A DNA stretch of 64,000 nucleotides, taken from NCBI GenBank assembly GCA_028751875.1, contig CM054140.1, positions 28,629,685 to 28,693,684 on the forward strand, given 5' to 3'. Origin of the DNA: Rapana venosa. Lineage: Eukaryota; Mollusca; Gastropoda; Neogastropoda; Muricidae. Below are positions 1-64,000 of the stretch, one piece after another. Below the pieces are notes generated by a model. That model had not been told where the DNA came from and did no database searches. It saw only the letters and a program-made list of their open reading frames with translations. How positions within the stretch are numbered: position 1 is the first letter of the stretch; each line of letters starts with the position of its first letter. A program made the position numbers and the translations under genes.

Positions 1-525
1 TTTGATACTTTAGCAAGATATTTAGCCACATAGGTGATATGTTTAAAATCAACTTGTTCCAGTCTGAAAACTCATATAAGAAGCGGAGGTAACACAAGCC
101 TGCGTTTTCCTAATACCCCCCTCTCTCCTCCTCCTCTTCTTCTTCTCCTTTTTCGCTGAATGTACTCATTGCCTCTGATGACTTATAGCATCTGATTTCT
201 GCTTCTTTGTTGTTTAAAAAAGCAATCAAGTTATTAAGGCCTAATTATACTCTTCCTCTAGATACTACTTTTTCTTTTTAAAAATGTTGGAACATTCTGT
301 TACCAAAATGAACTTTAAAATATACATTCATACGTACGTCTTCCCTTTGGCGTAAACAACAGATTTATATGATTTTCCATCAATGAATTTTTGTTTTCGT
401 TCTTGGCCTAGAGCTCCCAGTTCCCCAATGGGGAGGTTTTGTGTATGCCTAGAGGACTGTTTGTGCTCCCAAAAAGCAACTTAACAAACATTGAAAAGTG
501 ACATCACAAAACCATGAAAATCAAC
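1..525. other. No gene seen
   Basis: AT-rich, apparently unique sequence with a short CT-rich patch near 118-152. No coding or RNA feature is supported. Confidence 0.6.
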
Positions 526-605
526 ATCAAAGCCTTTATTTTTCTTTAGAGAGTTGCAAGAACAACACACACACGCGCGCGCGCGCGCACGCTCACACAC
601 ACACA

Positions 606-649
<44 letters not shown>

Positions 650-760
650 ACACACACACACACATTTTCAGCACCAATCCTTACTCCCACCCCACCCCAC
701 AATCTCTCAATACATCAACATCAAAGCCTTTATTTTTCTTTAGAGAGTTGCAAGAACAAC

Positions 761-817
<57 letters not shown>

Positions 818-919
818 GCTCACGCGCGCGCCGCGCGCGCACGCACACACACACACACACACATATTTTTAGCACCAATCCTTACTCCCACCCCACCCCA
901 CAATCTCTCAATACATCAA
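526..919. repeat. Tandem duplication (about 190-200 bases) containing (CA)n
   Basis: Copy 1 at about 526-715 and copy 2 at about 716-919 share the same left part (CAAAGCCTTTATTTTTCTTT and GAGTTGCAAGAACAAC) and right part (CAATCCTTACTCCCACCCC). The (CA)n/(CG)n core differs in length between them. The flanks are nearly identical, so the duplication is recent. Confidence 0.9.
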
Positions 920-925
920 ATCGAC

Positions 926-1533
926 CCAGTTAGTTGGTGCTAACCCCTGCATTATCCTTACGATCCTAATTCACACACTAGACTACACATTCACACAAGC
1001 ACGGCATGGTCTAAAGGGATAAATGTAACAAGGTTGACACTTTCATAACCCTACAGGCCTACCTACCTACCCCGCTAACTTTAACCGAGTCATCAAACAT
1101 CAACGTGTGACAGCCATATTTTGTCCATACGGTTTCATATCGATAATAAGGTAAACGCACAGCCTATGCATAGCTGAGTTAAGAGTCGCCTTGAGGAGGA
1201 AAGGCATACCAGTATGAATTAAGTACTGAAATCCTCTCTAAATCTTCAGACTGGATTAGTTATAGCCTCGTATGACATTAAAAAACATAAAAAAATCCAT
1301 AGCAGCTTAACGGCTTATCTTTGCACATAAACTTAGTGATATAGCCTACTATTAAAAGGAGTTAGTGTTTGACCTCTTTTATCAAGTCTGTGCCTAGGCT
1401 ATAATGGTTCGTAGACTGGTCCAGGCAATGGCCTTGAAATCGTGAAATATAATGTTTTATTATAATTCAGTGATCATTAGGGTCGCGTGTCCATCCTCTC
1501 TCTCTGTCCTCTCTCTCTCTCTCTCTCTCTCTC
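926..1533. other. No gene seen; short (CT)n at 1496-1533
   Basis: Single-copy-looking sequence with no supported ORF. It ends in a CT microsatellite that abuts the following SINE head. Confidence 0.6.
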
Positions 1534-1858
1534 TAGCCTGGTGGTTAGAGTGATGTATTCGTGATCTGTTGACCCGTGTTCCATTCTCGTTCAAGAGGAT
1601 TTTTCCTCTCGAGTTAACATCAGTGCAAACTCCACTCTCCCCCAAAAGTCCTTCGGATGAGACTATAAACCGAGGTCCCGTGTGCGAACGCACGCACAAC
1701 ATCTTGCGCACACGTTAAAACCCGTTCCGCTTTTCGGAAGAGTAGGCCATTGTGTGCGGTGGGAATGGATGACAAAATGTACAAAACTGCATATACACGA
1801 GGACTGGATAAAAAAAGCACATGAATACTAATTCCATTGTCCTCGATATAAAAGAATG
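1534..1858 (+). mobile_element. tRNA-headed SINE, family A
   Basis: Head TAGCCTGGTGGTTAGAGTG resembles a tRNA A-box and a degraded B-box follows near 1575. The body contains GGATGAGACTATAAACCGAG and GAGTAGGCCATTGTGTGC, and the 3' end GGACTGGATAAAAAAAGCAC then ATATAAAAGAATGAA. The same sequence recurs at many places in this window in both orientations. Confidence 0.85.
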
Positions 1859-1861
1859 AAT

Positions 1862-2018
<157 letters not shown>

Positions 2019-2439
2019 CGGACAGGTTAAGTACTGATTTACAGCACAACCGTCTCTCACATCAGTTAAAAACAACACAACCCTCTCTTGAATCGGTGAA
2101 AGTAATGTGTAAAATTACCATTTATCATGAGTCGACTTGAAAATTGCTGTTTCAATGCAGCTTTTGATAAGGGAATATGTGTGTTATTAAACACACACAC
2201 ACACACACACGTTTTTGTTTTTGTGTTTTTTGCTTTTGTTTGCTTGTTTTTTCATTTTGTTTATTTTCTTCATTTGTCTGTATGACTTGAGCTTATGTTA
2301 TACTGTCTTGATTTGCTTTATCATGTTTTGTTAGTCTGGATTTATATTAAAAAAATTCTCCATAGATTTTTGTCCTCAACATGTGTGAACATTGTATTTT
2401 GATGATGTCAGATTTCTTTATTTTCTTTTTTTTGTGAGG

Positions 2440-2516
2440 GCAGGATGAAAAAAAAGTTGTATAAACTTAATCTTTTACCCTCAATAAAGATCATTTTGAC
2501 TTGACTTGACTTGACT
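2440..2516 (+). mobile_element. Possible retroelement 3' end with (TTGAC)n tail
   Basis: CAATAAAGATCATTTTGAC is followed by repeated TTGAC units, a form typical of non-LTR element 3' ends. No coding part is attached. Confidence 0.4.
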
Positions 2517-2601
2517 TCACACACACACACACACACACACACACATAAACACACACACACACATACACACACACACACACACATACACACACACACACAC
2601 A

Positions 2602-2635
<34 letters not shown>

Positions 2636-2654
2636 ACACATAAACACACACACA

Positions 2655-2700
<46 letters not shown>

Positions 2701-2755
2701 GCACAAACACCCACACCACACCAAACCACACCACCACACACACACACACACCAAA
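2517..2755. repeat. (CA)n microsatellite
   Basis: About 240 bases of (CA)n with scattered TA and CG interruptions. Confidence 0.97.
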
Positions 2756-2779
2756 CAGACGAATAAAAACAAACAACTG

Positions 2780-3600
2780 TCCCCGGACAGCGCAACAAAG
2801 GTACTTTTGATCATGAAAATAGCAATGTTGCTGTTATGTCAGGAGAAAAGCATGCATGCCAGCAGTGAAAACAGTAATTATGATTCTGGATGGTAGATCT
2901 ACATCTTTATTGTAGATGTCAGGGTAATTTAGGACGAAAGATAATGGGTAGGCCTACCAAGTTAACTGTTGCTGCAACTCCTTGTTAAAAAACGTGGCAT
3001 CGGCATATTTTCTGACAAAAGAAAAACTTTCTTTTGTTGGCATGTAGTCGTTTTTCTACTGAACTTTTATGACAATATTTTCTTTCTTTGTTTCTTTCCA
3101 TTTTTCCAAAGTGAATATACTTTTGATAACTTTTGACATAGCCCATCTGTGTCTTAAGCGCTTTTGTGAATTTTGTGCACAAGTTATTGGCCAAAGTTTG
3201 TTTTAGAGTAATCGTCCTTGAACAGTTCTGCTTTTGTTATCGTTTTTCTAGTCTTGAAGGCTGGTCGGAATTTGAGCTTCAAATTTGTGAAGACGGACAA
3301 CAATTTTTGGTTTCTGTGAAGAATCCACGTGGCTAAAGACAATTGAACTTCGATAACAAGTTTAGTGAGACTGTCGAATAAGATATTTACTCCAGTCCAT
3401 GCCGGATTTTTCAACATTTAGGCAACTTTGTCCAGGTAAACGTTTTTCATGTGTTAAGACAGTTTATTCATTCAAAGCAGAGCGCATATAAAATTTGTTC
3501 ATGTCTTACACATTAGCCAAATCTGGCGCACCCTTTAAAATAAAAAGGCTGGATTTTAGTTTAATACACAAAACATGGGACCTAGGTCCTACACAAAACA
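2780..3600. other. No gene seen
   Basis: Mostly unique AT-rich DNA. Short ORFs on the minus strand (2985-3417) have no recognisable domain. Confidence 0.55.
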
Positions 3601-3612
3601 TGGGACCTACAC

Positions 3613-3613
<1 letters not shown>

Positions 3614-3675
<62 letters not shown>

Positions 3676-3731
3676 ACACACACGACACACCACACTTACA
3701 CACACACACACACACACACACTCACACACAC

Positions 3732-3770
<39 letters not shown>

Positions 3771-3773
3771 TAT
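3614..3773. repeat. (CA)n microsatellite
   Basis: Long CA run with TA and GA interruptions. Confidence 0.97.
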
Positions 3774-3789
3774 GTTCCTTCTCTCTCTC

Positions 3790-3932
3790 ATGGTGGTTAG
3801 AGCATTGCAGTGTGTGATCTGCCAGCTTGTGATTGAACTATATTCAGTTTTCAAGAGGATTTTACCCCCTACACTTAACATCAGTGCTGACTCCCCACCC
3901 CCCAAAAGTCCTTCCCATGAGGCTATTTCAGT
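3790..3932 (+). mobile_element. SINE family A, truncated
   Basis: TGGTGGTTAGAGCATTGCAG head, AACATCAGTGCTGACTCC and AAAAGTCCTTCCCATGAGG body; the 3' half has been replaced by (CA)n at 3938-3997. Confidence 0.75.
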
Positions 3933-3937
3933 ATCCT

Positions 3938-3952
3938 TGCACACACACACAC

Positions 3953-3997
<45 letters not shown>
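3938..3997. repeat. (CA)n microsatellite
   Basis: Nearly pure CA run following the truncated SINE. Confidence 0.95.
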
Positions 3998-3998
<1 letters not shown>

Positions 3999-4199
3999 CT
4001 TACATGGTATTGCACTCACTGGGCTTTAGTGTCTTCACACACTGCTAAGAAGTGGACACTTGCAGTGTGAATGTTGTAAAATATAGTGCAGTTTACATGT
4101 ATAGCACACGTGTGCACTGAGGTCTATGTTTATGTGGACTCTTCCAGCGATCTCTGGATTTCAAACAAATTGGAAAAGTCATGAAATTGTGCTTGGACA

Positions 4200-4376
4200 C
4201 ACACGTGTTGGTGACTTTGCTCACATGCACGCATCCACACACAGACACACACACACACACAATCATCATCCTATGCACATACACACACATGCATGCACGC
4301 ATGCACACACACACTCACACACACACACATGCACACACACATATATATGGCTTATATGCATACACACACACATGCA

Positions 4377-4414
<38 letters not shown>

Positions 4415-4425
4415 CTCTCTCTCTC
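4200..4425. repeat. (CA)n/(TGCA)n/(TC)n compound microsatellite upstream of FGGY exon 1
   Basis: Alternating purine-pyrimidine tract ending about 110 bases before the exon 1 acceptor. Confidence 0.95.
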
Positions 4426-4537
4426 TCATACTTACATTCGAACAACCCACACAATTTATTTTCTTCAGTATATGCATGTCGATGCTGTTTATTAAAAAAT
4501 GTCTTCTCTTCTTCTTTTTTATTACTTGTTTTTACAG

Positions 4538-4740
4538 GTTTCTCATCAGAGGGGAAGTGAAAAATGGCGTACTATATTGGCGTGGACGTTGGCACAGCCA
4601 GTGTGCGGGCAGCCCTAGTGTCCAGCAAGGGGGCAGTGGTGCAGACAGCTGTGGAGCCAATAGAGATTCATAACCCTCAACCCCACTACTATGAGCAGTC
4701 TTCAGAGGACATATGGAGAGCGGTCTGCATTACTGTTAGG
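4538..4740 (+). CDS. FGGY: FGGY exon 1 (start codon at 4564)
   Basis: A pyrimidine-rich tract ending in TTTTTACAG at 4537 looks like a real 3' splice site, so the exon probably begins at 4538 with 26 bases of 5' UTR and at least one unseen non-coding exon lies upstream. The ATG at 4564 (context AAAAATGG) opens [11 protein letters not shown], the expected N-terminus of the kinase. The donor GTAAGG is at 4741; phase 0; residues 1-59. Confidence 0.9.
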
Positions 4741-7700
4741 GTAAGGACGTGATAAATGCAGGTCAGAAAAAAAGCTTTTCTAACTGTTCAAGACTTCAGG
4801 ACTCGAGACTACTTTAATGTCTCAACAAGAGAAATTATAAGTGGCATTTTAAAATTAGAATTACCCAGTATGCATTATTAAACAATACAGATTAAGAAGT
4901 AATATATAATAACTTAAAAGCTGACAACACTCTACGTCACACACACACACACACACACACACCCACACGTGCTCAGACACACACACATGCACGTGTGCAC
5001 ACACACACACCAATAAGGGTTAAGAGCAGCAAGCGAAATTATAACAGTCAACACACCGATTATTTAAACCCATCTCATGAAATATATGATTAGCATAATC
5101 AATACTGAAAAGCTAAAGGCATTTCCACTGACAAAACCCACGTGCTTTCACAACATGCTTTCATCAAGGTGCACTGGCTTGTACTGTGAATTACAGGTTG
5201 GAAGGTCGTGGGCTTGAATCCCATAAAACTGTTGAAAGTCTTAAGTGATTGGGTTTTTTTATGACTTCTACCTGGAATGACTTTGTTCTGGGCTCTTTGG
5301 GAAGCGTGGGATTACACAAAGCCGTGTATCATCCATTTACAGATGTCACTGATGATGAGAGTGAAGCTCAAACCATTTATTGAACAATGGCAGGTGCTTG
5401 TATCTCTGTGACACGGTTGATGCTAGGACATGTCATGATGGGAAGCGTAGAGTACAGCCTCTCATGAAGTCCCAAAACTGGTACTCCTCAAAAGCATCAT
5501 TGCAACATCATCCTTATCATTGTCCACTGTCATGCTATAAAAAACAGAAAAATGTCTGATTTGATGGCCCCTGTTGCTCTGGTTTCTTATTGACCTCAGT
5601 TTCAGTTTCTTGTAAATACAAACTTGTATGCCTGTAGGGAATTCATGTCAAAGACATCAGGGTCTGGAGATTTCTGGGAGACTATTACTTGAGGAAAGTT
5701 GTGAGAGTCACAACTATGTATGAGAGGACATCTTTGTTTGTTTGTTTGTTCCTCAACGACAGCTCTGAGAGAGAGAAGGGGGTGAGAGATAAAGAGAGAG
5801 AGTGTGTGTGCGCACACACACGCGTGCATGTGTTCATAGACAGGGAGAGAGAAAGAGACTTAGAAAGGCAAAGGAGCGAAAAAAATTATCAAAGCTTTTA
5901 TTAAATGAATACTCATACTTTCAGCATCACTAAATTCTATGTGGAAAAAACAAGAAATCTACAGAGCAAAGAATCTGATAAGATTGGGGTTTTTATTTTT
6001 ATAAGTTAGGCATAATGAAGATAGGTAAGATTCTGATTTAAAAATAAAAAAATGTGCTCAATATATTCCAAATATGATCAGAAAAAAAAGACAACTGAAT
6101 TTTGCATGATGCACCAATTTAAAAAAAAACAAAGTTTATTCATGTTTATTTTTATCATGTTTATTCCTTTGCCAATTTTGTTTTTTGTTTGTTTTGGTTC
6201 CAGAAAGTGGTGACGGAGAGTGCGGTGGTGTCGCCGGAGGTGAAGGGGATAGGCTTTGATGCCACCTGCTCCTTGGTCAGTCTGGACGCTGACTTCCAGC
6301 CTGTCTCCTGCAGCACCACAGGTCAGGGAGAGTGTTCTCCCCTGCTCCTCTCCGGTGCAGGAGGCCTGTCAGTGTAAATACTATCCCCATCTTCTGGAAA
6401 CTCTGATTTCTGGTTTCTCTTCAACTAACGAGAAAATCTTTCACCTTTGGAAACTCTGTGCTATGAATTTTCGCTTTTTTTCCCCCTCTCTTTCTTTCTA
6501 CCTTGTTCTTTTTTGTTCCGTCTTGTGTATTTTCTGTCTTTATGGTCCATTCTCCTGCCTCTTTTTGTTTTTCTCCCCCCCACAGAAAGATTAGAAAGGT
6601 AACAATTCTCTCCCATGCCGAAGTTGAAGTTGGATGCACTGGTCATTTGTCATTTTTCAGTGCCAGCAGTTCTCAATTTTTGATTAGCTCTGTAGTTCGC
6701 CAGTGCAAGCAATTTTCAGTTTCAGATTCAGATTATTCTGTTTAAATGCTACTGATTTTCAGTTTCATATTTGCACTATGGTGTATTAATACAAGGAATA
6801 TTTCTAGTTTGAGATTTGTTTGTCTTTTTGTTTTGTTTTGATCCTCAGCTAGAGCTCTGAGGATCACTGCTGGTGAGACATTCATATTTGTTCTATATAT
6901 GCTGGAAAAAAGAGATTATGAGTAAAAATGCTTTTCATATCTTTCTCTCTCTGCTAGGGATTAGTCTTATTCATAGAGACGGTTGTCAATTGTGTGTGTG
7001 TGTGCATGCATACATGCATGCATGTGTTCATACGCGCATGTGTGTATTTTCTGTTACTGTACAGGTGATGACCGTTACAACATCATCATGTGGATGGATC
7101 ATCGCGCGGAGAAGGAGGCTGCTACGATCAACTCCACAAAGCACGAGGTTTTGCGTTACTATGGCGGAGTCATGTCACTGGAGATGCAGCCTCCCAAACT
7201 GCTGTGGTTGAAGAAGGTGAAGCAGACTTCTGCTTTCTGCAGAATCAGGTTTCATTGGTTCATCTAAACAAATTTGGGGGGGGGGGGGGGGGGGGGGGGT
7301 GTGATGTTAGTGTCTTTTTGGTTACTTTTGTGTTTTAAGACAAATTGCTGTCCTGGACTAAAAGAGGAGGCTTAGTCCTTTGGATTTTCTATTTCAGATT
7401 ATTGTAGTTTTTTTTTCGTCAGCTAGTATCTTTTGTTGAAATCTGATCTTCGGTTTTTTTGTGTGTATGTGTGTGTGTGTGTAGAATTTTTTTGCTTTGT
7501 GATATATTTTGAAAGCATCTCCCAGCTTTGAATTAGTAGTCAGACCTGGTTGTGGCTTCACTATGAATTCATGAATTAACCAGTGTGATCAAATAACTTA
7601 AGAATAAAATGTCATGTTTGTGCATTTCTGGGTGGGTGGGTGGGTGGAGGGGTCTGTATAGGTGTACCGTAGACTTAGTCAGAAGTAAGGAGCCACACAT

Positions 7701-10700
7701 TCAGGTGTCATCCACTTCAAGATGCATATTGGAAATGTTGGTCAACATTTTTTTTTGAGGGGGAGGGGAGCAGGGGGAGATAGTGAAACAAGAGAGATTT
7801 AATAAAAAAAATTAAAAGCCTGTTTAGATTCATGCATTGTTCCATCGTCCGCAAAATGTGTGGTACAGTGATAAAAGAGTTGTGTGGTTGTGTTGTCTTT
7901 TTGACAGCATTTGCCGGAGCAGTGGAAGAAAATGGCTCACCTGTTTGATTTGCCCGATTTCCTCACGTGGCGGGCAACAGGGAGTCTCAGCAGGTACGTG
8001 TGCTTGTGGGGGAGAAATTTATTTTCGGTTTATGCACATTTATTGATCATCATTTCTATGCCGATGATACTCAACTTCAGTGCAGCGATACTGTTGAAAA
8101 CTTCCCTTCCCTCCTGACAAATATGTCCTACTGCCTTCAAGACATTCAAAACTGGATGACTCAGAACAAGTTACAACTTAATGCCGATAAAACCGAAGCC
8201 ATGCTCATAGGGACCCAACATAAACTTTCCTCTATCACAAAAACTTCAATAGAATTCGGCAATACGTCAGTTCCTTTGTCAAACTCTGTGAAGTATTTAG
8301 GAGTAGTTCTTGACAACACACTCTCTATGAAAAAGTTCATCACCCAGACCTGCCAGTCTTGCTACTATCAATTACGGCGCATAAGCACGATTCGCAAGTA
8401 TCTGTCCACTGATGCAACTTCCAAGCTTGTCACATCTCTTATTCTTTCACGTTTAGACTACTGTAATTCTCTTTTGGCTGGCCTACCAGCATCATCTATC
8501 CACTCTCTTCAACGCATACAAAACTCTGCAGCTCGACTGGTCCTAAGAAAGAAAAAATCTGAACACATCACTCCTCTTCTGCGATCTCTTCACTGGTTGC
8601 CTGTCTCACAAAGACTGGAGTATAAAATCAATACCCTCTGTTTCAAATGTCTCCACAAATCTGCACCCTCTTATCTCTGTAACTGTCTTCACCTGTACAC
8701 TCCATCCCGTTCCCTTCGTTCAGCCACAGATACTTTGTGCTTTCGAACACCAGATTCAAACAAACCACTGTTGGCCGTCGCTCCTTCTCTGTTTCTGGTC
8801 CATCCACCTGGAATGACCTCCCTCTTTCACTTCGTCAAAAGCCTTCACTTGATTCCTTCAAATCCAGCCTCAAAACACACTTATTTCCTACCTGAGACTT
8901 TCCCCCCACATATCTGTCCCTAATTTTCAACAGCATCTTTCACCTTCTAAGTGTTGTTCTGTGTGTGTGTGTGTGTGTGTGTGCGTGTGCGTGCGTAGTG
9001 CGCGCGCATGGATTTGAAATCTGTTGCTCATTATGTTTAAGGAGAGTTGCATGCCTGTAAATGATTGAGTGCAAGCGCTTCGATTTGTTTGTTTTTTACA
9101 AGATTCAGCGTTATATAAATTCCATATATTATTATTATTATTATTTATTGCGAGAGAAATCTGATTTCAGTTTATGCACATTTATTGCGAGATAAATTTC
9201 AGTTTATGCACATTTATTGCGAGATAAATCTTATTTCAGTTTATAATAATAATAATAATAATGTATGGAATTTATATAGCGCTGAATCTTGTAAAGCAAC
9301 AAATCAAAGCGCTCAGATTAATTTTTATTCTTTATTTTTAAAATAATTTTTTAAAATTTATGCGTGTGTATGCGGTTTTTTAAATTTTGTCATCTGTTCC
9401 CACCGGCACACAATGGCCTACTCTTTCGAACAGCAGAACAGGATTTAACGTGTGCGCAAGATGTTATCCATGCGTTTGCACACGGGGCCTCGGTTTATAG
9501 TCTCATCCGAAGGACTTTATGCACATTTATGGGAGATAAATTTCAGCTCAGTGTGTGCACATTTATTGCGAGAGAAATTTAATTCCAGTTTATACACATT
9601 TATTGCAAGAGAAATCTTCTTTCAGTGTATGCACATTTATGAGAGAGAAATTTATTTTCAGTTTATGCACATTTATTGCGGGAGAAATCTTATTTCAGTT
9701 TATACACATTTATTGCAAGAGAAATCTTATTTCAGTTTATGCACATTTATTGGAGAGAAATTTCATTTCAGTTTATACACATTTATTGCGAGAGAAATCT
9801 TATTTCAGCTTATGCACATTTATCGGAGAGACATTTTCTTTCAGTTTATACACATTTATTGCAAGAGAAATCTTATTTCAGTTTATGCAAATTTATTGCA
9901 AGAGAAATCTTATTTAATTTTATGCACACTTATGGGAGAGAAATTTATTTTCTGTTTATACACATTTATTGCAAGAGAAATCTTATTTCAGTTTATGCAC
10001 ATTTATTGGAGAGAAATTTCATTTCAGTTTATACACATTTATTGCAAGAGAAATCTTATTTCAGTTTATGCACATTTATGGGAGAGACATTTTCTTTCAG
10101 TTTATACACATTTATTGCAAGAGAAATCTTATTTCAGTTTATGCACATTTATTGCAAGAGAAATCTTATTTAATTTTATGCACACTTATGGGAGAGAAAG
10201 TTCTTTTCAGTTTATGCACATTTATATGGGAGAGAAATTTCAGTTCGGTTCATGCACATGTATAGGAGAGAAATTTCAGTTCAGTTTATGCACATTTATT
10301 AAAGTAAACTTTCTGCTTTTTTCAAAACCTTCCAGAAATGTTGTCTTTTATTTTATTAAATTTAAAAAAAACAAAAAACTTTTGTCTTAAGAAAAAACAC
10401 TGTAAAATAAAAGATAAAGAAAAAAGAAAAAGGAACCCCCCCCAAAAAAAGTGTAAGAGTGGATGACAAAAAAATATAGTTAAAAAAACACATGTATGCA
10501 CACTGGCGTTGCATTTAGACATCGTCCCTGAAGTTAGAATGTGGCTACCTTAATGGTGAGAAAACGGTGGTATATGCAAAAATCACGATCACTGGTGAAA
10601 AAAGATATGTAAGTTGGTCTTGGGTTTGTTGATTGGTTACAGCGTTGGACTCATACTGTGACTGTAATGGGAAGTGTGAGTTGAACTCTCTCCCAAGACA

Positions 10701-13700
10701 TTTGTCCAAGGGGATTTTCCATCTGGCATTTATTTATTTATATCGAGGAGAATGGAATAAGCACTCATGTACTTTTTTACATCCAGTCCCCGTGTGTATG
10801 CGGTTTTGTAAATTTTGTCATCTGTTTCCACCGGCACACAATGGCCTTCTCTTCCGAAAAGCGGAACAGGATTTAACGTATTCGCAAGATGTTCTGCATG
10901 CGTTCGTACACAGGGCCTTGGTTTATAGTCTTATCCGAAATTGTTATTTAACCCTGTTTCTCTGCAAATCCTTCAACAAGACAAAAATCAAAAATCCAGA
11001 ATGCAAACACATGTAGAAGCATCTTGAGTGCTGAACATATGAAAAAAACATCTTGTGTACTGATCACATGAAAAAAAAAAATCTTGCACACTTGTTAAAC
11101 CATATCCGTCTTTCGATGATGTAGAGTATGTTCTTTCGAACCAGAAGGCCCATAGAGCCGGAGCTTATCCCGGTTTCTGTAGCGTTAAGCGAACTGATGG
11201 TTTTTCACCACCCCTGTGACAGGACGCTAGTCTGTCACCAGATACTTCCCCAGCAGAGCTGGTACCCACTTGTACACCTGGGTGGAGTGAGGAAAATAGG
11301 AGTAAAGTGTCTTTCCCAAGGACACAACACCGAGCCGAGCGGGGATCGAACCCGCGACCTCTGGATCACGAGTTGACCGCCTAAACCACTCGACCACGGT
11401 GCCTCCATGATGATGTAGAGTAGTCTGGATAAAGCCAGTGGCACGGATAATAATACATACCTAGCATGCACCCTGCTAGCTGGAGAAATATGGGCTCCTC
11501 CAGCCCATGACCCCCCCACTACCTGAAAAATTTCATCGCAACAACTCCTCAATGAGTTGAAGAGAGAGAGAGGCCGAGCTAAGCCAAGTCAAGTCAGGCC
11601 ATCCCTGAAGTCAGAATGCAGCTACCTAAATGGGACAGAGGTGAAGGGGGGGGGGGGGGGGGGGGGTTGCATACACAAAAATCTCGCCATTGGTGAACCT
11701 TGGAGCTCTAGCTGAGGAATGAAAAGAAAAAAAGTCAGGTTAAGTCCTAAAGTGGAGACGAGTCCAGCGAACGACTTGGTGTGATGGCGGGGTGTGCTGT
11801 GGGCAGGTCCCTGTGTTCGCTGGTGTGTAAGTGGGGCTATGAGATCAAGGACCTGCAGCAGCACGGCTGGAACGACGACTTCCTCCGCGCTGTGGGTCTG
11901 GGGGAGCTGGCTGAAGACGACCACAGCAGGATAGGTGCCGCGCTGCTTTGGGCTTTCATTTTGTGTTTTGTTGTTGTCGGGGTTGCATTTTGTGTTTTGT
12001 TGTTGTCGGGGTTTCATTTTGTGTTTTGTTGTTGTCGGGGTTTCATTTTGTGTTTTGTTGTTGTCGGGCTTTCATTTTGTGTTTTGTTGTTGTCAGGCTT
12101 TCATTTTGTGTTTTGTTGTCGGGGTTGCATTTTGTGTTTTGTGTTGTCGGGGTTGCATTTTCTGTGATGTGTCAGCTCTGTGTTTCCCATACTGCTTTTT
12201 TGTTGTTGCATTTTTAGTCACTGTGGCCGTACTAAGATTTCTTTTTGATATGACGAACGCTACAGCCGAGTGGTTAAGACCGTTTGACTATATTCCCGTG
12301 GGTTCATGAAGTCGTGGGTTTGAATCTTGCCAACATCTTGTGAATGAAGGGTGGGGATTTTTTTTACAAACTCCCAGATCAACTGTAAGTGCAGACCTGC
12401 AAGTGCCTTAATTTCCTTTGTGTATATACATGTGTAAAAGATCAAATATGCATGTTAAAGATCCTGTAATTCATGTCGGTTTTCGGTGGGTTTAACATAC
12501 CCAGCATACATCCACAAATTCAGAATGCAGCCACCATCACAGCAGGCAAAGAAGGTCACATATGCAAAACCTCAGCATTGGTGACCCTCAGAGCTGTAGC
12601 TGAGGAACCAGATATTATAATAATAATAATAATATATGGAATTTATATCTATATGTGGTGTATCAAGCTTTGCCCAGGCTGGAAGCTTCTTCAGTACTGA
12701 TGGGAAGACATTGCCCAGGCTGATAAATAAAAATGGTGCTATGCTTTGAAATGCTATGCTGAGACTGTCTTCATCCATGATAAGCTCTTCCGCATAACAG
12801 CCTGTAATCTCCTTTGAGAAAAGGGAAATAGTCCTCTGAAGTTGAAATATGGCTGCCTAGGTGGTGAGGTATTTGAAAGCAGCCATACCTGCAGAATTAC
12901 TGTATCACAGGGATTCTAAAGCGTGAGGAGTCAGACAATGCATATTTGTAGTGACTTCCAGGGTGTTATGCTGGGGAAGGGGGCAGGATGGCCTAGTGGT
13001 TAGAGCGTTGCGCTCGTGATCTGACTGCCAGGGAACAAGCCCAGGTTTGAGCCACCACAGAGATGCCTGTTCACAGGGGATTTGTTTTCCCCCCAGAATT
13101 AACATTAGTCCTTCAGATCAGACTATAAATTTAGGCCCCATGTGCGAATTCATGCAGAACATCACGCGCGCGTGTTAAAAGCTGCTCTGCCTTTTGGAAA
13201 AGTAGGCCATTCATGCTTGTAATAACGGATGACAACCTCCCCCCCCCTCCTCCAAAACCCTCAATCTCACGCACAATAGTGTTGTGTTTAGACATCATCC
13301 CTGAAGTCGGAATGCAGCTACCATAAAAAAAAAGGTAAAGGTAAAGGAGTCCCATAACCTATAAGGTCGTAGGGGAGCGAGGCGTCAGAGACCTCACTCC
13401 TCTAGGGTCCAGCATATTGAGGGCGGAGCCCATCTCCTCTCCCTCACTGCTTTACCTTCCCTGACCCTAAAGAGGGCATGTACCCATTTACAGCTGGGTG
13501 AACTGGGGGAACTGTACTGAAGCCAAGGCGCGCAAACGGTCACCCATCCAACTGGTAACCACACTCGACGCTGCTTAACCTTGGCTGGGGGAAAGCGAGT
13601 GCTCCGACCACTGAGCTATCCCGTCCCCGCAGCTACCATAATGGTGGGCAAAAAAAGGGTGACATACGCAAAACCTCGCCAGTGGTGAACTTCAGAGGTC

Positions 13701-15103
13701 TTGGCTGAGGAGCGATAAAAAACAAAACCAGAAAAACAAACCCCAGCTGGGCAAGAAGACTTGACTGTTGTTGTAGCTGCTGGTGCGGCTAATGCACTCT
13801 CCTCCTCTTTCAGCTTCCAATGAGTTTATGGTTGTTGTTGTTTGTTGGTTTGTTTGTCTGCGTGGTCACCAGGCAGGGAGGTCAGCGTGTCGGGAACGTC
13901 CTGTGGTGCGGGGCTGCGTGAGGAGTTATCCCAGGTCCTGAAGCTGCCGGCCGGCACGGCTGTGGGGGTGTCACAGATAGACGCTCATGCTGGAGCTGTG
14001 GGTGAGTGAGGGAGTCAGTGAGTCTGTCTCATCAGTGAGTGAGTGAGTCTGTCTGGTCAGTGAGTGAGTGAGTCTGTCTGGTCAGTGAGTGAGTGAGTCT
14101 GTCTGGTCAGTGAGTGAGTGAGTCTGTCTCATCAGTGAGTGAGTGAGTCTGTCTGGTCAGTGAGTGAGTGAGTCTGTCTGGTCAGTGAGTGAGTGAGTCT
14201 GTCTGGTCAGTGAGTGAGTGAGTCTGTCTGGTCAGTGAGTGAGTGAGTGAGTCTGGTCAGTGAGTGAGTAGTCAGTGAGTGAGTGAGTCTGGTCAGTGAG
14301 TGAGTCTGTCTGGTCAGTGAGTGAGTGAGTCTGGTCAGTGAGTGAGTGAGTCTGGTCAGTGAGTGAGTGAGTCTGGTCAGTGAGTGAGTGAGTGAGTCTG
14401 TCTGGTCAGTCAGTGAGTGAGTGTCTGGTCAGTCAGTCAGTGAGTGAGTCTGTCTGGTCAGTGAGTGAGTGAGCCTGTCTGTGAGTTGATGATGATAATG
14501 ATGGTGATGATCTGTGAAAACTGAATGTTACGCTACATGACAAAGATCAAATGGGAAGACAGGATCACGAATGAAGAACTATGGAGAATGTGCAAAGTTG
14601 ATGATCTGAAGTCTGTAGCTAGTACCAATAGACTGCGCTGGTTTGGGCACATTCAACGGAAAGCAGACCACCACATCATAAAAAGAGTAATGAACTTCGT
14701 AGTGGACGGAAAGAGACCAAAGGGAAGACCTAGCAAAAACCTGGGCTGCCTGTATTGCAGATGATCTTAGAGAAAGGAGCATGAATAAGGAGGAAGCTTG
14801 AAACAGAGAGAGATGGAGAAGGCTCATCAATGTCAAACCTCCACTGGGAGAAACATGACAAAAAAGGAAGAAGAATAAGAATGATGATGATGACCACCAC
14901 CACGGTGGTGGAGACGGTGATGATGACTGTGGTGGTGGTGGTGATGATGATGGTGGTGGTGGTGATGATGATGATGATGATAAAAATGATGGTGGTGGTG
15001 ATGATAATGATGGTGATGATGATTATGGTGGTGATGGTAGTGGTGGTGGTGGTAGTTGTTATAATGATGATGATAATGATGATGTTGATGATGGGGATAG
15101 CGA

Positions 15104-15135
<32 letters not shown>

Positions 15136-15136
15136 G

Positions 15137-15179
<43 letters not shown>

Positions 15180-16896
15180 GGTATTACTACCACTACAACT
15201 ACTGATAAGAAAAAAAAAAAGATGATGATAATAAAAGTTATGATGGTTTATTTATTTATTTATTTATTTATTTATTCTTTTATATTGAGGATAATGGAAT
15301 AAGCACTCATGTGGTTTTTTACATCCAGTCCCCGTGTGTATGCGGTTTTGTAAATTGTATCATCTGCTCCCACCGGCACACAATGGCCTACTCTTTTGAA
15401 AAGCGGAACAGGATTTAACATGTGCCCAAGATGTTCTGCATGCGTTCACACATGGGGCCTTGGTTTATTGTCTCATCTGAAAGACTGGTAGCATCACAAG
15501 AAAGCTCATTTCTTGCATTTAATCTTTTAAGCCTTAAGCGCTGTAACCATATGCTGTGCGTACACTTGCAGAAACATGATTATTGTAGATAGTTACATTT
15601 CTGCAAGTGTACAGCATATGGTTTGCACACAGGCACACACCCATCCACAGACCAGCACACACGTGCATATACACACATATAAACATATTATATACTTTAT
15701 ATATATATATATTATATAATATTATATTCATGGTAGATGAATTCTGCTACCTGGGAGAGATGATGAGCTGCGAAGCAAAATCTGAGTTAGCTGTCAGAAC
15801 CAGGATCGCGGGTGCTTGGAAGAAATGGAAAGAATTGGCAAGTCTGCTCGGAAATCAGAAAATCCCACAGGAGAGACGCTGCCTGATATATAAGGCCTGC
15901 ATCAGACCTGTTCTCCTGTATGGCTTGGAGATGTGGGCTTTCACAAAAACCGTCGAACGTTTGTTGAAGAGCTGTGAAAACCGAATGCTACGCTAAGTGG
16001 CGACGCGTTCTCCCGCTCTCCCCGGGGAGAGCAGCCCGAATTTCACGGAGAGAAATCTGCCATGACTTAAAGTGGTATGAAATAAAATCTGAGCGCTTTG
16101 ATTTGTTGCTTTACAAGATTCAGCGCTATATAAATTCCATACATTATTATTATTATTATTATTACATGACAAAGATCAAATGGGAAGACAGGATCACGAA
16201 TGAAGAACTATGGAGAATGTGCCAAATTGATGATCTGAAGTCTGTAGCTAGTACAATAGACTGCGCTGGTTTGGGCACGTTCAACAGAAAGCAGACCACC
16301 ACATCATAAAAAGATCAATAAACTTCGTAGTGGATGGAAAGAGACCAAAGGGAAGACCTAGCAAGACCTGGGCTGCCTGTATTGCAGATGATAATAATAA
16401 TAATAATGTATGGAATTTATATAGCGCTGAATCTTGTAAAGCAACAAATCAAAGCGCTATCTTAGAGAAATGGGCATAAATAAGGAGGAAGCTCAAAACA
16501 GAGAGAGATGGAGAAGGCTCATCAATGTCAAACCTCCCCTGGGAGAAACATAACAAAAAAGGAAGAAGAAGAAGAAGAATATATATGTGTGTAAAATGTT
16601 TGGATACAAGATTATATCATTTAAAAAGTGTGACTGTTTTCAAGTACCTTACCATTCAGGCAGCAATACTATGACTTCAGGGGATAGAACACTTATGAAG
16701 GTTTTGTGTTTTCATTTCAGCCTAGTAGTAGTAGTAGTAGCAGTAGTAGCAGTAGTAGTAGTAGTAGTAGCACTCCTCCTCCTCCTCCTCCTCCTCCTCC
16801 TCCTCCTACTACTACTACTACTACTACTAGCAGTAGAAGTAGTAGCAGCAGTAGCAGTAGCAGTAGCAGCAGCAGTAGTGGTAGCAGTAGTAGTAG

Positions 16897-16983
<87 letters not shown>

Positions 16984-17081
16984 CAGCAGTAGCAGTAGTA
17001 GTAGCAGCAGTAGCAGTAGTAGTAGCAGCAGTAGTAGTAGCAGCAGTAGTAGTAGCAGCAATTGCAGCAGCAGCAGCAATT

Positions 17082-17145
<64 letters not shown>

Positions 17146-20100
17146 CAGGTAGTAGAAGTAGTAGTAGTAGCAGCAGCAGCAGCAGCAGGTAGTAACCAGC
17201 AGCGGCAGCAACAGCAGAAGCAGTAATAATTTAATATGGTGTAAGAAGCAGCAGCAGCATCAGCAGCAGCAGGTAGTAACCAGCAGCGGCAGCAACAGCA
17301 GAAGCGGTAATAATTTCATACGGTGTAAGAAGTGAAATAGGATTATATGTTTTGTGCTGTTTCTGGACCAGAAGAAGGAGGGGTGCAGGTGTTGGTGTAC
17401 ACACACTGCTGTGTGCAGGGTGCCTGGCCTGTCAGCCCAGCAGGGGGCAGCCTCACGCCCTGACCCAGCGCCTCGTCCTGATCTGTGGCACCTCCACCTG
17501 CCACATGGTGGTAGGTCTGAGTTTATAGGGTGGGGGAGGTTTGTGTTTGTTGTTGTTGTTGGTTTTTTTTTTGTTTTTTGGTTTTGGTTTTTTTTTTGGG
17601 TGGGGGGGGGCGGGGTGATGAAGGGAAAGGAGGTTGGGTGTTTTGAGGGAGGTTTGTGTGTGTGTGTGTGTGTGTGTAAATAAAATTGTGTGTATAAGTT
17701 GATGGGGAGGGGCGGGGGTGGGTGGGTTGTGTGTATGTGTAGTTGTGTGTGTGTGTAGTTGTGTGTTTGTGTGTGTGTGTGTGAGTGAGAAAGTGTGTTG
17801 TGGCTGTGTGCTATTCCCATGGCAAAAATGCAGTGTTGTGGTTGTGTGCTATTCCTGTTGCAAAAATGCAATGTTGTGGTTGTGTGCTATTCCTGTGGCA
17901 CAAATGCAGTGTTGTGGTTGTGTGCTATTCCTGTGGCAAAAATGCAATGTTGTAGTTGTGTGCTATTCCTGTGGCAAAAATGCAATGTTGTGGTTGTGTG
18001 TTTTGTGCAAAAGAGTGTGTGGGTGTCCTATTCCTGTGGCAAAATGCAATGTGTGGCTGTGTGCTTTGTGGCAATAATGCAGTGTTGTGTGTGTGTGTGT
18101 GCAATACATGTTGTGTGTTGCTGTGGGCAGATGCAGTGTTGTGTTGTGTGCTGTTGTGGCAGATAGCAGTGTTGTGTGTGTGCTGTGTGGCAGATCAGCA
18201 GTGTTTGTGGTTGTGTGCTATTCCTGTGGCAATCAATGCAGTGTTGTGGTGTGTGTTCTGTGGCAAATGACAGCAGTGTTTTCTGTGGCAATAGCATGTG
18301 TGTGTGTCTGTGTGGCAGATCAGCAGTGTTGTGTGCTGTGTGGCAGATCAGCATGTTGTGTGTGTGTGTGGCAGATCAGCAGTGTGTGTGTGCTGTGTGC
18401 AGATGCAGTGTTGTGCTGTGTGCTGTGTGGCAGATCAGCAGTGTTTGTGGCTGTGTGGCAGATCAGCAGTGTTGTTGTGTGCTGTGTGGCAGATCAGCAG
18501 TGTTGTGTGGCTGTGTGGCAGATCAGCAGTGTTGTGGCGGGAGATCAGCAGTGTTTGTGTGTGGCAGATCAGCATGTTGTAGCTGTGTTGTGTGGCAGAT
18601 CAGCAGTGTTGTGGCTGTGTGCAGTCAGCAGTTTGTGTGCGTGATCAGCAGTGTGTGTGTGTGTGTGGCAGATCAGCAGTGTTGTCGTGCAGATCACGTG
18701 TGTGGCAGATCAGCAGTGTTGTGTGTGGCAGATCACGTGTGTGTGTGTGTGGCAGATCAGCAGTGTTGGGTTTGGTGCTGTGTGGCAGATCAGCAGTGTT
18801 GTGTGCTGTGTGGCAGATCAGCAGTGTTGTGGCTGTGTGCTGTGTGGCAGATCAGCAGTGTTGTGGCTGTGTGCTGTGTGGCAGATCAGCAGTGTTGTGT
18901 GCTGTGTGGCAGATCAGCAGTGTTGTGGCTGTGTGCTGTGTGGCAGATCAGCGTTGTTGTGTGCTGTGTGGCAGATCAGCAGTGTTTGTGCTGTGTGTGG
19001 CAGATCAGCAGTGTGTGGCGTGTGTGTGCTGTGTGGTGTGTGTGCAGATCAGCAGTGTTGTGTGCTGTGTGTGCAGATCAGCAGTGTTGTGGCTGTGTGG
19101 CAGATCAGCAGTGTTGCTGTTGCTGTGTGTTGGCAGATCAGCATGTTGTGCTGTGTGTGGCAGTCAGCAGTGTTGTGTGCTGTGTGTGGCAGATCAGCAG
19201 TGTTGTGTGCTGTGTGGCAGATCAGCAGTGTTGTGGTTGTGTGCTGTGTGGCAGATCAGCAGTGTTGTGGCTGTGTGCTGTGTGGCAGATCAGCAGTGTT
19301 GTGTGCTGTGTGTGGCAGATCAGCAGTGTTGTGTGTGGCAGATCAGCAGTGCTGTGTGCTGTGTGTGGCAGATCAGCAGTGTTGTGTGCTGTGTGGCAGA
19401 TCAGCAGTGTTGTGTGCTGTGTGTGGCAGATCAGCAGTGTTGTGTGCTGTGTGGCAGATCAGCAGTGTTGTGTGCTGTGTGGCAGATCAGCAGTGTTGTG
19501 GCTGTGTGGCAGATCAGCTGTGTTGTGTGCTGTGTGGCAGATCAGCAGCTGTGCGCGCTATGTTCCTGGTGTGTGGGGGCCGTACTTCTCCGCCACCATT
19601 CCCGGCACCTGGACCAGTGAGGGCGGTCAGAGTGCCACCGGAAAACTGGTCAGTACTGGACTCTGTATGTGTGTGTGTGTGTGTTGTTGTGTGTGTGGTT
19701 GTGTGTGTGTGTTGTTTGTGTGTGTGTGTGGTTTGTGTAGGTGTGTGTGTTGTTTGTTGTTGTGTGTGTATTTGTGTGTGGTTTGTGTAGATGTGTGTGT
19801 GTGTGTTTGTGTAGTTGTGTGTGTGTAGTTTGTGTGTGTGTAGTTTGTGTGTGTGTGTGTGTAGTTGTGTGTGTAGTTTGTGTGTGTGTAGTTTGTGTGT
19901 TGTTGTGTGTGGTTTGTGTGTTTGTGTAGTTGTGTGTGTGTGTGTGTGTAGTTGTGTGTGGTTTGTGTGAGTGTGTAGTTGTGTGTGTGTGTGTGTGTAG
20001 TTTGTGTGTGTGTGTGTGTAGTTGTGTGTGTGTGTGTGTTGTGTGTGTGTGTAGTTGTGAGTGTGTAGTTGTGTGTGTGTTTGTAGTTTGTATTCGATTC

Positions 20101-23100
20101 GATTCGATTTTACGTCTGTTCACTCTCAGTGATATTAGGAGTTTGTAGTTTGTATGTGTGTGTGTGTGCGCGCGCGTGTGTAGTTGTGTGTGTGTGTGTA
20201 GTTGTGTGTAGGTGTATGCGCTGTGTGTAGTTGTGTGTGTGTGTAGGTGTGTGTTTGTGTGTGTGTGTGTTGTGTGCAGATACTTGTATGCATGGGTGAG
20301 TGGGTTTGAGAGAGAGTGAGTAGAAGAGAGGATGAGCAAGAGAGAGAAAGAGGAGAGACTTATTGTGTTTATGTCTTTTGTCATCATCTTAGATTTAACA
20401 TGATCTGTTTATTACTTGTTGAACCAAAAGAAAAAGTGGTTCTACATAGGAAAACATAAAGGACTTTTGTGTGCGTGTTGGTTTACAGAAAAAATACCCC
20501 AGGTGGTTTTATACAAAACATCAACAAAATGATTTGTGCATGTATACCTACATGTACGCACATGCGTGTGCATGTGCGTGTGTGTTTGTGAATGTTTCTG
20601 CCAACATTGGGATTAAACAGGGGTTTAAATTTTGCTAAAACAGAAAAACCTGTAAACTGATGCATCATTGTGGTCATGTACATAAAGATGACAATGTTTT
20701 TTCTGTTCAGATTGATTTCGTTGTGGAGGGTCATTCTGCGTTTGCTGCAGCAAAGTCCAATGCTGAAAAACGGTCAGTATTTCAGAGATTATCATTTAAA
20801 GTGTTAATTTATCACTAAGAAAAGCTTTTTTTGTGTGTGTGGTGATTTACTATGACCAGCTCTCAGTTCCATCTTCTTGGCCAACTTTGAGGTAAAGACA
20901 AGGGTATGCTGAAGAAGAAGAAGAAGAGGTAAAGATTGAAATGGAAGAATTGGAGCAAATTCAAATGAAGATTTCATGTTTGTTCAAGTAAATCATGAAA
21001 AAAAAGGATATTTTTTTCTAGAATGTTGTAATCTTTTGTAAAGACTATCTGCTCCCCTGATATGGCCTCTGTGGTCATTAGGGCTATATACAGGCTGCAC
21101 ACTGGTATTAAAAAATCACTCTTTTTCTTCTGTTTTTCTATGTGACTCTTATATTCATACCACACGTACTAAGGCATCCACAGAAATAAAAACCACTTTT
21201 TGTGAAAGACTAGCCTCTGACTCAAAACTCATGTGATTTTGAACAAATTTGGTAGGTTTGAAATTTTTTAATTTTTCAGCAAACACTGTACCCCCTCAGT
21301 CCTTTGTCGTCTGCTAGCTTCCTTACCGCAATATGCATGCTCGGGGTCAACGCTGTAGGAATACAGGCAATCCTCATTTGAGGATTATTTCCAACTTTCT
21401 CATGACTACCTGGTATTGCTCTATGTCCTCAATCCCCAGAACAAGTGCACAGTCCATTTTTTTCATGCTTAAAAAAATCTGTGAAAATCACACACATTTT
21501 TTTCCACTCGCACTCTATAGAAGATACTACATGACCCCCAAATTAATACCGGTGTGTAGCCTGAATAACATGAATTAAAGTGAAACATGGCTATCCGCTC
21601 TGTCAGTCTTTTAACACTTGCCAGTTTTTCCGCCAGGTTTTCTATCACATTATAGATGGATGGGTTTAAACATGTAAAAATTTTTTAAAAAGAAATGTTC
21701 TAAAGATATTTCAGAAGAAGTATTACAATTTGATTTTTTTTTCTTTTTTTCTTCTCCTTGTTCTGAATACGTTGACTTATCTTACGTGACCTTGGATCCA
21801 TTACTGTACTTTATTTTTCGTAAGGCTTTGAATATGAAAAGCATGAATCTGAAAAAACTCAGAAAATATAAAGAGTAAAAAAAAAAAAGATAAACACAAA
21901 TTAAAACAAAGCTTCCCCCCCCCACTCCAACAAAAAGAACAACCCTAAACAAACCCAAAACAACAACAAACAAAACAAAAAACATTATCTTGTAAAACAA
22001 AACAACAAAAAACCAAAATAGAATAAAGACATCTCCCTCCCCTCCCCCCCCCCCTCCCCTGTCCCACCACCACCCCCCTAAATAAACCACAACAACACAA
22101 ACACCCCAAAAAGATAAATCGTCTGACATTATGTAGTAAGTCAGTTTGTAAAGCAATGTGTGTATTGACAGACGAAACGTGTGACTGGCATTGCAGAGGC
22201 CAGCATGTGTACCAGTATATTGACAGACAAAACTGACATTGCAGAGGCCAGCATGTGTACCAGTATATTGACCGACGAAACATGTGACTGGCATTGCAGA
22301 GGCCAGCATGTGTACCAGTGTATTGACAGACGAAACGTGTGACTGGCATTGCAGAGGCCAGCATGTGTACCAGTATATTGACAGACGAAACGTGTGACTG
22401 ACATTGCAGAGGCCAGCATGTGTACCAGTATATTGACAGACGAAACGTGTGACTGGCATTGCAGAGGTCAGCATGTGTACCAGTATATTGACGGACGAAA
22501 CGTGTGACTGACATTGCAGAGGCCAGCATGTGTACCAGTATATTGACAGACGAAACGTGTGACTGGCATTGCAGAGGTCAGCATGTGTACCAGTATATTG
22601 ACGGACGAAACGTGTGACTGACATTGCAGAGGCCAGCATGTGTACCAGTATATTGACGGACGAAACGTGTGACTGGCATTGCAGAGGTCAGCATGTGTAC
22701 CAGTATATTGACGGACGAAACGTGTGACTGACATTGCAGAGGCCAGCATGTGTACCAGTATATTGACGGACGAAACGTGTGACTGACATTGCAGAGGCCA
22801 GCATGTGTACCAGTATATTGACGGACGAAACGTGTGACTGACATTGCAGAGGCCAGCATGTGTACCAGTATATTGACGGACGAAACGTGTGACTGACATT
22901 GCAGAGGCCAGCATGTGTACCAGTATATTGACAAACGAAACGTGTGACTGGCATTGCAGAGGTCAGCATGTGTACCAGTGTATTGACGGACGAAACGTGC
23001 ATGTGTACCAGTATATTGACAGACGAAACGTGCATGTGTACCAGTATATTGACAGACGAAACGTGCATGTGTACCAGTATATTGACAGTGACTGACATTG

Positions 23101-26031
23101 CAGAGGCCAGCATGTGTACCAGTATATTGACAGACGAAACGTGTGACTGGCATTGCAGAGGCCAGCATGTGTACCAGTATATTGACAGACGAAACGTGTG
23201 ACTGGCATTGCAGAGGCCACCATGTGTACCAGTATATTGACAGACGAAACGTGTGACTGGCATTGCAGAGGCCAGCATGTGTACTAGTATATTGACAGAC
23301 GAAACGTGCATGTGTACCAGTATATTGACAGACGAAACGTGCATGTGTACCAGTATATTGACAGTGACTGACATTGCAGAGGCCAGCATGTGTACCAGTA
23401 TATTGACGAACAAAACGTGTGACTGACATTGCAGAGGTCAGCATGTGTACCAGTATATTGACAGTGACTGACACTGCAGAGGCCAGCATGTGTACCAGTA
23501 TATTGACAGACGTGTACCAGTATATTGACAGACGAAACGTGTGACTGACATTTCAGAGGCCAGCATGTGTACCAGTATATTGCATGTGTACCAGTATATT
23601 GACAGACGAAACGTGTGACTGGCATTGCAGAGGTCAGCATGTGTACCAGTATATTGACAGACGAAACGTGTGACTGACATTTCAGAGGCCAGCATGTGTA
23701 CCAGTATATTGCATGTGTACCAGTATATTGACAGACGAAACGTGTGACTGGCATTGCAGAGGTCAGCATGTGTACCAGTATATTGCATGTGTACCAGTAT
23801 ATTGACAGACGAAACGTGTGACTGACATTGCAGAGGCCAACATGTGTACCAGTATATTGACAGACGTGTACCAGTATATTGACAGACGAAACGTGTGACT
23901 GACATTTCAGAGGCCAGCATGTGTACCAGTATATTGCATGTGTACCAGTATATTGACAGACGAAACGTGTGACTGGCATTGCAGAGGTCAGCATGTGTAC
24001 CAGTATATTGACAGACGAAACGTGTGACTGGCATTGCAGAGGTCAGCATGTGTACCAGTATATTGACAGACGAAACGTGTGACTGGCATTGCAGAGGTCA
24101 GCATGTGTACCAGTATATTGACAGACGTGTACCAGTATATTGACAGATGTGTACCAGTATATTGACAGACGTGTACCAGTATATTGACAGACAAAACTGA
24201 CATTGCAGAGGCCAGCATGTGTACCTGTACCTCAACCGTCTGTTGGACAGCGCGGCCTCACAGCGCGGTGTGCCGGTCAGTCGTCTGACCACACACCTCC
24301 ATGTTTTCCCCGATTTCCATGGCAACCGCTCTCCGCTAGCTGACCCGACCATGAAGGGCATGGTGAGGCGACAATACTGCACACTGTGATACATAATAAC
24401 ACAACACAGTACAGCAAGATAGGGTAGGAAATATTACAACACAGTACAGCACACTGTGATACATAACAACACAGTACAGCACACTGTGATACATAACAAC
24501 ACAACACAGTACTGCAGACTGTGATACATAATAACACAGTACAGCACACTGTGATACATAACAACACAACACAGTACAGCACACTGTGATACATAACAAC
24601 ACAACACAGTACTGCAGACTGTGATACATAATAACACAACGCAGTACTGCACACTGTGATACATAACAGCACAACACAGTACTGCAGACTGTGATACATA
24701 ATAACACAACGCAGTACTGCACACTGTGATACATAACAGCACAACACAGTACTGCAGACTGTGATACATAATAACACAACGCAGTACTGCACACTGTGAT
24801 ACATAACAGCACAACACAGTACTGCAGACTGTGATACATAATAACACAACGCAGTACTGCACACTGTGATACATAACAACACAGTACATGACACTGTGAT
24901 ACATAACAACACAACACAGTACTGCACACTGTGATACATAACAACACAACACAGTACAGCACACTGTGATACATAACAACACAACACAGTACAGCACACT
25001 GTGATACATAACAACACAACACAGTACTGCACACTGTGATACATAATAACACAACACAGTACAGCACACTGTGATAAATAATATCACAACACAGTACAGC
25101 ACACTATGGTACATAATAACACAACACAGTACTGCACACTGTGATACATAACAGCACAACACAGTACAGCACACTGTGATACATAACAGCACATTGCAGT
25201 AGGATGAGAAACAACACGGCACAGTACTATACACTAAAATATGATACAATATTGGACAAAATGACTCAGTACATTACATTACAGTAGGATAAAAAAAACA
25301 CTTGGAGGACCTTCAGCGCATGCCAGCATGTGTCAGGTCCTCTGGAGTTGCTGTGTGAGCGTTCGACAAAGAAGAAGATGAAGAAGAAACAACACCCCAC
25401 AGTGCAATACAACAAAATATGATACAGTACCCTACAAAACGACGCATTGCAGTATAGTACACGCTAGTACAAAGCCGTATAACATAATACTGCACAAAAC
25501 AGTACAGTACAAGACCGCATAATACAACACAACCCAATACGATACAATACACCGTGAGACAGTACATCATAGTACAGTACAACAAAACACAATACAGAAC
25601 ACCCCAGTACAGCACAGTGTAATAAATGCACCACAACACAATACAATACAACACAATACAATTGCACGTGTGTTTCATTTATTTATTTATTTATTCTTTT
25701 ATATCGAGGATAATGGAATAAGCACTCATGTGCTTTTTTTCATCCAGTCCCAGTGTGTATACATTTTTGTAAATGTCATCCATTCCCACCGGCACACAAT
25801 GGCCTACTCTTCCGAAAAAGCGGAACAGGTTTTAACGTATTGTGCGCAAGATGTTCTGTGTGCATTCTTACATGGGACCTCGGTTTTTAATCTCATCCGA
25901 AGGACTTTTGGGGGAGTGGAGTCGGCACTGATGTTAACTCCAGAGAACAAAAATCCTCTTGAACGAGATTCGAACCCGGGTCAGCAGATCACGAATGCAT
26001 CACTCTCACCACCAGGCTATCCCGTCCCCCC

Positions 26032-26073
<42 letters not shown>

Positions 26074-26865
26074 GTGTGTGGGTTGACTTTATCCAACACA
26101 GAGGAAGACCTGGCCTGTCTCTATCTGGCTACAATACAAGCCCTGACTGTGAGTATAGGATTCTATAGAGTGTGTGTGTTGTAAAAAAAAATTGTAAACA
26201 AATTTTTATTCTTTTATATTGAGGATAATGGAATAAGCACTTGTGCGCTTTTTTGCATCCAGTTGCCGTGTGTATGCAGTTTTGTAAATTTTGTCATCCG
26301 TTCCCACCTGTGTTTATTTTATTAAAATTTTTTTTTATTTTATTCTTTTTTATCGAGGATAATGGAATAAGCACTTGTGTGCTTTTTTACATCCAGTCCC
26401 CGTGTGTAAGCGGTTTTGTAAATTCTCTCATCTGTTCCCACCAGCACACAATGGCCTACTCTTACGAAAAGCAGAACAGGACTTAACGTGTGTATGTGTG
26501 CGTGCGTGTGTGTGTGCGTGCGTGTGTGCGCACTCATGTGATATGTAGATGTGCATGTATATGTATGTATGTATATATATATATGAATAGATGGTTATGT
26601 GAGTACATTTTATTTATTTTTATTTTATTTTTATTTTATACCTCTTTAAGTCACGAGATTTCTCTGCATGAAATTCGGGCTGCTCTCCCCGGGGAGAGCA
26701 CGTCGCCACAAGAGCAGCGCCACCCTTTTTTTTCTTTTTTTCTTTTGGTCTGCAACTGTATTTGTTTCCCTATCAGAGTGGCTTTTTTCTAAGAATTTTG
26801 CCAGGGACAACTCCCTTGTTGCCGTGGGTTCTTTTACGTGCGCTGAAAATTTTGTGTAACACACG

Positions 26866-26896
<31 letters not shown>

Positions 26897-29800
26897 TAGC
26901 GCCCAGACCACCACTCATGGTCTAATGGATGGGGAAAAATTTCGGGCCCAAACGGGGTACGAACCACGCACACACCCGACCCAGACTTTTTGCATTCTAG
27001 ACAGGCGCGTTACCTCTAGACCACCGATCCATACATGGCTGTGTATATGCATGTGCTTTCTTTCTTTTGTGAAAATTTTATTTCAGGGAGCTTTTGGGCC
27101 TTTTTTGTGTGTGAAATATTAAAATAAACATCCGAGATCTTGATATTTTGTCATGCACATTTGACTTTACTGAAAATTAGTCATTTGAATGAAGGAAAAA
27201 AACCTAGCAGCATAACGAAGGCTCAAAACTTTTGTTTGAGATACATAATTGACATTATATAATGTGTGTGTGTGTGTGTGTGAGTTTTTGTGTGTGTGTG
27301 TTTTCATTCTTTCTCTTGAGAGAATGCAGAATGTTGTGACTGCTGTGATATAGACCAGACCGCTGTGATGGAGACGATGAAGAATTAATTAATGTCACTG
27401 GTGTGTTTCAGTACCAGACCAGACACATTCTGGAGGAGATGAACAAGAACGGCCACGACATTCAGATCATCTACATGTGCGGAGGACTGCGCAAAAACCC
27501 CCTCTTTGTGCAGACGCATGCGGACGCTCTAGGTGTTTATTTTATTATTTATTTATTTTATTTTATTCTTTTATATCGAGGATAATGGAATAAGCACTTA
27601 TGTGCTTTCTTTCATCCAGTCCCCGTGTGTATGCGGTTTTGTAAATTGTCATCTGTTCCCACCGGCACACAATGGCCTACTCTTACGAAAAGCGGAACAG
27701 GATTGTAACATGTGCGAAAGATGTTCTGCGTGCGTTCGCACACGGGGCCTCAGTTTATAGTCTCATCCGAAGGACTTTTGGGGAGAGTGGAGTCTGTACT
27801 GACCTGACAGGTCTTGTCTATTGCAGCAGGTCTTGTCTATTGTAGCAGGTCTTGTCTATTGCAGCAGGTCTTGTCTATTGCAGCAGGTCTTGTCTATTGT
27901 AGCAGGTCTTGTCTATTGCAGCAGGCCTTGTCTTGTCTATTGTAGCAGGCCATGTCTATTGCAGCAGGTCTTGTAGCAGGTCTTGTCTATTGTTGCAGGT
28001 CTTGTCTATTGCAGCAGGTCTTGTAGCAGGTCTTGTCTATTGTAGCAGGCCTTGTCTATTGCAGCAGGTCTTGTCTATTGTAGCAGGTCTTGTCTATTGT
28101 AGCAGGTCTTGTCTATTGTAGCAGGTCTTGTCTTGTCTATTGTAGCAGGTCTTGTCTATTGTAGCAGGTCTTGTCTATTGTAGCAGGTCTTGTCTATTGT
28201 AGCAGGCCTTGTCTATTGTAGCAGGCCTTGTCTATTGTAGCAGGTCTTGTCTGTTGCAGCAGGTCTTGTCTTGTCTATTGTAGCAGGTCTTGTCTTGTCT
28301 ATTGTAGCAGGTCTTGTCTATTGTAGCAGGTCTTGTCTATTGTAGCAGGCCTTGTCTATTGCAGCAGGCCTTGTCTATTGTAGCAGGTCTTGTCTATTGT
28401 AGCAGGTCTTGTCTATTGTAGCAGGCCTTGTCTATTGCAGCAGGCCTTGTCTATTGCAGCAGGTCTTGTCTATTGTAGCAAGTCTTGTCTATTGTAGCAG
28501 GTCTTGTAGCAGGGCTTGTCTATTGTAGCAGGCCTTGTCTATTGCAGCAGGTCTTGTCTATTGTAGCAGGCCTTGTCTATTGCAGCAGGCCTTGTCTATT
28601 GTAGCAGGCCTTGTCTATTGCAGCAGGCCTTGTCTATTGTAGCAGATCTTGTCTAATTGTAGCAGGCCTTGTCTATTGTAGCAGGCCTTGTCTATTGTAG
28701 CAGGTCTTGTCTATTGCAGCAGGTCTTGTCTGTTGCAGCAGGTCTTGTCTGTTGCAGCAGGTCTTGTCTTGTCTATTGTAGCAGGCCTTGTCTATTGTAG
28801 CAGGTCTTGTCTATTGTAGCAGGCCTTGTCTATTGTAGCAGGTCTTGTCTATTGTAGCAAGTCTTGTCTATTGTAGCAAGTCTTGTCTTGTCTATTGTAG
28901 CAGGCCTTGTCTATTGTTGCAGGCCTTGTCTATTGTAGCAGGTCTTGTCTTGTCTATTGTAGCAGGCCTTGTCTATTGTTGCAGGCCTTGTCTATTGTAG
29001 CAGGTCTTGTCTTGTCTATTGTAGCAGGCCTTGTCTATTGTAGCAGGCCTTGTCTATTGTAGCAGGTCTTGTCTATTGTAGCAGGCCTTGTCTATTGTAG
29101 TATCTTCAACACTTCTCCCTTTATTAAGAGGTTGTAGGGGCATCACTCTGGGTGTTCAACTATCAGGTAGTTTGCCATGGGAAGTTTGAACCTGGCGGAG
29201 CCCATCTCTCTCCAGGTTGCATGCTGGCTATGTTCATGTCATCCATGCCACCAGCCATAGCTGGCTTACTATTTTACAAACATGGATTGCTCTGAACATC
29301 ATAACTATGCACAAGATGTTAGACGTGTCTTTGCGCACAGGACGTCAGTTTATAGTCTCATGCGGAGGACTTACAGAGAGTAGAGTCAAAAAACAAAAAA
29401 CTCTCTCTCAAACATACTTCTTCCTAGACTGTATGTAGAGAATGCTCTCCACTCACATACTATAGCAAGAAGCTACTCAGTGCCACCATGACTGGAAAAG
29501 ATCCTTTATTCAGCGTTTGAGGTTCTCTGCCAGGACTGACGTATTTATTTTTCTGAGTGAATTTCTAATAGTGTGTGTGTGTGTGTTTTCATCACAGGGC
29601 TGCCAGTCATTCTGCCGGATGCCGAGGAATCGGTGTTACTGGGAGCAGCCATGTTGGGAATGTGTGCTGCGGAAGGATACAGCCATTTTCAGGTCAGTTT
29701 GTCTGTTTTATCTTTTTCTACGCTTTTATTTATTCATATGCAGCCGGTATTTCAGAGGTTTCCCCATTGTGGCGGCTATGACATCCATCTAGTATGCAAA

Positions 29801-31004
29801 ATGGGGCTGGGCTCTTTGGAAAATTTTGAGTTATCACTTGCATGCTGGACTGTGGGTGGTCAGATTTTTGCCAAATAGACTTTCTGGTGTGGAGAAGAGA
29901 ATATGGAATGTTACACACACTGTGTTCCATAACTCAGTGGAGTCACGTATGAGTTTAAACTGTAAATGTACTGTGAAGTATTATTCTTGATGTAGTTTTA
30001 AAATTGTGCTATCAGAATAAAAATGTATGACACCTAAAATAGTATATATCAATTTAAAGTCTTGTCTTCTGTACTTTGAATACTTGCAAAGAATTTGTTC
30101 CCATAGGTGTTTGTATTTACGTGTGTTTTGTTTTAGATGAAGTCAGTGAATACTAAAAAACCAAAAAGTTTTGACATACTCATTCTTACCTTGACAATGT
30201 GTAAGTATCCATAAGCAAATCCACAACAAAAGAATCAGGACGATTTTAATCACAGTAAAGTTTCTTCATCATCAGGAACCAATTTTGAAACAAACAGTCG
30301 CCATACTTGTTAAAAATGAATGAACGTTTTTGTGCAGGCATCCTTTTTGAGAATGTCCACCCTATCTTACTTCACACACATGAATCACTGTGAAGCCAAA
30401 AGTACAGCGCATTGTTTGCATCAAAAACTGACAAAGCATTTGGTTGGGCCAGAATGCTGCACAAATCTTAACATTGTAAAGTTAATAAAAAAAACCAACA
30501 ACAACCAACCCGCAGTTAATTTATCAGATGTTGCATGCTGAGATTCAAATGTGTGATTTCAGGATTGCCAAGGTTAGTCTCACTTTCTGGTCAGTCACTT
30601 GTCTGTACAATTTTTTTTGTCCATTCCTCTGCTAGCGCTCCAAGGTTCACCAATAGTGAGATTTTGCATATGCAGTTGTTTTTACTCCCCATTAAGGTGG
30701 TTGCATTCTGACTTGGGGGGTGGTGTCTAGACATGACACCTGTGCGCTTAGTCGTGGTTTGATCCTGGGTTGTCAGATCTCGAGGGCAATGCTCTAACAG
30801 CAGAGATAGATTTCATTCAGTGTGGTTTGATTTGCATACTGTATTGTGCTGGTGTGAATGAAATCCACTCTACTTTCTGTTCAGAACGCTATGCAGGCAA
30901 TGGGAGGTGGTGGTCAAGTGGTCAGACCCACGCCATCAGAGAAACCGTAAGTAGTTTTTTTGCTGTGGCATGAAATTCATGAATTGAGGATGGTGCAGAG
31001 GATG

Positions 31005-31048
<44 letters not shown>

Positions 31049-31963
31049 TGTATGTTTGAATGCATTTATCTGATGTGCAGCACCATAAAAATAAAAAAGT
31101 ATGTTTTAGGCAGAAGGGAAATTGATAGCTTGAACTGTAGAATAATTCAAGTCAGATGATGGGTTTTCATATCTTTTTTATTATTTTTATTAGTTATGTT
31201 TTACTTTGATAGCATGTGTAAGAGGAACAGGCCTGATAAGCAAGTAAATAAATACCTTAGGCTTTCACACATTCGCAGTGGTGACAGTGAGGATTATTCA
31301 ATTTAAAATGCCAAAAAGCTAATGGATGAAATAAATATAATTTTTTTCCCATGTCAGTAAATGAAGATTGTGGAGTCATAGCACAGGACCAGTTTTCTCT
31401 TTCCTTCTCTCTTATCTGTCTGTGCATGAAAGTGAGGGTTTTAGTGAAAAGATATCTTCCATTGGGGGGTGGGGGAGTTGTCTCTCATCCTCCTTTCATG
31501 CATGCACAGGCTGTGTTGTATTGATCTGTGTTGTATTGATCTAGTGAAGTGAATACAACTTTAAAGTATTGGCAGACTTCTCTGCATGAAGTTAGGGCTG
31601 CTATCCCCAGACAGCATAGCATGTTGCTGTAAGGGGAACCGTTTCTTTGTCACATATTTCTGGTCGGCTGGGGGAGTCTAAATTTACAGTTCTTCAGTCC
31701 CATGCTGTGAAAGACAAGTGATGGTGGTCATGACATTGTTGAAGCACATTTCTAGCCACTAATGGTAGCATGAGAGGAAACGCCATGAGTAGCTTTTAAA
31801 AAAAATTAGAACTTTGCCACAAACAGCTCTATTGTTGCCAAGGGTTCTTTAATGTCAAGCTGTTTCTGTTTTGTTGGCCATCAGGTATCATGAAAAAAAA
31901 CATGCTGTCTACCTGAAGATGCTGTCTGACCAGAAGGCCTATGCCGAGTTGATGAAGGAGTGA
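4564..31963 (+). CDS. FGGY: FGGY carbohydrate kinase domain-containing protein (15 coding exons, 545 aa)
   Basis: FGGY-family sugar kinase; the animal FGGY protein phosphorylates D-ribulose in the cytosol (established for the mammalian enzyme, inferred here). Coding exons: 4564-4740, 6204-6321, 7065-7216, 7908-7993, 11807-11934, 13873-14001, 17419-17510, 19541-19648, 20711-20772, 24209-24362, 26074-26148, 27412-27532, 29598-29692, 30885-30946, 31885-31963. All junctions are GT-AG and in phase, total 1638 bases including TGA. Visible motifs: N-terminal phosphate loop [13 protein letters not shown] (residues 6-18), MWMDHRA (107-113), IDAHAG with Asp257 as likely catalytic base, ICGTSTCHM (285-293), [11 protein letters not shown], and the C-terminal [15 protein letters not shown] (451-465) followed by the [11 protein letters not shown] segment. 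The length matches the family (about 550). No frameshift or missing motif is seen, so the gene looks functional despite large repeat arrays in its introns. Confidence 0.95.
4938..5012. repeat. (CA)n in FGGY intron 1
   Basis: CA run with CACGTG and TGCACGTGTGCA palindromic interruptions. The rest of intron 1 (4741-6203) shows no gene; a faint tRNA-like B-box (GTGGGCTTGAATCCC) near 5208 suggests an old SINE. Confidence 0.8.
6204..6321 (+). CDS. FGGY: FGGY exon 2
   Basis: Acceptor TTGGTTCCAG ends at 6203, donor GTCAGG at 6322. Encodes residues 60-98 including [16 protein letters not shown], a strongly conserved block of animal FGGY. It ends in phase 1. Confidence 0.93.
7065..7216 (+). CDS. FGGY: FGGY exon 3
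   Basis: Acceptor CTGTTACTGTACAG ends at 7064, donor GTGAAG at 7217. Encodes residues 99-149, including MWMDHRA (Asp110, Arg112: the sugar-binding W-x-D-x-R signature of FGGY kinases) and [20 protein letters not shown]. Ends in phase 0. Confidence 0.94.
7274..7300. repeat. Poly-G tract
   Basis: A run of over 20 G residues in FGGY intron 3; G-quadruplex-prone and hard to sequence accurately. Confidence 0.95.
7908..7993 (+). CDS. FGGY: FGGY exon 4
   Basis: Acceptor TTGTCTTTTTGACAG ends at 7907, donor GTACGT at 7994. Encodes [18 protein letters not shown], the conserved FDLPDFLxW block. Ends in phase 2; the first base of exon 5 completes the Arg codon. Confidence 0.92.
8012..8046 (+). repeat. 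Isolated first unit of the intron 4 minisatellite
   Basis: GGAGAAATTTATTTTCGG and TTATGCACATTTATTG match the unit of the array at 9150-10310. It begins about 18 bases after the exon 4 donor and is separated from the rest by the retroelement insertion. Confidence 0.85.
8047..9150 (+). mobile_element. 5'-truncated L2/CR1-type non-LTR retrotransposon
   Basis: The ORF begins inside the reverse transcriptase at FYADDTQL (catalytic YADD). It continues with [50 protein letters not shown] and [15 protein letters not shown], the typical C-terminal RT blocks of this group. A frameshift near 8765 breaks the last part, so the copy is dead. The 3' end runs GATTCAGCGTTATATAAATT then (ATT)n at about 9100-9150. 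The element sits inside a minisatellite, whose unit resumes at 9150. Confidence 0.9.
9243..9330 (-). mobile_element. L2/CR1-type 3' tail fragment
   Basis: Reverse complement of the (ATT)n-ended tail: ATGTATGGAATTTATATAGC and CTTGTAAAGCAACAAATC. Inserted in the array. Confidence 0.8.
9357..9521 (-). mobile_element. SINE family A fragment
   Basis: GTGTGTATGCGGTTTTTTAA, CCGGCACACAATGGCCTACT and GGGGCCTCGGTTTATAGTCT match the family A body. The array resumes directly after AAGGACTTT. Confidence 0.85.
10508..10612 (+). mobile_element. SINE type-B 3' end fragment
   Basis: CATCGTCCCTGAAGTTAGAA, GGCTACCTTAATGGTGAG and CACTGGTGAA match the alternative 3' end seen at 13629-13720 and 63235-63320. Confidence 0.6.
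10728..10943 (-). mobile_element. SINE family A
   Basis: TTTATATCGAGGAGAATGG, ACATCCAGTCCCCGTGTGTA, GGCACACAATGGCCTTCTC; 5' truncated, lacking the tRNA head. Confidence 0.85.
11128..11406 (-). mobile_element. tRNA-headed SINE, family C
   Basis: The minus-strand head has an A-box-like GTGGTCGAGTGGTTTAGGC and B-box GGTTCGATCC (plus strand 11343-11400). The body, on the plus strand, includes CTAGTCTGTCACCAG and GTACCCACTTGTACACCTGG. Not a tRNA gene: there is no acceptor stem and the transcript body continues for some 200 bases. Confidence 0.75.
11598..11730 (+). mobile_element. SINE type-B 3' end fragment with poly-G
   Basis: CATCCCTGAAGTCAGAATGC, CTCGCCATTGGTGAACCTTG, AGCTCTAGCTGAGGAATGAA, split by a 20-base poly-G at 11647-11666. 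Confidence 0.65.
11807..11934 (+). CDS. FGGY: FGGY exon 5
   Basis: Acceptor GTGGGCAG ends at 11806, donor GTGCCG at 11935. Encodes [12 protein letters not shown] and [13 protein letters not shown]. The donor departs from consensus after GT. A minisatellite starts about 14 bases into the following intron. Ends in phase 1. Confidence 0.9.
11948..12170 (+). repeat. Minisatellite at the FGGY exon 5 donor (unit about 29 bases)
   Basis: Seven or eight units of TTTCATTTTGTGTTTTG plus TTGTTGTCGGGG, starting 14 bases after the donor. T/G-rich and open in several frames. Confidence 0.92.
12255..12515 (+). mobile_element. tRNA-headed SINE, family D
   Basis: A-box CAGCCGAGTGGTTAAGACC, B-box CGTGGGTTTGAATC, and 3' parts GTTAAAGATCCTGTAATTC and TCGGTGGGTTTAACATACC, a combination that I associate with molluscan SINEs. 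Confidence 0.7.
12500..12650. mobile_element. SINE type-B 3' end and L2/CR1 tail fragment
   Basis: CACATATGCAAAACCTCAGC and GGTGACCCTCAGAGCTGTAG (type-B end), followed by an (AAT)n ATATGGAATTTATAT reverse tail. Confidence 0.55.
12986..13720 (+). mobile_element. SINE family A/type-B end, interrupted by another SINE
   Basis: Head ATGGCCTAGTGGTTAGAGCG, body CAGACTATAAATTTAGGCCC, type-B 3' end CATCATCCCTGAAGTCGGAA. The 3' end is split at 13325 by the element at 13326-13628 and resumes at 13641 (ATGGTGGGCAAAAA). Confidence 0.82.
13326..13628 (-). mobile_element. SINE with chimeric tRNA/5S-rRNA-like head (copy 1)
   Basis: Flanked by a perfect 12-base target duplication GCAGCTACCATA (13314-13325 and 13629-13640). 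On the minus strand the head starts with tRNA-like GGGATAGCTCAGTGGTCGGA (plus 13599-13622). It is followed by a 5S-rRNA-like internal promoter at 13537-13582: TTAAGCAGCGTCGAG, GTGGTTACCAG and TTGGATGGGTGACCG. The body contains CAGCTGTAAATGGG and the tail is (CCTTTA)n/poly-T. The perfect flanks make this a young insertion. Confidence 0.85.
13873..14001 (+). CDS. FGGY: FGGY exon 6 (catalytic Asp)
   Basis: Acceptor GTGGTCACCAG ends at 13872. A second AG four bases downstream would put a stop in frame, so the first is used. Encodes [19 protein letters not shown] and [14 protein letters not shown]; Asp257 sits where FGGY kinases place the catalytic base. The donor GTGAGT at 14002 is also the first unit of a tandem array. 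Ends in phase 1. Confidence 0.93.
14002..14485 (+). repeat. Minisatellite fused to the FGGY exon 6 donor (unit about 25 bases)
   Basis: Units of GTGAGTGAGTGAG plus TCTGTCTGGTCA begin at the exon 6 donor itself. Roughly 18-20 units, later ones losing TCTG. Every unit contains GTGAGT, a consensus 5' splice site. Confidence 0.95.
14513..14880 (+). mobile_element. Non-LTR retrotransposon 3' fragment (copy 1)
   Basis: Encodes [39 protein letters not shown] and [10 protein letters not shown], a typical C-terminal RT end. Ends in an AAGAAGAATAAG tail that leads into the GAT repeats. A stop and frame break after NLGCLYCR show decay. Confidence 0.8.
14880..15215. repeat. (GAT/GGT)n then (ACT)n trinucleotide repeats
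   Basis: Imperfect GAT/GGT repeats to about 15100, then nearly pure ACT to 15195. They encode Met/Val and Leu runs only by virtue of composition. Confidence 0.95.
15245..15487 (-). mobile_element. SINE family A
   Basis: (TTTA)n tail, TATTGAGGATAATGGAATAA, CATCCAGTCCCCGTGTGTAT, GGCACACAATGGCCTACTCT; lacks the head. Confidence 0.88.
15996..16164 (+). mobile_element. SINE with L2/CR1-type tail, nested in LINE copy 2
   Basis: CTCCCCGGGGAGAGCAGCCC and ATTTCACGGAGAGAAATCTG, then GCGCTTTGATTTGTTGC, GATTCAGCGCTATATAAATT and (ATT)n. The tail matches the retrotransposon at 8047-9150, so that LINE group probably mobilised this SINE. Confidence 0.85.
16393..16458 (-). mobile_element. Tail-only L2/CR1-type insertion, nested in LINE copy 2
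   Basis: (AAT)n, ATGTATGGAATTTATATAGC, GCAACAAATCAAAGCGCT, inserted between GCAGATGAT and ATCTTAGAG of the host element. Confidence 0.85.
16722..17200. repeat. (AGT/AGC)n trinucleotide repeat with (CTC)n block
   Basis: About 480 bases of AGT/AGC triplets, including about 20 successive CAG/AGC near 16905-16970 and a CTC block at 16771-16805. A related AGC-rich piece is duplicated at 17200-17310. It lies in FGGY intron 6, upstream of exon 7. No codon-level sign of a real protein. Confidence 0.95.
17419..17510 (+). CDS. FGGY: FGGY exon 7
   Basis: Acceptor CTGCTGTGTGCAG ends at 17418, donor GTAGGT at 17511. Encodes a variable stretch and then [16 protein letters not shown], the conserved ATP-site strand and loop. 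Ends in phase 0. Confidence 0.9.
17790..19540 (+). repeat. Splice-acceptor minisatellite in FGGY intron 7
   Basis: The older left part (17790-18060) has units like GTGCTATTCCTGTGGCAAAA plus TGCAGTGTTGTGGTT. The right part (18180-19540) has units of 27-34 bases built on TGTGTGGCAGATCAGCAG plus TGTTGTG(GCTGTG). TGTGTGGCAG is the exon 8 acceptor and ATCAGCAG is its first eight bases. I count roughly 35-40 copies of CAGATCAG. The last one (19531-19548) is the functional junction. There are almost no stop codons in any forward frame. Confidence 0.95.
19541..19648 (+). CDS. FGGY: FGGY exon 8
   Basis: Encodes [18 protein letters not shown] and [14 protein letters not shown]. The acceptor TGTGTGGCAG at 19540 is the last copy of a minisatellite unit. 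It is preferred because it gives the family's spacing of seven residues between the CHM loop and VPGVW. The tract before it is GT-rich rather than pyrimidine-rich. The donor GTCAGT is at 19649. Confidence 0.93.
19664..20275. repeat. (GT)n compound repeat, FGGY intron 8
   Basis: GTGTGT with TAGTTG, TTTGTGTAG and TGTTG variants starting about 15 bases after the exon 8 donor, interrupted by a non-repetitive 60-base patch at 20091-20150. Confidence 0.95.
20711..20772 (+). CDS. FGGY: FGGY exon 9
   Basis: Acceptor TTTTTTCTGTTCAG ends at 20710, donor GTCAGT at 20773. Encodes [20 protein letters not shown], matching the family's helical linker after GKL. Ends in phase 2. Confidence 0.9.
20773..22140. 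other. FGGY intron 9, left part: no gene seen
   Basis: AT-rich, apparently unique DNA with C-tracts at 21915 and 22040-22080. No coding signal. Confidence 0.5.
22141..24208 (+). repeat. Splice-acceptor minisatellite in FGGY intron 9 (unit 55 bases)
   Basis: The full unit runs GTGTACCAGTATATTGACAG, ACGAAACGTGTGACTGGC, ATTGCAGAGGCCAGCAT; shorter derivatives lack the middle part. ACATTGCAG is the exon 10 acceptor and AGGCCAGCATGTGTACC (17 bases) is identical to the start of exon 10. The following bases also resemble the exon (encoded YQYIDR against YLYLNR). The array ends exactly at the true acceptor. Each full unit carries an in-frame TGA. Confidence 0.96.
24209..24362 (+). CDS. FGGY: FGGY exon 10
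   Basis: Acceptor ACATTGCAG ends at 24208, again the last copy of a tandem repeat. Donor GTGAGG at 24363. Encodes [13 protein letters not shown] and then [17 protein letters not shown], the most recognisable animal FGGY block. Ends in phase 0. Confidence 0.94.
24372..25210 (+). repeat. Minisatellite at the FGGY exon 10 donor (unit about 33 bases)
   Basis: Units of ACTGCACACTGTGATACATA plus ACAACACAACACAGT start nine bases after the donor. About 25 units, decaying towards 25270. Confidence 0.95.
25688..26031 (-). mobile_element. SINE family A, full length
   Basis: (TTTA)n tail, CGAGGATAATGGAATAAGC, CACCGGCACACAATGGCCTA, and the complete minus-strand tRNA-like head at the right end with B-box GGGTTCGAATC (plus 25969-25980) and A-box AGCCTGGTGGTGAGAGTG. 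It ends about 40 bases before FGGY exon 11. Confidence 0.92.
26032..26070. repeat. (TG)n forming the exon 11 acceptor tract
   Basis: A (TG)n run fills the space between the SINE head and the CAG of the exon 11 acceptor. Confidence 0.95.
26074..26148 (+). CDS. FGGY: FGGY exon 11
   Basis: Encodes [20 protein letters not shown]. The acceptor is a bare (TG)n microsatellite followed by CAG (ends 26073), with no ordinary pyrimidine tract. Donor GTGAGT at 26149. 75 bases, phase 0 at both ends, so skipping would remove 25 residues without a frameshift. Confidence 0.92.
26206..26490 (-). mobile_element. Two SINE family A fragments, one inserted in the other
   Basis: A first copy (26206-26312) stops at CCGTTCCCACC; a second (26320-26487) begins with its T-rich tail and carries AATGGCCTACTCTTACGA. 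Both lack heads. Confidence 0.85.
26640..27032 (-). mobile_element. tRNA-headed SINE, family E (near full length)
   Basis: GATTTCTCTGCATGAAATTC, GCTGCTCTCCCCGGGGAGAG, TTGTTGCCGTGGGTTCTTTT, GGACCTCGGTTTATCGTCTC; the minus-strand head GGTGGTCTAGAGGTAACGCG with B-box-like GTGGTTCGTACCCC lies at the right end (26955-27032). Shares its core with the nested SINE at 15996-16164. Confidence 0.82.
27412..27532 (+). CDS. FGGY: FGGY exon 12
   Basis: Acceptor GGTGTGTTTCAG ends at 27411. Encodes [16 protein letters not shown] and [16 protein letters not shown], the second FGGY signature. The donor GTGTTT at 27533 is weak, and a SINE tail begins within about three bases of it. Ends in phase 1. Confidence 0.93.
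27536..27806 (-). mobile_element. SINE family A abutting the FGGY exon 12 donor
   Basis: The (TTTAT)n tail starts about three bases after the donor GT; the body follows (ATCGAGGATAATGGAATAAG, CACCGGCACACAATGGCCTA, CACACGGGGCCTCAGTTTAT). The head end is replaced by the 19-base array. Confidence 0.9.
27807..29100 (+). repeat. 19-base minisatellite in FGGY intron 12
   Basis: About 65 copies of CAGGTCTTGTCTATTGTAG with C/T variants (CAGGCC, TTGCAG). Each unit contains a donor-like CAG-GTCTTG and an acceptor-like TTGTCTATTG(C/T)AG. Confidence 0.97.
29290..29390 (-). mobile_element. Decayed SINE family A fragment
   Basis: CACAAGATGTTAGACGTGTC and CAGTTTATAGTCTCATGCGG are diverged family A body. 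Confidence 0.6.
29598..29692 (+). CDS. FGGY: FGGY exon 13
   Basis: Acceptor TTTTCATCACAG ends at 29597, donor GTCAGT at 29693. Encodes [20 protein letters not shown], the conserved C-terminal ATP-side segment. Ends in phase 0. Confidence 0.93.
30640..30738 (-). mobile_element. SINE type-B 3' end fragment
   Basis: GCTCCAAGGTTCACCAATAG, GAGATTTTGCATATGCAGTT, CATTAAGGTGGTTGCATTCT. Confidence 0.65.
30885..30946 (+). CDS. FGGY: FGGY exon 14
   Basis: Acceptor CTACTTTCTGTTCAG ends at 30884, donor GTAAGT at 30947. Encodes [20 protein letters not shown]. Phase 2 out. The strong splice sites and phase fit with exon 15 support it. Confidence 0.88.
31008..31060. repeat. (GT)n, FGGY intron 14
   Basis: Pure GT run with two TA interruptions. 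Confidence 0.95.
31575..31862 (-). mobile_element. Decayed SINE family E core next to the exon 15 acceptor
   Basis: ACTTCTCTGCATGAAGTTAG, GGGCTGCTATCCCCAGACAG and TTGTTGCCAAGGGTTCTTTA are clearly related to the copy at 26640-27032 but diverged. It ends about 20 bases before the exon 15 acceptor. Confidence 0.65.
31885..31963 (+). CDS. FGGY: FGGY exon 15 and stop codon
   Basis: Acceptor TTTTGTTGGCCATCAG ends at 31884. Encodes [20 protein letters not shown] and a short Lys/Glu tail, then TGA at 31961-31963. The YxxKYxVFLKM-like pattern is the normal C-terminus of animal FGGY. A decayed SINE core occupies the intron almost up to this acceptor. Confidence 0.9.
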
Positions 31964-33460
31964 TGGATGGGACAATGCAGAGACAGCTGTGGCCCGAAGA
32001 AAGCTACCCAGCCTGATGGGGACAACTTGTTCCAACCTTGTGTTCAGCCTCAACGCCGAGTGTACCTGGAGGGGTTGGCACAGAGAAAGTTGAGTGAGAG
32101 CCAACTGTGTTTTGTGAATGGATGCAGACTGTGAAGATTTTACGTCTTCTTGCATACACCTTGGTGGCGGTGTTCAGAGTATCTGAACTTCAGGTGAGAC
32201 AGGATTGGGAATGGAGAGGTCGATTTTGTTGCTAAAAAAATGTATGCTTATCCTTTTTTTTAAAACGTACCTGTATAAAAGTAACCCACAAAAACCAAAC
32301 CACATTTTTCATTTCATAATCTGCAGTTCCTTCACACTATAGGAGACATGAGTAATTTCTGTCTTACAAACTACAATGTAGCAAGTCAAGTCATTTCGGA
32401 GTGTAATTTCAGTAACCAGATGCAACCCGATTGCAAAGCGCAAGACTCAAGTGGCTGATGCCTACTCATTATCTTGGCATAACAGACTGCTGGTTGACAA
32501 TTTACAAATTTGATCCCTGTCAAAAGCAAGTTGATTCTTTGGTATCCAGGGAGTGTGGTCAGCTCCAACCCTAAATGCTATGAGCTAAGTAAGAAGTCTT
32601 CAAGTTCACGTTGCTGAATATCTGTAAATGCAAATTTGAGAATAATTTCTCATTCCAAGATAATACAGTATTCTTGAGAATACACAAATTGAAATAATGA
32701 GGATGCATCGCCTATGAAGCCCCAGATATAAGAAAATAGAGAGCCATGTGGTATGTCACAAAGTTAAGTGGCAGGCAAAATTCCTTTGTGAAAGAATTAT
32801 GTAGATTACCAGACATTGGAAAGAATCCACTATACTCAGTGAAATTTACATGTCATCTGTGGTCAGTGTGATGGTCTAGAATGATTGTGATGTAATACTT
32901 TCACTATGCCACAAATTTCAGATGCATTAAGTATAGACAAAAGTTAACACAACTCTGCTGCCAGTCATTGGGGCACCACACTAAAGAGCGGTTTACCAGT
33001 TTCCTCCGTTTATGTCAGTTGTGTGTCAAAGCCTTGGTCTATGCAAATGGTTTCCCTGTCTAGTCTGCAATGTTGTGTGTCCGCTGTCTGCCTCTTTTGT
33101 CTCCTTCCTTCAGCAGTTCCCTGCAGAACAGTTTAAGTGAGGCCAGTGGATCGTGTAACATGGCCATAGCAACACAGTGTTCTGTTCTTGATCCTTGTAT
33201 GACTTGGTTCACTTGTTCATTGGTGATAATGATCCATGTATCAAAGCAGCCAGGAAGTCACAAATCGATGCCTTCTGCTTCGTCCATGAGAAAAAGTCAA
33301 GAAAGTGATACCAAGGCGTGGGGAAAAAAAAAGATCCCAAGGCGTGGTTGGGCTTGATCTGAACAGCTGGAAGCAAAATGCTGAAGATGAACAGAGATGG
33401 AGGAAAGTCAGAGTAATTAGCGATACCTCTTCAGTCCAAGGGATTGACTTTAAATTAAGG
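31964..33460 (+). other. FGGY 3' UTR or flank; no second gene seen
   Basis: Apparently unique, moderately AT-rich DNA directly after the FGGY stop. No ORF with a recognisable domain; a long 3' UTR is plausible. Confidence 0.5.
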
Positions 33461-33469
33461 TTTTAAGAC

Positions 33470-33770
33470 CTTTGGATGAGACTGTAAACCGAGGCACAGT
33501 GTGCAAATGCATGCAGAAATCTAACACACATTAAAAACATGTTCTGCCTTTCAGAGGAGTAGGCCATATCATGCCAGTGGGAATGGATGACACCCCCCCC
33601 CCCCCAAAAAAAAAATGCATGCACACAGGTGTAATGTTTAGACATCATTCCCAAAATTGAAATGCTGCTACCTTAATGGTGGGTAAAATGGTTGCATACA
33701 CAAAATCTCACCATGGGTGAACTTTGGAGCTCAAGCCAAGGAATGGGGGTAAAAAAGATTCTGGGTAAAA
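33470..33770 (+). mobile_element. SINE family A/type-B end
   Basis: TTTGGATGAGACTGTAAACC, GGAGTAGGCCATATCATGCC, then poly-C, CATCATTCCCAAAATTGAAA and GCTACCTTAATGGTGGGTAA. Confidence 0.8.
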
Positions 33771-33999
33771 GCTATTCAGTTCCAGGTAATTAGTTTTATG
33801 TATGCATTATCTACGTACTTGATTTCTTAGCCAACATTCAAGACAGGTGAGTGAATGACTCCTATTGGTTTTTAGCCACCATTTGTGTTCTTTGCCAAAT
33901 ATTTCCATCACAATGTTCCCTGTTTGTGCTGAAAAGGCTCTTTGGATGTTTGTATAATGATGAGGGCCCATGGTTTTCTAAGAAATTTCTAAAAAAAAT

Positions 34000-34010
34000 A
34001 ATAAAATAAA
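34000..34010 (+). terminator. Candidate FGGY polyadenylation signals
   Basis: Two overlapping AATAAA hexamers lie about 2 kb after the FGGY stop codon, and I found none closer. This would give a 3' UTR that includes the SINE at 33470-33770. The hexamer is common in AT-rich DNA, so this is only a candidate. Confidence 0.3.
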
Positions 34011-36960
34011 TGTATCAAACAGAAATTTCCACCACCTTAAAGTTATACTTTCTTACTTTCCTGTCCTTCTGTAATGTTCAGTGTAGCTTTTCCCCATATA
34101 TATAGTTGTGATGTTGTATGAGAGAGCGTTGGTTTAATGCAGCATGTAATTCTTGTGGGCAGACTCATATAGGTGTAAAACAAAAATAAGGGCAGTGAAA
34201 ATAAATCATTCTCCACGTACACACCTTTTAGTTCACAACAGGCACATGAAATGTAGGCATCAACTCATTTATTCACAAACAAAAATTTTCCCCAATTGTT
34301 TAGCATTCTAAATCTATATTGAAATCAATCAACCTTTGGACCAGAAACTTCAAATTTAGCAACTGCCACGTCCCTTTCCCTGTGAAAATATCACTTGACT
34401 GAATATTCTGAAAGGTAAGCTGCCCGTCTTGTCAAATATTGTATCATGAAAAAAAAAAAAGGTGAAAAACAACATATGTAACCCCTTCATATTTCACTCA
34501 GATCACCTATGAAAGCATGTGTAATGATCAGTTGTGTTCAATCACTCCAACATGAAAGTAGAATTCTCTGCCTGTTTGCTTTCCCAGTGGGACCAAACTG
34601 ATGTTGAAATAATAAAAAAAAAACTTCTTTTTTTTATATTACTTTTTTTTAATATTACTATTTCCCATCAGCAACAATAACTGTTTTCACAGTTAACACC
34701 ATTCAACCCCCCCCCCCCCCCCCCTCTGCAAAGGACAAACACCTTTCATAACATACCTCAAAATTTGTTTAGCATGCATGCATCAAAACACAGAGAATTC
34801 ACCAGTCTACTATCCTATGCTGTATGAGTGCACACAAGTTTACACACAGCACCTTATCTGGCAGGTCAGTCAGTCAGTCATGAACAGTTGCAACCTGTAC
34901 TGCAAGGTATGTGTTAATGCATTTCTCTACTTTCTCAATTATCCAGCAGTATGACTGATCTGGTCGCACTTGATAGATTTATGAAGTATTATGATAATCC
35001 TCAGTTTGTGATTTGCAAAGTTAGTGGTATATTCTTGATTTTGTTTTTTAAAAAAAGGTGGGATGGGAGTAGGTGCAAAGGAAACAAAATAAAACCCTGT
35101 GTACCACCAATGTGTATCATAGTTGACACCCTCCCCCCCCCCCCCCTCCCCTTCTCTCCATACAACGCAAAAAGATGTGCCCTATTTTCATTTGCTAAAA
35201 TTCAACAGTTGCTTAATTTGAAAACAATGGAAGACTGTGAACTATGAATCATGCCAGGCTATTTAGATTATCATAAATGTGACATTTTGAAACTCAAAAA
35301 AGAAGAGGGATGAATTTGTCTTAATATATTCTCTGAAACTCACTTTAACACACACAAAAAATGGCACAAGAAGTACAAAGTCTGGGAATGAAAAAAAAAA
35401 TTAAACAAAAAATCCCACTTTCAATTTTACCATGACTTTTAATTTTGGACATTTTAACTTCGATACTTGTCACAATTTATAAATGAAACCAGTCTTATTT
35501 GATAAACTGATTCTACAGTATCATTTTAAGCTAAACCCCCTCACCCCCCACCCCCTTTTTTTTTTAAACCTTATTTAAAATATCACACTTTTGTCAGCGT
35601 TTTCTTTTCTCCTTTAAAAAAAAAAAAAATGGATGACCAGATCTAACTTTTGCCTCATGGATTAAAAAACTTTGCTCCATACAATACCATTTTCACCTTG
35701 TACTTTGATAAAACACTGCACAATGTGTTATGTTTTCAGATTATATATACTGGTACTCCTCAATAATCTACAACAATAATAATAATATACACAGATTTTT
35801 AAATAGTTTTTGGCACTTGGCAGCGAAGAACAGCGCTTTTCAAAATGTTTATCTTTTTAAACTTGATCGCCTGCTCAGTGATTGTGTAGGATGACTGATA
35901 GTCTGATTACGATGGTGCCTCATCCATTGAACACATCAATAAACCTACAATGACTTTTACACAATTACAGGACTACTGTTTTGTGTGTGTGTGTGTGTGC
36001 GCACACAAATCTATTCCCAATCCATGACAATAATGCTTCATCAGTCATACTCATCAGCACTCAGAATCAAGTTTCAAAATGAGAGGTCTAACTCATGCCA
36101 ATGCTGTCGTCTCTCTTGCTCTCAGCTTTGCCATCTAATGCTTGGTTTAGCTAGCTACTTGTACTGTGGATGGCTTTCTAATACCAAGCCATGCAGCTAC
36201 ACACATTTATCATACTCGCACCATACATTATGCATTCATTCTTCAACCTGTCCTTGATACGTCATGCTGGTCTTATCACATGACAAAGCATTCTTTCTGT
36301 TATGGTTACTCAGTATCAGACTGGGCTGAATTTTTTTTTCTTTCTTAAACTTATGTATCAAAACGCTTGCAATGTTTGTTCCAAATTTCCAATCCTTCAT
36401 ACAGCTCTGCTGACTATGTTTAAAAAAACAACAACAAAAACCAACACAAAAAAAACCCTAAACAAAAACTCAAGCAAACCATTCCAGAAAACAAGAGGAA
36501 CTCAAAACTTTTCATTCCACAGTCAGGTCAAATTCACCAACACTCAATGTCATCACTAGTTCGAAATCTTATGTACAATTCCATGCATATGTACACTTGG
36601 TGTACATCAGTAATGCAGGGCACCTGAACACATTCAATTTGGCATTGTAACAAGCCCATAGCTAATTCTGATGGAACTGCTAAATGAAGAAGAACAACTT
36701 TTGTTCCAAAACACATGATGACATGTCAGTTGATCAAAGTCAATCTCCTGTCTACCTCGACTATAGTGATGCAATTCCCATATTTCACCATATTAATCTC
36801 CCCAAATTCAGGATGTATGTGTGTGAGTGAATGTGAAACTGCTCACACATGTGTGTTTCAAAAAGTGTTTGTGTGTGTATGCGCATGCATGTGTGTGAGA
36901 GACAGGGTCTGCGTCTTTCAAAACAGGAATTTCTTCATAAGTCAGTGGTGTCAAATGTTG
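34011..36960. other. Convergent intergenic region or RanBP3 3' UTR: no gene seen
   Basis: AT-rich sequence with homopolymers (poly-C at 34709-34724 and 35132-35147) and no recognisable ORF. Confidence 0.5.
34268..34273 (-). terminator. Candidate RanBP3 polyadenylation signal
   Basis: AATAAA on the minus strand (TTTATT on plus), about 260 bases from the FGGY candidates and facing them. Use of this site would give RanBP3 a very long 3' UTR (about 6.7 kb), so a closer site is also possible. Confidence 0.25.
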
Positions 36961-36977
36961 GTTGTACTTTTTGCTTT

Positions 36978-37170
36978 TGAACATCTCTAGACAGCTGGCA
37001 AAAATACCCCTCCCCCCTCCCCCAAAAGAAGACATCAGACACCAGACACAACTATGCCTCATCTTTACCAGAAACATCTCTAGAACAGCTGGCAAAAATA
37101 CCCCCCCACCCCTCCCCCACCACACAGAAGAAAACATCAGACACAACTATGCCTCATCTTTACCAGAGAC
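36978..37170. repeat. Tandem duplication of about 90 bases
   Basis: CTCTAGACAGCTGGCAAAAA and CAACTATGCCTCATCTTTAC occur twice (about 36978-37068 and 37069-37165), with slightly different C-tracts. Confidence 0.88.
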
Positions 37171-38164
37171 TAACAAACTTGGGTCCACCTATGTACCATA
37201 CCATGCCTTGCCCTGTCCTGAAGATAAATATGTCAACAACAGTAAACAGGAACAATGTACAGCAACCCCTCCCTTCCCTTCCCTTCCCCTGTGTGTATTG
37301 TCAGTTCAAAGAATCACTATCTGGAGGAGCAGGCAGGCAGGCAGGCAGGCAGGCAGGCAAGTGTGCAGCCTTCACTTCACAGGGATGGATGGAACAGGCA
37401 GCTGTGACCCCAACACCAGAGTCTGAGCAAAACGGCAACATCCAACAGACTGGAAACACCCCAAGTGATGCACGGTATAATCAACAAAGCAAGGCATCAG
37501 CTGGTTTGAGATTGCCGTAGTTTTGTGTCCAAATCGTTCCTGTTGTAGCTGCTTTCTCGCCGAGTTCAGACTGCCCACCATACACGCAGGTAGTTGTCTG
37601 TGATGAATGGGACAGATAGCGCTAGGAATCTAGCTTTCTTTCTGTCTATCAAGCCACCACATTCTGCACAGTTCACCCCACTTGCTTGTTTATTACTTCC
37701 AAAGAGAGCTAACATCCCCATGTCTTCTCTCTCCCTCTCCGTGGACTGTATGCACCACACAAATTGCCCAGGAACGATTCTGTCCAGTCTGACTTCAATC
37801 CGACTCAGACTTCACGGTTAATGATGAGGCCTGGCTCTCACAGGATGCTGGAACACAATCCCCCAAAAAGAAGTTGGGTAAAAAATTATGGTTTCTTTTT
37901 CATGCACAAGAGCAACACACAAATCCACACAGATGTTCTCAATACAAGAGAAAAAAATGCACTCTCAAAACCTTCAGAATAAATTATCAGTGCCTTACAG
38001 AACCTGATAGTCAGAAGGGTTTCCAGCTGCTTCTCTTTTCACTCTACAGCCTCACTTGTCTGAAATTTTAAATAACACTTAACCATTACTATGTTTCCTA
38101 TAAGCAATTCACTTGTACCAACAAACTCGCTATGGAACTTAATGTGTGTGTGGTAGGTAGGTAA

Positions 38165-39805
38165 ACCTCTTGATCGACAATCTCTTGTCAGGATAACACT
38201 CGGAAGAAAATACACCAACAATCTTGTCAGGATAACACTTGGAAGAAAATACACCAACAATCTTGTCAGGATAACACACGCAAGAAAATACACCAACAAT
38301 CTTGTCAGTATAACACACAAGAAAATACCTGACAATATTGTCAGGATAACACACACAAGAAAATACACCAACAATCTTGTCAGGATAACACACACAAGAA
38401 AATACACCAACAATCTTGTCAGGATAACACACGCAAGAAAATACACCAACAATCTTGTCAGTATAACACACAAGAAAATACCTGACAATATTGTCAGGAT
38501 AACACACACAAGAAAATACACCAACAATCTTGTCAGGATAACACACACAAGAAAATACACTGACAATCTCTTGACAGGATAACACACACAAGAAAATACA
38601 CTGACAATCTCTTGACAGGATAACACACACAAGAAAATACCTGACAATCTCTTGTCAGGATTCAGCGCTATATAAATTCCATATATTATTATTATTATTA
38701 TAACACACACAAGAAAATACCTGACAATCTCTTGACAGGATAACACACAAGAAAATACCTGACAATCTCTTGACAGGATAACACACACAAGAAAATACCT
38801 GACAATCTTGTCAGGATAACACACACAAGAAAATACCTGACAATCTTGTCAGGATAACACACACAAGAAAATACACCGACAATCTCTTGTCAGGATAACA
38901 CTTGGAAGGACAACACTAGGAAGAAAATACACTGACAATCTTGACAGGATAGGACACATAAAATATACCAACAATCTCTTGTCAGGATAACACTAGGAAG
39001 AAAATACACTGACAATCTTGACAGGATAGGACACATAAAATATACCAACAACCTCTTGTCAGGATAACACACACAAGAAAATACACTGACAATCTTGACA
39101 GGATAACACACACAAGAAAATACACTGACAATCTCTTGTCAGGATAACACACACAAGAAAATACACTGACAATCTTGACAGGATAGGACACATAAAATAT
39201 ACCAACAATCTCTTGTCAGGATAACACACACAAGAAAATACACTGACAATCTTGACAGGATAACACACACAAGAAAATACACTGACAATCTCTTGTCAGG
39301 ATAACGCACACAAGAAAATACACCGACAATCTCTTGACAGGATAACGCACACAAGAAAATACACCAACAATCTCTTGACAGGATAACGCACACATGGGAA
39401 AATACACTGACAATCTCTTGTCAGGATAACACACATGGGAAAATACACTGACAATCTCTTGTCAGGATAACACACATGGGAAAATACACTGACAATCTCT
39501 TGTCAGGATAACACACAAGAAAATACACTGACAATCTCTTGACAGGATAGGACACACAAGAAAATACACTGACAATCTCTTGACAGGATAACACACAATG
39601 GAAAATACACTGACAATCTCTTGACAGGATAGGACACACAAGAAAATACACCGACAATCTCTTGACAGGATAACACGCACAAGAAAATACACTGACAATC
39701 TCTTTGTCACATTGGAAAATACACTGACAATCTCTTGACAGGATAACACACACAAGAAAATACACTGACAATCTCTTGACAGGATAACACAACCAACAAT
39801 ATCTT
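38165..39805 (-). repeat. Minisatellite downstream of RanBP3 (unit about 38-41 bases)
   Basis: About 40 units of GACAATCTCTTGTCAGGATA plus ACACACACAAGAAAATACACT, in two types (CCAACAATCTTG and CTGACAATCTCTTG). It lies 1.2-2.8 kb past the RanBP3 stop and may be in its 3' UTR. TTGTCAGGAT/ATCTCTTGACAGG variants alternate regularly. Confidence 0.95.
38661..38700 (+). mobile_element. Tail-only L2/CR1-type insertion in the array
   Basis: TCAGCGCTATATAAATTCC and (ATT)n, only about 40 bases, inserted between the AGGAT and AACACAC of one unit. An extreme 5' truncation. Confidence 0.8.
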
Positions 39806-40505
39806 TAAAAAAAACCAACAACAACAAAACCTCACCTTCTGTCTCTGGGTCCTGAACGCTGCTGTCTGACTCTTCTTTGCGTAGATTGCCACTAGCCCCC
39901 TCCACTTTTCTGTAAACAAAAACTCTGAAATGCACCATTTTGTTAACCATCCTTTGCATTTTGTCATGAACCAGCATACCTACATTGCTATCTTTCATCC
40001 CTAGATTTTTGATAATCAATCATTTTAGTACACGTAAAATCTTCCCAAAATCTGGGGCAAGGCTGATGTCACAGATTTACATTTTATGTTGTTTCGGGGA
40101 CTCTCCCAGTGAGAAGAGTTCTTACAAAGATGAATAATTACCATGAGACATCAAACTGAAATTCAGTTCAATCATAATATTTCAGATAAACGTATTGTTC
40201 AAAGGTAACCTGAAAACAAGAAGAATTATTTTGTGACAAAAAGAATAAACCAGCTTTTACTACCAGATCTAATTCATGTACCTGTGCCTTAAAAAAAATT
40301 ACAGTATGAATTCTAGCTCCCGTTACTTCAATTATCTTTTGGGGGGTGGGGAAAAAAAAAGTATCGACTAATTCGAATACACACGCACATGCTTTACATG
40401 GAAAACCCCCCAACCCAAAACTCACCCAACAGACAGGCAGACATTTACACAGATAACCACAGAAAACCAATAAAAGAGCCAATACCTCCTTGTTTTGAAA
40501 CACAC
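39806..40505. other. RanBP3 3' flank: no gene seen
   Basis: Unique-looking sequence between two arrays. Minus-strand ORFs of up to about 185 codons run into repeats and show no domain. Confidence 0.5.
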
Positions 40506-40512
40506 AAACTTT

Positions 40513-40945
40513 CAAAATACAAAACACACACACACACATTCAGTCAACAAGGGACAATCTCTCACACACATACTCATTCAGCAGACAGAAGGATATACAG
40601 TCACACACACACACACATTCAGTCAACAAAGGGACAATCTCTCACACACATACTCATTCAGCAGACAGAAGGATATACAGTCACACACACAATTCAGTCA
40701 ACAAAGGGACAATCTCTCACACACATACTCATTCAGCAGACAGAAGGCTATACAGTCACACACACACATTCAGTCAACAGAGGGTCACATACACCACACC
40801 ACACATTCAGTCAACAGAGGGTCACACACACACATTCAGTCAACAAAGGGACAATCTCTCACACACATACTCATTCAGCAGACAGAAGGATATACAGTCA
40901 CACACCACACACACACATTCAGCCAACAGAGGGTCTCACACACCA
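40513..40945 (-). repeat. Tandem array next to the RanBP3 stop codon
   Basis: About five units of roughly 85 bases: (CA)n, CATTCAGTCAACAAAGGGAC, AATCTCTCACACACATACTC, ATTCAGCAGACAGAAGGATA, TACAGT. The last, shortened units end about 20 bases from the stop codon, so the array lies in the proximal 3' UTR. Confidence 0.92.
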
Positions 40946-40962
40946 CCTCCAGGTGTGACTGC

Positions 40963-41133
40963 TCACTTGTGTTTGAACTGGGTGGTGGGAGGGGACTCTG
41001 CCTCCACGTCGGCTTTCCTTTTCTCCCCGTGGTGCAGGGGGTCTGGCACCTTCTCCCAGTCCTCGTGGATCTTCAGCTGCTGGATTCGCCAGTCTATGGC
41101 ACGCAACAGGTTCTCCAGGTCCTTGGGGTTCGT
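40963..41133 (-). CDS. RANBP3: RanBP3 exon 17 and stop codon
   Basis: Acceptor GGTGTGTGGCAG. Encodes TNPKDLENLLRAIDWRIQQL, the last helix of the Ran-binding domain, then a short tail with GEKRKADVE and the end TTQFKHK; TGA at 40965-40963. The tail lacks the Glu/Asp run seen at the vertebrate C-terminus. Two decayed copies of this exon edge lie upstream in intron 16. Confidence 0.88.
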   Translation of the reverse strand, partial: TNPKDLENLLRAIDWRIQQLKIHEDWEKVPDPLHHGEKRKADVEAESPPTTQFKHK

Positions 41134-44100
41134 CTGCCACACACCATGCCAACACAACGGTCACCTCTTCTGGGTAAGCTATGCTGTAGCCTGCTTCAGG
41201 GCAAGGCTTGAAGGATTAAAAATTTTTTTTATTATATATATTTAGGGTTCTACAGATTCCTTGGGGCTAGTCATAAAACATGTCCACAGTCAGCTTTTCT
41301 GTGCAAGCTGTGCTTCAGCCTTCTTCAGGGCAAAGCCTGGTGATTTTTTATTTCTTACATATAGGTTCAAGGTTCTACAATTCTTGGGGTTTGCCATAAA
41401 CCGTGCCAACAGATATGTTCTCAGTGCGCATTGTATTTTAACCTCCTTCGGGGCAATGCCAAATGGCTTTTCATTTGCTACAATGATGTTTGACCAAGAC
41501 TGTTCGGAGTATATCTTTTAGACTTGTTTTCAAAGTGTTTTGACAAAACAGTGAGCTGAAGTTAAATGCATGTGAAAATAAAAGTTGACAAGAGGAACAT
41601 ATCCTCCTGCAGGCCATTCAAACCCCCACAAATTGTTTCCTCATTAAAATATTTTTGCATTTGGAATGCCTGACTCTGCAACAACTTAATGCATAATACT
41701 GTGTGTATGCACCCCACCCACCCCCCCAAAAAAAAACAACCAAAAAAAAACCCAAACCAAAACACAACCAACCCATTAGAAACAAACGAAAACCCCAAAC
41801 TGAAAACTTTTCTACAGCTGAACACCCTCCAGCAGTGGGGGTGGAGGCAGAGGAGGACTGACTGACCATGATGAGGAAGACGCGGACAGCCTGATCGACG
41901 TCGGTGGCAGTGATACGTATGGCCTTGGTGCTGGCCCTCTCCACGTTCATCCCTGACCAGATCTTGGTGTTGAGGATCACCCGCAGGCTGCCCTGAGTTC
42001 TCATCACTGTCATCACCACAAACAACATCATTTCACCAGTACAGAAATGCACAAAACTGACGAAATGCACAAAACTGAGGAGGAATCCTGAAGGGGTGAA
42101 AGAAAATCTAACACAGAAGTTTAAAAAATATGACACAAATGCAAGGAGATAAATAGGTATATAAAAACATACATAATGGCATATTGTACCAAACATAGGC
42201 ATTGTATCATGGTACTTTCTGAAGATCAAGAAAATGAGATCAGTGCAACAGGGATTTCAGGGACAGCAAACATACTCTAACTCCTCAAAGTTTAACACAT
42301 AGTACCAGTACAAGATGCTAACTCTACACTAAGTCGAGATTAAGAATGGTGCTTGATTAGTTCAATTTTGCTTTATTTAAATTTCTTACCGTTATCAAAT
42401 CAAATAGTCAAAATCGCCACAGCAAAATTCCCCCCCCACCCTCAATACTCATAAACACTCTCCACACCATGTTTCTCATAAAAGACTGCATAACAAACCC
42501 CATGCTACTAAGCACTGACACCACAGCACCATCTGTGATCAGCCATGTCCGCTAACATCTCAAATGTGACCAGCTTACCCAGTCTGGACTGGAAGGTGTT
42601 GGAGCTGGAGTTCTGAGGCAACATGTCATTCAGCCTGATGGTGCCACGTCCTCGTTCCACCCAGGTCTGAGTGTCGCAGTCAAAGACAAACAACTTGCCA
42701 TTGGACTGGAAAAGGAATAGCAGAAAAGGAAAGTACAGGAGGTGACCCGGTTTGAGATATTGATTGAAAAAAAAAACAATAATGAACATGCGCAAGAAAC
42801 ATAAAATTACTAAATTTCTATTAGCAGAGGAGGTGTGTGTGTGTGTGTAAGTGCGTGTGTGTGTGCGTACTTGCAAAATGGGGAAAAACATCAGGCATTA
42901 CTTAGTAATAGAATTACCCATACTACACATATTCATCGCTGCACACTGCAAATGTGTGTGGGTTTTCAGTGAAGAGCAGATCTCACCTAACCCCCATAAA
43001 AGAATGAATGCTTTTCCTTACTCGCCAAAAATGAATTTTAACAATTCGACTTATTTCCACGATGCAATCTCTCTCTGTCTCTCACACACACACAAACAGT
43101 ACTGACCTGTAAGACATTGGACTCGTCCTCCTCGCCGGTGACCACCTCCACCTCTTTGAGGTCGACCTTGTTGTCATGCTTGGCCTGGTACTCCCGGGCA
43201 GACTCCTCCAGGGTCTGGCCACTGCGGGCTGCTGGAGCTGAAGCAACACACACACCCCCAGTCAACATCAGTGCAGACTCCACTCTCCCCAAAAGTCTTT
43301 CGGATGAGACTATAAACCGAGGCCCCGTGTGCGAACGCACGCAGAACATCTTGCGCACATGTTAAATCCTGTTCCGATTTTCATAAGAGTAGGCCATTGT
43401 GTGCCGGTGGAAACAGATGACAAAATATACAAAACCGCATACACATAGGGACTGGATGTAAAAAAGCACACAAGTGCTTATTCCATTATCCTCGATAAAA
43501 AAGAATAAATAAATAAATAAATAAACCAAGCCACCTCTGTGCAGGTAGTGTGTAGGACCACTCGTATATTCAAGAGCTGCACCCACACACTCTCCCAAGT
43601 CACCTTTGTGAAGGTAGTAGGTAGGACCAATCACATATTCAAAATTAATTTAAAGGGTGGAGAAAAAAATGGTTGCATATGCAAAAATCTCATATTGATG
43701 AACTTCACAGCTCTAGCTGAGATATAAAAACCCAACCAAAAAAAAAAAGAAGAAAGAAAATTAATCGCATCATTAGAAACAGCTTACCATGAGAATCAGT
43801 TTATTCAGCAAAATAATGTTACATTATACTGATTAAAAAGTCCTCAATAAAGTGGCTGCTTGAAATTCTTGAATTCACGGGTTAGCCACCTTCTCCACCT
43901 CCCCTCCCCCCCAAAAAAAAAAAAAATTATGCTTAATTTTTTTGTGTGGACTTCATTAATACCTATCCATGGAAGTTTTTATTTGAACAAAGAGCTATCT
44001 TCAAATATGAGCATTTCAGGAAAGTTTTTATTCTACAAACATTTCTCATATCAACAAAATTTTTGTTTTATCAAACGCACTGATAATGGAAATATATTTG

Positions 44101-45354
44101 CAAAAGAAAAACACACCAAACTAAACAAAGTTAACAAACATACCCCCCCCAAAAAAAAACAACAACCCCACCCCGACCCACCCCAAAACAACCAAACAAA
44201 AAAACCCAACCCCGAATCAAAAACCATCCTCCAAAAACCCCAAAGAAGAAAGTGAGAGAGAAAGTCAGACTTCAGGCCAAGGAGCAAGGCCACCCACCGG
44301 CTGCCTGCGCTTCATTGTCCTCCTCCTCCTCGTGACCGTTGTCTGGGCAAGAGTCGCTGGAGCCGTTGGTCATCGTGACTCTGCCGGACAGGTTTTCCCC
44401 AAACACCAGGGGCTGGGAGGTGGAGGAGGCCTCTTCGGCTCCTGCAGCTGTTGCCTCCCCTTCAGCCACACCCTGCATCACAGTGACAGAGGTTTGTGTG
44501 CAACAGGGAGCCACAGGCTGCAGAGATATTTCTTCTGAACACAGGTGTATATAAGCGAATATACTTTGCAGCTGAGTTTTATTGGACCCCCCCCCCCCTT
44601 GACAGCATATACAGAACAAACTGATAATAACAGCGGTAAGGGTAGTCTTTCTTAAGACATGATCTCAAACTTGAAAAAAAAATTTGACAATAAAAATCTA
44701 CTCAGGTACATATAGGTTCAAGATGATCCAAATTCGGAACACAGTGAAAAGTTACAACAGCACACTTTTACCCCTCAACTTTAACATCACAAAATCGGAG
44801 TAAGATGGGCGGTAGTGTTTTTGGTATTGTTGTTGTAATTCAGATATGTTAATTGTATTTGTACTGCACTAAAAGAATTTATTTTCCAGTTTCAGTACAA
44901 TTCTACAATGTAACTAGCAGCTCTCTCTCTCTCTCCTCTATATATATATATATATATAAAAGGGTTTAAAAATACCATGAAAACCTTACTATTTCTGACC
45001 ACTAAAGCACAGTACAACAGACAGACACGGACATCAAACTTACAGTGACTCGCTGGGACAAGTTCTGGCCAAACACAAAGCCCGAAGAACTGCTGACTGA
45101 AGTACTGACACTGTCCTTCAACCTGAAACAGTCAAAAAGACCGTCAACGACGCTGCACCAAACCTTTATATTTCATGCAATTTCTTTTTTTTTTACACGA
45201 AGCTCAAGCCTGAATTTCACTTTGGAGACATCATTCATCTAAATAAAAGACAAACGACAAAAAATCATACAAATATGGTGATAACAAAAAGTTACAAGAC
45301 AGGAGAAATACAATCACTGTCTCAGTGCAGTTTCAGCTACACCACTCACTCACA

Positions 45355-45387
<33 letters not shown>

Positions 45388-48300
45388 CTCTCTCTCTCTC
45401 TCTCTCTCTCCCTCTCTCAGTCACACACAAACCTACCCCCACACACGGACTTACTGGTTGTTTTTGCTCAGCTCCGCAGCAAAGTTCTCGGTGCCCCCAC
45501 TGGCTCCTGCAGGAGAGGCCGCCCCTGAGACCGGCTCTGTGGAGGAGGTCACCTCCCCGGCTTCTGCCGGCACCGCACTGGAGCTGACTTTGGTGCTCTC
45601 CGGAGCAGATTCCTTCGGTGGGTCTGTGCACACACAGAGTGACAGGCGTCATCGTTCTCTGACGGGTCAAACTATTATCAATTATATCACTAAAAAAGCT
45701 TCTATATAATCTTTCTCAACCAGTCCAAATTTACCTACACATAGGGTAGTTTCAAGCACGTGTGAATGCATGCAATTATTTCTAGGAGACAAACATTCTG
45801 TATTAGCAATTATATCCCCCCCCCCCCCCCCCCAAAGAACTGTGACTATGCTCTGTCATTATCAACAGATATGAGAAAAGAAATGTCTGTTATAGTATAC
45901 ATGTACAAAAGCACAGAAACATCCATTCCTCCCCCCCCCCCCCAAACAATAAACCCCAACTATCCCCCCCCCCCCCCCCCCCCTCACCAAAAACCACCAA
46001 ACAAACAAAAACTCCCAAACTTAACAACAAACAAAACTAAAACAACTACAGTGGGAACTATGAAAAATATGAAACAGGTAAGCTGGGCGGTTTATTCTTA
46101 ATACCAATGAGCAATAATCTGAGATCTCTTGGACTTGCCATCTGATTTAAAACTAAGTACATATAACTTATTTTGAGTCTGAAACAAAGAAATAAATATT
46201 ACCCAAAATAAACAAGCAAAAACCACATACACAAAAAACAACAACTCACCCTTAACTTCAGCAGCAGTACGTGGATCTGGTAACTTGGCAGGTCTAAGTA
46301 TTGACGACGATACAACTGTAAAATAAAGTACAAACATTAAGAAAACAATGCTATTGTCAATATGCATACACACAGATATACATAAATGAGAAAAGTTCAG
46401 TTTACTTTCTCTTTAATTTTCAGACTGTGGTTGCTAAAAGATTTTGACAACTTTGTTGTTCTGTTCAAGTGTCCCAACTCAATCTTCCACGAAAAGCTGA
46501 TTTTCCTTGTTTAAAAAAACACAGAAAAAAATTGTACAAACGCATATTTCTAAACTTAAATTAATAATTTTTAAAAAAACCTACAGAAAATCATCCAGAC
46601 ATTGAACTTTGTCTAAAAGCTATCTTTGTAACAGTCTACGTCTTTAGATGCACATATTCTGCCCAAGCCAGGTCACTCATGTATAAAACTTAATTCATGT
46701 GCCTAACTCTTTTATCATGGAGTTTGCACATGCAAACCAAATTTTATTCTTATTCCAATCTTCATGTCCTCCCCCCCCCCTCCCCCCCTGGGAAAAGTGT
46801 AGCAATATCAGGGAGTTAAAAGAATAAGACATGCATACTGTAACATTACTTTTCAGATTCAATTTAATTTCTTCAGGAGTTTCTGGGGCAATGCACCAAA
46901 TTCTTCAGATATTGTGCCTTGGGCAACCTGAATTTGGAGGAGTCCATCTCTTTCCCCATCTCAGGATGCATGCAGGGTAGATCCATGTATGACATGGTCA
47001 TCCCCTTGCCTGTATTTCTACAAAAAGTGGTTGGGTTTATAAGCACAAGATGTTCTGCATGCCTTCACACATGTGACTCAGTTTTCAGTCTTATCCAAAG
47101 GACTTTCAGGGGAATGGAATAGGTGTGTCGTTCTGAACCACTGGGCTATACCGCCTACATTTCATCTACCCTATTACAAATAATACAATCCTTTCACAAA
47201 TGTGTGCCTTACCTGGAGCTTTGACGGCACCAAAAGTCATTTCAGGTGCCCGTAATGCTGATGGTCGAAGTTGAAACTTACTGCTGGATGCAGTGGAATC
47301 TTGTTTTACAAAATCTGAAAGAAGTTAAAAAATTTGTTGGGAAGAGTTTAAATCATCTGACTTAACTGTAAGCAAACTTTATTTAGCAGTATCAAATTGC
47401 TGCAAAAGACTAAGATATAGCAGAAGAAATCTTAATTTTCTAGATAAATATAAAATTCATGATATACACATTGCAGAAACTGCACACAGAGTCTAAGGTA
47501 TAGGTGTCCCATAACCTATAAGGTCATTGGGGAGCGAGGCGTCAGAGACCTCACTTCTCTAGGGGCCAGTATATTGAGGGTGGCACTCATGTCCTCTCCC
47601 TCGCTGCTTTACCTTCCCTGACCCTAAGGAGGCAGGTATCCATTTACAGCTGGGTGAACTGGGGGTCTGTACTGAAGCCAAGGCACACAGTCACCCATCC
47701 AACTGGTAATCATGCTTGATGCTGCTTAATCTTGGCTAGGGGAAAGTGAGCCGATCACTGAGCTATCCCATCCCCACAGGGTCTAAACTATATATGAAAA
47801 AAAATCATTTATTTGAAGAATTATATGTAGAGACACATAGTTCACCACAATCACTCATCCACACTGTATGCCAGTACTTACTTATTTTTGATGGAGCTAG
47901 AATAGAACGTTTTGATGGTTGCATTTTGTCATCTGAAAACAAACAAGAACACACCATAACAATTCAAATTCTAAAATACATCAGTCTGACTGAACAAAAT
48001 CATGCATAAGAAAATGAATAATTTTTTTCCCTAAGGAAAAGAAGAAGAGGCATATTGTAAACACTGCAGAACCGATCTCTACCCAGTAGCAATCTCACCC
48101 ACTTAGCACCCCTGCACTCTCAACAGCTGACAATCTATAGGACTGTTTTGTGGGAGCAGTACTAAAGCCAATTTGCCAAAAAGGGAGATCTGGACTCCCA
48201 GCTCCCTCACTTTAGTACTTTACAACAGGGATTTCAAATGCAATCATTCAGCATCTAAAACGATTAGTTTTATTTGATGAAGAATGAATGTAGATGTCTT

Positions 48301-51300
48301 CAAGGGCTGTGATCTGTATCACTTGTGTTTCAGAACAGAACATGGTGTATCCACTTCAGTAATCACCAGTTCATCTTTGCTAGTCAAACCATCCTACCTT
48401 TGTGGACTGCCACATGATGTGTAAATACCATGTGTCAAATGCAATCAGAAAAACAAAGCTTGTTTGTCCGCTGATTTTTCTTCATACATTCTGTCGGACC
48501 ATCCTGGTGGGGCTGGGAATCTGCAGTGCCTTTCGAACAGCAACACTATGTAATCCAATAACTGAAAAATTCCAACCATGAAGATTCTTCATCTGTCCAT
48601 CTATGTTTCTGGCAATACTTGCACAGTATAAGGATTCACAACAGCTGAGCATAAACAATTTTTAAAAAAACCAAAAGAAAAACTAAACAACGGCCAAAGA
48701 CTTAAGAAAATATCATGTCATGTTGAAAGCCTTCTTCACTACTTTAAAAAAAAAATCAAACATTTGAGGCACATAATACAATAACACATATCATTACGTG
48801 GGCATGTTCTGAATGACAGCATAATGGTCAGAGTACTTGTTTGCAAAAGACAAGATGCAAGATCACATTTTTGTCAAATGGATTAGCATCAGTTATTATG
48901 CCTTTATACTGCCTACTCTCTCCTCCTTTCCCTTATATTTTAAACATGGGGTCATTTGCTTCATCTTCTAAGATCCTCTTCTCTTTCTTTGTGAAGACAA
49001 AGTTGAAAGCAGCTATAGCTAGACAAACTGTATTGCAAATGAGATACATTGTATTTATTCATATGAAAATGATTGGTAAACTGCCTCTTCACCTTTACTG
49101 ATTACGACTATTGAATCAGAAGTGAAACACACAATCTGGCCTGTCTTCAAGTTTTACATCAAGACTGATACAGTTGTCAGAGCAAAGGAACAAAACTGTC
49201 GACAAGGCCAGAGTCTTTATAGCTTTATTCTTCTGCACAAACCTGTTCTTTCTGTGTGTGTGTGTGTGTGTGCGCGCGTGCGTGTGTGTGTCCATACACA
49301 CATTTGTGTGGGTATATGTATTTGGACAGAGAGTGAAACGAGTATGAGAGAGGAGACAGAGACAGCCAAGTACACTGTAGCGCCCAAAGGGCCTCTAGAC
49401 AGAAGATGTACAACTTGGTATCATTACTGAACACCATAACTGACACTGACTTGTGTCAGCAGAGAATCTGAACCTGGTTGCTAGGATAACTGTCTTCATA
49501 TTGCAAGGTAAATATGGAAAAAAGAAATGAACAGTTGCTTACCTCCACTGTCACATTCACCATCGCTTGACTTAGCACCTGAAGGATTAAGGCGACTTGG
49601 AGCCAGAATACCTGAAAAAACAAATACATACACGATTAGTATAACAGTAGAGCAAATTACAAAACGAACAGTTTTTTGGTAGTCTCAATCCCAGAGGAAA
49701 ATAACCCTCATTTTAAAACAAGATGTGCAGAGCTCCCACCAACACAACAGACAGCTGGTTGTTGTTAATACAATATGACGAGAGAAAAGTGTGGACTACT
49801 ACATAATTATGTACAATCAGACAAGAGAGTGAATAATAACGGTACTTACAGTCTGATCTGGACTGGGTTTCTGTACTGCCAGTGGACACAACGTCTGTTT
49901 TGAGTGGCATCCGGGTCAAAAACGGATTGGAAAACGCTGAGGAAACAAAACAGACAAAAATCTTTTCAATAAAAGGAAGATCGAATTAAGAATGTTTATA
50001 TGGTATAAATGAAAAAAGAACAACAATCCTATGTTTCAGACACAAAATTCAGACAAGAGCATGATTCTCAAGCTTCTTATTTTGTATTTTTTACAGTCTT
50101 ACTATAAAAATAAATATATGTTGAAAAATGATGATACATTCACCACTTGTAATGACTTTTTTCATTGAGCAGGAGTTTGACTAATTTTAACATTACGAAA
50201 AAAATAATACAATGCTATTGATCTATATGCCCAACTTCAAGATCATGAGCAAATATATATATGTATAAACAAGAGAGAGCGAGAAAGAGAGAGAGAGAGA
50301 GCGAGAAAGAGGGAGAGAGAGAGCGAGAGAGAGAGAGAGAAAAAGAATGAAAATATGTTGTGTGTGTGTGTGCGCATGTTGTATACATGTGTGTCTGTGT
50401 GTGTATGTGTGGTGGGGGGAAGGGTACACAATGTTAACTCTTTTATTCCCCCCCCAAAAAAAATTACCACAAAAGGAAGTGGATAAAAAAAAAGGGGGGA
50501 ACCCACAATATTTTAACTCATTGGAGTCGCAGTGAAATGGATCCTGCCATTTTGTGGTGACGCATTATTTTGGCTATATTTGAAAAATTCAGCAGACTTA
50601 CCCAACATAACAATGACATACACATTATACATCCTTAAAAAGTGTACAATGTCTTCTTTTGAGATTGTTTCACAGTTTTTTTAATAGATGACTGTATTCA
50701 TTTTTTTACAAATTTTCAAAATATGTCACTGAATGCTGAAAAATAAAAAGTTTTGAAAATTAGGGTTGGTATCTTAAATGACTTGAACTATTCATCAACT
50801 AGTCCCCTTGAAGCAATGTGATGATTTTTCACCAAAGTAAAGTTCCCTGAAGTTGGCTGAATCTATGTGATGTCACTTTTTGTACAACAAATTTTTTTTT
50901 TTAAAGAATCATAACACTGGAGTGCCTGAAATCCCAAAGATATCATCTGTTGACATGTCAAACAAAATTGGCCAACAGATTAAAAACTAGGCAAGCTTAT
51001 GATCAAGGAAAGCAATTGCGTTTAGAAAAACGACTGCCCTACAGGCCAGAGTACTTTCCCTTGAGTTAACCATCACTTATTGTTTTTTTAAAAATTCGTA
51101 AGTCTGCCGATTCTTAAGCTTTGGCACGTCACAGTAAAGGGGTTACAATGAGTTAAATTATGGTAATGTATCTAGAATGTAGGAAAATAGAGGAAAAATG
51201 TTGTTCAGATCATAATGATGAGACAAAGCAAAATGAAAATCTATTGAAAATCAGCACAACACCATGCACACATATGCACATTAGCACACACACACATACA

Positions 51301-51618
51301 TATAAGGAACACACACACCACAACACAAACAGCGTTGATTCTAGGATTTCTAAGAGGCAACAGAGGGCCCCTTACCATGAAAAAAGGGGACATTGTCCCC
51401 CCTCTCCCCCAACCAAGCTACATACCTGACCAAAAGAGACAGGGCAATTTTGTTGCGTAACACTCCTCTGTAATCTCATTTGTCACAGTGTTCTACCAAA
51501 CCCACTGTTGGGTGTCTTGGTACAAATGACAGCCCTTTCCTAGTTGTGGCTTGTTTAACCTTTAAAGCCACCACCAACACCCAACCCTTGTAGGTACACA
51601 CTCAAACACCACCCCTCC

Positions 51619-51686
<68 letters not shown>

Positions 51687-54182
51687 TGTATGTGAGTGTG
51701 AGTGTATGTGAGTGTGAGTTGCATGAAGAGAAGGGGGGATTAAGTAAGTTATTCAAAAGGAAATTTATTGTGTTGTAATGAATAGGAGGGGAAGGGAGAT
51801 GGCGCGGGGGGAGGGGGGGGGTTAAGGGAGTTATTCTAAATACAGGTATTATTCCTATGAATTCTTTTTTGGAAAGGAGGTCTGTGTGAGTGGGGGACAG
51901 GGGGGTAGGGTGGAAGGGGTAGTTTGTCAATTGAGATGGGAGGTTCTTCTGATTTTTTTGTTTGTTTAAGAGTGTCTTTAATCTGAGATTCATAAATAAA
52001 GATGTAAAAATGGAGAAACAGATCTAACCACTATGATTAATGAAGATGAAATAGGGAAAATGTCAATCTTATACTTCTATCCCTCTCTCTATTATCCTAC
52101 CCCCCCCCCCCCCCCCACCTCCCCAAAAAACAAAGCACATGTGCTGGCCAACCTCCTCAGCTCCACTAAGCTACTATCATCTTTGGATATGTTGTGTTGA
52201 CCATCAATTGCCACGGTCGACTTGTTGGCTTAACCCTAGTAGCGCTAAATAAACAGCAACAAGCCTCACTTCTATTGGCTGAATTAACATTGGCTAGCAT
52301 TGTTTTGGAGCAGGGTGGGCTCAAACAACCCTTGATATTGATATATAAAACTGAATTAAATGTGTTAAGCTATAGATCACTGGAAAGAAGAGATAATATG
52401 CTTTTAAATGAGTATAATTTTATAATAGTGTGTAGTGTTTATGATTATGTAAAAAAAAATCCAAAAAAAAAAAATCATGAGCGCACTACCGATCGCTGTT
52501 CCACTGTCAGGGCTCCGGATCGATTTTAACACGATAAGCAAAGTTCTTGCGGTGCATAAATGTCATGATTAGGTAAACACTATTTCTTGACATTAGTTTT
52601 CAAAAAATAAGGAGTTTGTATCGCTTTATCGGTCACCAAATACTCAGAAAAGTTCAGCGACAGGATCAACGCCATCGCGACCGTCATGGCGGAATGTGCG
52701 AAGTGGTGGCTTTCTATGACAAAAATACAAAGATCGCTTGATTTCATGTGATGCAAAGTACTCAGCAGCATAGCGATTTGACTCAACAACAGTTATTTCG
52801 AAGCCTCGTTGCGTCAAAATAAAGTAAAACAATCTGTGACGTCGAAATCGCCGAGTAGCAAAGAAGTCCATCCAGCAAAACTAGCACCGCTCGATTCAGT
52901 CCGATCGCGATCGATTTTTACCAAGTTTTTCAAAAATATTCCACAATCCTTACCTCATTGTCTCTCTCATTGTTTATTTCAACCAAATCCAGCCTCTAAA
53001 ACTCCTCCTCGCTGTCAATTTTGTAAAAAAGCTCGAAAAACGCTTGAAGAAATTCTAGTGCAAATGCTGGCCGCCATTTTTGTTGAAGACGATCTCGGCT
53101 GGTCCGAAAAAAAAATTAAAATACACTCTTAACCAATCAGATTCTTCGTTGCTTGTGTGTGTCAAACGACCTTCACCCCTTTCTGCAGGCCTACAACGGC
53201 CTTAACATTCATTGGCTGACCTTTGAAAGCGAAAGTAAGCTTTCAACTATGATCACCCACGTCATCCCGGAATATTCCGGGATCCGCCACACAGCCTAGA
53301 CCCGCCTTTACCGGAATATTCCGGGAACCGCGCCACTAGGGTTAAAAAACAAACTGTAACACATGATCACTTACACCGGCCCTCTGTTTCTGTCATTGTT
53401 GCTCTCTTTTGCTTATTGTTTTCTGAATCGCATCTCTGAACTTTCACATTGCTTGCCATCTTGTTTTCAAAGTGAAGTACAACAGTGGTAAAAGTGAAAC
53501 AATGGTTGGTCAGAAGTGAAATAAATCGGACTTAACAGAAAATGGCTCTTGGTTTTACTTTTACACAGGCTATACATACACACGGCAGCTACAATGGGTG
53601 TACCTGTTGTTCAGTAATGTGGCCTTAATTTACTTTTTGCACCTGATGGGGTGTACTACGCACAATTTTTTAAGGCTCATATGAGAAAATATGTGGAAAT
53701 CATGCAAAGGCACAGCCTAAAATCAACACTGCACGTGCACATGCACGCATGCTTGCACACACACACACAAAACCATCACTCACTTGGCTGTGAAATTCCA
53801 CTTGCTCCACCAAACACTGAAAAAAACAACACATAAAATTAAGAAAAAAACCACCCCCAAAACTTCTTTTTCTTTTAAAATGTAAAGTACATCAAGCAAA
53901 ATCCGAGTTTTACATAGTGGGTCTTTTTAAAAAGTTTATTTTAAAAACTATTATTTGTGTGTTATTTCAATGATATTTTATGAGACAATCTTTCAAGATA
54001 ATGAAAAAAACACCCAAACCCAGCTGGCCAAGGATTACATACAAACAAAAGATGCTATCATGCTATGGCCAAGGATTACATACAAACAAAAGATGTTATC
54101 ACACAAATTCACAGATTATGTGTAAATTATGATTCATAAAATTTACAGTAAATTCATTTACCTATTTGCTGAATTAACATTA

Positions 54183-54255
<73 letters not shown>

Positions 54256-57200
54256 TAAGGTTTACTTCCATGCCAGCCTATACAAACCCTTCATCCAAAT
54301 AATAATTCCAACAAATGTTTTAAAGAACAGTCATTACAGTCAGTGTGTCTTATCAATATTGCATCACGGTTTGCTCCTAGAAACCACAACAGACATTCTC
54401 TATCATCAAGAGTCACAGATTACTTTTCAGAGCAGGAACCTAGATTCTCCTTTTCAAAACAAACTGTAATGGTTAACTCACCAGCATCAGAATGGGTTGT
54501 CCAGGCCTTTGTAAAAAGATCTTTATCCCATTCTATAATCTGACTCACTAAAATCAAGTTGTCATATGTTAACCAACAAAAAGAGTGGGGGTGGGGTGGG
54601 GTGGGGGGGCCGAACACGTGCGAGAGGGGTCACCCACCTGTCCCACCTCCAAAACCACCTAATTTTGATGGATGTACAAGAGGTGAAGACCCATTCTTAT
54701 GAGGAGAAGTAGCCTCTGTTGTACTGGTGGCTGGCTGTGACTGTGACGCCTCGTCTTTATCAGCTGCTCCTAAAACATGTGCCACAGTATCACCTTTATT
54801 TCCCAACCACAATTCTCTGTTTTCGTGTGTGTGGACCAAACACAATTCTCATTTTATTACAAAATACTCCAAAGTCAATTCAATGAGAACAAATAGAAAT
54901 AACACCCTTATCCAAGGGAATCCTCTACACTGAGATTGCAGAAATAACTAAGTATTTCTATCCCACTGAAAATCAGGAGGTTACTCAACTATTCTCAACC
55001 AAAACTATTCTTCACAGAAAGCACAGATACCTCTTTCTACCCCACCTTAATACACAAGTCACAGTATCAGCTTTGTTGATATATGCTACCTACACAGCAT
55101 TTTTTTTTGCTCCACTTTATGAAAATACTGACTCAAATTCAAAGAGTTCCTTGACAATCTTTATTTTATTTATTTTTTAAATTCTAATTGATCATCTTAC
55201 ATAAACTGCCTGCAGGAATATTCACACATAAATGATACAGAGAAACCTACAGTAAAAAAACAACAAACAAAACACTTCAGACATTAATTCTTTTAGCAAG
55301 AGGAAAAAAATCCAGAAGGAATCGGGGGGGGGGGGGGGGGGGGGGGGGGGGCGTCAACCCAACATATCACATTCCTTCTTTCATTAATTCTTATTTCAAA
55401 TTAAGTGAATGAAGATAGGTGTTGGTATTTTTCAAGGATATATAATATGTGCTTAGACATAGGCCTCTTTTTTCTGAAAATGCTCTTATCTGCAGTTTCC
55501 TACATGTCAAAAAAATCCTAGATGAAATCATGAACACAGGTCCTGAGACAAGTTCACATTTGGTTACAATTACCTGATCAATACAAGATGTTTCTTATCT
55601 AGAATTAAAAACAAATTTAAAAAAAGAGAAAAAAAAACACCCTCCTGCAACTCCTAATAAAATTGATCTTCCTCTTTCCTTCAAAATTTCCCAACTATTT
55701 CAAATCTAAACTATATAAGCTACAAACATGTTCAACAACCAATCAATCAAACAAACAAAACCCTTCAACAAAGAAAAAAACACACCAAAACCCCCCACAT
55801 CGACGTATGCACATCTGTAGGTGTATGTCAACAAGATTTATAACAAATAATGACCAGTTTAGTAATTCACACCTACCTTGTTCAGATTCTTTTGTGGATG
55901 ATACATCAGAAGTCTGGTGGAAAAAAAATCAAATTAGTCTCAACAAACTCGATATGAAAAATCAAAGAATATGACGAAGTATAAACATCATCTCTTACTT
56001 TTGATTTATTATCAGTTACTCTAAGCTGGGTAAAGGGGGGTGGGGTCAAGAAAAAAATGCTGAATGTGACAGTATGAGGCACAGAAACAGAAAAAGATAA
56101 ATATCTTTAAAAACAATTCATCATCAAAAATAGTCAACTATGATATTCTATTTTAGTACACGAGTTGTTATCCTCTACTTGTTTATTAACCACTCAACCT
56201 ATAAAGACCTAGCAAGACATTTTTATTCCACACTGCCCCCAAAAGCAAGCATGTTGCCTCCTTCAGTATTATACTTGAACATTCCTGATGCCCCCCCCCC
56301 CCCCAAAAAAAAAAATTATTATTATTTTTTTTAAATGGGGGAGGAGTTGTTCAGAAGGGAACATCAACAATACCACTCTAACTAAAATGGTATGTGTGTG
56401 TGTGTGCTGTGTGTGTGCATGCATGTATGCATGCACATGTGAGTTATTGATGTGTAAAATGCATGCATGCATGCTTGAGTGTGGTTGCATATATCTTAAG
56501 TGCTTTGAATTTTGTTACTTTTTCTTTGTTGTTGCTTGTTTTTGTTGGTTTTGTTTTATTTTCATAAACCCAGAATGTACCTTGATGTCGTCTGAATCAT
56601 GACTCTTGACCTCAGAGTCTGGACTCTTTTCTCCCTCAATGGTTTTGGATGAATCTGCAACAAATAACAGCATTAGAGTCGATATTACAACACACACACA
56701 CACTCTCTCTCTTTCCTTCTTTACAAGCACACATTTAAACACACACAGGCATGCTCATATTCCTAAATGTTTTGCATACATCTCACCAAGAAATGCAGAA
56801 CAAAATGAGAAAATGAAAAAAAAATGTTTTGCATGTATGATGTACATCTAAAGCTAAGTAATATAAGTATGTAAATTGTAATGAATAATTTTTTTTTTTT
56901 AAGTACTACGTTTGTATCACTGAAAACAAACCAAAATCAAATAAAAATAAACAAACAAAAGCCAACAAGAACCAGGAGTGTCTCATATTGCAATGCAACT
57001 TTTCCCCTCTTTTCATGTGTTGTAACTTGTATAATTTTTTAAAGACAAATCATCAAATGCTTTTACTTTTAGGACCCCTCCCCCCCTTAAAAAACCAACA
57101 AAAATTAGAGCAAAATGAAGTGCTACTGACAGCAGATCTATACTTCAGTAGCAGATCTATACAACAGAAACAATGAAGCAGTAGGAAATGACAATCTTGG

Positions 57201-59115
57201 TCTGTAAAATTATGAGAAAAGCAATACAGATCTAGAATCTAACGAAATGTGTGATGTGCAGATCTACTGAGATTAAATAATTTGTTTAAAAAAATGGATT
57301 TTCATTTCCATCTTGGAATCACTGTTTGTAAACTGAATATCATTATCAAACACAATAAATTCAAAGCTTTCAAGAAAACATTCTTGAAGCACAGAAACAA
57401 TACAATATTTCCAAAAAGAACAGGACTCATGTCTGAGTGATAAAAAATATGGTCGAGACCAACAACACTGAATGACTGATAAAAACGGGATCAGTTGGCT
57501 GTGCTCATCAAAAGAAATATAATAGGAACTGATTATTAATGCATCAGTTATGAGTTTTCAATTCCTATCCTTTCCACAATGCCTCCCAAGAATGGCTGCC
57601 AAATGGTCTTGTTCTTTGTTTAAAGTTAACAGCAAATTAATTGCATCAAACTGTTCCAATGTGTATTTTTTTTTTACTGTGTGTGCCTTTTGACTTGTCT
57701 AGAATTTTTTGTTAAGATTTTTTCAGAGCTTTAAGATCATAAGAATAACATAACAAACCCAATCACCTTAATAGAGTACTCTCTTTTACTTTTAGCGGTT
57801 ATCCAACAAACAAACAAACAAGAAGTAAAAATGCACTGGAAAATTGCATCAGCAGCTATTTTTTTCTTCCTGCTTATGGCCTTAAGAGTTAGTTATTTTG
57901 CACACTATATATAGGAAAATGTGGCAGACTGGCAGCTATAACTTGTTCTACTCAAGTACTTTGCTAAAACAAACCCAACCCCCCCCCCCCCCCCCAGCTA
58001 AAATACAGCTAACTGGTGCCATGGTGACGCCATTAGTGGCATTACATCAATGGTCATTTGAAAGGGCAGAGTCACTCCAAGTCCAAGTGTTTAGGCTTTG
58101 GGTGCAATGGCTAAGCAGACAATATCCACAATTTTCTAATCCACAAGAAAAACTTGAAATCATGAACTCTACATTTTTAACAATGCAGCACTCAGTTTTG
58201 TCTTGATGAGCAAAAATCCGGACACTGTTGCAGATCTATGAAGCTAAGTATAGATAATACATTAGCCTGATTAGGTCTATTTTTAATTATCTAGTACTAG
58301 TACAGTAGTAGCAGTATCACTATCAGTATGAGTATCACAGTATCTGTTTTCATTCTGATTTTCTTTCTCTATTTAGAACACATGTGACTAAATTTGTGGC
58401 CCAGCAGCAATGGGGAGGATGAGAAGGATGCTTTCAAGTTAAGTTTATCCAGGCAAGGGGTGTGTGAGAAGGGATGGGGGCCTTTGAGCTGACCTGAGTG
58501 ACTCCCCCTCGCCCTTGCTGAAAAGTGAAATAAAACCCTAAAAATGTCACATAAAATAGTATCATCTGTGTACTAATCCTGAACGCGGAAATCAACATTA
58601 AACCCTCAAAGAAGCGGAATATGGCACCAGACTGAAAGTGAAACGATATTTTCAAGACCTTTTTCCAGTGCTCCAGACACGAGACAGATCTATTATACTA
58701 GGGAATCAGACCAACTTGATTGCACACCAAAAAAAGCAACAAAAAAAAAAAAGCTGTTGCATGTTGGCTATGAGTGCTTTAAGCACCCTTCCATCATCAG
58801 TCACACATAACGTATAACAACACGCAATGAGAAAGTCGCAACATCGTCACTGGCCTAGAAACACAGTTCGCAAATGATAACAGAATGCGAATGTTCTTTT
58901 CTATTCGACTACCGGTTCAATTATCAACAGAGCAACGGAGAGACTTTTCTAACTCTCTTGGGCTTGACGAAATTCTGGAGTTACAGACCACAAAACCTTA
59001 ACTACTGTTATTTATTCATGATTAAAACCGCGTTGTCTAGAGTAATAATATCAAAATTAAACATAAATCTTTTAATTCAACAAATTATTCCGCGCTCACC
59101 TGCAGGTTCGGCCAT
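40963..59115 (-). CDS. RANBP3: Ran-binding protein 3 (17 coding exons, 552 aa)
   Basis: Nuclear Ran-binding cofactor of the exportin CRM1. Known family roles are promoting CRM1 cargo export and binding RanGTP and RCC1. Exons in gene order: 59115-59100, 56654-56581, 55913-55877, 54769-54638, 53816-53784, 49936-49850, 49611-49543, 47932-47882, 47314-47213, 46315-46250, 45623-45455, 45122-45044, 44472-44298, 43237-43107, 42705-42579, 42006-41867, 41133-40963. All junctions are GT-AG and in phase, total 1659 bases with TGA. N-terminal two thirds are Ser/Pro/Ala-rich and probably disordered, with FG-type motifs GGFGGGTVFGG, GFVFGQNLSQRV (293-304) and LVFGENLSGRV. The C-terminal Ran-binding domain (about 364-525) shows EVEVVTGEEDESNVLQ, KLFVFD, WVERGRG (422-428), RLNDM, SRLVMRTQGSLRVILNTKIW and IRITATD. 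Human RanBP3 is slightly longer; the overall order of motifs is the same. Confidence 0.95.
41109..41462 (-). repeat. Decayed triplication of the RanBP3 exon 17 edge
   Basis: Three related blocks: A 41109-41210 (exon 17 edge plus acceptor plus intron), B 41246-41340, C 41371-41462. Plus-strand anchors: GGTTCTCCAGGTCCTTGGGG, GGTTCTACAGATTCCTTGGG, GGTTCTACAATTCTTGGGG; and CTGCTTCAGGGCAAGGC, CTTCTTCAGGGCAAAGC, CTCCTTCGGGGCAATGC. Only copy A keeps a good acceptor. Confidence 0.8.
41867..42006 (-). CDS. RANBP3: RanBP3 exon 16 (Ran-binding domain)
   Basis: Acceptor GTGATGACAG; its first two bases complete the Val of SRLVMRTQGSLRVILNTKIW. Continues with ERASTKAIRITATD and VRVFLIM, then donor GTCAGT. 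Confidence 0.94.
42579..42705 (-). CDS. RANBP3: RanBP3 exon 15 (Ran-binding domain core)
   Basis: Acceptor TTCCTTTTCCAG, donor GTAAGC. Encodes KLFVFDCDTQTWVERGRGTI and RLNDMLPQNSSSN. The W-x-E-R-G motif is diagnostic for RanBP1-type domains. Ends in phase 1. Confidence 0.95.
43107..43237 (-). CDS. RANBP3: RanBP3 exon 14 (start of Ran-binding domain)
   Basis: Acceptor GTTGCTTCAG, donor GTCAGT. Encodes TLEESAREYQAKHD then KVDLKEVEVVTGEEDESNVL. A SINE lies about 20 bases upstream of the acceptor, so the branch site probably comes from SINE sequence. Confidence 0.93.
43257..43524 (+). mobile_element. SINE family A next to RanBP3 exon 14
   Basis: TCAACATCAGTGCAGACTCC, GGATGAGACTATAAACCGAG, AGAGTAGGCCATTGTGTGCC, GGGACTGGATGTAAAAAAGC and an (AAAT)n tail. 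In antisense to the gene, starting 20 bases upstream of the exon 14 acceptor. Confidence 0.92.
43645..43738 (+). mobile_element. SINE type-B 3' end fragment
   Basis: AAATGGTTGCATATGCAAAA, ATCTCATATTGATGAACTTC, CAGCTCTAGCTGAGATAT. Confidence 0.65.
44298..44472 (-). CDS. RANBP3: RanBP3 exon 13
   Basis: Acceptor CACTGTGATGCAG, donor GTGGGT. Encodes a second FG block, PLVFGENLSGRVTMTNGSSD, and a run of Glu/Asp. Phase 0 in, 1 out. Confidence 0.9.
45044..45122 (-). CDS. RANBP3: RanBP3 exon 12 (FxFG motif)
   Basis: Acceptor GACTGTTTCAG, donor GTAAGT. Encodes LKDSVSTSVSSSS and GFVFGQNLSQRVT, the FVFGQN block characteristic of RanBP3. Ends in phase 0. Confidence 0.93.
45455..45623 (-). CDS. RANBP3: RanBP3 exon 11
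   Basis: Acceptor GTGTGCACAG, donor GTAAGT. Encodes PPKESAPESTKVSSSAVPAE and a further Ala/Gly/Ser-rich acidic stretch ending in FAAELSKNNQ. Likely disordered. Confidence 0.88.
46250..46315 (-). CDS. RANBP3: RanBP3 exon 10 (SSILRPAKL motif)
   Basis: Acceptor CTTTATTTTACAG, donor GTGAGT. Encodes VSSSILRPAKLPDPRTAAEV. 66 bases, phase 1-1. Confidence 0.86.
46985..47158 (-). mobile_element. Decayed SINE family A
   Basis: GCACAAGATGTTCTGCATGC, GACTCAGTTTTCAGTCTTAT, CAAAGGACTTTCAGGGGAAT, and a remnant head CCACTGGGCTATACCGCC. Confidence 0.65.
47213..47314 (-). CDS. RANBP3: RanBP3 exon 9 (LRPSALRAP motif)
   Basis: Acceptor CTTCTTTCAG, donor GTAAGG. Encodes FVKQDSTASSSKFQLRPSAL followed by RAPEMTFGAVKAP. 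Similar to the RxxVLRPAxLxAP block of vertebrate RanBP3. 102 bases, phase 1-1. Confidence 0.88.
47497..47774 (-). mobile_element. SINE with chimeric tRNA/5S-rRNA-like head (copy 2)
   Basis: Same family as 13326-13628. Minus-strand head GGGATAGCTCAGTGATCGG, then the 5S-like block at about 47688-47733 (TTAAGCAGCATCAAG, TTGGATGGGTGACTG). Target duplications CACAGAGTCTAA (47485-47496) and CACAGGGTCTAA (47775-47786) match at 11 of 12 bases. Older than copy 1. Confidence 0.85.
47882..47932 (-). CDS. RANBP3: RanBP3 exon 8 (RSILAPSK motif)
   Basis: Acceptor TTGTTTTCAG, donor GTAAGT. Encodes DKMQPSKRSILAPSKI. The basic SKRS could contribute to nuclear import. 51 bases, phase 1-1. Confidence 0.85.
47933..49542. 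other. RanBP3 intron 7: no gene seen
   Basis: Unique-looking sequence plus a (GT)n tract at about 49254-49290. No coding signal in either strand. Confidence 0.5.
49543..49611 (-). CDS. RANBP3: RanBP3 exon 7 (ILAPS motif)
   Basis: Acceptor GTTTTTTCAG, donor GTAAGC. Encodes ILAPSRLNPSGAKSSDGECD. First of four consecutive exons carrying an IL-(A/R)-P-type motif. 69 bases, phase 1-1. Confidence 0.85.
49850..49936 (-). CDS. RANBP3: RanBP3 exon 6
   Basis: Acceptor TTTGTTTCCTCAG, donor GTAAGT. Encodes FSNPFLTRMPLKTDVVSTGS and a Ser/Thr-rich tail. 87 bases, phase 1-1. Confidence 0.85.
50270..50345. repeat. (GA)n microsatellite, RanBP3 intron 5
   Basis: GAGAGA with AAAGAG and GCGAG variants, followed by (GT)n. 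Confidence 0.93.
51619..51715. repeat. (GT)n microsatellite, RanBP3 intron 5
   Basis: A pure GT run of about 60 bases, then GAGTGTATGTGAGTGTGAG variants. Confidence 0.95.
52234..53341. mobile_element. Non-autonomous piggyBac-like DNA transposon (1108 bases)
   Basis: Terminal inverted repeats CCCTAGTAGCGC (left) and GCGCCACTAGGG (right) match at 11 of 12 positions. They are flanked on both sides by TTAA (52230-52233 and 53342-53345), the exact target site of the piggyBac superfamily, whose ends also begin CCCT. The interior is CpG-richer than its surroundings, carries several ATTGG/CCAAT motifs and two copies of CCGGAATATTCCGGGA near the right end. No DDD transposase ORF is visible, so it would need a transposase in trans. 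Confidence 0.85.
53784..53816 (-). CDS. RANBP3: RanBP3 exon 5 (33-base microexon)
   Basis: Acceptor TGTTTTTTTCAG, donor GTGAGT. Encodes FGGASGISQP and completes the FG motif begun in exon 4. Phase 1-1. Confidence 0.8.
54027..54106. repeat. Short tandem duplication
   Basis: GGCCAAGGATTACATACAAA and CAAAAGATG(C/T)TATCA occur twice, about 40 bases apart, in RanBP3 intron 4. Confidence 0.9.
54183..54252. repeat. (TA)n microsatellite
   Basis: About 35 pure TA units in RanBP3 intron 4. Confidence 0.98.
54638..54769 (-). CDS. RANBP3: RanBP3 exon 4 (Gly/Phe motif)
   Basis: Acceptor GTTTTAG, donor GTGGGT. Encodes a Ser/Thr-rich stretch ending KLGGFGGGT, which joins exon 5 as GGFGGGTVFGGASG, resembling nucleoporin FG repeats. 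132 bases, phase 1-1. Confidence 0.85.
55324..55352. repeat. Poly-G tract
   Basis: About 27 consecutive G residues in RanBP3 intron 3. Confidence 0.97.
55877..55913 (-). CDS. RANBP3: RanBP3 exon 3
   Basis: Small exon between acceptor TTTTTTCCACCAG and donor GTAGGT, encoding TSDVSSTKESEQ. Phase 0 in, phase 1 out. Support comes from good splice sites and phase, not strong homology. Confidence 0.72.
56581..56654 (-). CDS. RANBP3: RanBP3 exon 2
   Basis: Acceptor TTTGTTGCAG, donor GTACAT. Encodes SSKTIEGEKSPDSEVKSHDS and DDIK, an acidic low-complexity N-terminal stretch. Ends in phase 0. Confidence 0.82.
56655..59099. other. RanBP3 intron 1: no gene seen
   Basis: AT-rich unique-looking sequence with a poly-C tract near 57980 and no supported coding or RNA feature. 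Confidence 0.5.
59100..59115 (-). CDS. RANBP3: RanBP3 exon 1 (start)
   Basis: ATG at 59115-59113 encodes MAEPA, followed by donor GTGAGC. Only 16 coding bases, phase 1 out. The MA-(D/E) start resembles the vertebrate protein, and the junction to exon 2 gives a continuous acidic and serine-rich sequence. No other in-frame start lies nearby. Confidence 0.8.
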
Positions 59116-59140
59116 GTTGCTCGTGTTGTGTTTTAGAAAT

Positions 59141-59150
59141 GTCACGTGAC
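59141..59150. promoter_or_regulatory. Palindromic E-box GTCACGTGAC upstream of RanBP3
   Basis: A perfect 10-base palindrome with CACGTG core, 26-35 bases upstream of the RanBP3 start codon. This is the consensus for bHLH-ZIP factors (USF, MITF/TFE type, CLEAR-like). With the start codon so close it probably lies in the core promoter or 5' UTR. Its role is inferred. Confidence 0.5.
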
Positions 59151-59179
59151 TTGTCTAGAGGGCGCCCACCAGGCTAGCT

Positions 59180-59218
59180 AGGGCCTCACTAGGCTAGGCC
59201 TAGGTCTAGGCCTAGGCG
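59180..59218. repeat. CTAGG-rich palindromic patch
   Basis: Overlapping CCTAGG and GGCCTAGG palindromes 65-105 bases upstream of RanBP3. Seen directly; function unknown. Confidence 0.5.
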
Positions 59219-59780
59219 TTTTCTCAATGGTAAACATTGTCTGTGGGTAGCACGTGCGCTATGAATCGTTTGCCAAATCTTTGACAGTGCTTTCCTGGCT
59301 GAGATTATTTTTCTTCCACAGTTTTCTTTGTTTGTTTTTAAATTCCAACACTTTCATTAGTAGACAGCTACATGCCGATTATTTATAAATGAATCATCTA
59401 TATTTAGATGTGTTTACCCAGACACTCCAGTTTTCGTCGTAAGGCTTATTATTACATAGTTAGTAGATTACCTAATGTATGGTGACTGTCAATATGCTAG
59501 TCAAATAATTTTACGCAGCTTTCAGAGACCCTATCTCTAAATTGTGTATCGATTAGCCAAGGTTATTCAATGCCAGATAAAAGAAGTGTGTTTGCTGTGT
59601 TATCAAAACAAAATCTAAATAATGAACAAATCCATAACTATATCAACATAAATTTAAGACATAACAAGTGCCTGTATGAGTTTGAACCTGATTTGAGAGT
59701 GTATTATATGTGCTCTCTCTCTCTCTCTCTCTCTCTGGGTGGTGGTGGGGGGTGTTTTTAGGGTTTTCTTTTATTAGTTT
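59219..59780. other. Upstream of RanBP3: no gene seen
   Basis: AT-rich DNA with a (CT)n at 59714-59736 and G-rich DNA from 59737. Contains no supported ORF. Confidence 0.5.
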
Positions 59781-59782
59781 GC

Positions 59783-59830
59783 TTTGGGGGGGGGGGGGGG
59801 GGGGGGGGGGTGTTGGGGGGGGGGGGGGGC
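59783..59830. repeat. Poly-G tract
   Basis: Two runs of G (about 24 and 15) separated by TGTT. Confidence 0.97.
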
Positions 59831-59974
59831 TGTTTTGAAAAGGGCTATTTCCCCATGTTTCTACTGTGAGACTGTATAAGTATTGGGTTATTATTAAGAT
59901 GTATCCCTATGGGCGGGGACTGGGTGTAAAAAAGCACATGAGTGCTTATTCATTATCCTGGAAATAAAAGAATT

Positions 59975-59976
<2 letters not shown>
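59830..59976 (+). mobile_element. Retroelement 3' end sharing the SINE family A tail (copy 1)
   Basis: GTTTTGAAAAGGGCTATTTC, GTTTCTACTGTGAGACTGTA, then GGGGACTGGGTGTAAAAAAG, TGCTTATTCATTATCCTGG. The part before GGGGACTGG is unlike the SINE body. Confidence 0.75.
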
Positions 59977-60030
<54 letters not shown>

Positions 60031-60119
60031 GGAGGGGGAGGGGGGGGGGGGTCTGGGGTTTATTTTGTTTTTTGTTTGTCTGGGGTTGTTTGTTTTTTCT
60101 TTCTTTTTCTCTCTTTTTC

Positions 60120-60257
60120 TTTTTTAAAGTTTTTTCCCTTTGCTTCTACTGTTTGAAAGTATGAGTAATGGGTTTATTATTAATGTGACCCTACGAGCGG
60201 GGACTGGATGTAAAAAAGCACATGAGTACTTATTATTTTGGAAAAAAAAGAATTTGT
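60120..60257 (+). mobile_element. Retroelement 3' end sharing the SINE family A tail (copy 2)
   Basis: TTCCCTTTGCTTCTACTG, GTTTATTATTAATGTGACCC, GGGGACTGGATGTAAAAAAG. Confidence 0.7.
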
Positions 60258-61071
60258 CTTTCTTACTTACAATGTGTAGATGTTCCTTTTATGACTCCCC
60301 CCCCCCCCCCCCCTCTTTATTGTGTGAGTGTATGGGTATTGCACTTGTTTTATTATCATGACATTCAATTTGTATGAGTATAATTAAAGTGTTGGTGTTG
60401 ATCGTGTGCTATGTGAGTATTATATATTTAGTATTATCCCTGAAACACACACCCACACACTCACTCACACACACACACACTCACTCACTCACATTCTCTC
60501 CCTCAATGACTGTATAGGTTTAGATTTCTTCTTTTGTTTTGTTTCTTGTTTTTATTGAGTGAATGTATGGGTATTGAGTTTATTTCATTATCATGACATA
60601 TAATTTGAAACGAGTATAATAAAAAAAATGAGTGTTGATGGTGATCATGTACTGTTTTGGGAATTATATATTGGATATTATCTCTGAAATACACACATAC
60701 ACACACACTCTCTGTCTCCACCTTTTATCATTTTGTTTATAGTTATAGTGATCCTGATGAAGGATTCATATTTTATATTTTCAATATTTTATTGGACTTG
60801 TCCGCTGTACTTAAGTTTTAATGAGTGTAACAAGTATATGTACCATTTGACAATGTGTAGATGTTTATCTTTATGACTTATTAAGTTTGGTTGTTATTTT
60901 TCTTGGTTTTGTTGTTTGTTTTTCTCTTTTTTTCTTCTTTTGTTGGTTTGGTTTTTCTTTCTTTTGTTTGTTTGTTTGTTTTGGTTGGGTTTTTTTTGGG
61001 GGGGTGGGGGGTAGTGGGGTGTTTTTAGGGTTTGCTTTTATGTGTTTGCTTTTTTTTTGGGGGGGGGGGGC

Positions 61072-61240
61072 TGTTTTGAAAAGGGTTATTTCCCCTTGTT
61101 TCTACTGTGAGACTGTAATAAGTGTTGGGTTATTATTAAGAGTATCCTTACCGGCGGGGACTGGATGTAAAAAAGCACATGAGTGCTTATTCATTATCCT
61201 TGAAATAAAAGAATTTGTCATTGTCATTGTCATTGTCTCT
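61072..61240 (+). mobile_element. Retroelement 3' end sharing the SINE family A tail (copy 3)
   Basis: GTTTTGAAAAGGGTTATTTC, TTTCTACTGTGAGACTGTAA, GGGGACTGGATGTAAAAAAG, ending in (TTGTCA)n and a CT tract. Confidence 0.75.
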
Positions 61241-61271
61241 CTCTGTCTCCACATGTGTGTTCTTTTTCTTA

Positions 61272-61607
61272 TATTCATTTCAAGGATAATGGAATAAGCA
61301 CTCATGTGCGTTTTTTAACATCCAGTTCCTGTGTGTATGCAGATTAGTCAATTTTGTCTCTCATTCCCACCAACACACAATGGCCGATGGCCTACTCTTC
61401 CAAAAAGCGGAAGGGATTTTAACATGTCATAAGATTTCTGCATGTGTTTACACACGGGGCCTCGGTTTATAGACTCATCCAAAGGACATTTGGGGGTTGT
61501 GGAGTCGGCACTGATGTTAACTCCAGAGGAAAAATCCTCTTGCAAGAGATTTGAACCCGGGTCAGCAGATCACGAGTGCATCACTCTAACCACAAGGCTA
61601 TCCTCCC
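61272..61607 (-). mobile_element. SINE family A, full length
   Basis: AAGGATAATGGAATAAGCAC, CCAACACACAATGGCCGATG, GGGGCCTCGGTTTATAGACT; the head end has B-box GATTTGAACCCGGG and CTAACCACAAGGCTATCC on the plus strand. Confidence 0.9.
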
Positions 61608-61639
61608 CCCCCCCCCCCCCCCCACAGTGTGTGTGTGTG

Positions 61640-62250
61640 TGAGTTAATATTATTTCATGAAATCCTCCATGCCCCAATAAGGCTCGCATGTAATTTGAAT
61701 ATGTGTGGGAGAGATACCTGGAGTTTATTAGTAAATTAAAATAGTGTAACTGATTGATTGTTTACACTGTTCCATCCCTGATTATTGTTCCCATGATAGG
61801 TACTAGACTAACGTTATGTCAAACAGAACTTGACAATCCCCACCTTTCACTACCCCCCCCACAAAAAAAGCTTTCTGCATAGTCACTCTGTAGCCATTCT
61901 CATTACCAGTCAACATTGCCTCAGTCTGCTTAGGCGTTTACATTGACTAGTCATATCAAATGCTTCCCCCTTGTGCGTGTGTTGTTGATAAACTTTTAAT
62001 CAATTTGTGTGGAGGATATTCTGGATGCTTTTACATGCAGACCTTGGTTTCTTGTCTCATCCGAAGGACATGCGTATATGTACACGAAGGGAATTAAGGC
62101 GCTGGCAAGTATGCACTTTAAGCAGACGTGGGAGATCATAAAAATCCCCACCCGCAGTTCACCACATGCCGCCCAGATATGAACACCAGACTTCACGGAC
62201 CCATGGGATTGCAGTTAAATGGTCTTGACCACGAAATTTTAATTAGATAA
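61640..62250. other. No gene; decayed SINE-like patch at 62025-62225
   Basis: GACCTTGGTTTCTTGTCTCA and TCCGAAGGACATGCG resemble the SINE family A/E body; the rest is unique-looking. Confidence 0.5.
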
Positions 62251-62254
62251 GAAA

Positions 62255-62355
62255 AAATCTCTGAAGCTGCAATGCAGCTGCCTTAATAATGGATAAAAAT
62301 GGTCACCAAAATCTCCAAACTGGTGAATCTTGGAGTTTTAGCTGAGGAACAAAAT
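62255..62355 (+). mobile_element. SINE type-B 3' end fragment
   Basis: GAAGCTGCAATGCAGCTGCC, AATGGTCACCAAAATCTCC, GGTGAATCTTGGAGTTTTAG. Confidence 0.65.
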
Positions 62356-62905
62356 AAGCACACAAAAAACAACACAATAAAACCTACCTCCCCTCCCCCT
62401 GGAAAAAATCCCAACCAAAAAAAAGAAAAGAAGGTTCTTAAGCTGCATATATGGCAGCAGGTGTTTAAAAATTGCCATACACACAATCTCATCTTTTGTG
62501 TGTGTGTACTTACAGTCCACAGTGATTCCAAAGTGTGGAGAGTTAGGTGAGTGCATATTTTGGGGGTATTTCCCAGGGTGTTTATGCTGTGGAATGCTCA
62601 GCAATCAGTCGGGGGAAAAAAAAAAACTTTTGAAGACAATATTCTGTGCAGAGATTTCAGTATATTGATCAAGCTTAGAAGCAAAATCTATGTGTTTTTT
62701 TTTGTTTTTTTTAAAAGAAAAAAGGAATATATATGTGTATAGGCCCACTGATGTTTCAACCAGAGAAACTAACCAAGAAGTCTTACAATTGTCAGGTGTT
62801 TGTTAGGTTGATGTGTCAGCACTATGGAAATCAAGCACAAAAAAACCCAACCTACCTGTCTGTGCTGACATGATTAACTAGAGAAAAGTGCTTTTCTGCA
62901 GCTTG

Positions 62906-62943
<38 letters not shown>
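62906..62943. repeat. (GT)n microsatellite
   Basis: A pure GT run. Confidence 0.96.
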
Positions 62944-62946
<3 letters not shown>

Positions 62947-62983
62947 AGAACATTTAGTGATAAACTTATACAAGCTGGTGAGG

Positions 62984-63322
62984 TATGGAAAAGCCTAGTG
63001 GTTAGACTGTTGGCCTCATGATCTGATGGTCTGGGATTGAGTCACCACAGAGGAGCCTGTTTTAGGGGATTTTGCCCATGAAGTTAACATCAATGCGGAC
63101 TCTACTCGAACGCTCTTTGGATGAGACTGTAAACCAAGACCCCATGTGTGGGAACGTGTTCCACCTTTCGGAAGAGTTAGCCATTGTGTGCTGGTAGGAA
63201 CTGATGACAAAATAAAGAATTTTTTTTTTTAATGCACACAATGGTGGGTAAAAACGGTCACATAAGCAAAATCTCACCATTGGTGAATCTCAGAGCTCTA
63301 GTCGAGGAACAAAATAAAAAAT
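62984..63322 (+). mobile_element. SINE family A/type-B end, full length
   Basis: Head AAGCCTAGTGGTTAGACTGT, B-box-like TGGGATTGAGTC, body GGATGAGACTGTAAACCAAG and AGTTAGCCATTGTGTGCTGG, type-B end ATGGTGGGTAAAAACGGTCA and AGCTCTAGTCGAGGAACAAA. Confidence 0.85.
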
Positions 63323-63329
63323 ACTAACT

Positions 63330-64000
63330 GGTGAGAATGACAAGACAGCAGGAAAGCAGTGCCAGCCTCTCTCTTTCTCTCTCTCTCTCTCACACACAGA
63401 ATATTACCTTTTCCCCACATCCATAATAAAAAAATTTAAAAAATGCACACCCAGTTTGTCTTCACCAGAAAAATTTATTCAAATTACTAAAAGCAAGGTC
63501 ATGATGTAACTGAACCAGGAAAAAAAATCATTCTAAAAAAAAAAAATTATATAAAATATATAATAGCGAAAACTCAACACTAAGTGATCTTATTAAAAAA
63601 ACAAAAAACAAAAGCCAACAACATCCACACACCTTTCATATGAATATATACATTAAAAAAAAAGCAGCTCTTCCATCTTTCAAGTCCACATCCTTGCATG
63701 CTTAAGTGGCATTAATGATGTGGTCTCACACACACACACACGAATTCACTTTTAATTTGTAGATATTTACAAATGTTAATCAATCTCGAACACCTGCCGG
63801 CCAGACAGTCAAAACAAAAAGGTAATTCAACAGATGTCTAATGATGCTACAGCATTTCTAAAGTTATGCACTTTAAACGTGTTTCTTAACCCATATATTA
63901 TTACATGACTGAAGTAAAAAAGAAAAAAAAAGAAGAAAGATTGGTGCTCATGTGTATGCTTACATGTATCCCCCTCCCCAAGAATGCACACACACACACA
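63330..64000. other. Right end: no gene seen
   Basis: AT-rich DNA. A minus-strand AATAAA near 63466 could end a gene lying to the right of the window, but nothing coding is visible. Confidence 0.45.

Follow-up and report, generated by a model that had tools for sequence, protein, structure and literature searches.

Tandem repeats that extend over a splice junction have been described in several animal genes. The closest known system is the 'mirage' minisatellites of amphioxus, which lie over an intron-exon boundary in Adh3 and in the globin genes BflGb6 and BflGb9 (PMC3087553). The BflGb6 repeats are made of the 3' end of the intron and the 5' part of exon 2, the units are 150-160 bases long, and six and three of them are found in two haplotypes (PMC3087553). 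Splice signals are kept in many, not all, of the amphioxus repeat units, and somatic instability has been reported at Adh3 (PMC3087553). Based on the Adh3 data and their own RT-PCR, the authors suggest that regular splicing is undisturbed (PMC3087553).

The human CBS gene provides two further cases, both from one paper (PMC2630376). The first is a 31-bp VNTR, c.1444_1467+7(16_21), with 16-21 copies of a unit which, by its name, spans an exon-intron junction and holds 24 exon and 7 intron bases. The second is 844ins68, a duplicated intron 7/exon 8 junction in which the more distal site (the paper speaks of 'donor sites') is strongly favoured. Two other reports describe altered or new introns, with transcripts: in duplicated human genes that have tandem repeats at their exon-intron boundaries (PMC2812944), and in the potato RdRp gene, which has gained an intron by junction duplication (PMC4974935).

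The gene described here lies in a window of 64,000 bases, the whole stretch of Rapana venosa DNA that was analysed, from an assembly of 2.28 Gb in 2004 contigs. Its 15 exons join into one uninterrupted FGGY reading frame of 545 amino acids on the plus strand, and the protein is assigned to the FGGY pentulose kinases (NCBIfam TIGR01315, 666 bits; cut-off 409). The best named proteins among the 120 listed of 7998 matches are from gastropods, namely Nucella lapillus (74%), Babylonia areolata (71%), and Littorina saxatilis (68%). Intron 9 (20773-24208) consists of about 1.4 kb of other sequence followed by a minisatellite which continues up to the acceptor. The features are collected in Table 1.

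Table 1. Features of the FGGY gene and its repeat arrays, in window coordinates; a slash marks a splice junction.
Feature	Position	Strand	Remarks
FGGY carbohydrate kinase gene, start to stop codon	4564..31963	+	15 exons
Intron 5 array	11950-12165	+ (gene)	starts 15 bases into the intron
Intron 6 array	14002-14481	+ (gene)	25-base unit at intron start, rich in the donor motif GTGAGT
Intron 7 array, extending into exon 8	17726..19553	+	33 junction copies at ≤3 mismatches
Exon 9	20711..20772	+	ends in phase 2; donor AAACG/gtcagt
Intron 9 minisatellite, 55-base unit	22160..24208	+	about 2.05 kb; right half with sub-repeats
Region with all 31 decoy copies of the exon 10 start	22197..24111	+	last copy 24095-24111; intact CAG before each
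Decoy with exon-like start at 22245	22207..22261	+	matches true acceptor exactly, 38 bases before and 17 after the junction
Context of the true exon 10 acceptor	24171..24208	+	pyrimidine-poor (0.41 in -25..-4)
Exon 10	24209..24362	+	154 bases; first 17 shared with intron 9 array
Intron 10 array	24371-25193	+ (gene)	starts 8 bases into the intron

The 55-base consensus unit of the intron 9 array is AGGCCAGCATGTGTACC AGTATATTGACAGACGAAACGTGTGACTGGCATTGCAG, and its first 17 bases are those of the exon 10 start. When 4 or fewer mismatches are allowed, CATTGCAGAGGCCAGCATGTGTACC occurs 32 times in the window, as the true acceptor and as 31 copies upstream of it that we term decoys; the minus strand of the window has none at the same threshold. 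The CAG/AG junction is intact in all 31 decoys; the longer string of TGCAG plus 17 exon bases is exact in 15 of them and has at most one mismatch in every one. Since 17 bases are common to so many copies, a chance likeness between the array and exon 10 is excluded. Twenty of the 31 units are 55 bases long, four are 74 and two are 77, with one each of 45, 48, 111, 114, and 144 bases, and the right half of the array is scrambled by sub-repeats of 19, 22, and 33 bases. An acceptor-copying array in this intron had been proposed in the first-pass annotation, and the decoys with their CAG and 17-base exon identity confirm it; the span given there, 22141..24242, needs small corrections, with the left edge near 22160 and the last exon base in common at 24225. 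A rarer form, GACAAAACTGAC, is common to the second unit (22207-22261) and the true acceptor (24171-24225), at opposite ends of the array.

As in the structural definition of the mirage minisatellites, the unit of the intron 9 array spans an intron-exon boundary of its own gene, and the CAG splice signal is present in all 31 decoys. In structure, the array is the same in kind as the BflGb6 repeats. Compared to BflGb6, it has shorter units of 55 bases, 31 extra copies, only 17-21 exon bases per unit, and a mollusc as its host. No paper on mirage minisatellites in molluscs has been found in the open-licence literature, which is not proof of absence. The array adds a large new member, from a mollusc, to the known mirage kind. 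With the CBS VNTR, as far as its name describes it, the array shares a unit that spans an exon-intron junction, but the VNTR is on the donor side while the FGGY array is on the acceptor side, and none of the 14 donors of the FGGY gene, including donors 9 and 10, is copied in its own intron (≤3 mismatches in 20 bases). The 844ins68 duplication is a single extra copy of 68 bases rather than an array. The human duplicated genes and the potato gene resemble FGGY in that the duplication of a junction is a source of new splice signals; there, introns were altered or newly formed, whereas FGGY intron 9 seems just to have been enlarged.

The order of events can be approached through the protein. An alignment of the exon 10 start was made from the window protein and 15 relatives selected among the 120 listed matches. 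The window reads GQHVYLYLN where Nucella has GMHVYEYLN, Babylonia GKHVFEYLN, Batillaria GVHLYEYLN, and Littorina KVHLYQYLN, giving an orthologue pattern of GxHVYxYLN. The score of GQHVY against the columns of the 15 relatives is equalled by only 1 of 17,101 stop-free intron 15-mers when the intron 7 and intron 9 arrays are removed; with the arrays included the number is 36 of 20,456, most of them from the intron 9 array itself. Because GQHVY fits 15 orthologues, the exon 10 start is older than the repeat. On the sequence comparison, the repeat unit took its bases from exon 10, as the first-pass annotation had suggested, and the exon edge was not overwritten. That annotation had also pointed out that overwriting would follow if close orthologues lacked the shared 17 bases; at the protein level this condition fails, as the exon 10 start fits 15 relatives.

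The unit and exon 10 are identical over 17 bases and agree at 20 of 21, the continuation being CAG TA in the unit and CTG TA in the exon, a difference of a single base. Directly behind the 17 identical bases, the unit thus encodes Gln and the exon Leu. None of the 15 relatives has Leu here; 10 of the 15 have Glu, Gln, or Asp, and the six best-matching ones all have Glu or Gln. Since the relatives mostly have one of these residues and none has Leu, the Gln of the unit may preserve what exon 10 formerly encoded, perhaps as a fossil of that earlier exon.

A longer capture, in which about 35 exon bases were taken up first and the last 14 have since diverged, was claimed in the first-pass annotation and is compatible with an origin of the unit from the junction. 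The likeness on which that claim was built is there, with QYIDR in the unit resembling LYLNR in the exon as well as the EYLN and QYLN of near relatives. However, the score of 13 between QYIDR and LYLNR is reached by 78 of 17,101 intron 15-mers outside the intron 7 and 9 arrays, and beside 20 of 21 matching bases before them only 7 of the 14 bases after the shared 17 match (p about 0.04, in a test chosen after the match was seen). The case is therefore weaker than was stated. A capture of 21 bases explains the data as well, and one of 35, judged from the sequence comparison, is possible though rather unlikely.

The repeat unit corresponds to the intron 9/exon 10 junction, with about 37 intron and 18 to 21 exon bases, in 32 copies of one orientation. 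The intron 9 array is very probably a mirage minisatellite, a tolerated by-product of a junction-spanning duplication and not a device. In the proposed mechanism, a single tandem duplication across the intron 9/exon 10 junction would have founded the array, assisted by the short GT(A) homology that the former exon sequence ACCAGTA shares with intron GTRTATTGAC. With CAG in the exon, joining ...ACCA/GTA to GTRTATTGAC would give 37 + 18 = 55 bases exactly, so that under this model the unit is made of 37 bases of the intron 3' end and 18 exon-like bases. The model requires exon 10 to have once read CAG, as the unit and the proteins of relatives may indicate. The founding unit would then have been amplified by slippage or unequal exchange, and exon 10 would later have changed from CAG to CTG while the array retained CAG.

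An origin from a dispersed repeat or transposon fragment was rejected, as no copies are present beyond the FGGY locus in the searchable (non-N) assembly. An exact 26-mer of the unit has 11 matches in the assembly and a 110-base query has 19, for which only the best candidates were scored, all of them at the FGGY locus. In 24 sampled stretches N makes up 61,043 of 240,000 bases, and unit copies elsewhere may be hidden there. It is very improbable that the copy number is an assembly artefact. Amphioxus BflGb6 was aberrantly assembled in the draft (PMC3087553), but the units of the FGGY array differ by point variants and form higher-order patterns, and the existence of the array is independent of the copy count.

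All 31 decoys, when read from exon 9 in phase 2, reach a stop after 6 to 45 residues, which bears out the earlier suggestion that their misuse would be destructive. Use of a decoy would add array sequence with a stop and the RNA would therefore be removed by nonsense-mediated decay, so that the array carries a possible splicing cost. Transcripts would normally join the last copy, which is expected to be favoured because it alone is joined to the body and donor of exon 10 (exon definition). The pyrimidine fraction of the exon 10 acceptor is the second lowest of 14 (0.36-0.77 in the other 13), and therefore the site is probably chosen through the body and donor of exon 10 itself. Donor sites inside the unit, which could make it a small cassette exon, reach at best 4 of 7 consensus positions. 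RNA structure was considered as a means of hiding the decoys, and gave nothing decisive (z -1.87 for an array segment, z -0.47 for the true junction).

The same decoys could be read as a selected unproductive-splicing switch, in which their use tunes FGGY mRNA via decay. The CAG and the stops kept in 31 of 31 decoys, and the one decoy that equals the true site over 55 bases, would suit such a role. However, the founding unit already accounts for the stops, and 31 of 31 is thus near to one event. The variable positions also do not cluster outside the acceptor and the copied exon bases: among the 20 full 55-base units of the 31, they number 2 of 17 in the exon copy and 7 of 38 in the remainder. 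The decoy acceptors are no more changed than the rest of the unit, which fits homogenisation and would also fit use. We consider a switch very improbable. The weakest alternative is that the repeat is the older element and overwrote the exon 10 edge by conversion, which the 17 bases common to array and exon and the Leu found in no relative would allow, but which is most improbable given that GxHVYxYLN is the orthologue pattern and that the repeat has no other home in the searchable genome.

Only two of the 28 splice junctions of the gene have copies inside their own intron (≤3 mismatches in 20 bases), acceptor 7 with 33 and acceptor 9 with 31. In intron 7, the array repeats the exon 8 acceptor together with only 8 exon bases, GGCAG/ATCAGCAG. 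The exon 8 start, ISSCARY, fits the relatives less well, its score being equalled by 192 of 15,532 intron 21-mers outside the arrays, and by this comparison the intron 7 repeat may have shaped the exon 8 start. No junction copy is present in the intron 6 array at 3 mismatches. The first-pass annotation held that two independent arrays of this kind are unlikely by chance. Both acceptors are indeed copied, but the argument is weakened by a gene rich in arrays, which often adjoin exons. Arrays of at least 200 bases cover 28% of the FGGY gene against 5.7% of the 240,000 bases in the 24 sampled stretches, or about 7.7% once N is left out.

Against uniform placement, and with distance thresholds chosen after looking, 5 of the 8 arrays of the FGGY gene in an automatic list either lie no more than 16 bases from an exon or run across an exon edge (0.32 expected, 0 of 200,000 simulations), and 3 of 8 are within 10 bases (101 of 200,000). 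A hand-merged list gives 6 of 10 arrays with an edge within 15 bases or crossing (0.38 expected, 0 of 200,000), 5 of 9 without the TG-rich array of intron 8, and 4 of 10 within 10 bases (0.26 expected, 6e-5). Elsewhere in the window, exons that we take to resemble RANBP3 lie on the minus strand at about 40960-43400, and two arrays (38176-39791 and 40525-40946) are located beyond their presumed stop codon.

A second sample was drawn from matches to the myosin head, with 20 stretches covering 24 of 72 family matches, mostly the best-scoring ones; two better-scoring matches with internal stops were left out. The near edge of 8 of 13 arrays is within 30 bases of a match edge (0.65 expected, probability 4e-8) under a crude uniform null over 600-base flanks, in which match edges are not exact exon edges and N accounts for 1,018 of 32,038 bases. 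The remaining arrays are 75 to 531 bases away. Four of the eight close arrays are in L035, L037, and L042, stretches with very long open frames that are maybe not ordinary exons; without these three, 4 of 9 arrays are close (probability 6e-4). Inspected by eye, the arrays in L033, L036, L042, and L052 start some 6 to 39 bases past the presumed donor, and none of six myosin stretches whose arrays lie close to exons shows an array that copies its junction. In this genome, arrays that hug exons thus look common and those that copy a junction look rarer. A tentative and rather doubtful extension is that in this snail lineage minisatellites are born at or beside splice junctions, where breakage linked to transcription or splicing would start them, and that such arrays now and then swallow a junction and so become mirages.

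The FGGY intron 9 array provides a natural test of splice choice, with 32 near-identical acceptors of which only the last leads into exon 10, and with one pair of acceptors identical over 55 bases and about 2 kb apart. If the clustering of arrays at exon edges is confirmed genome-wide, it would tell where minisatellites are born, and such arrays would be raw material for intron change.
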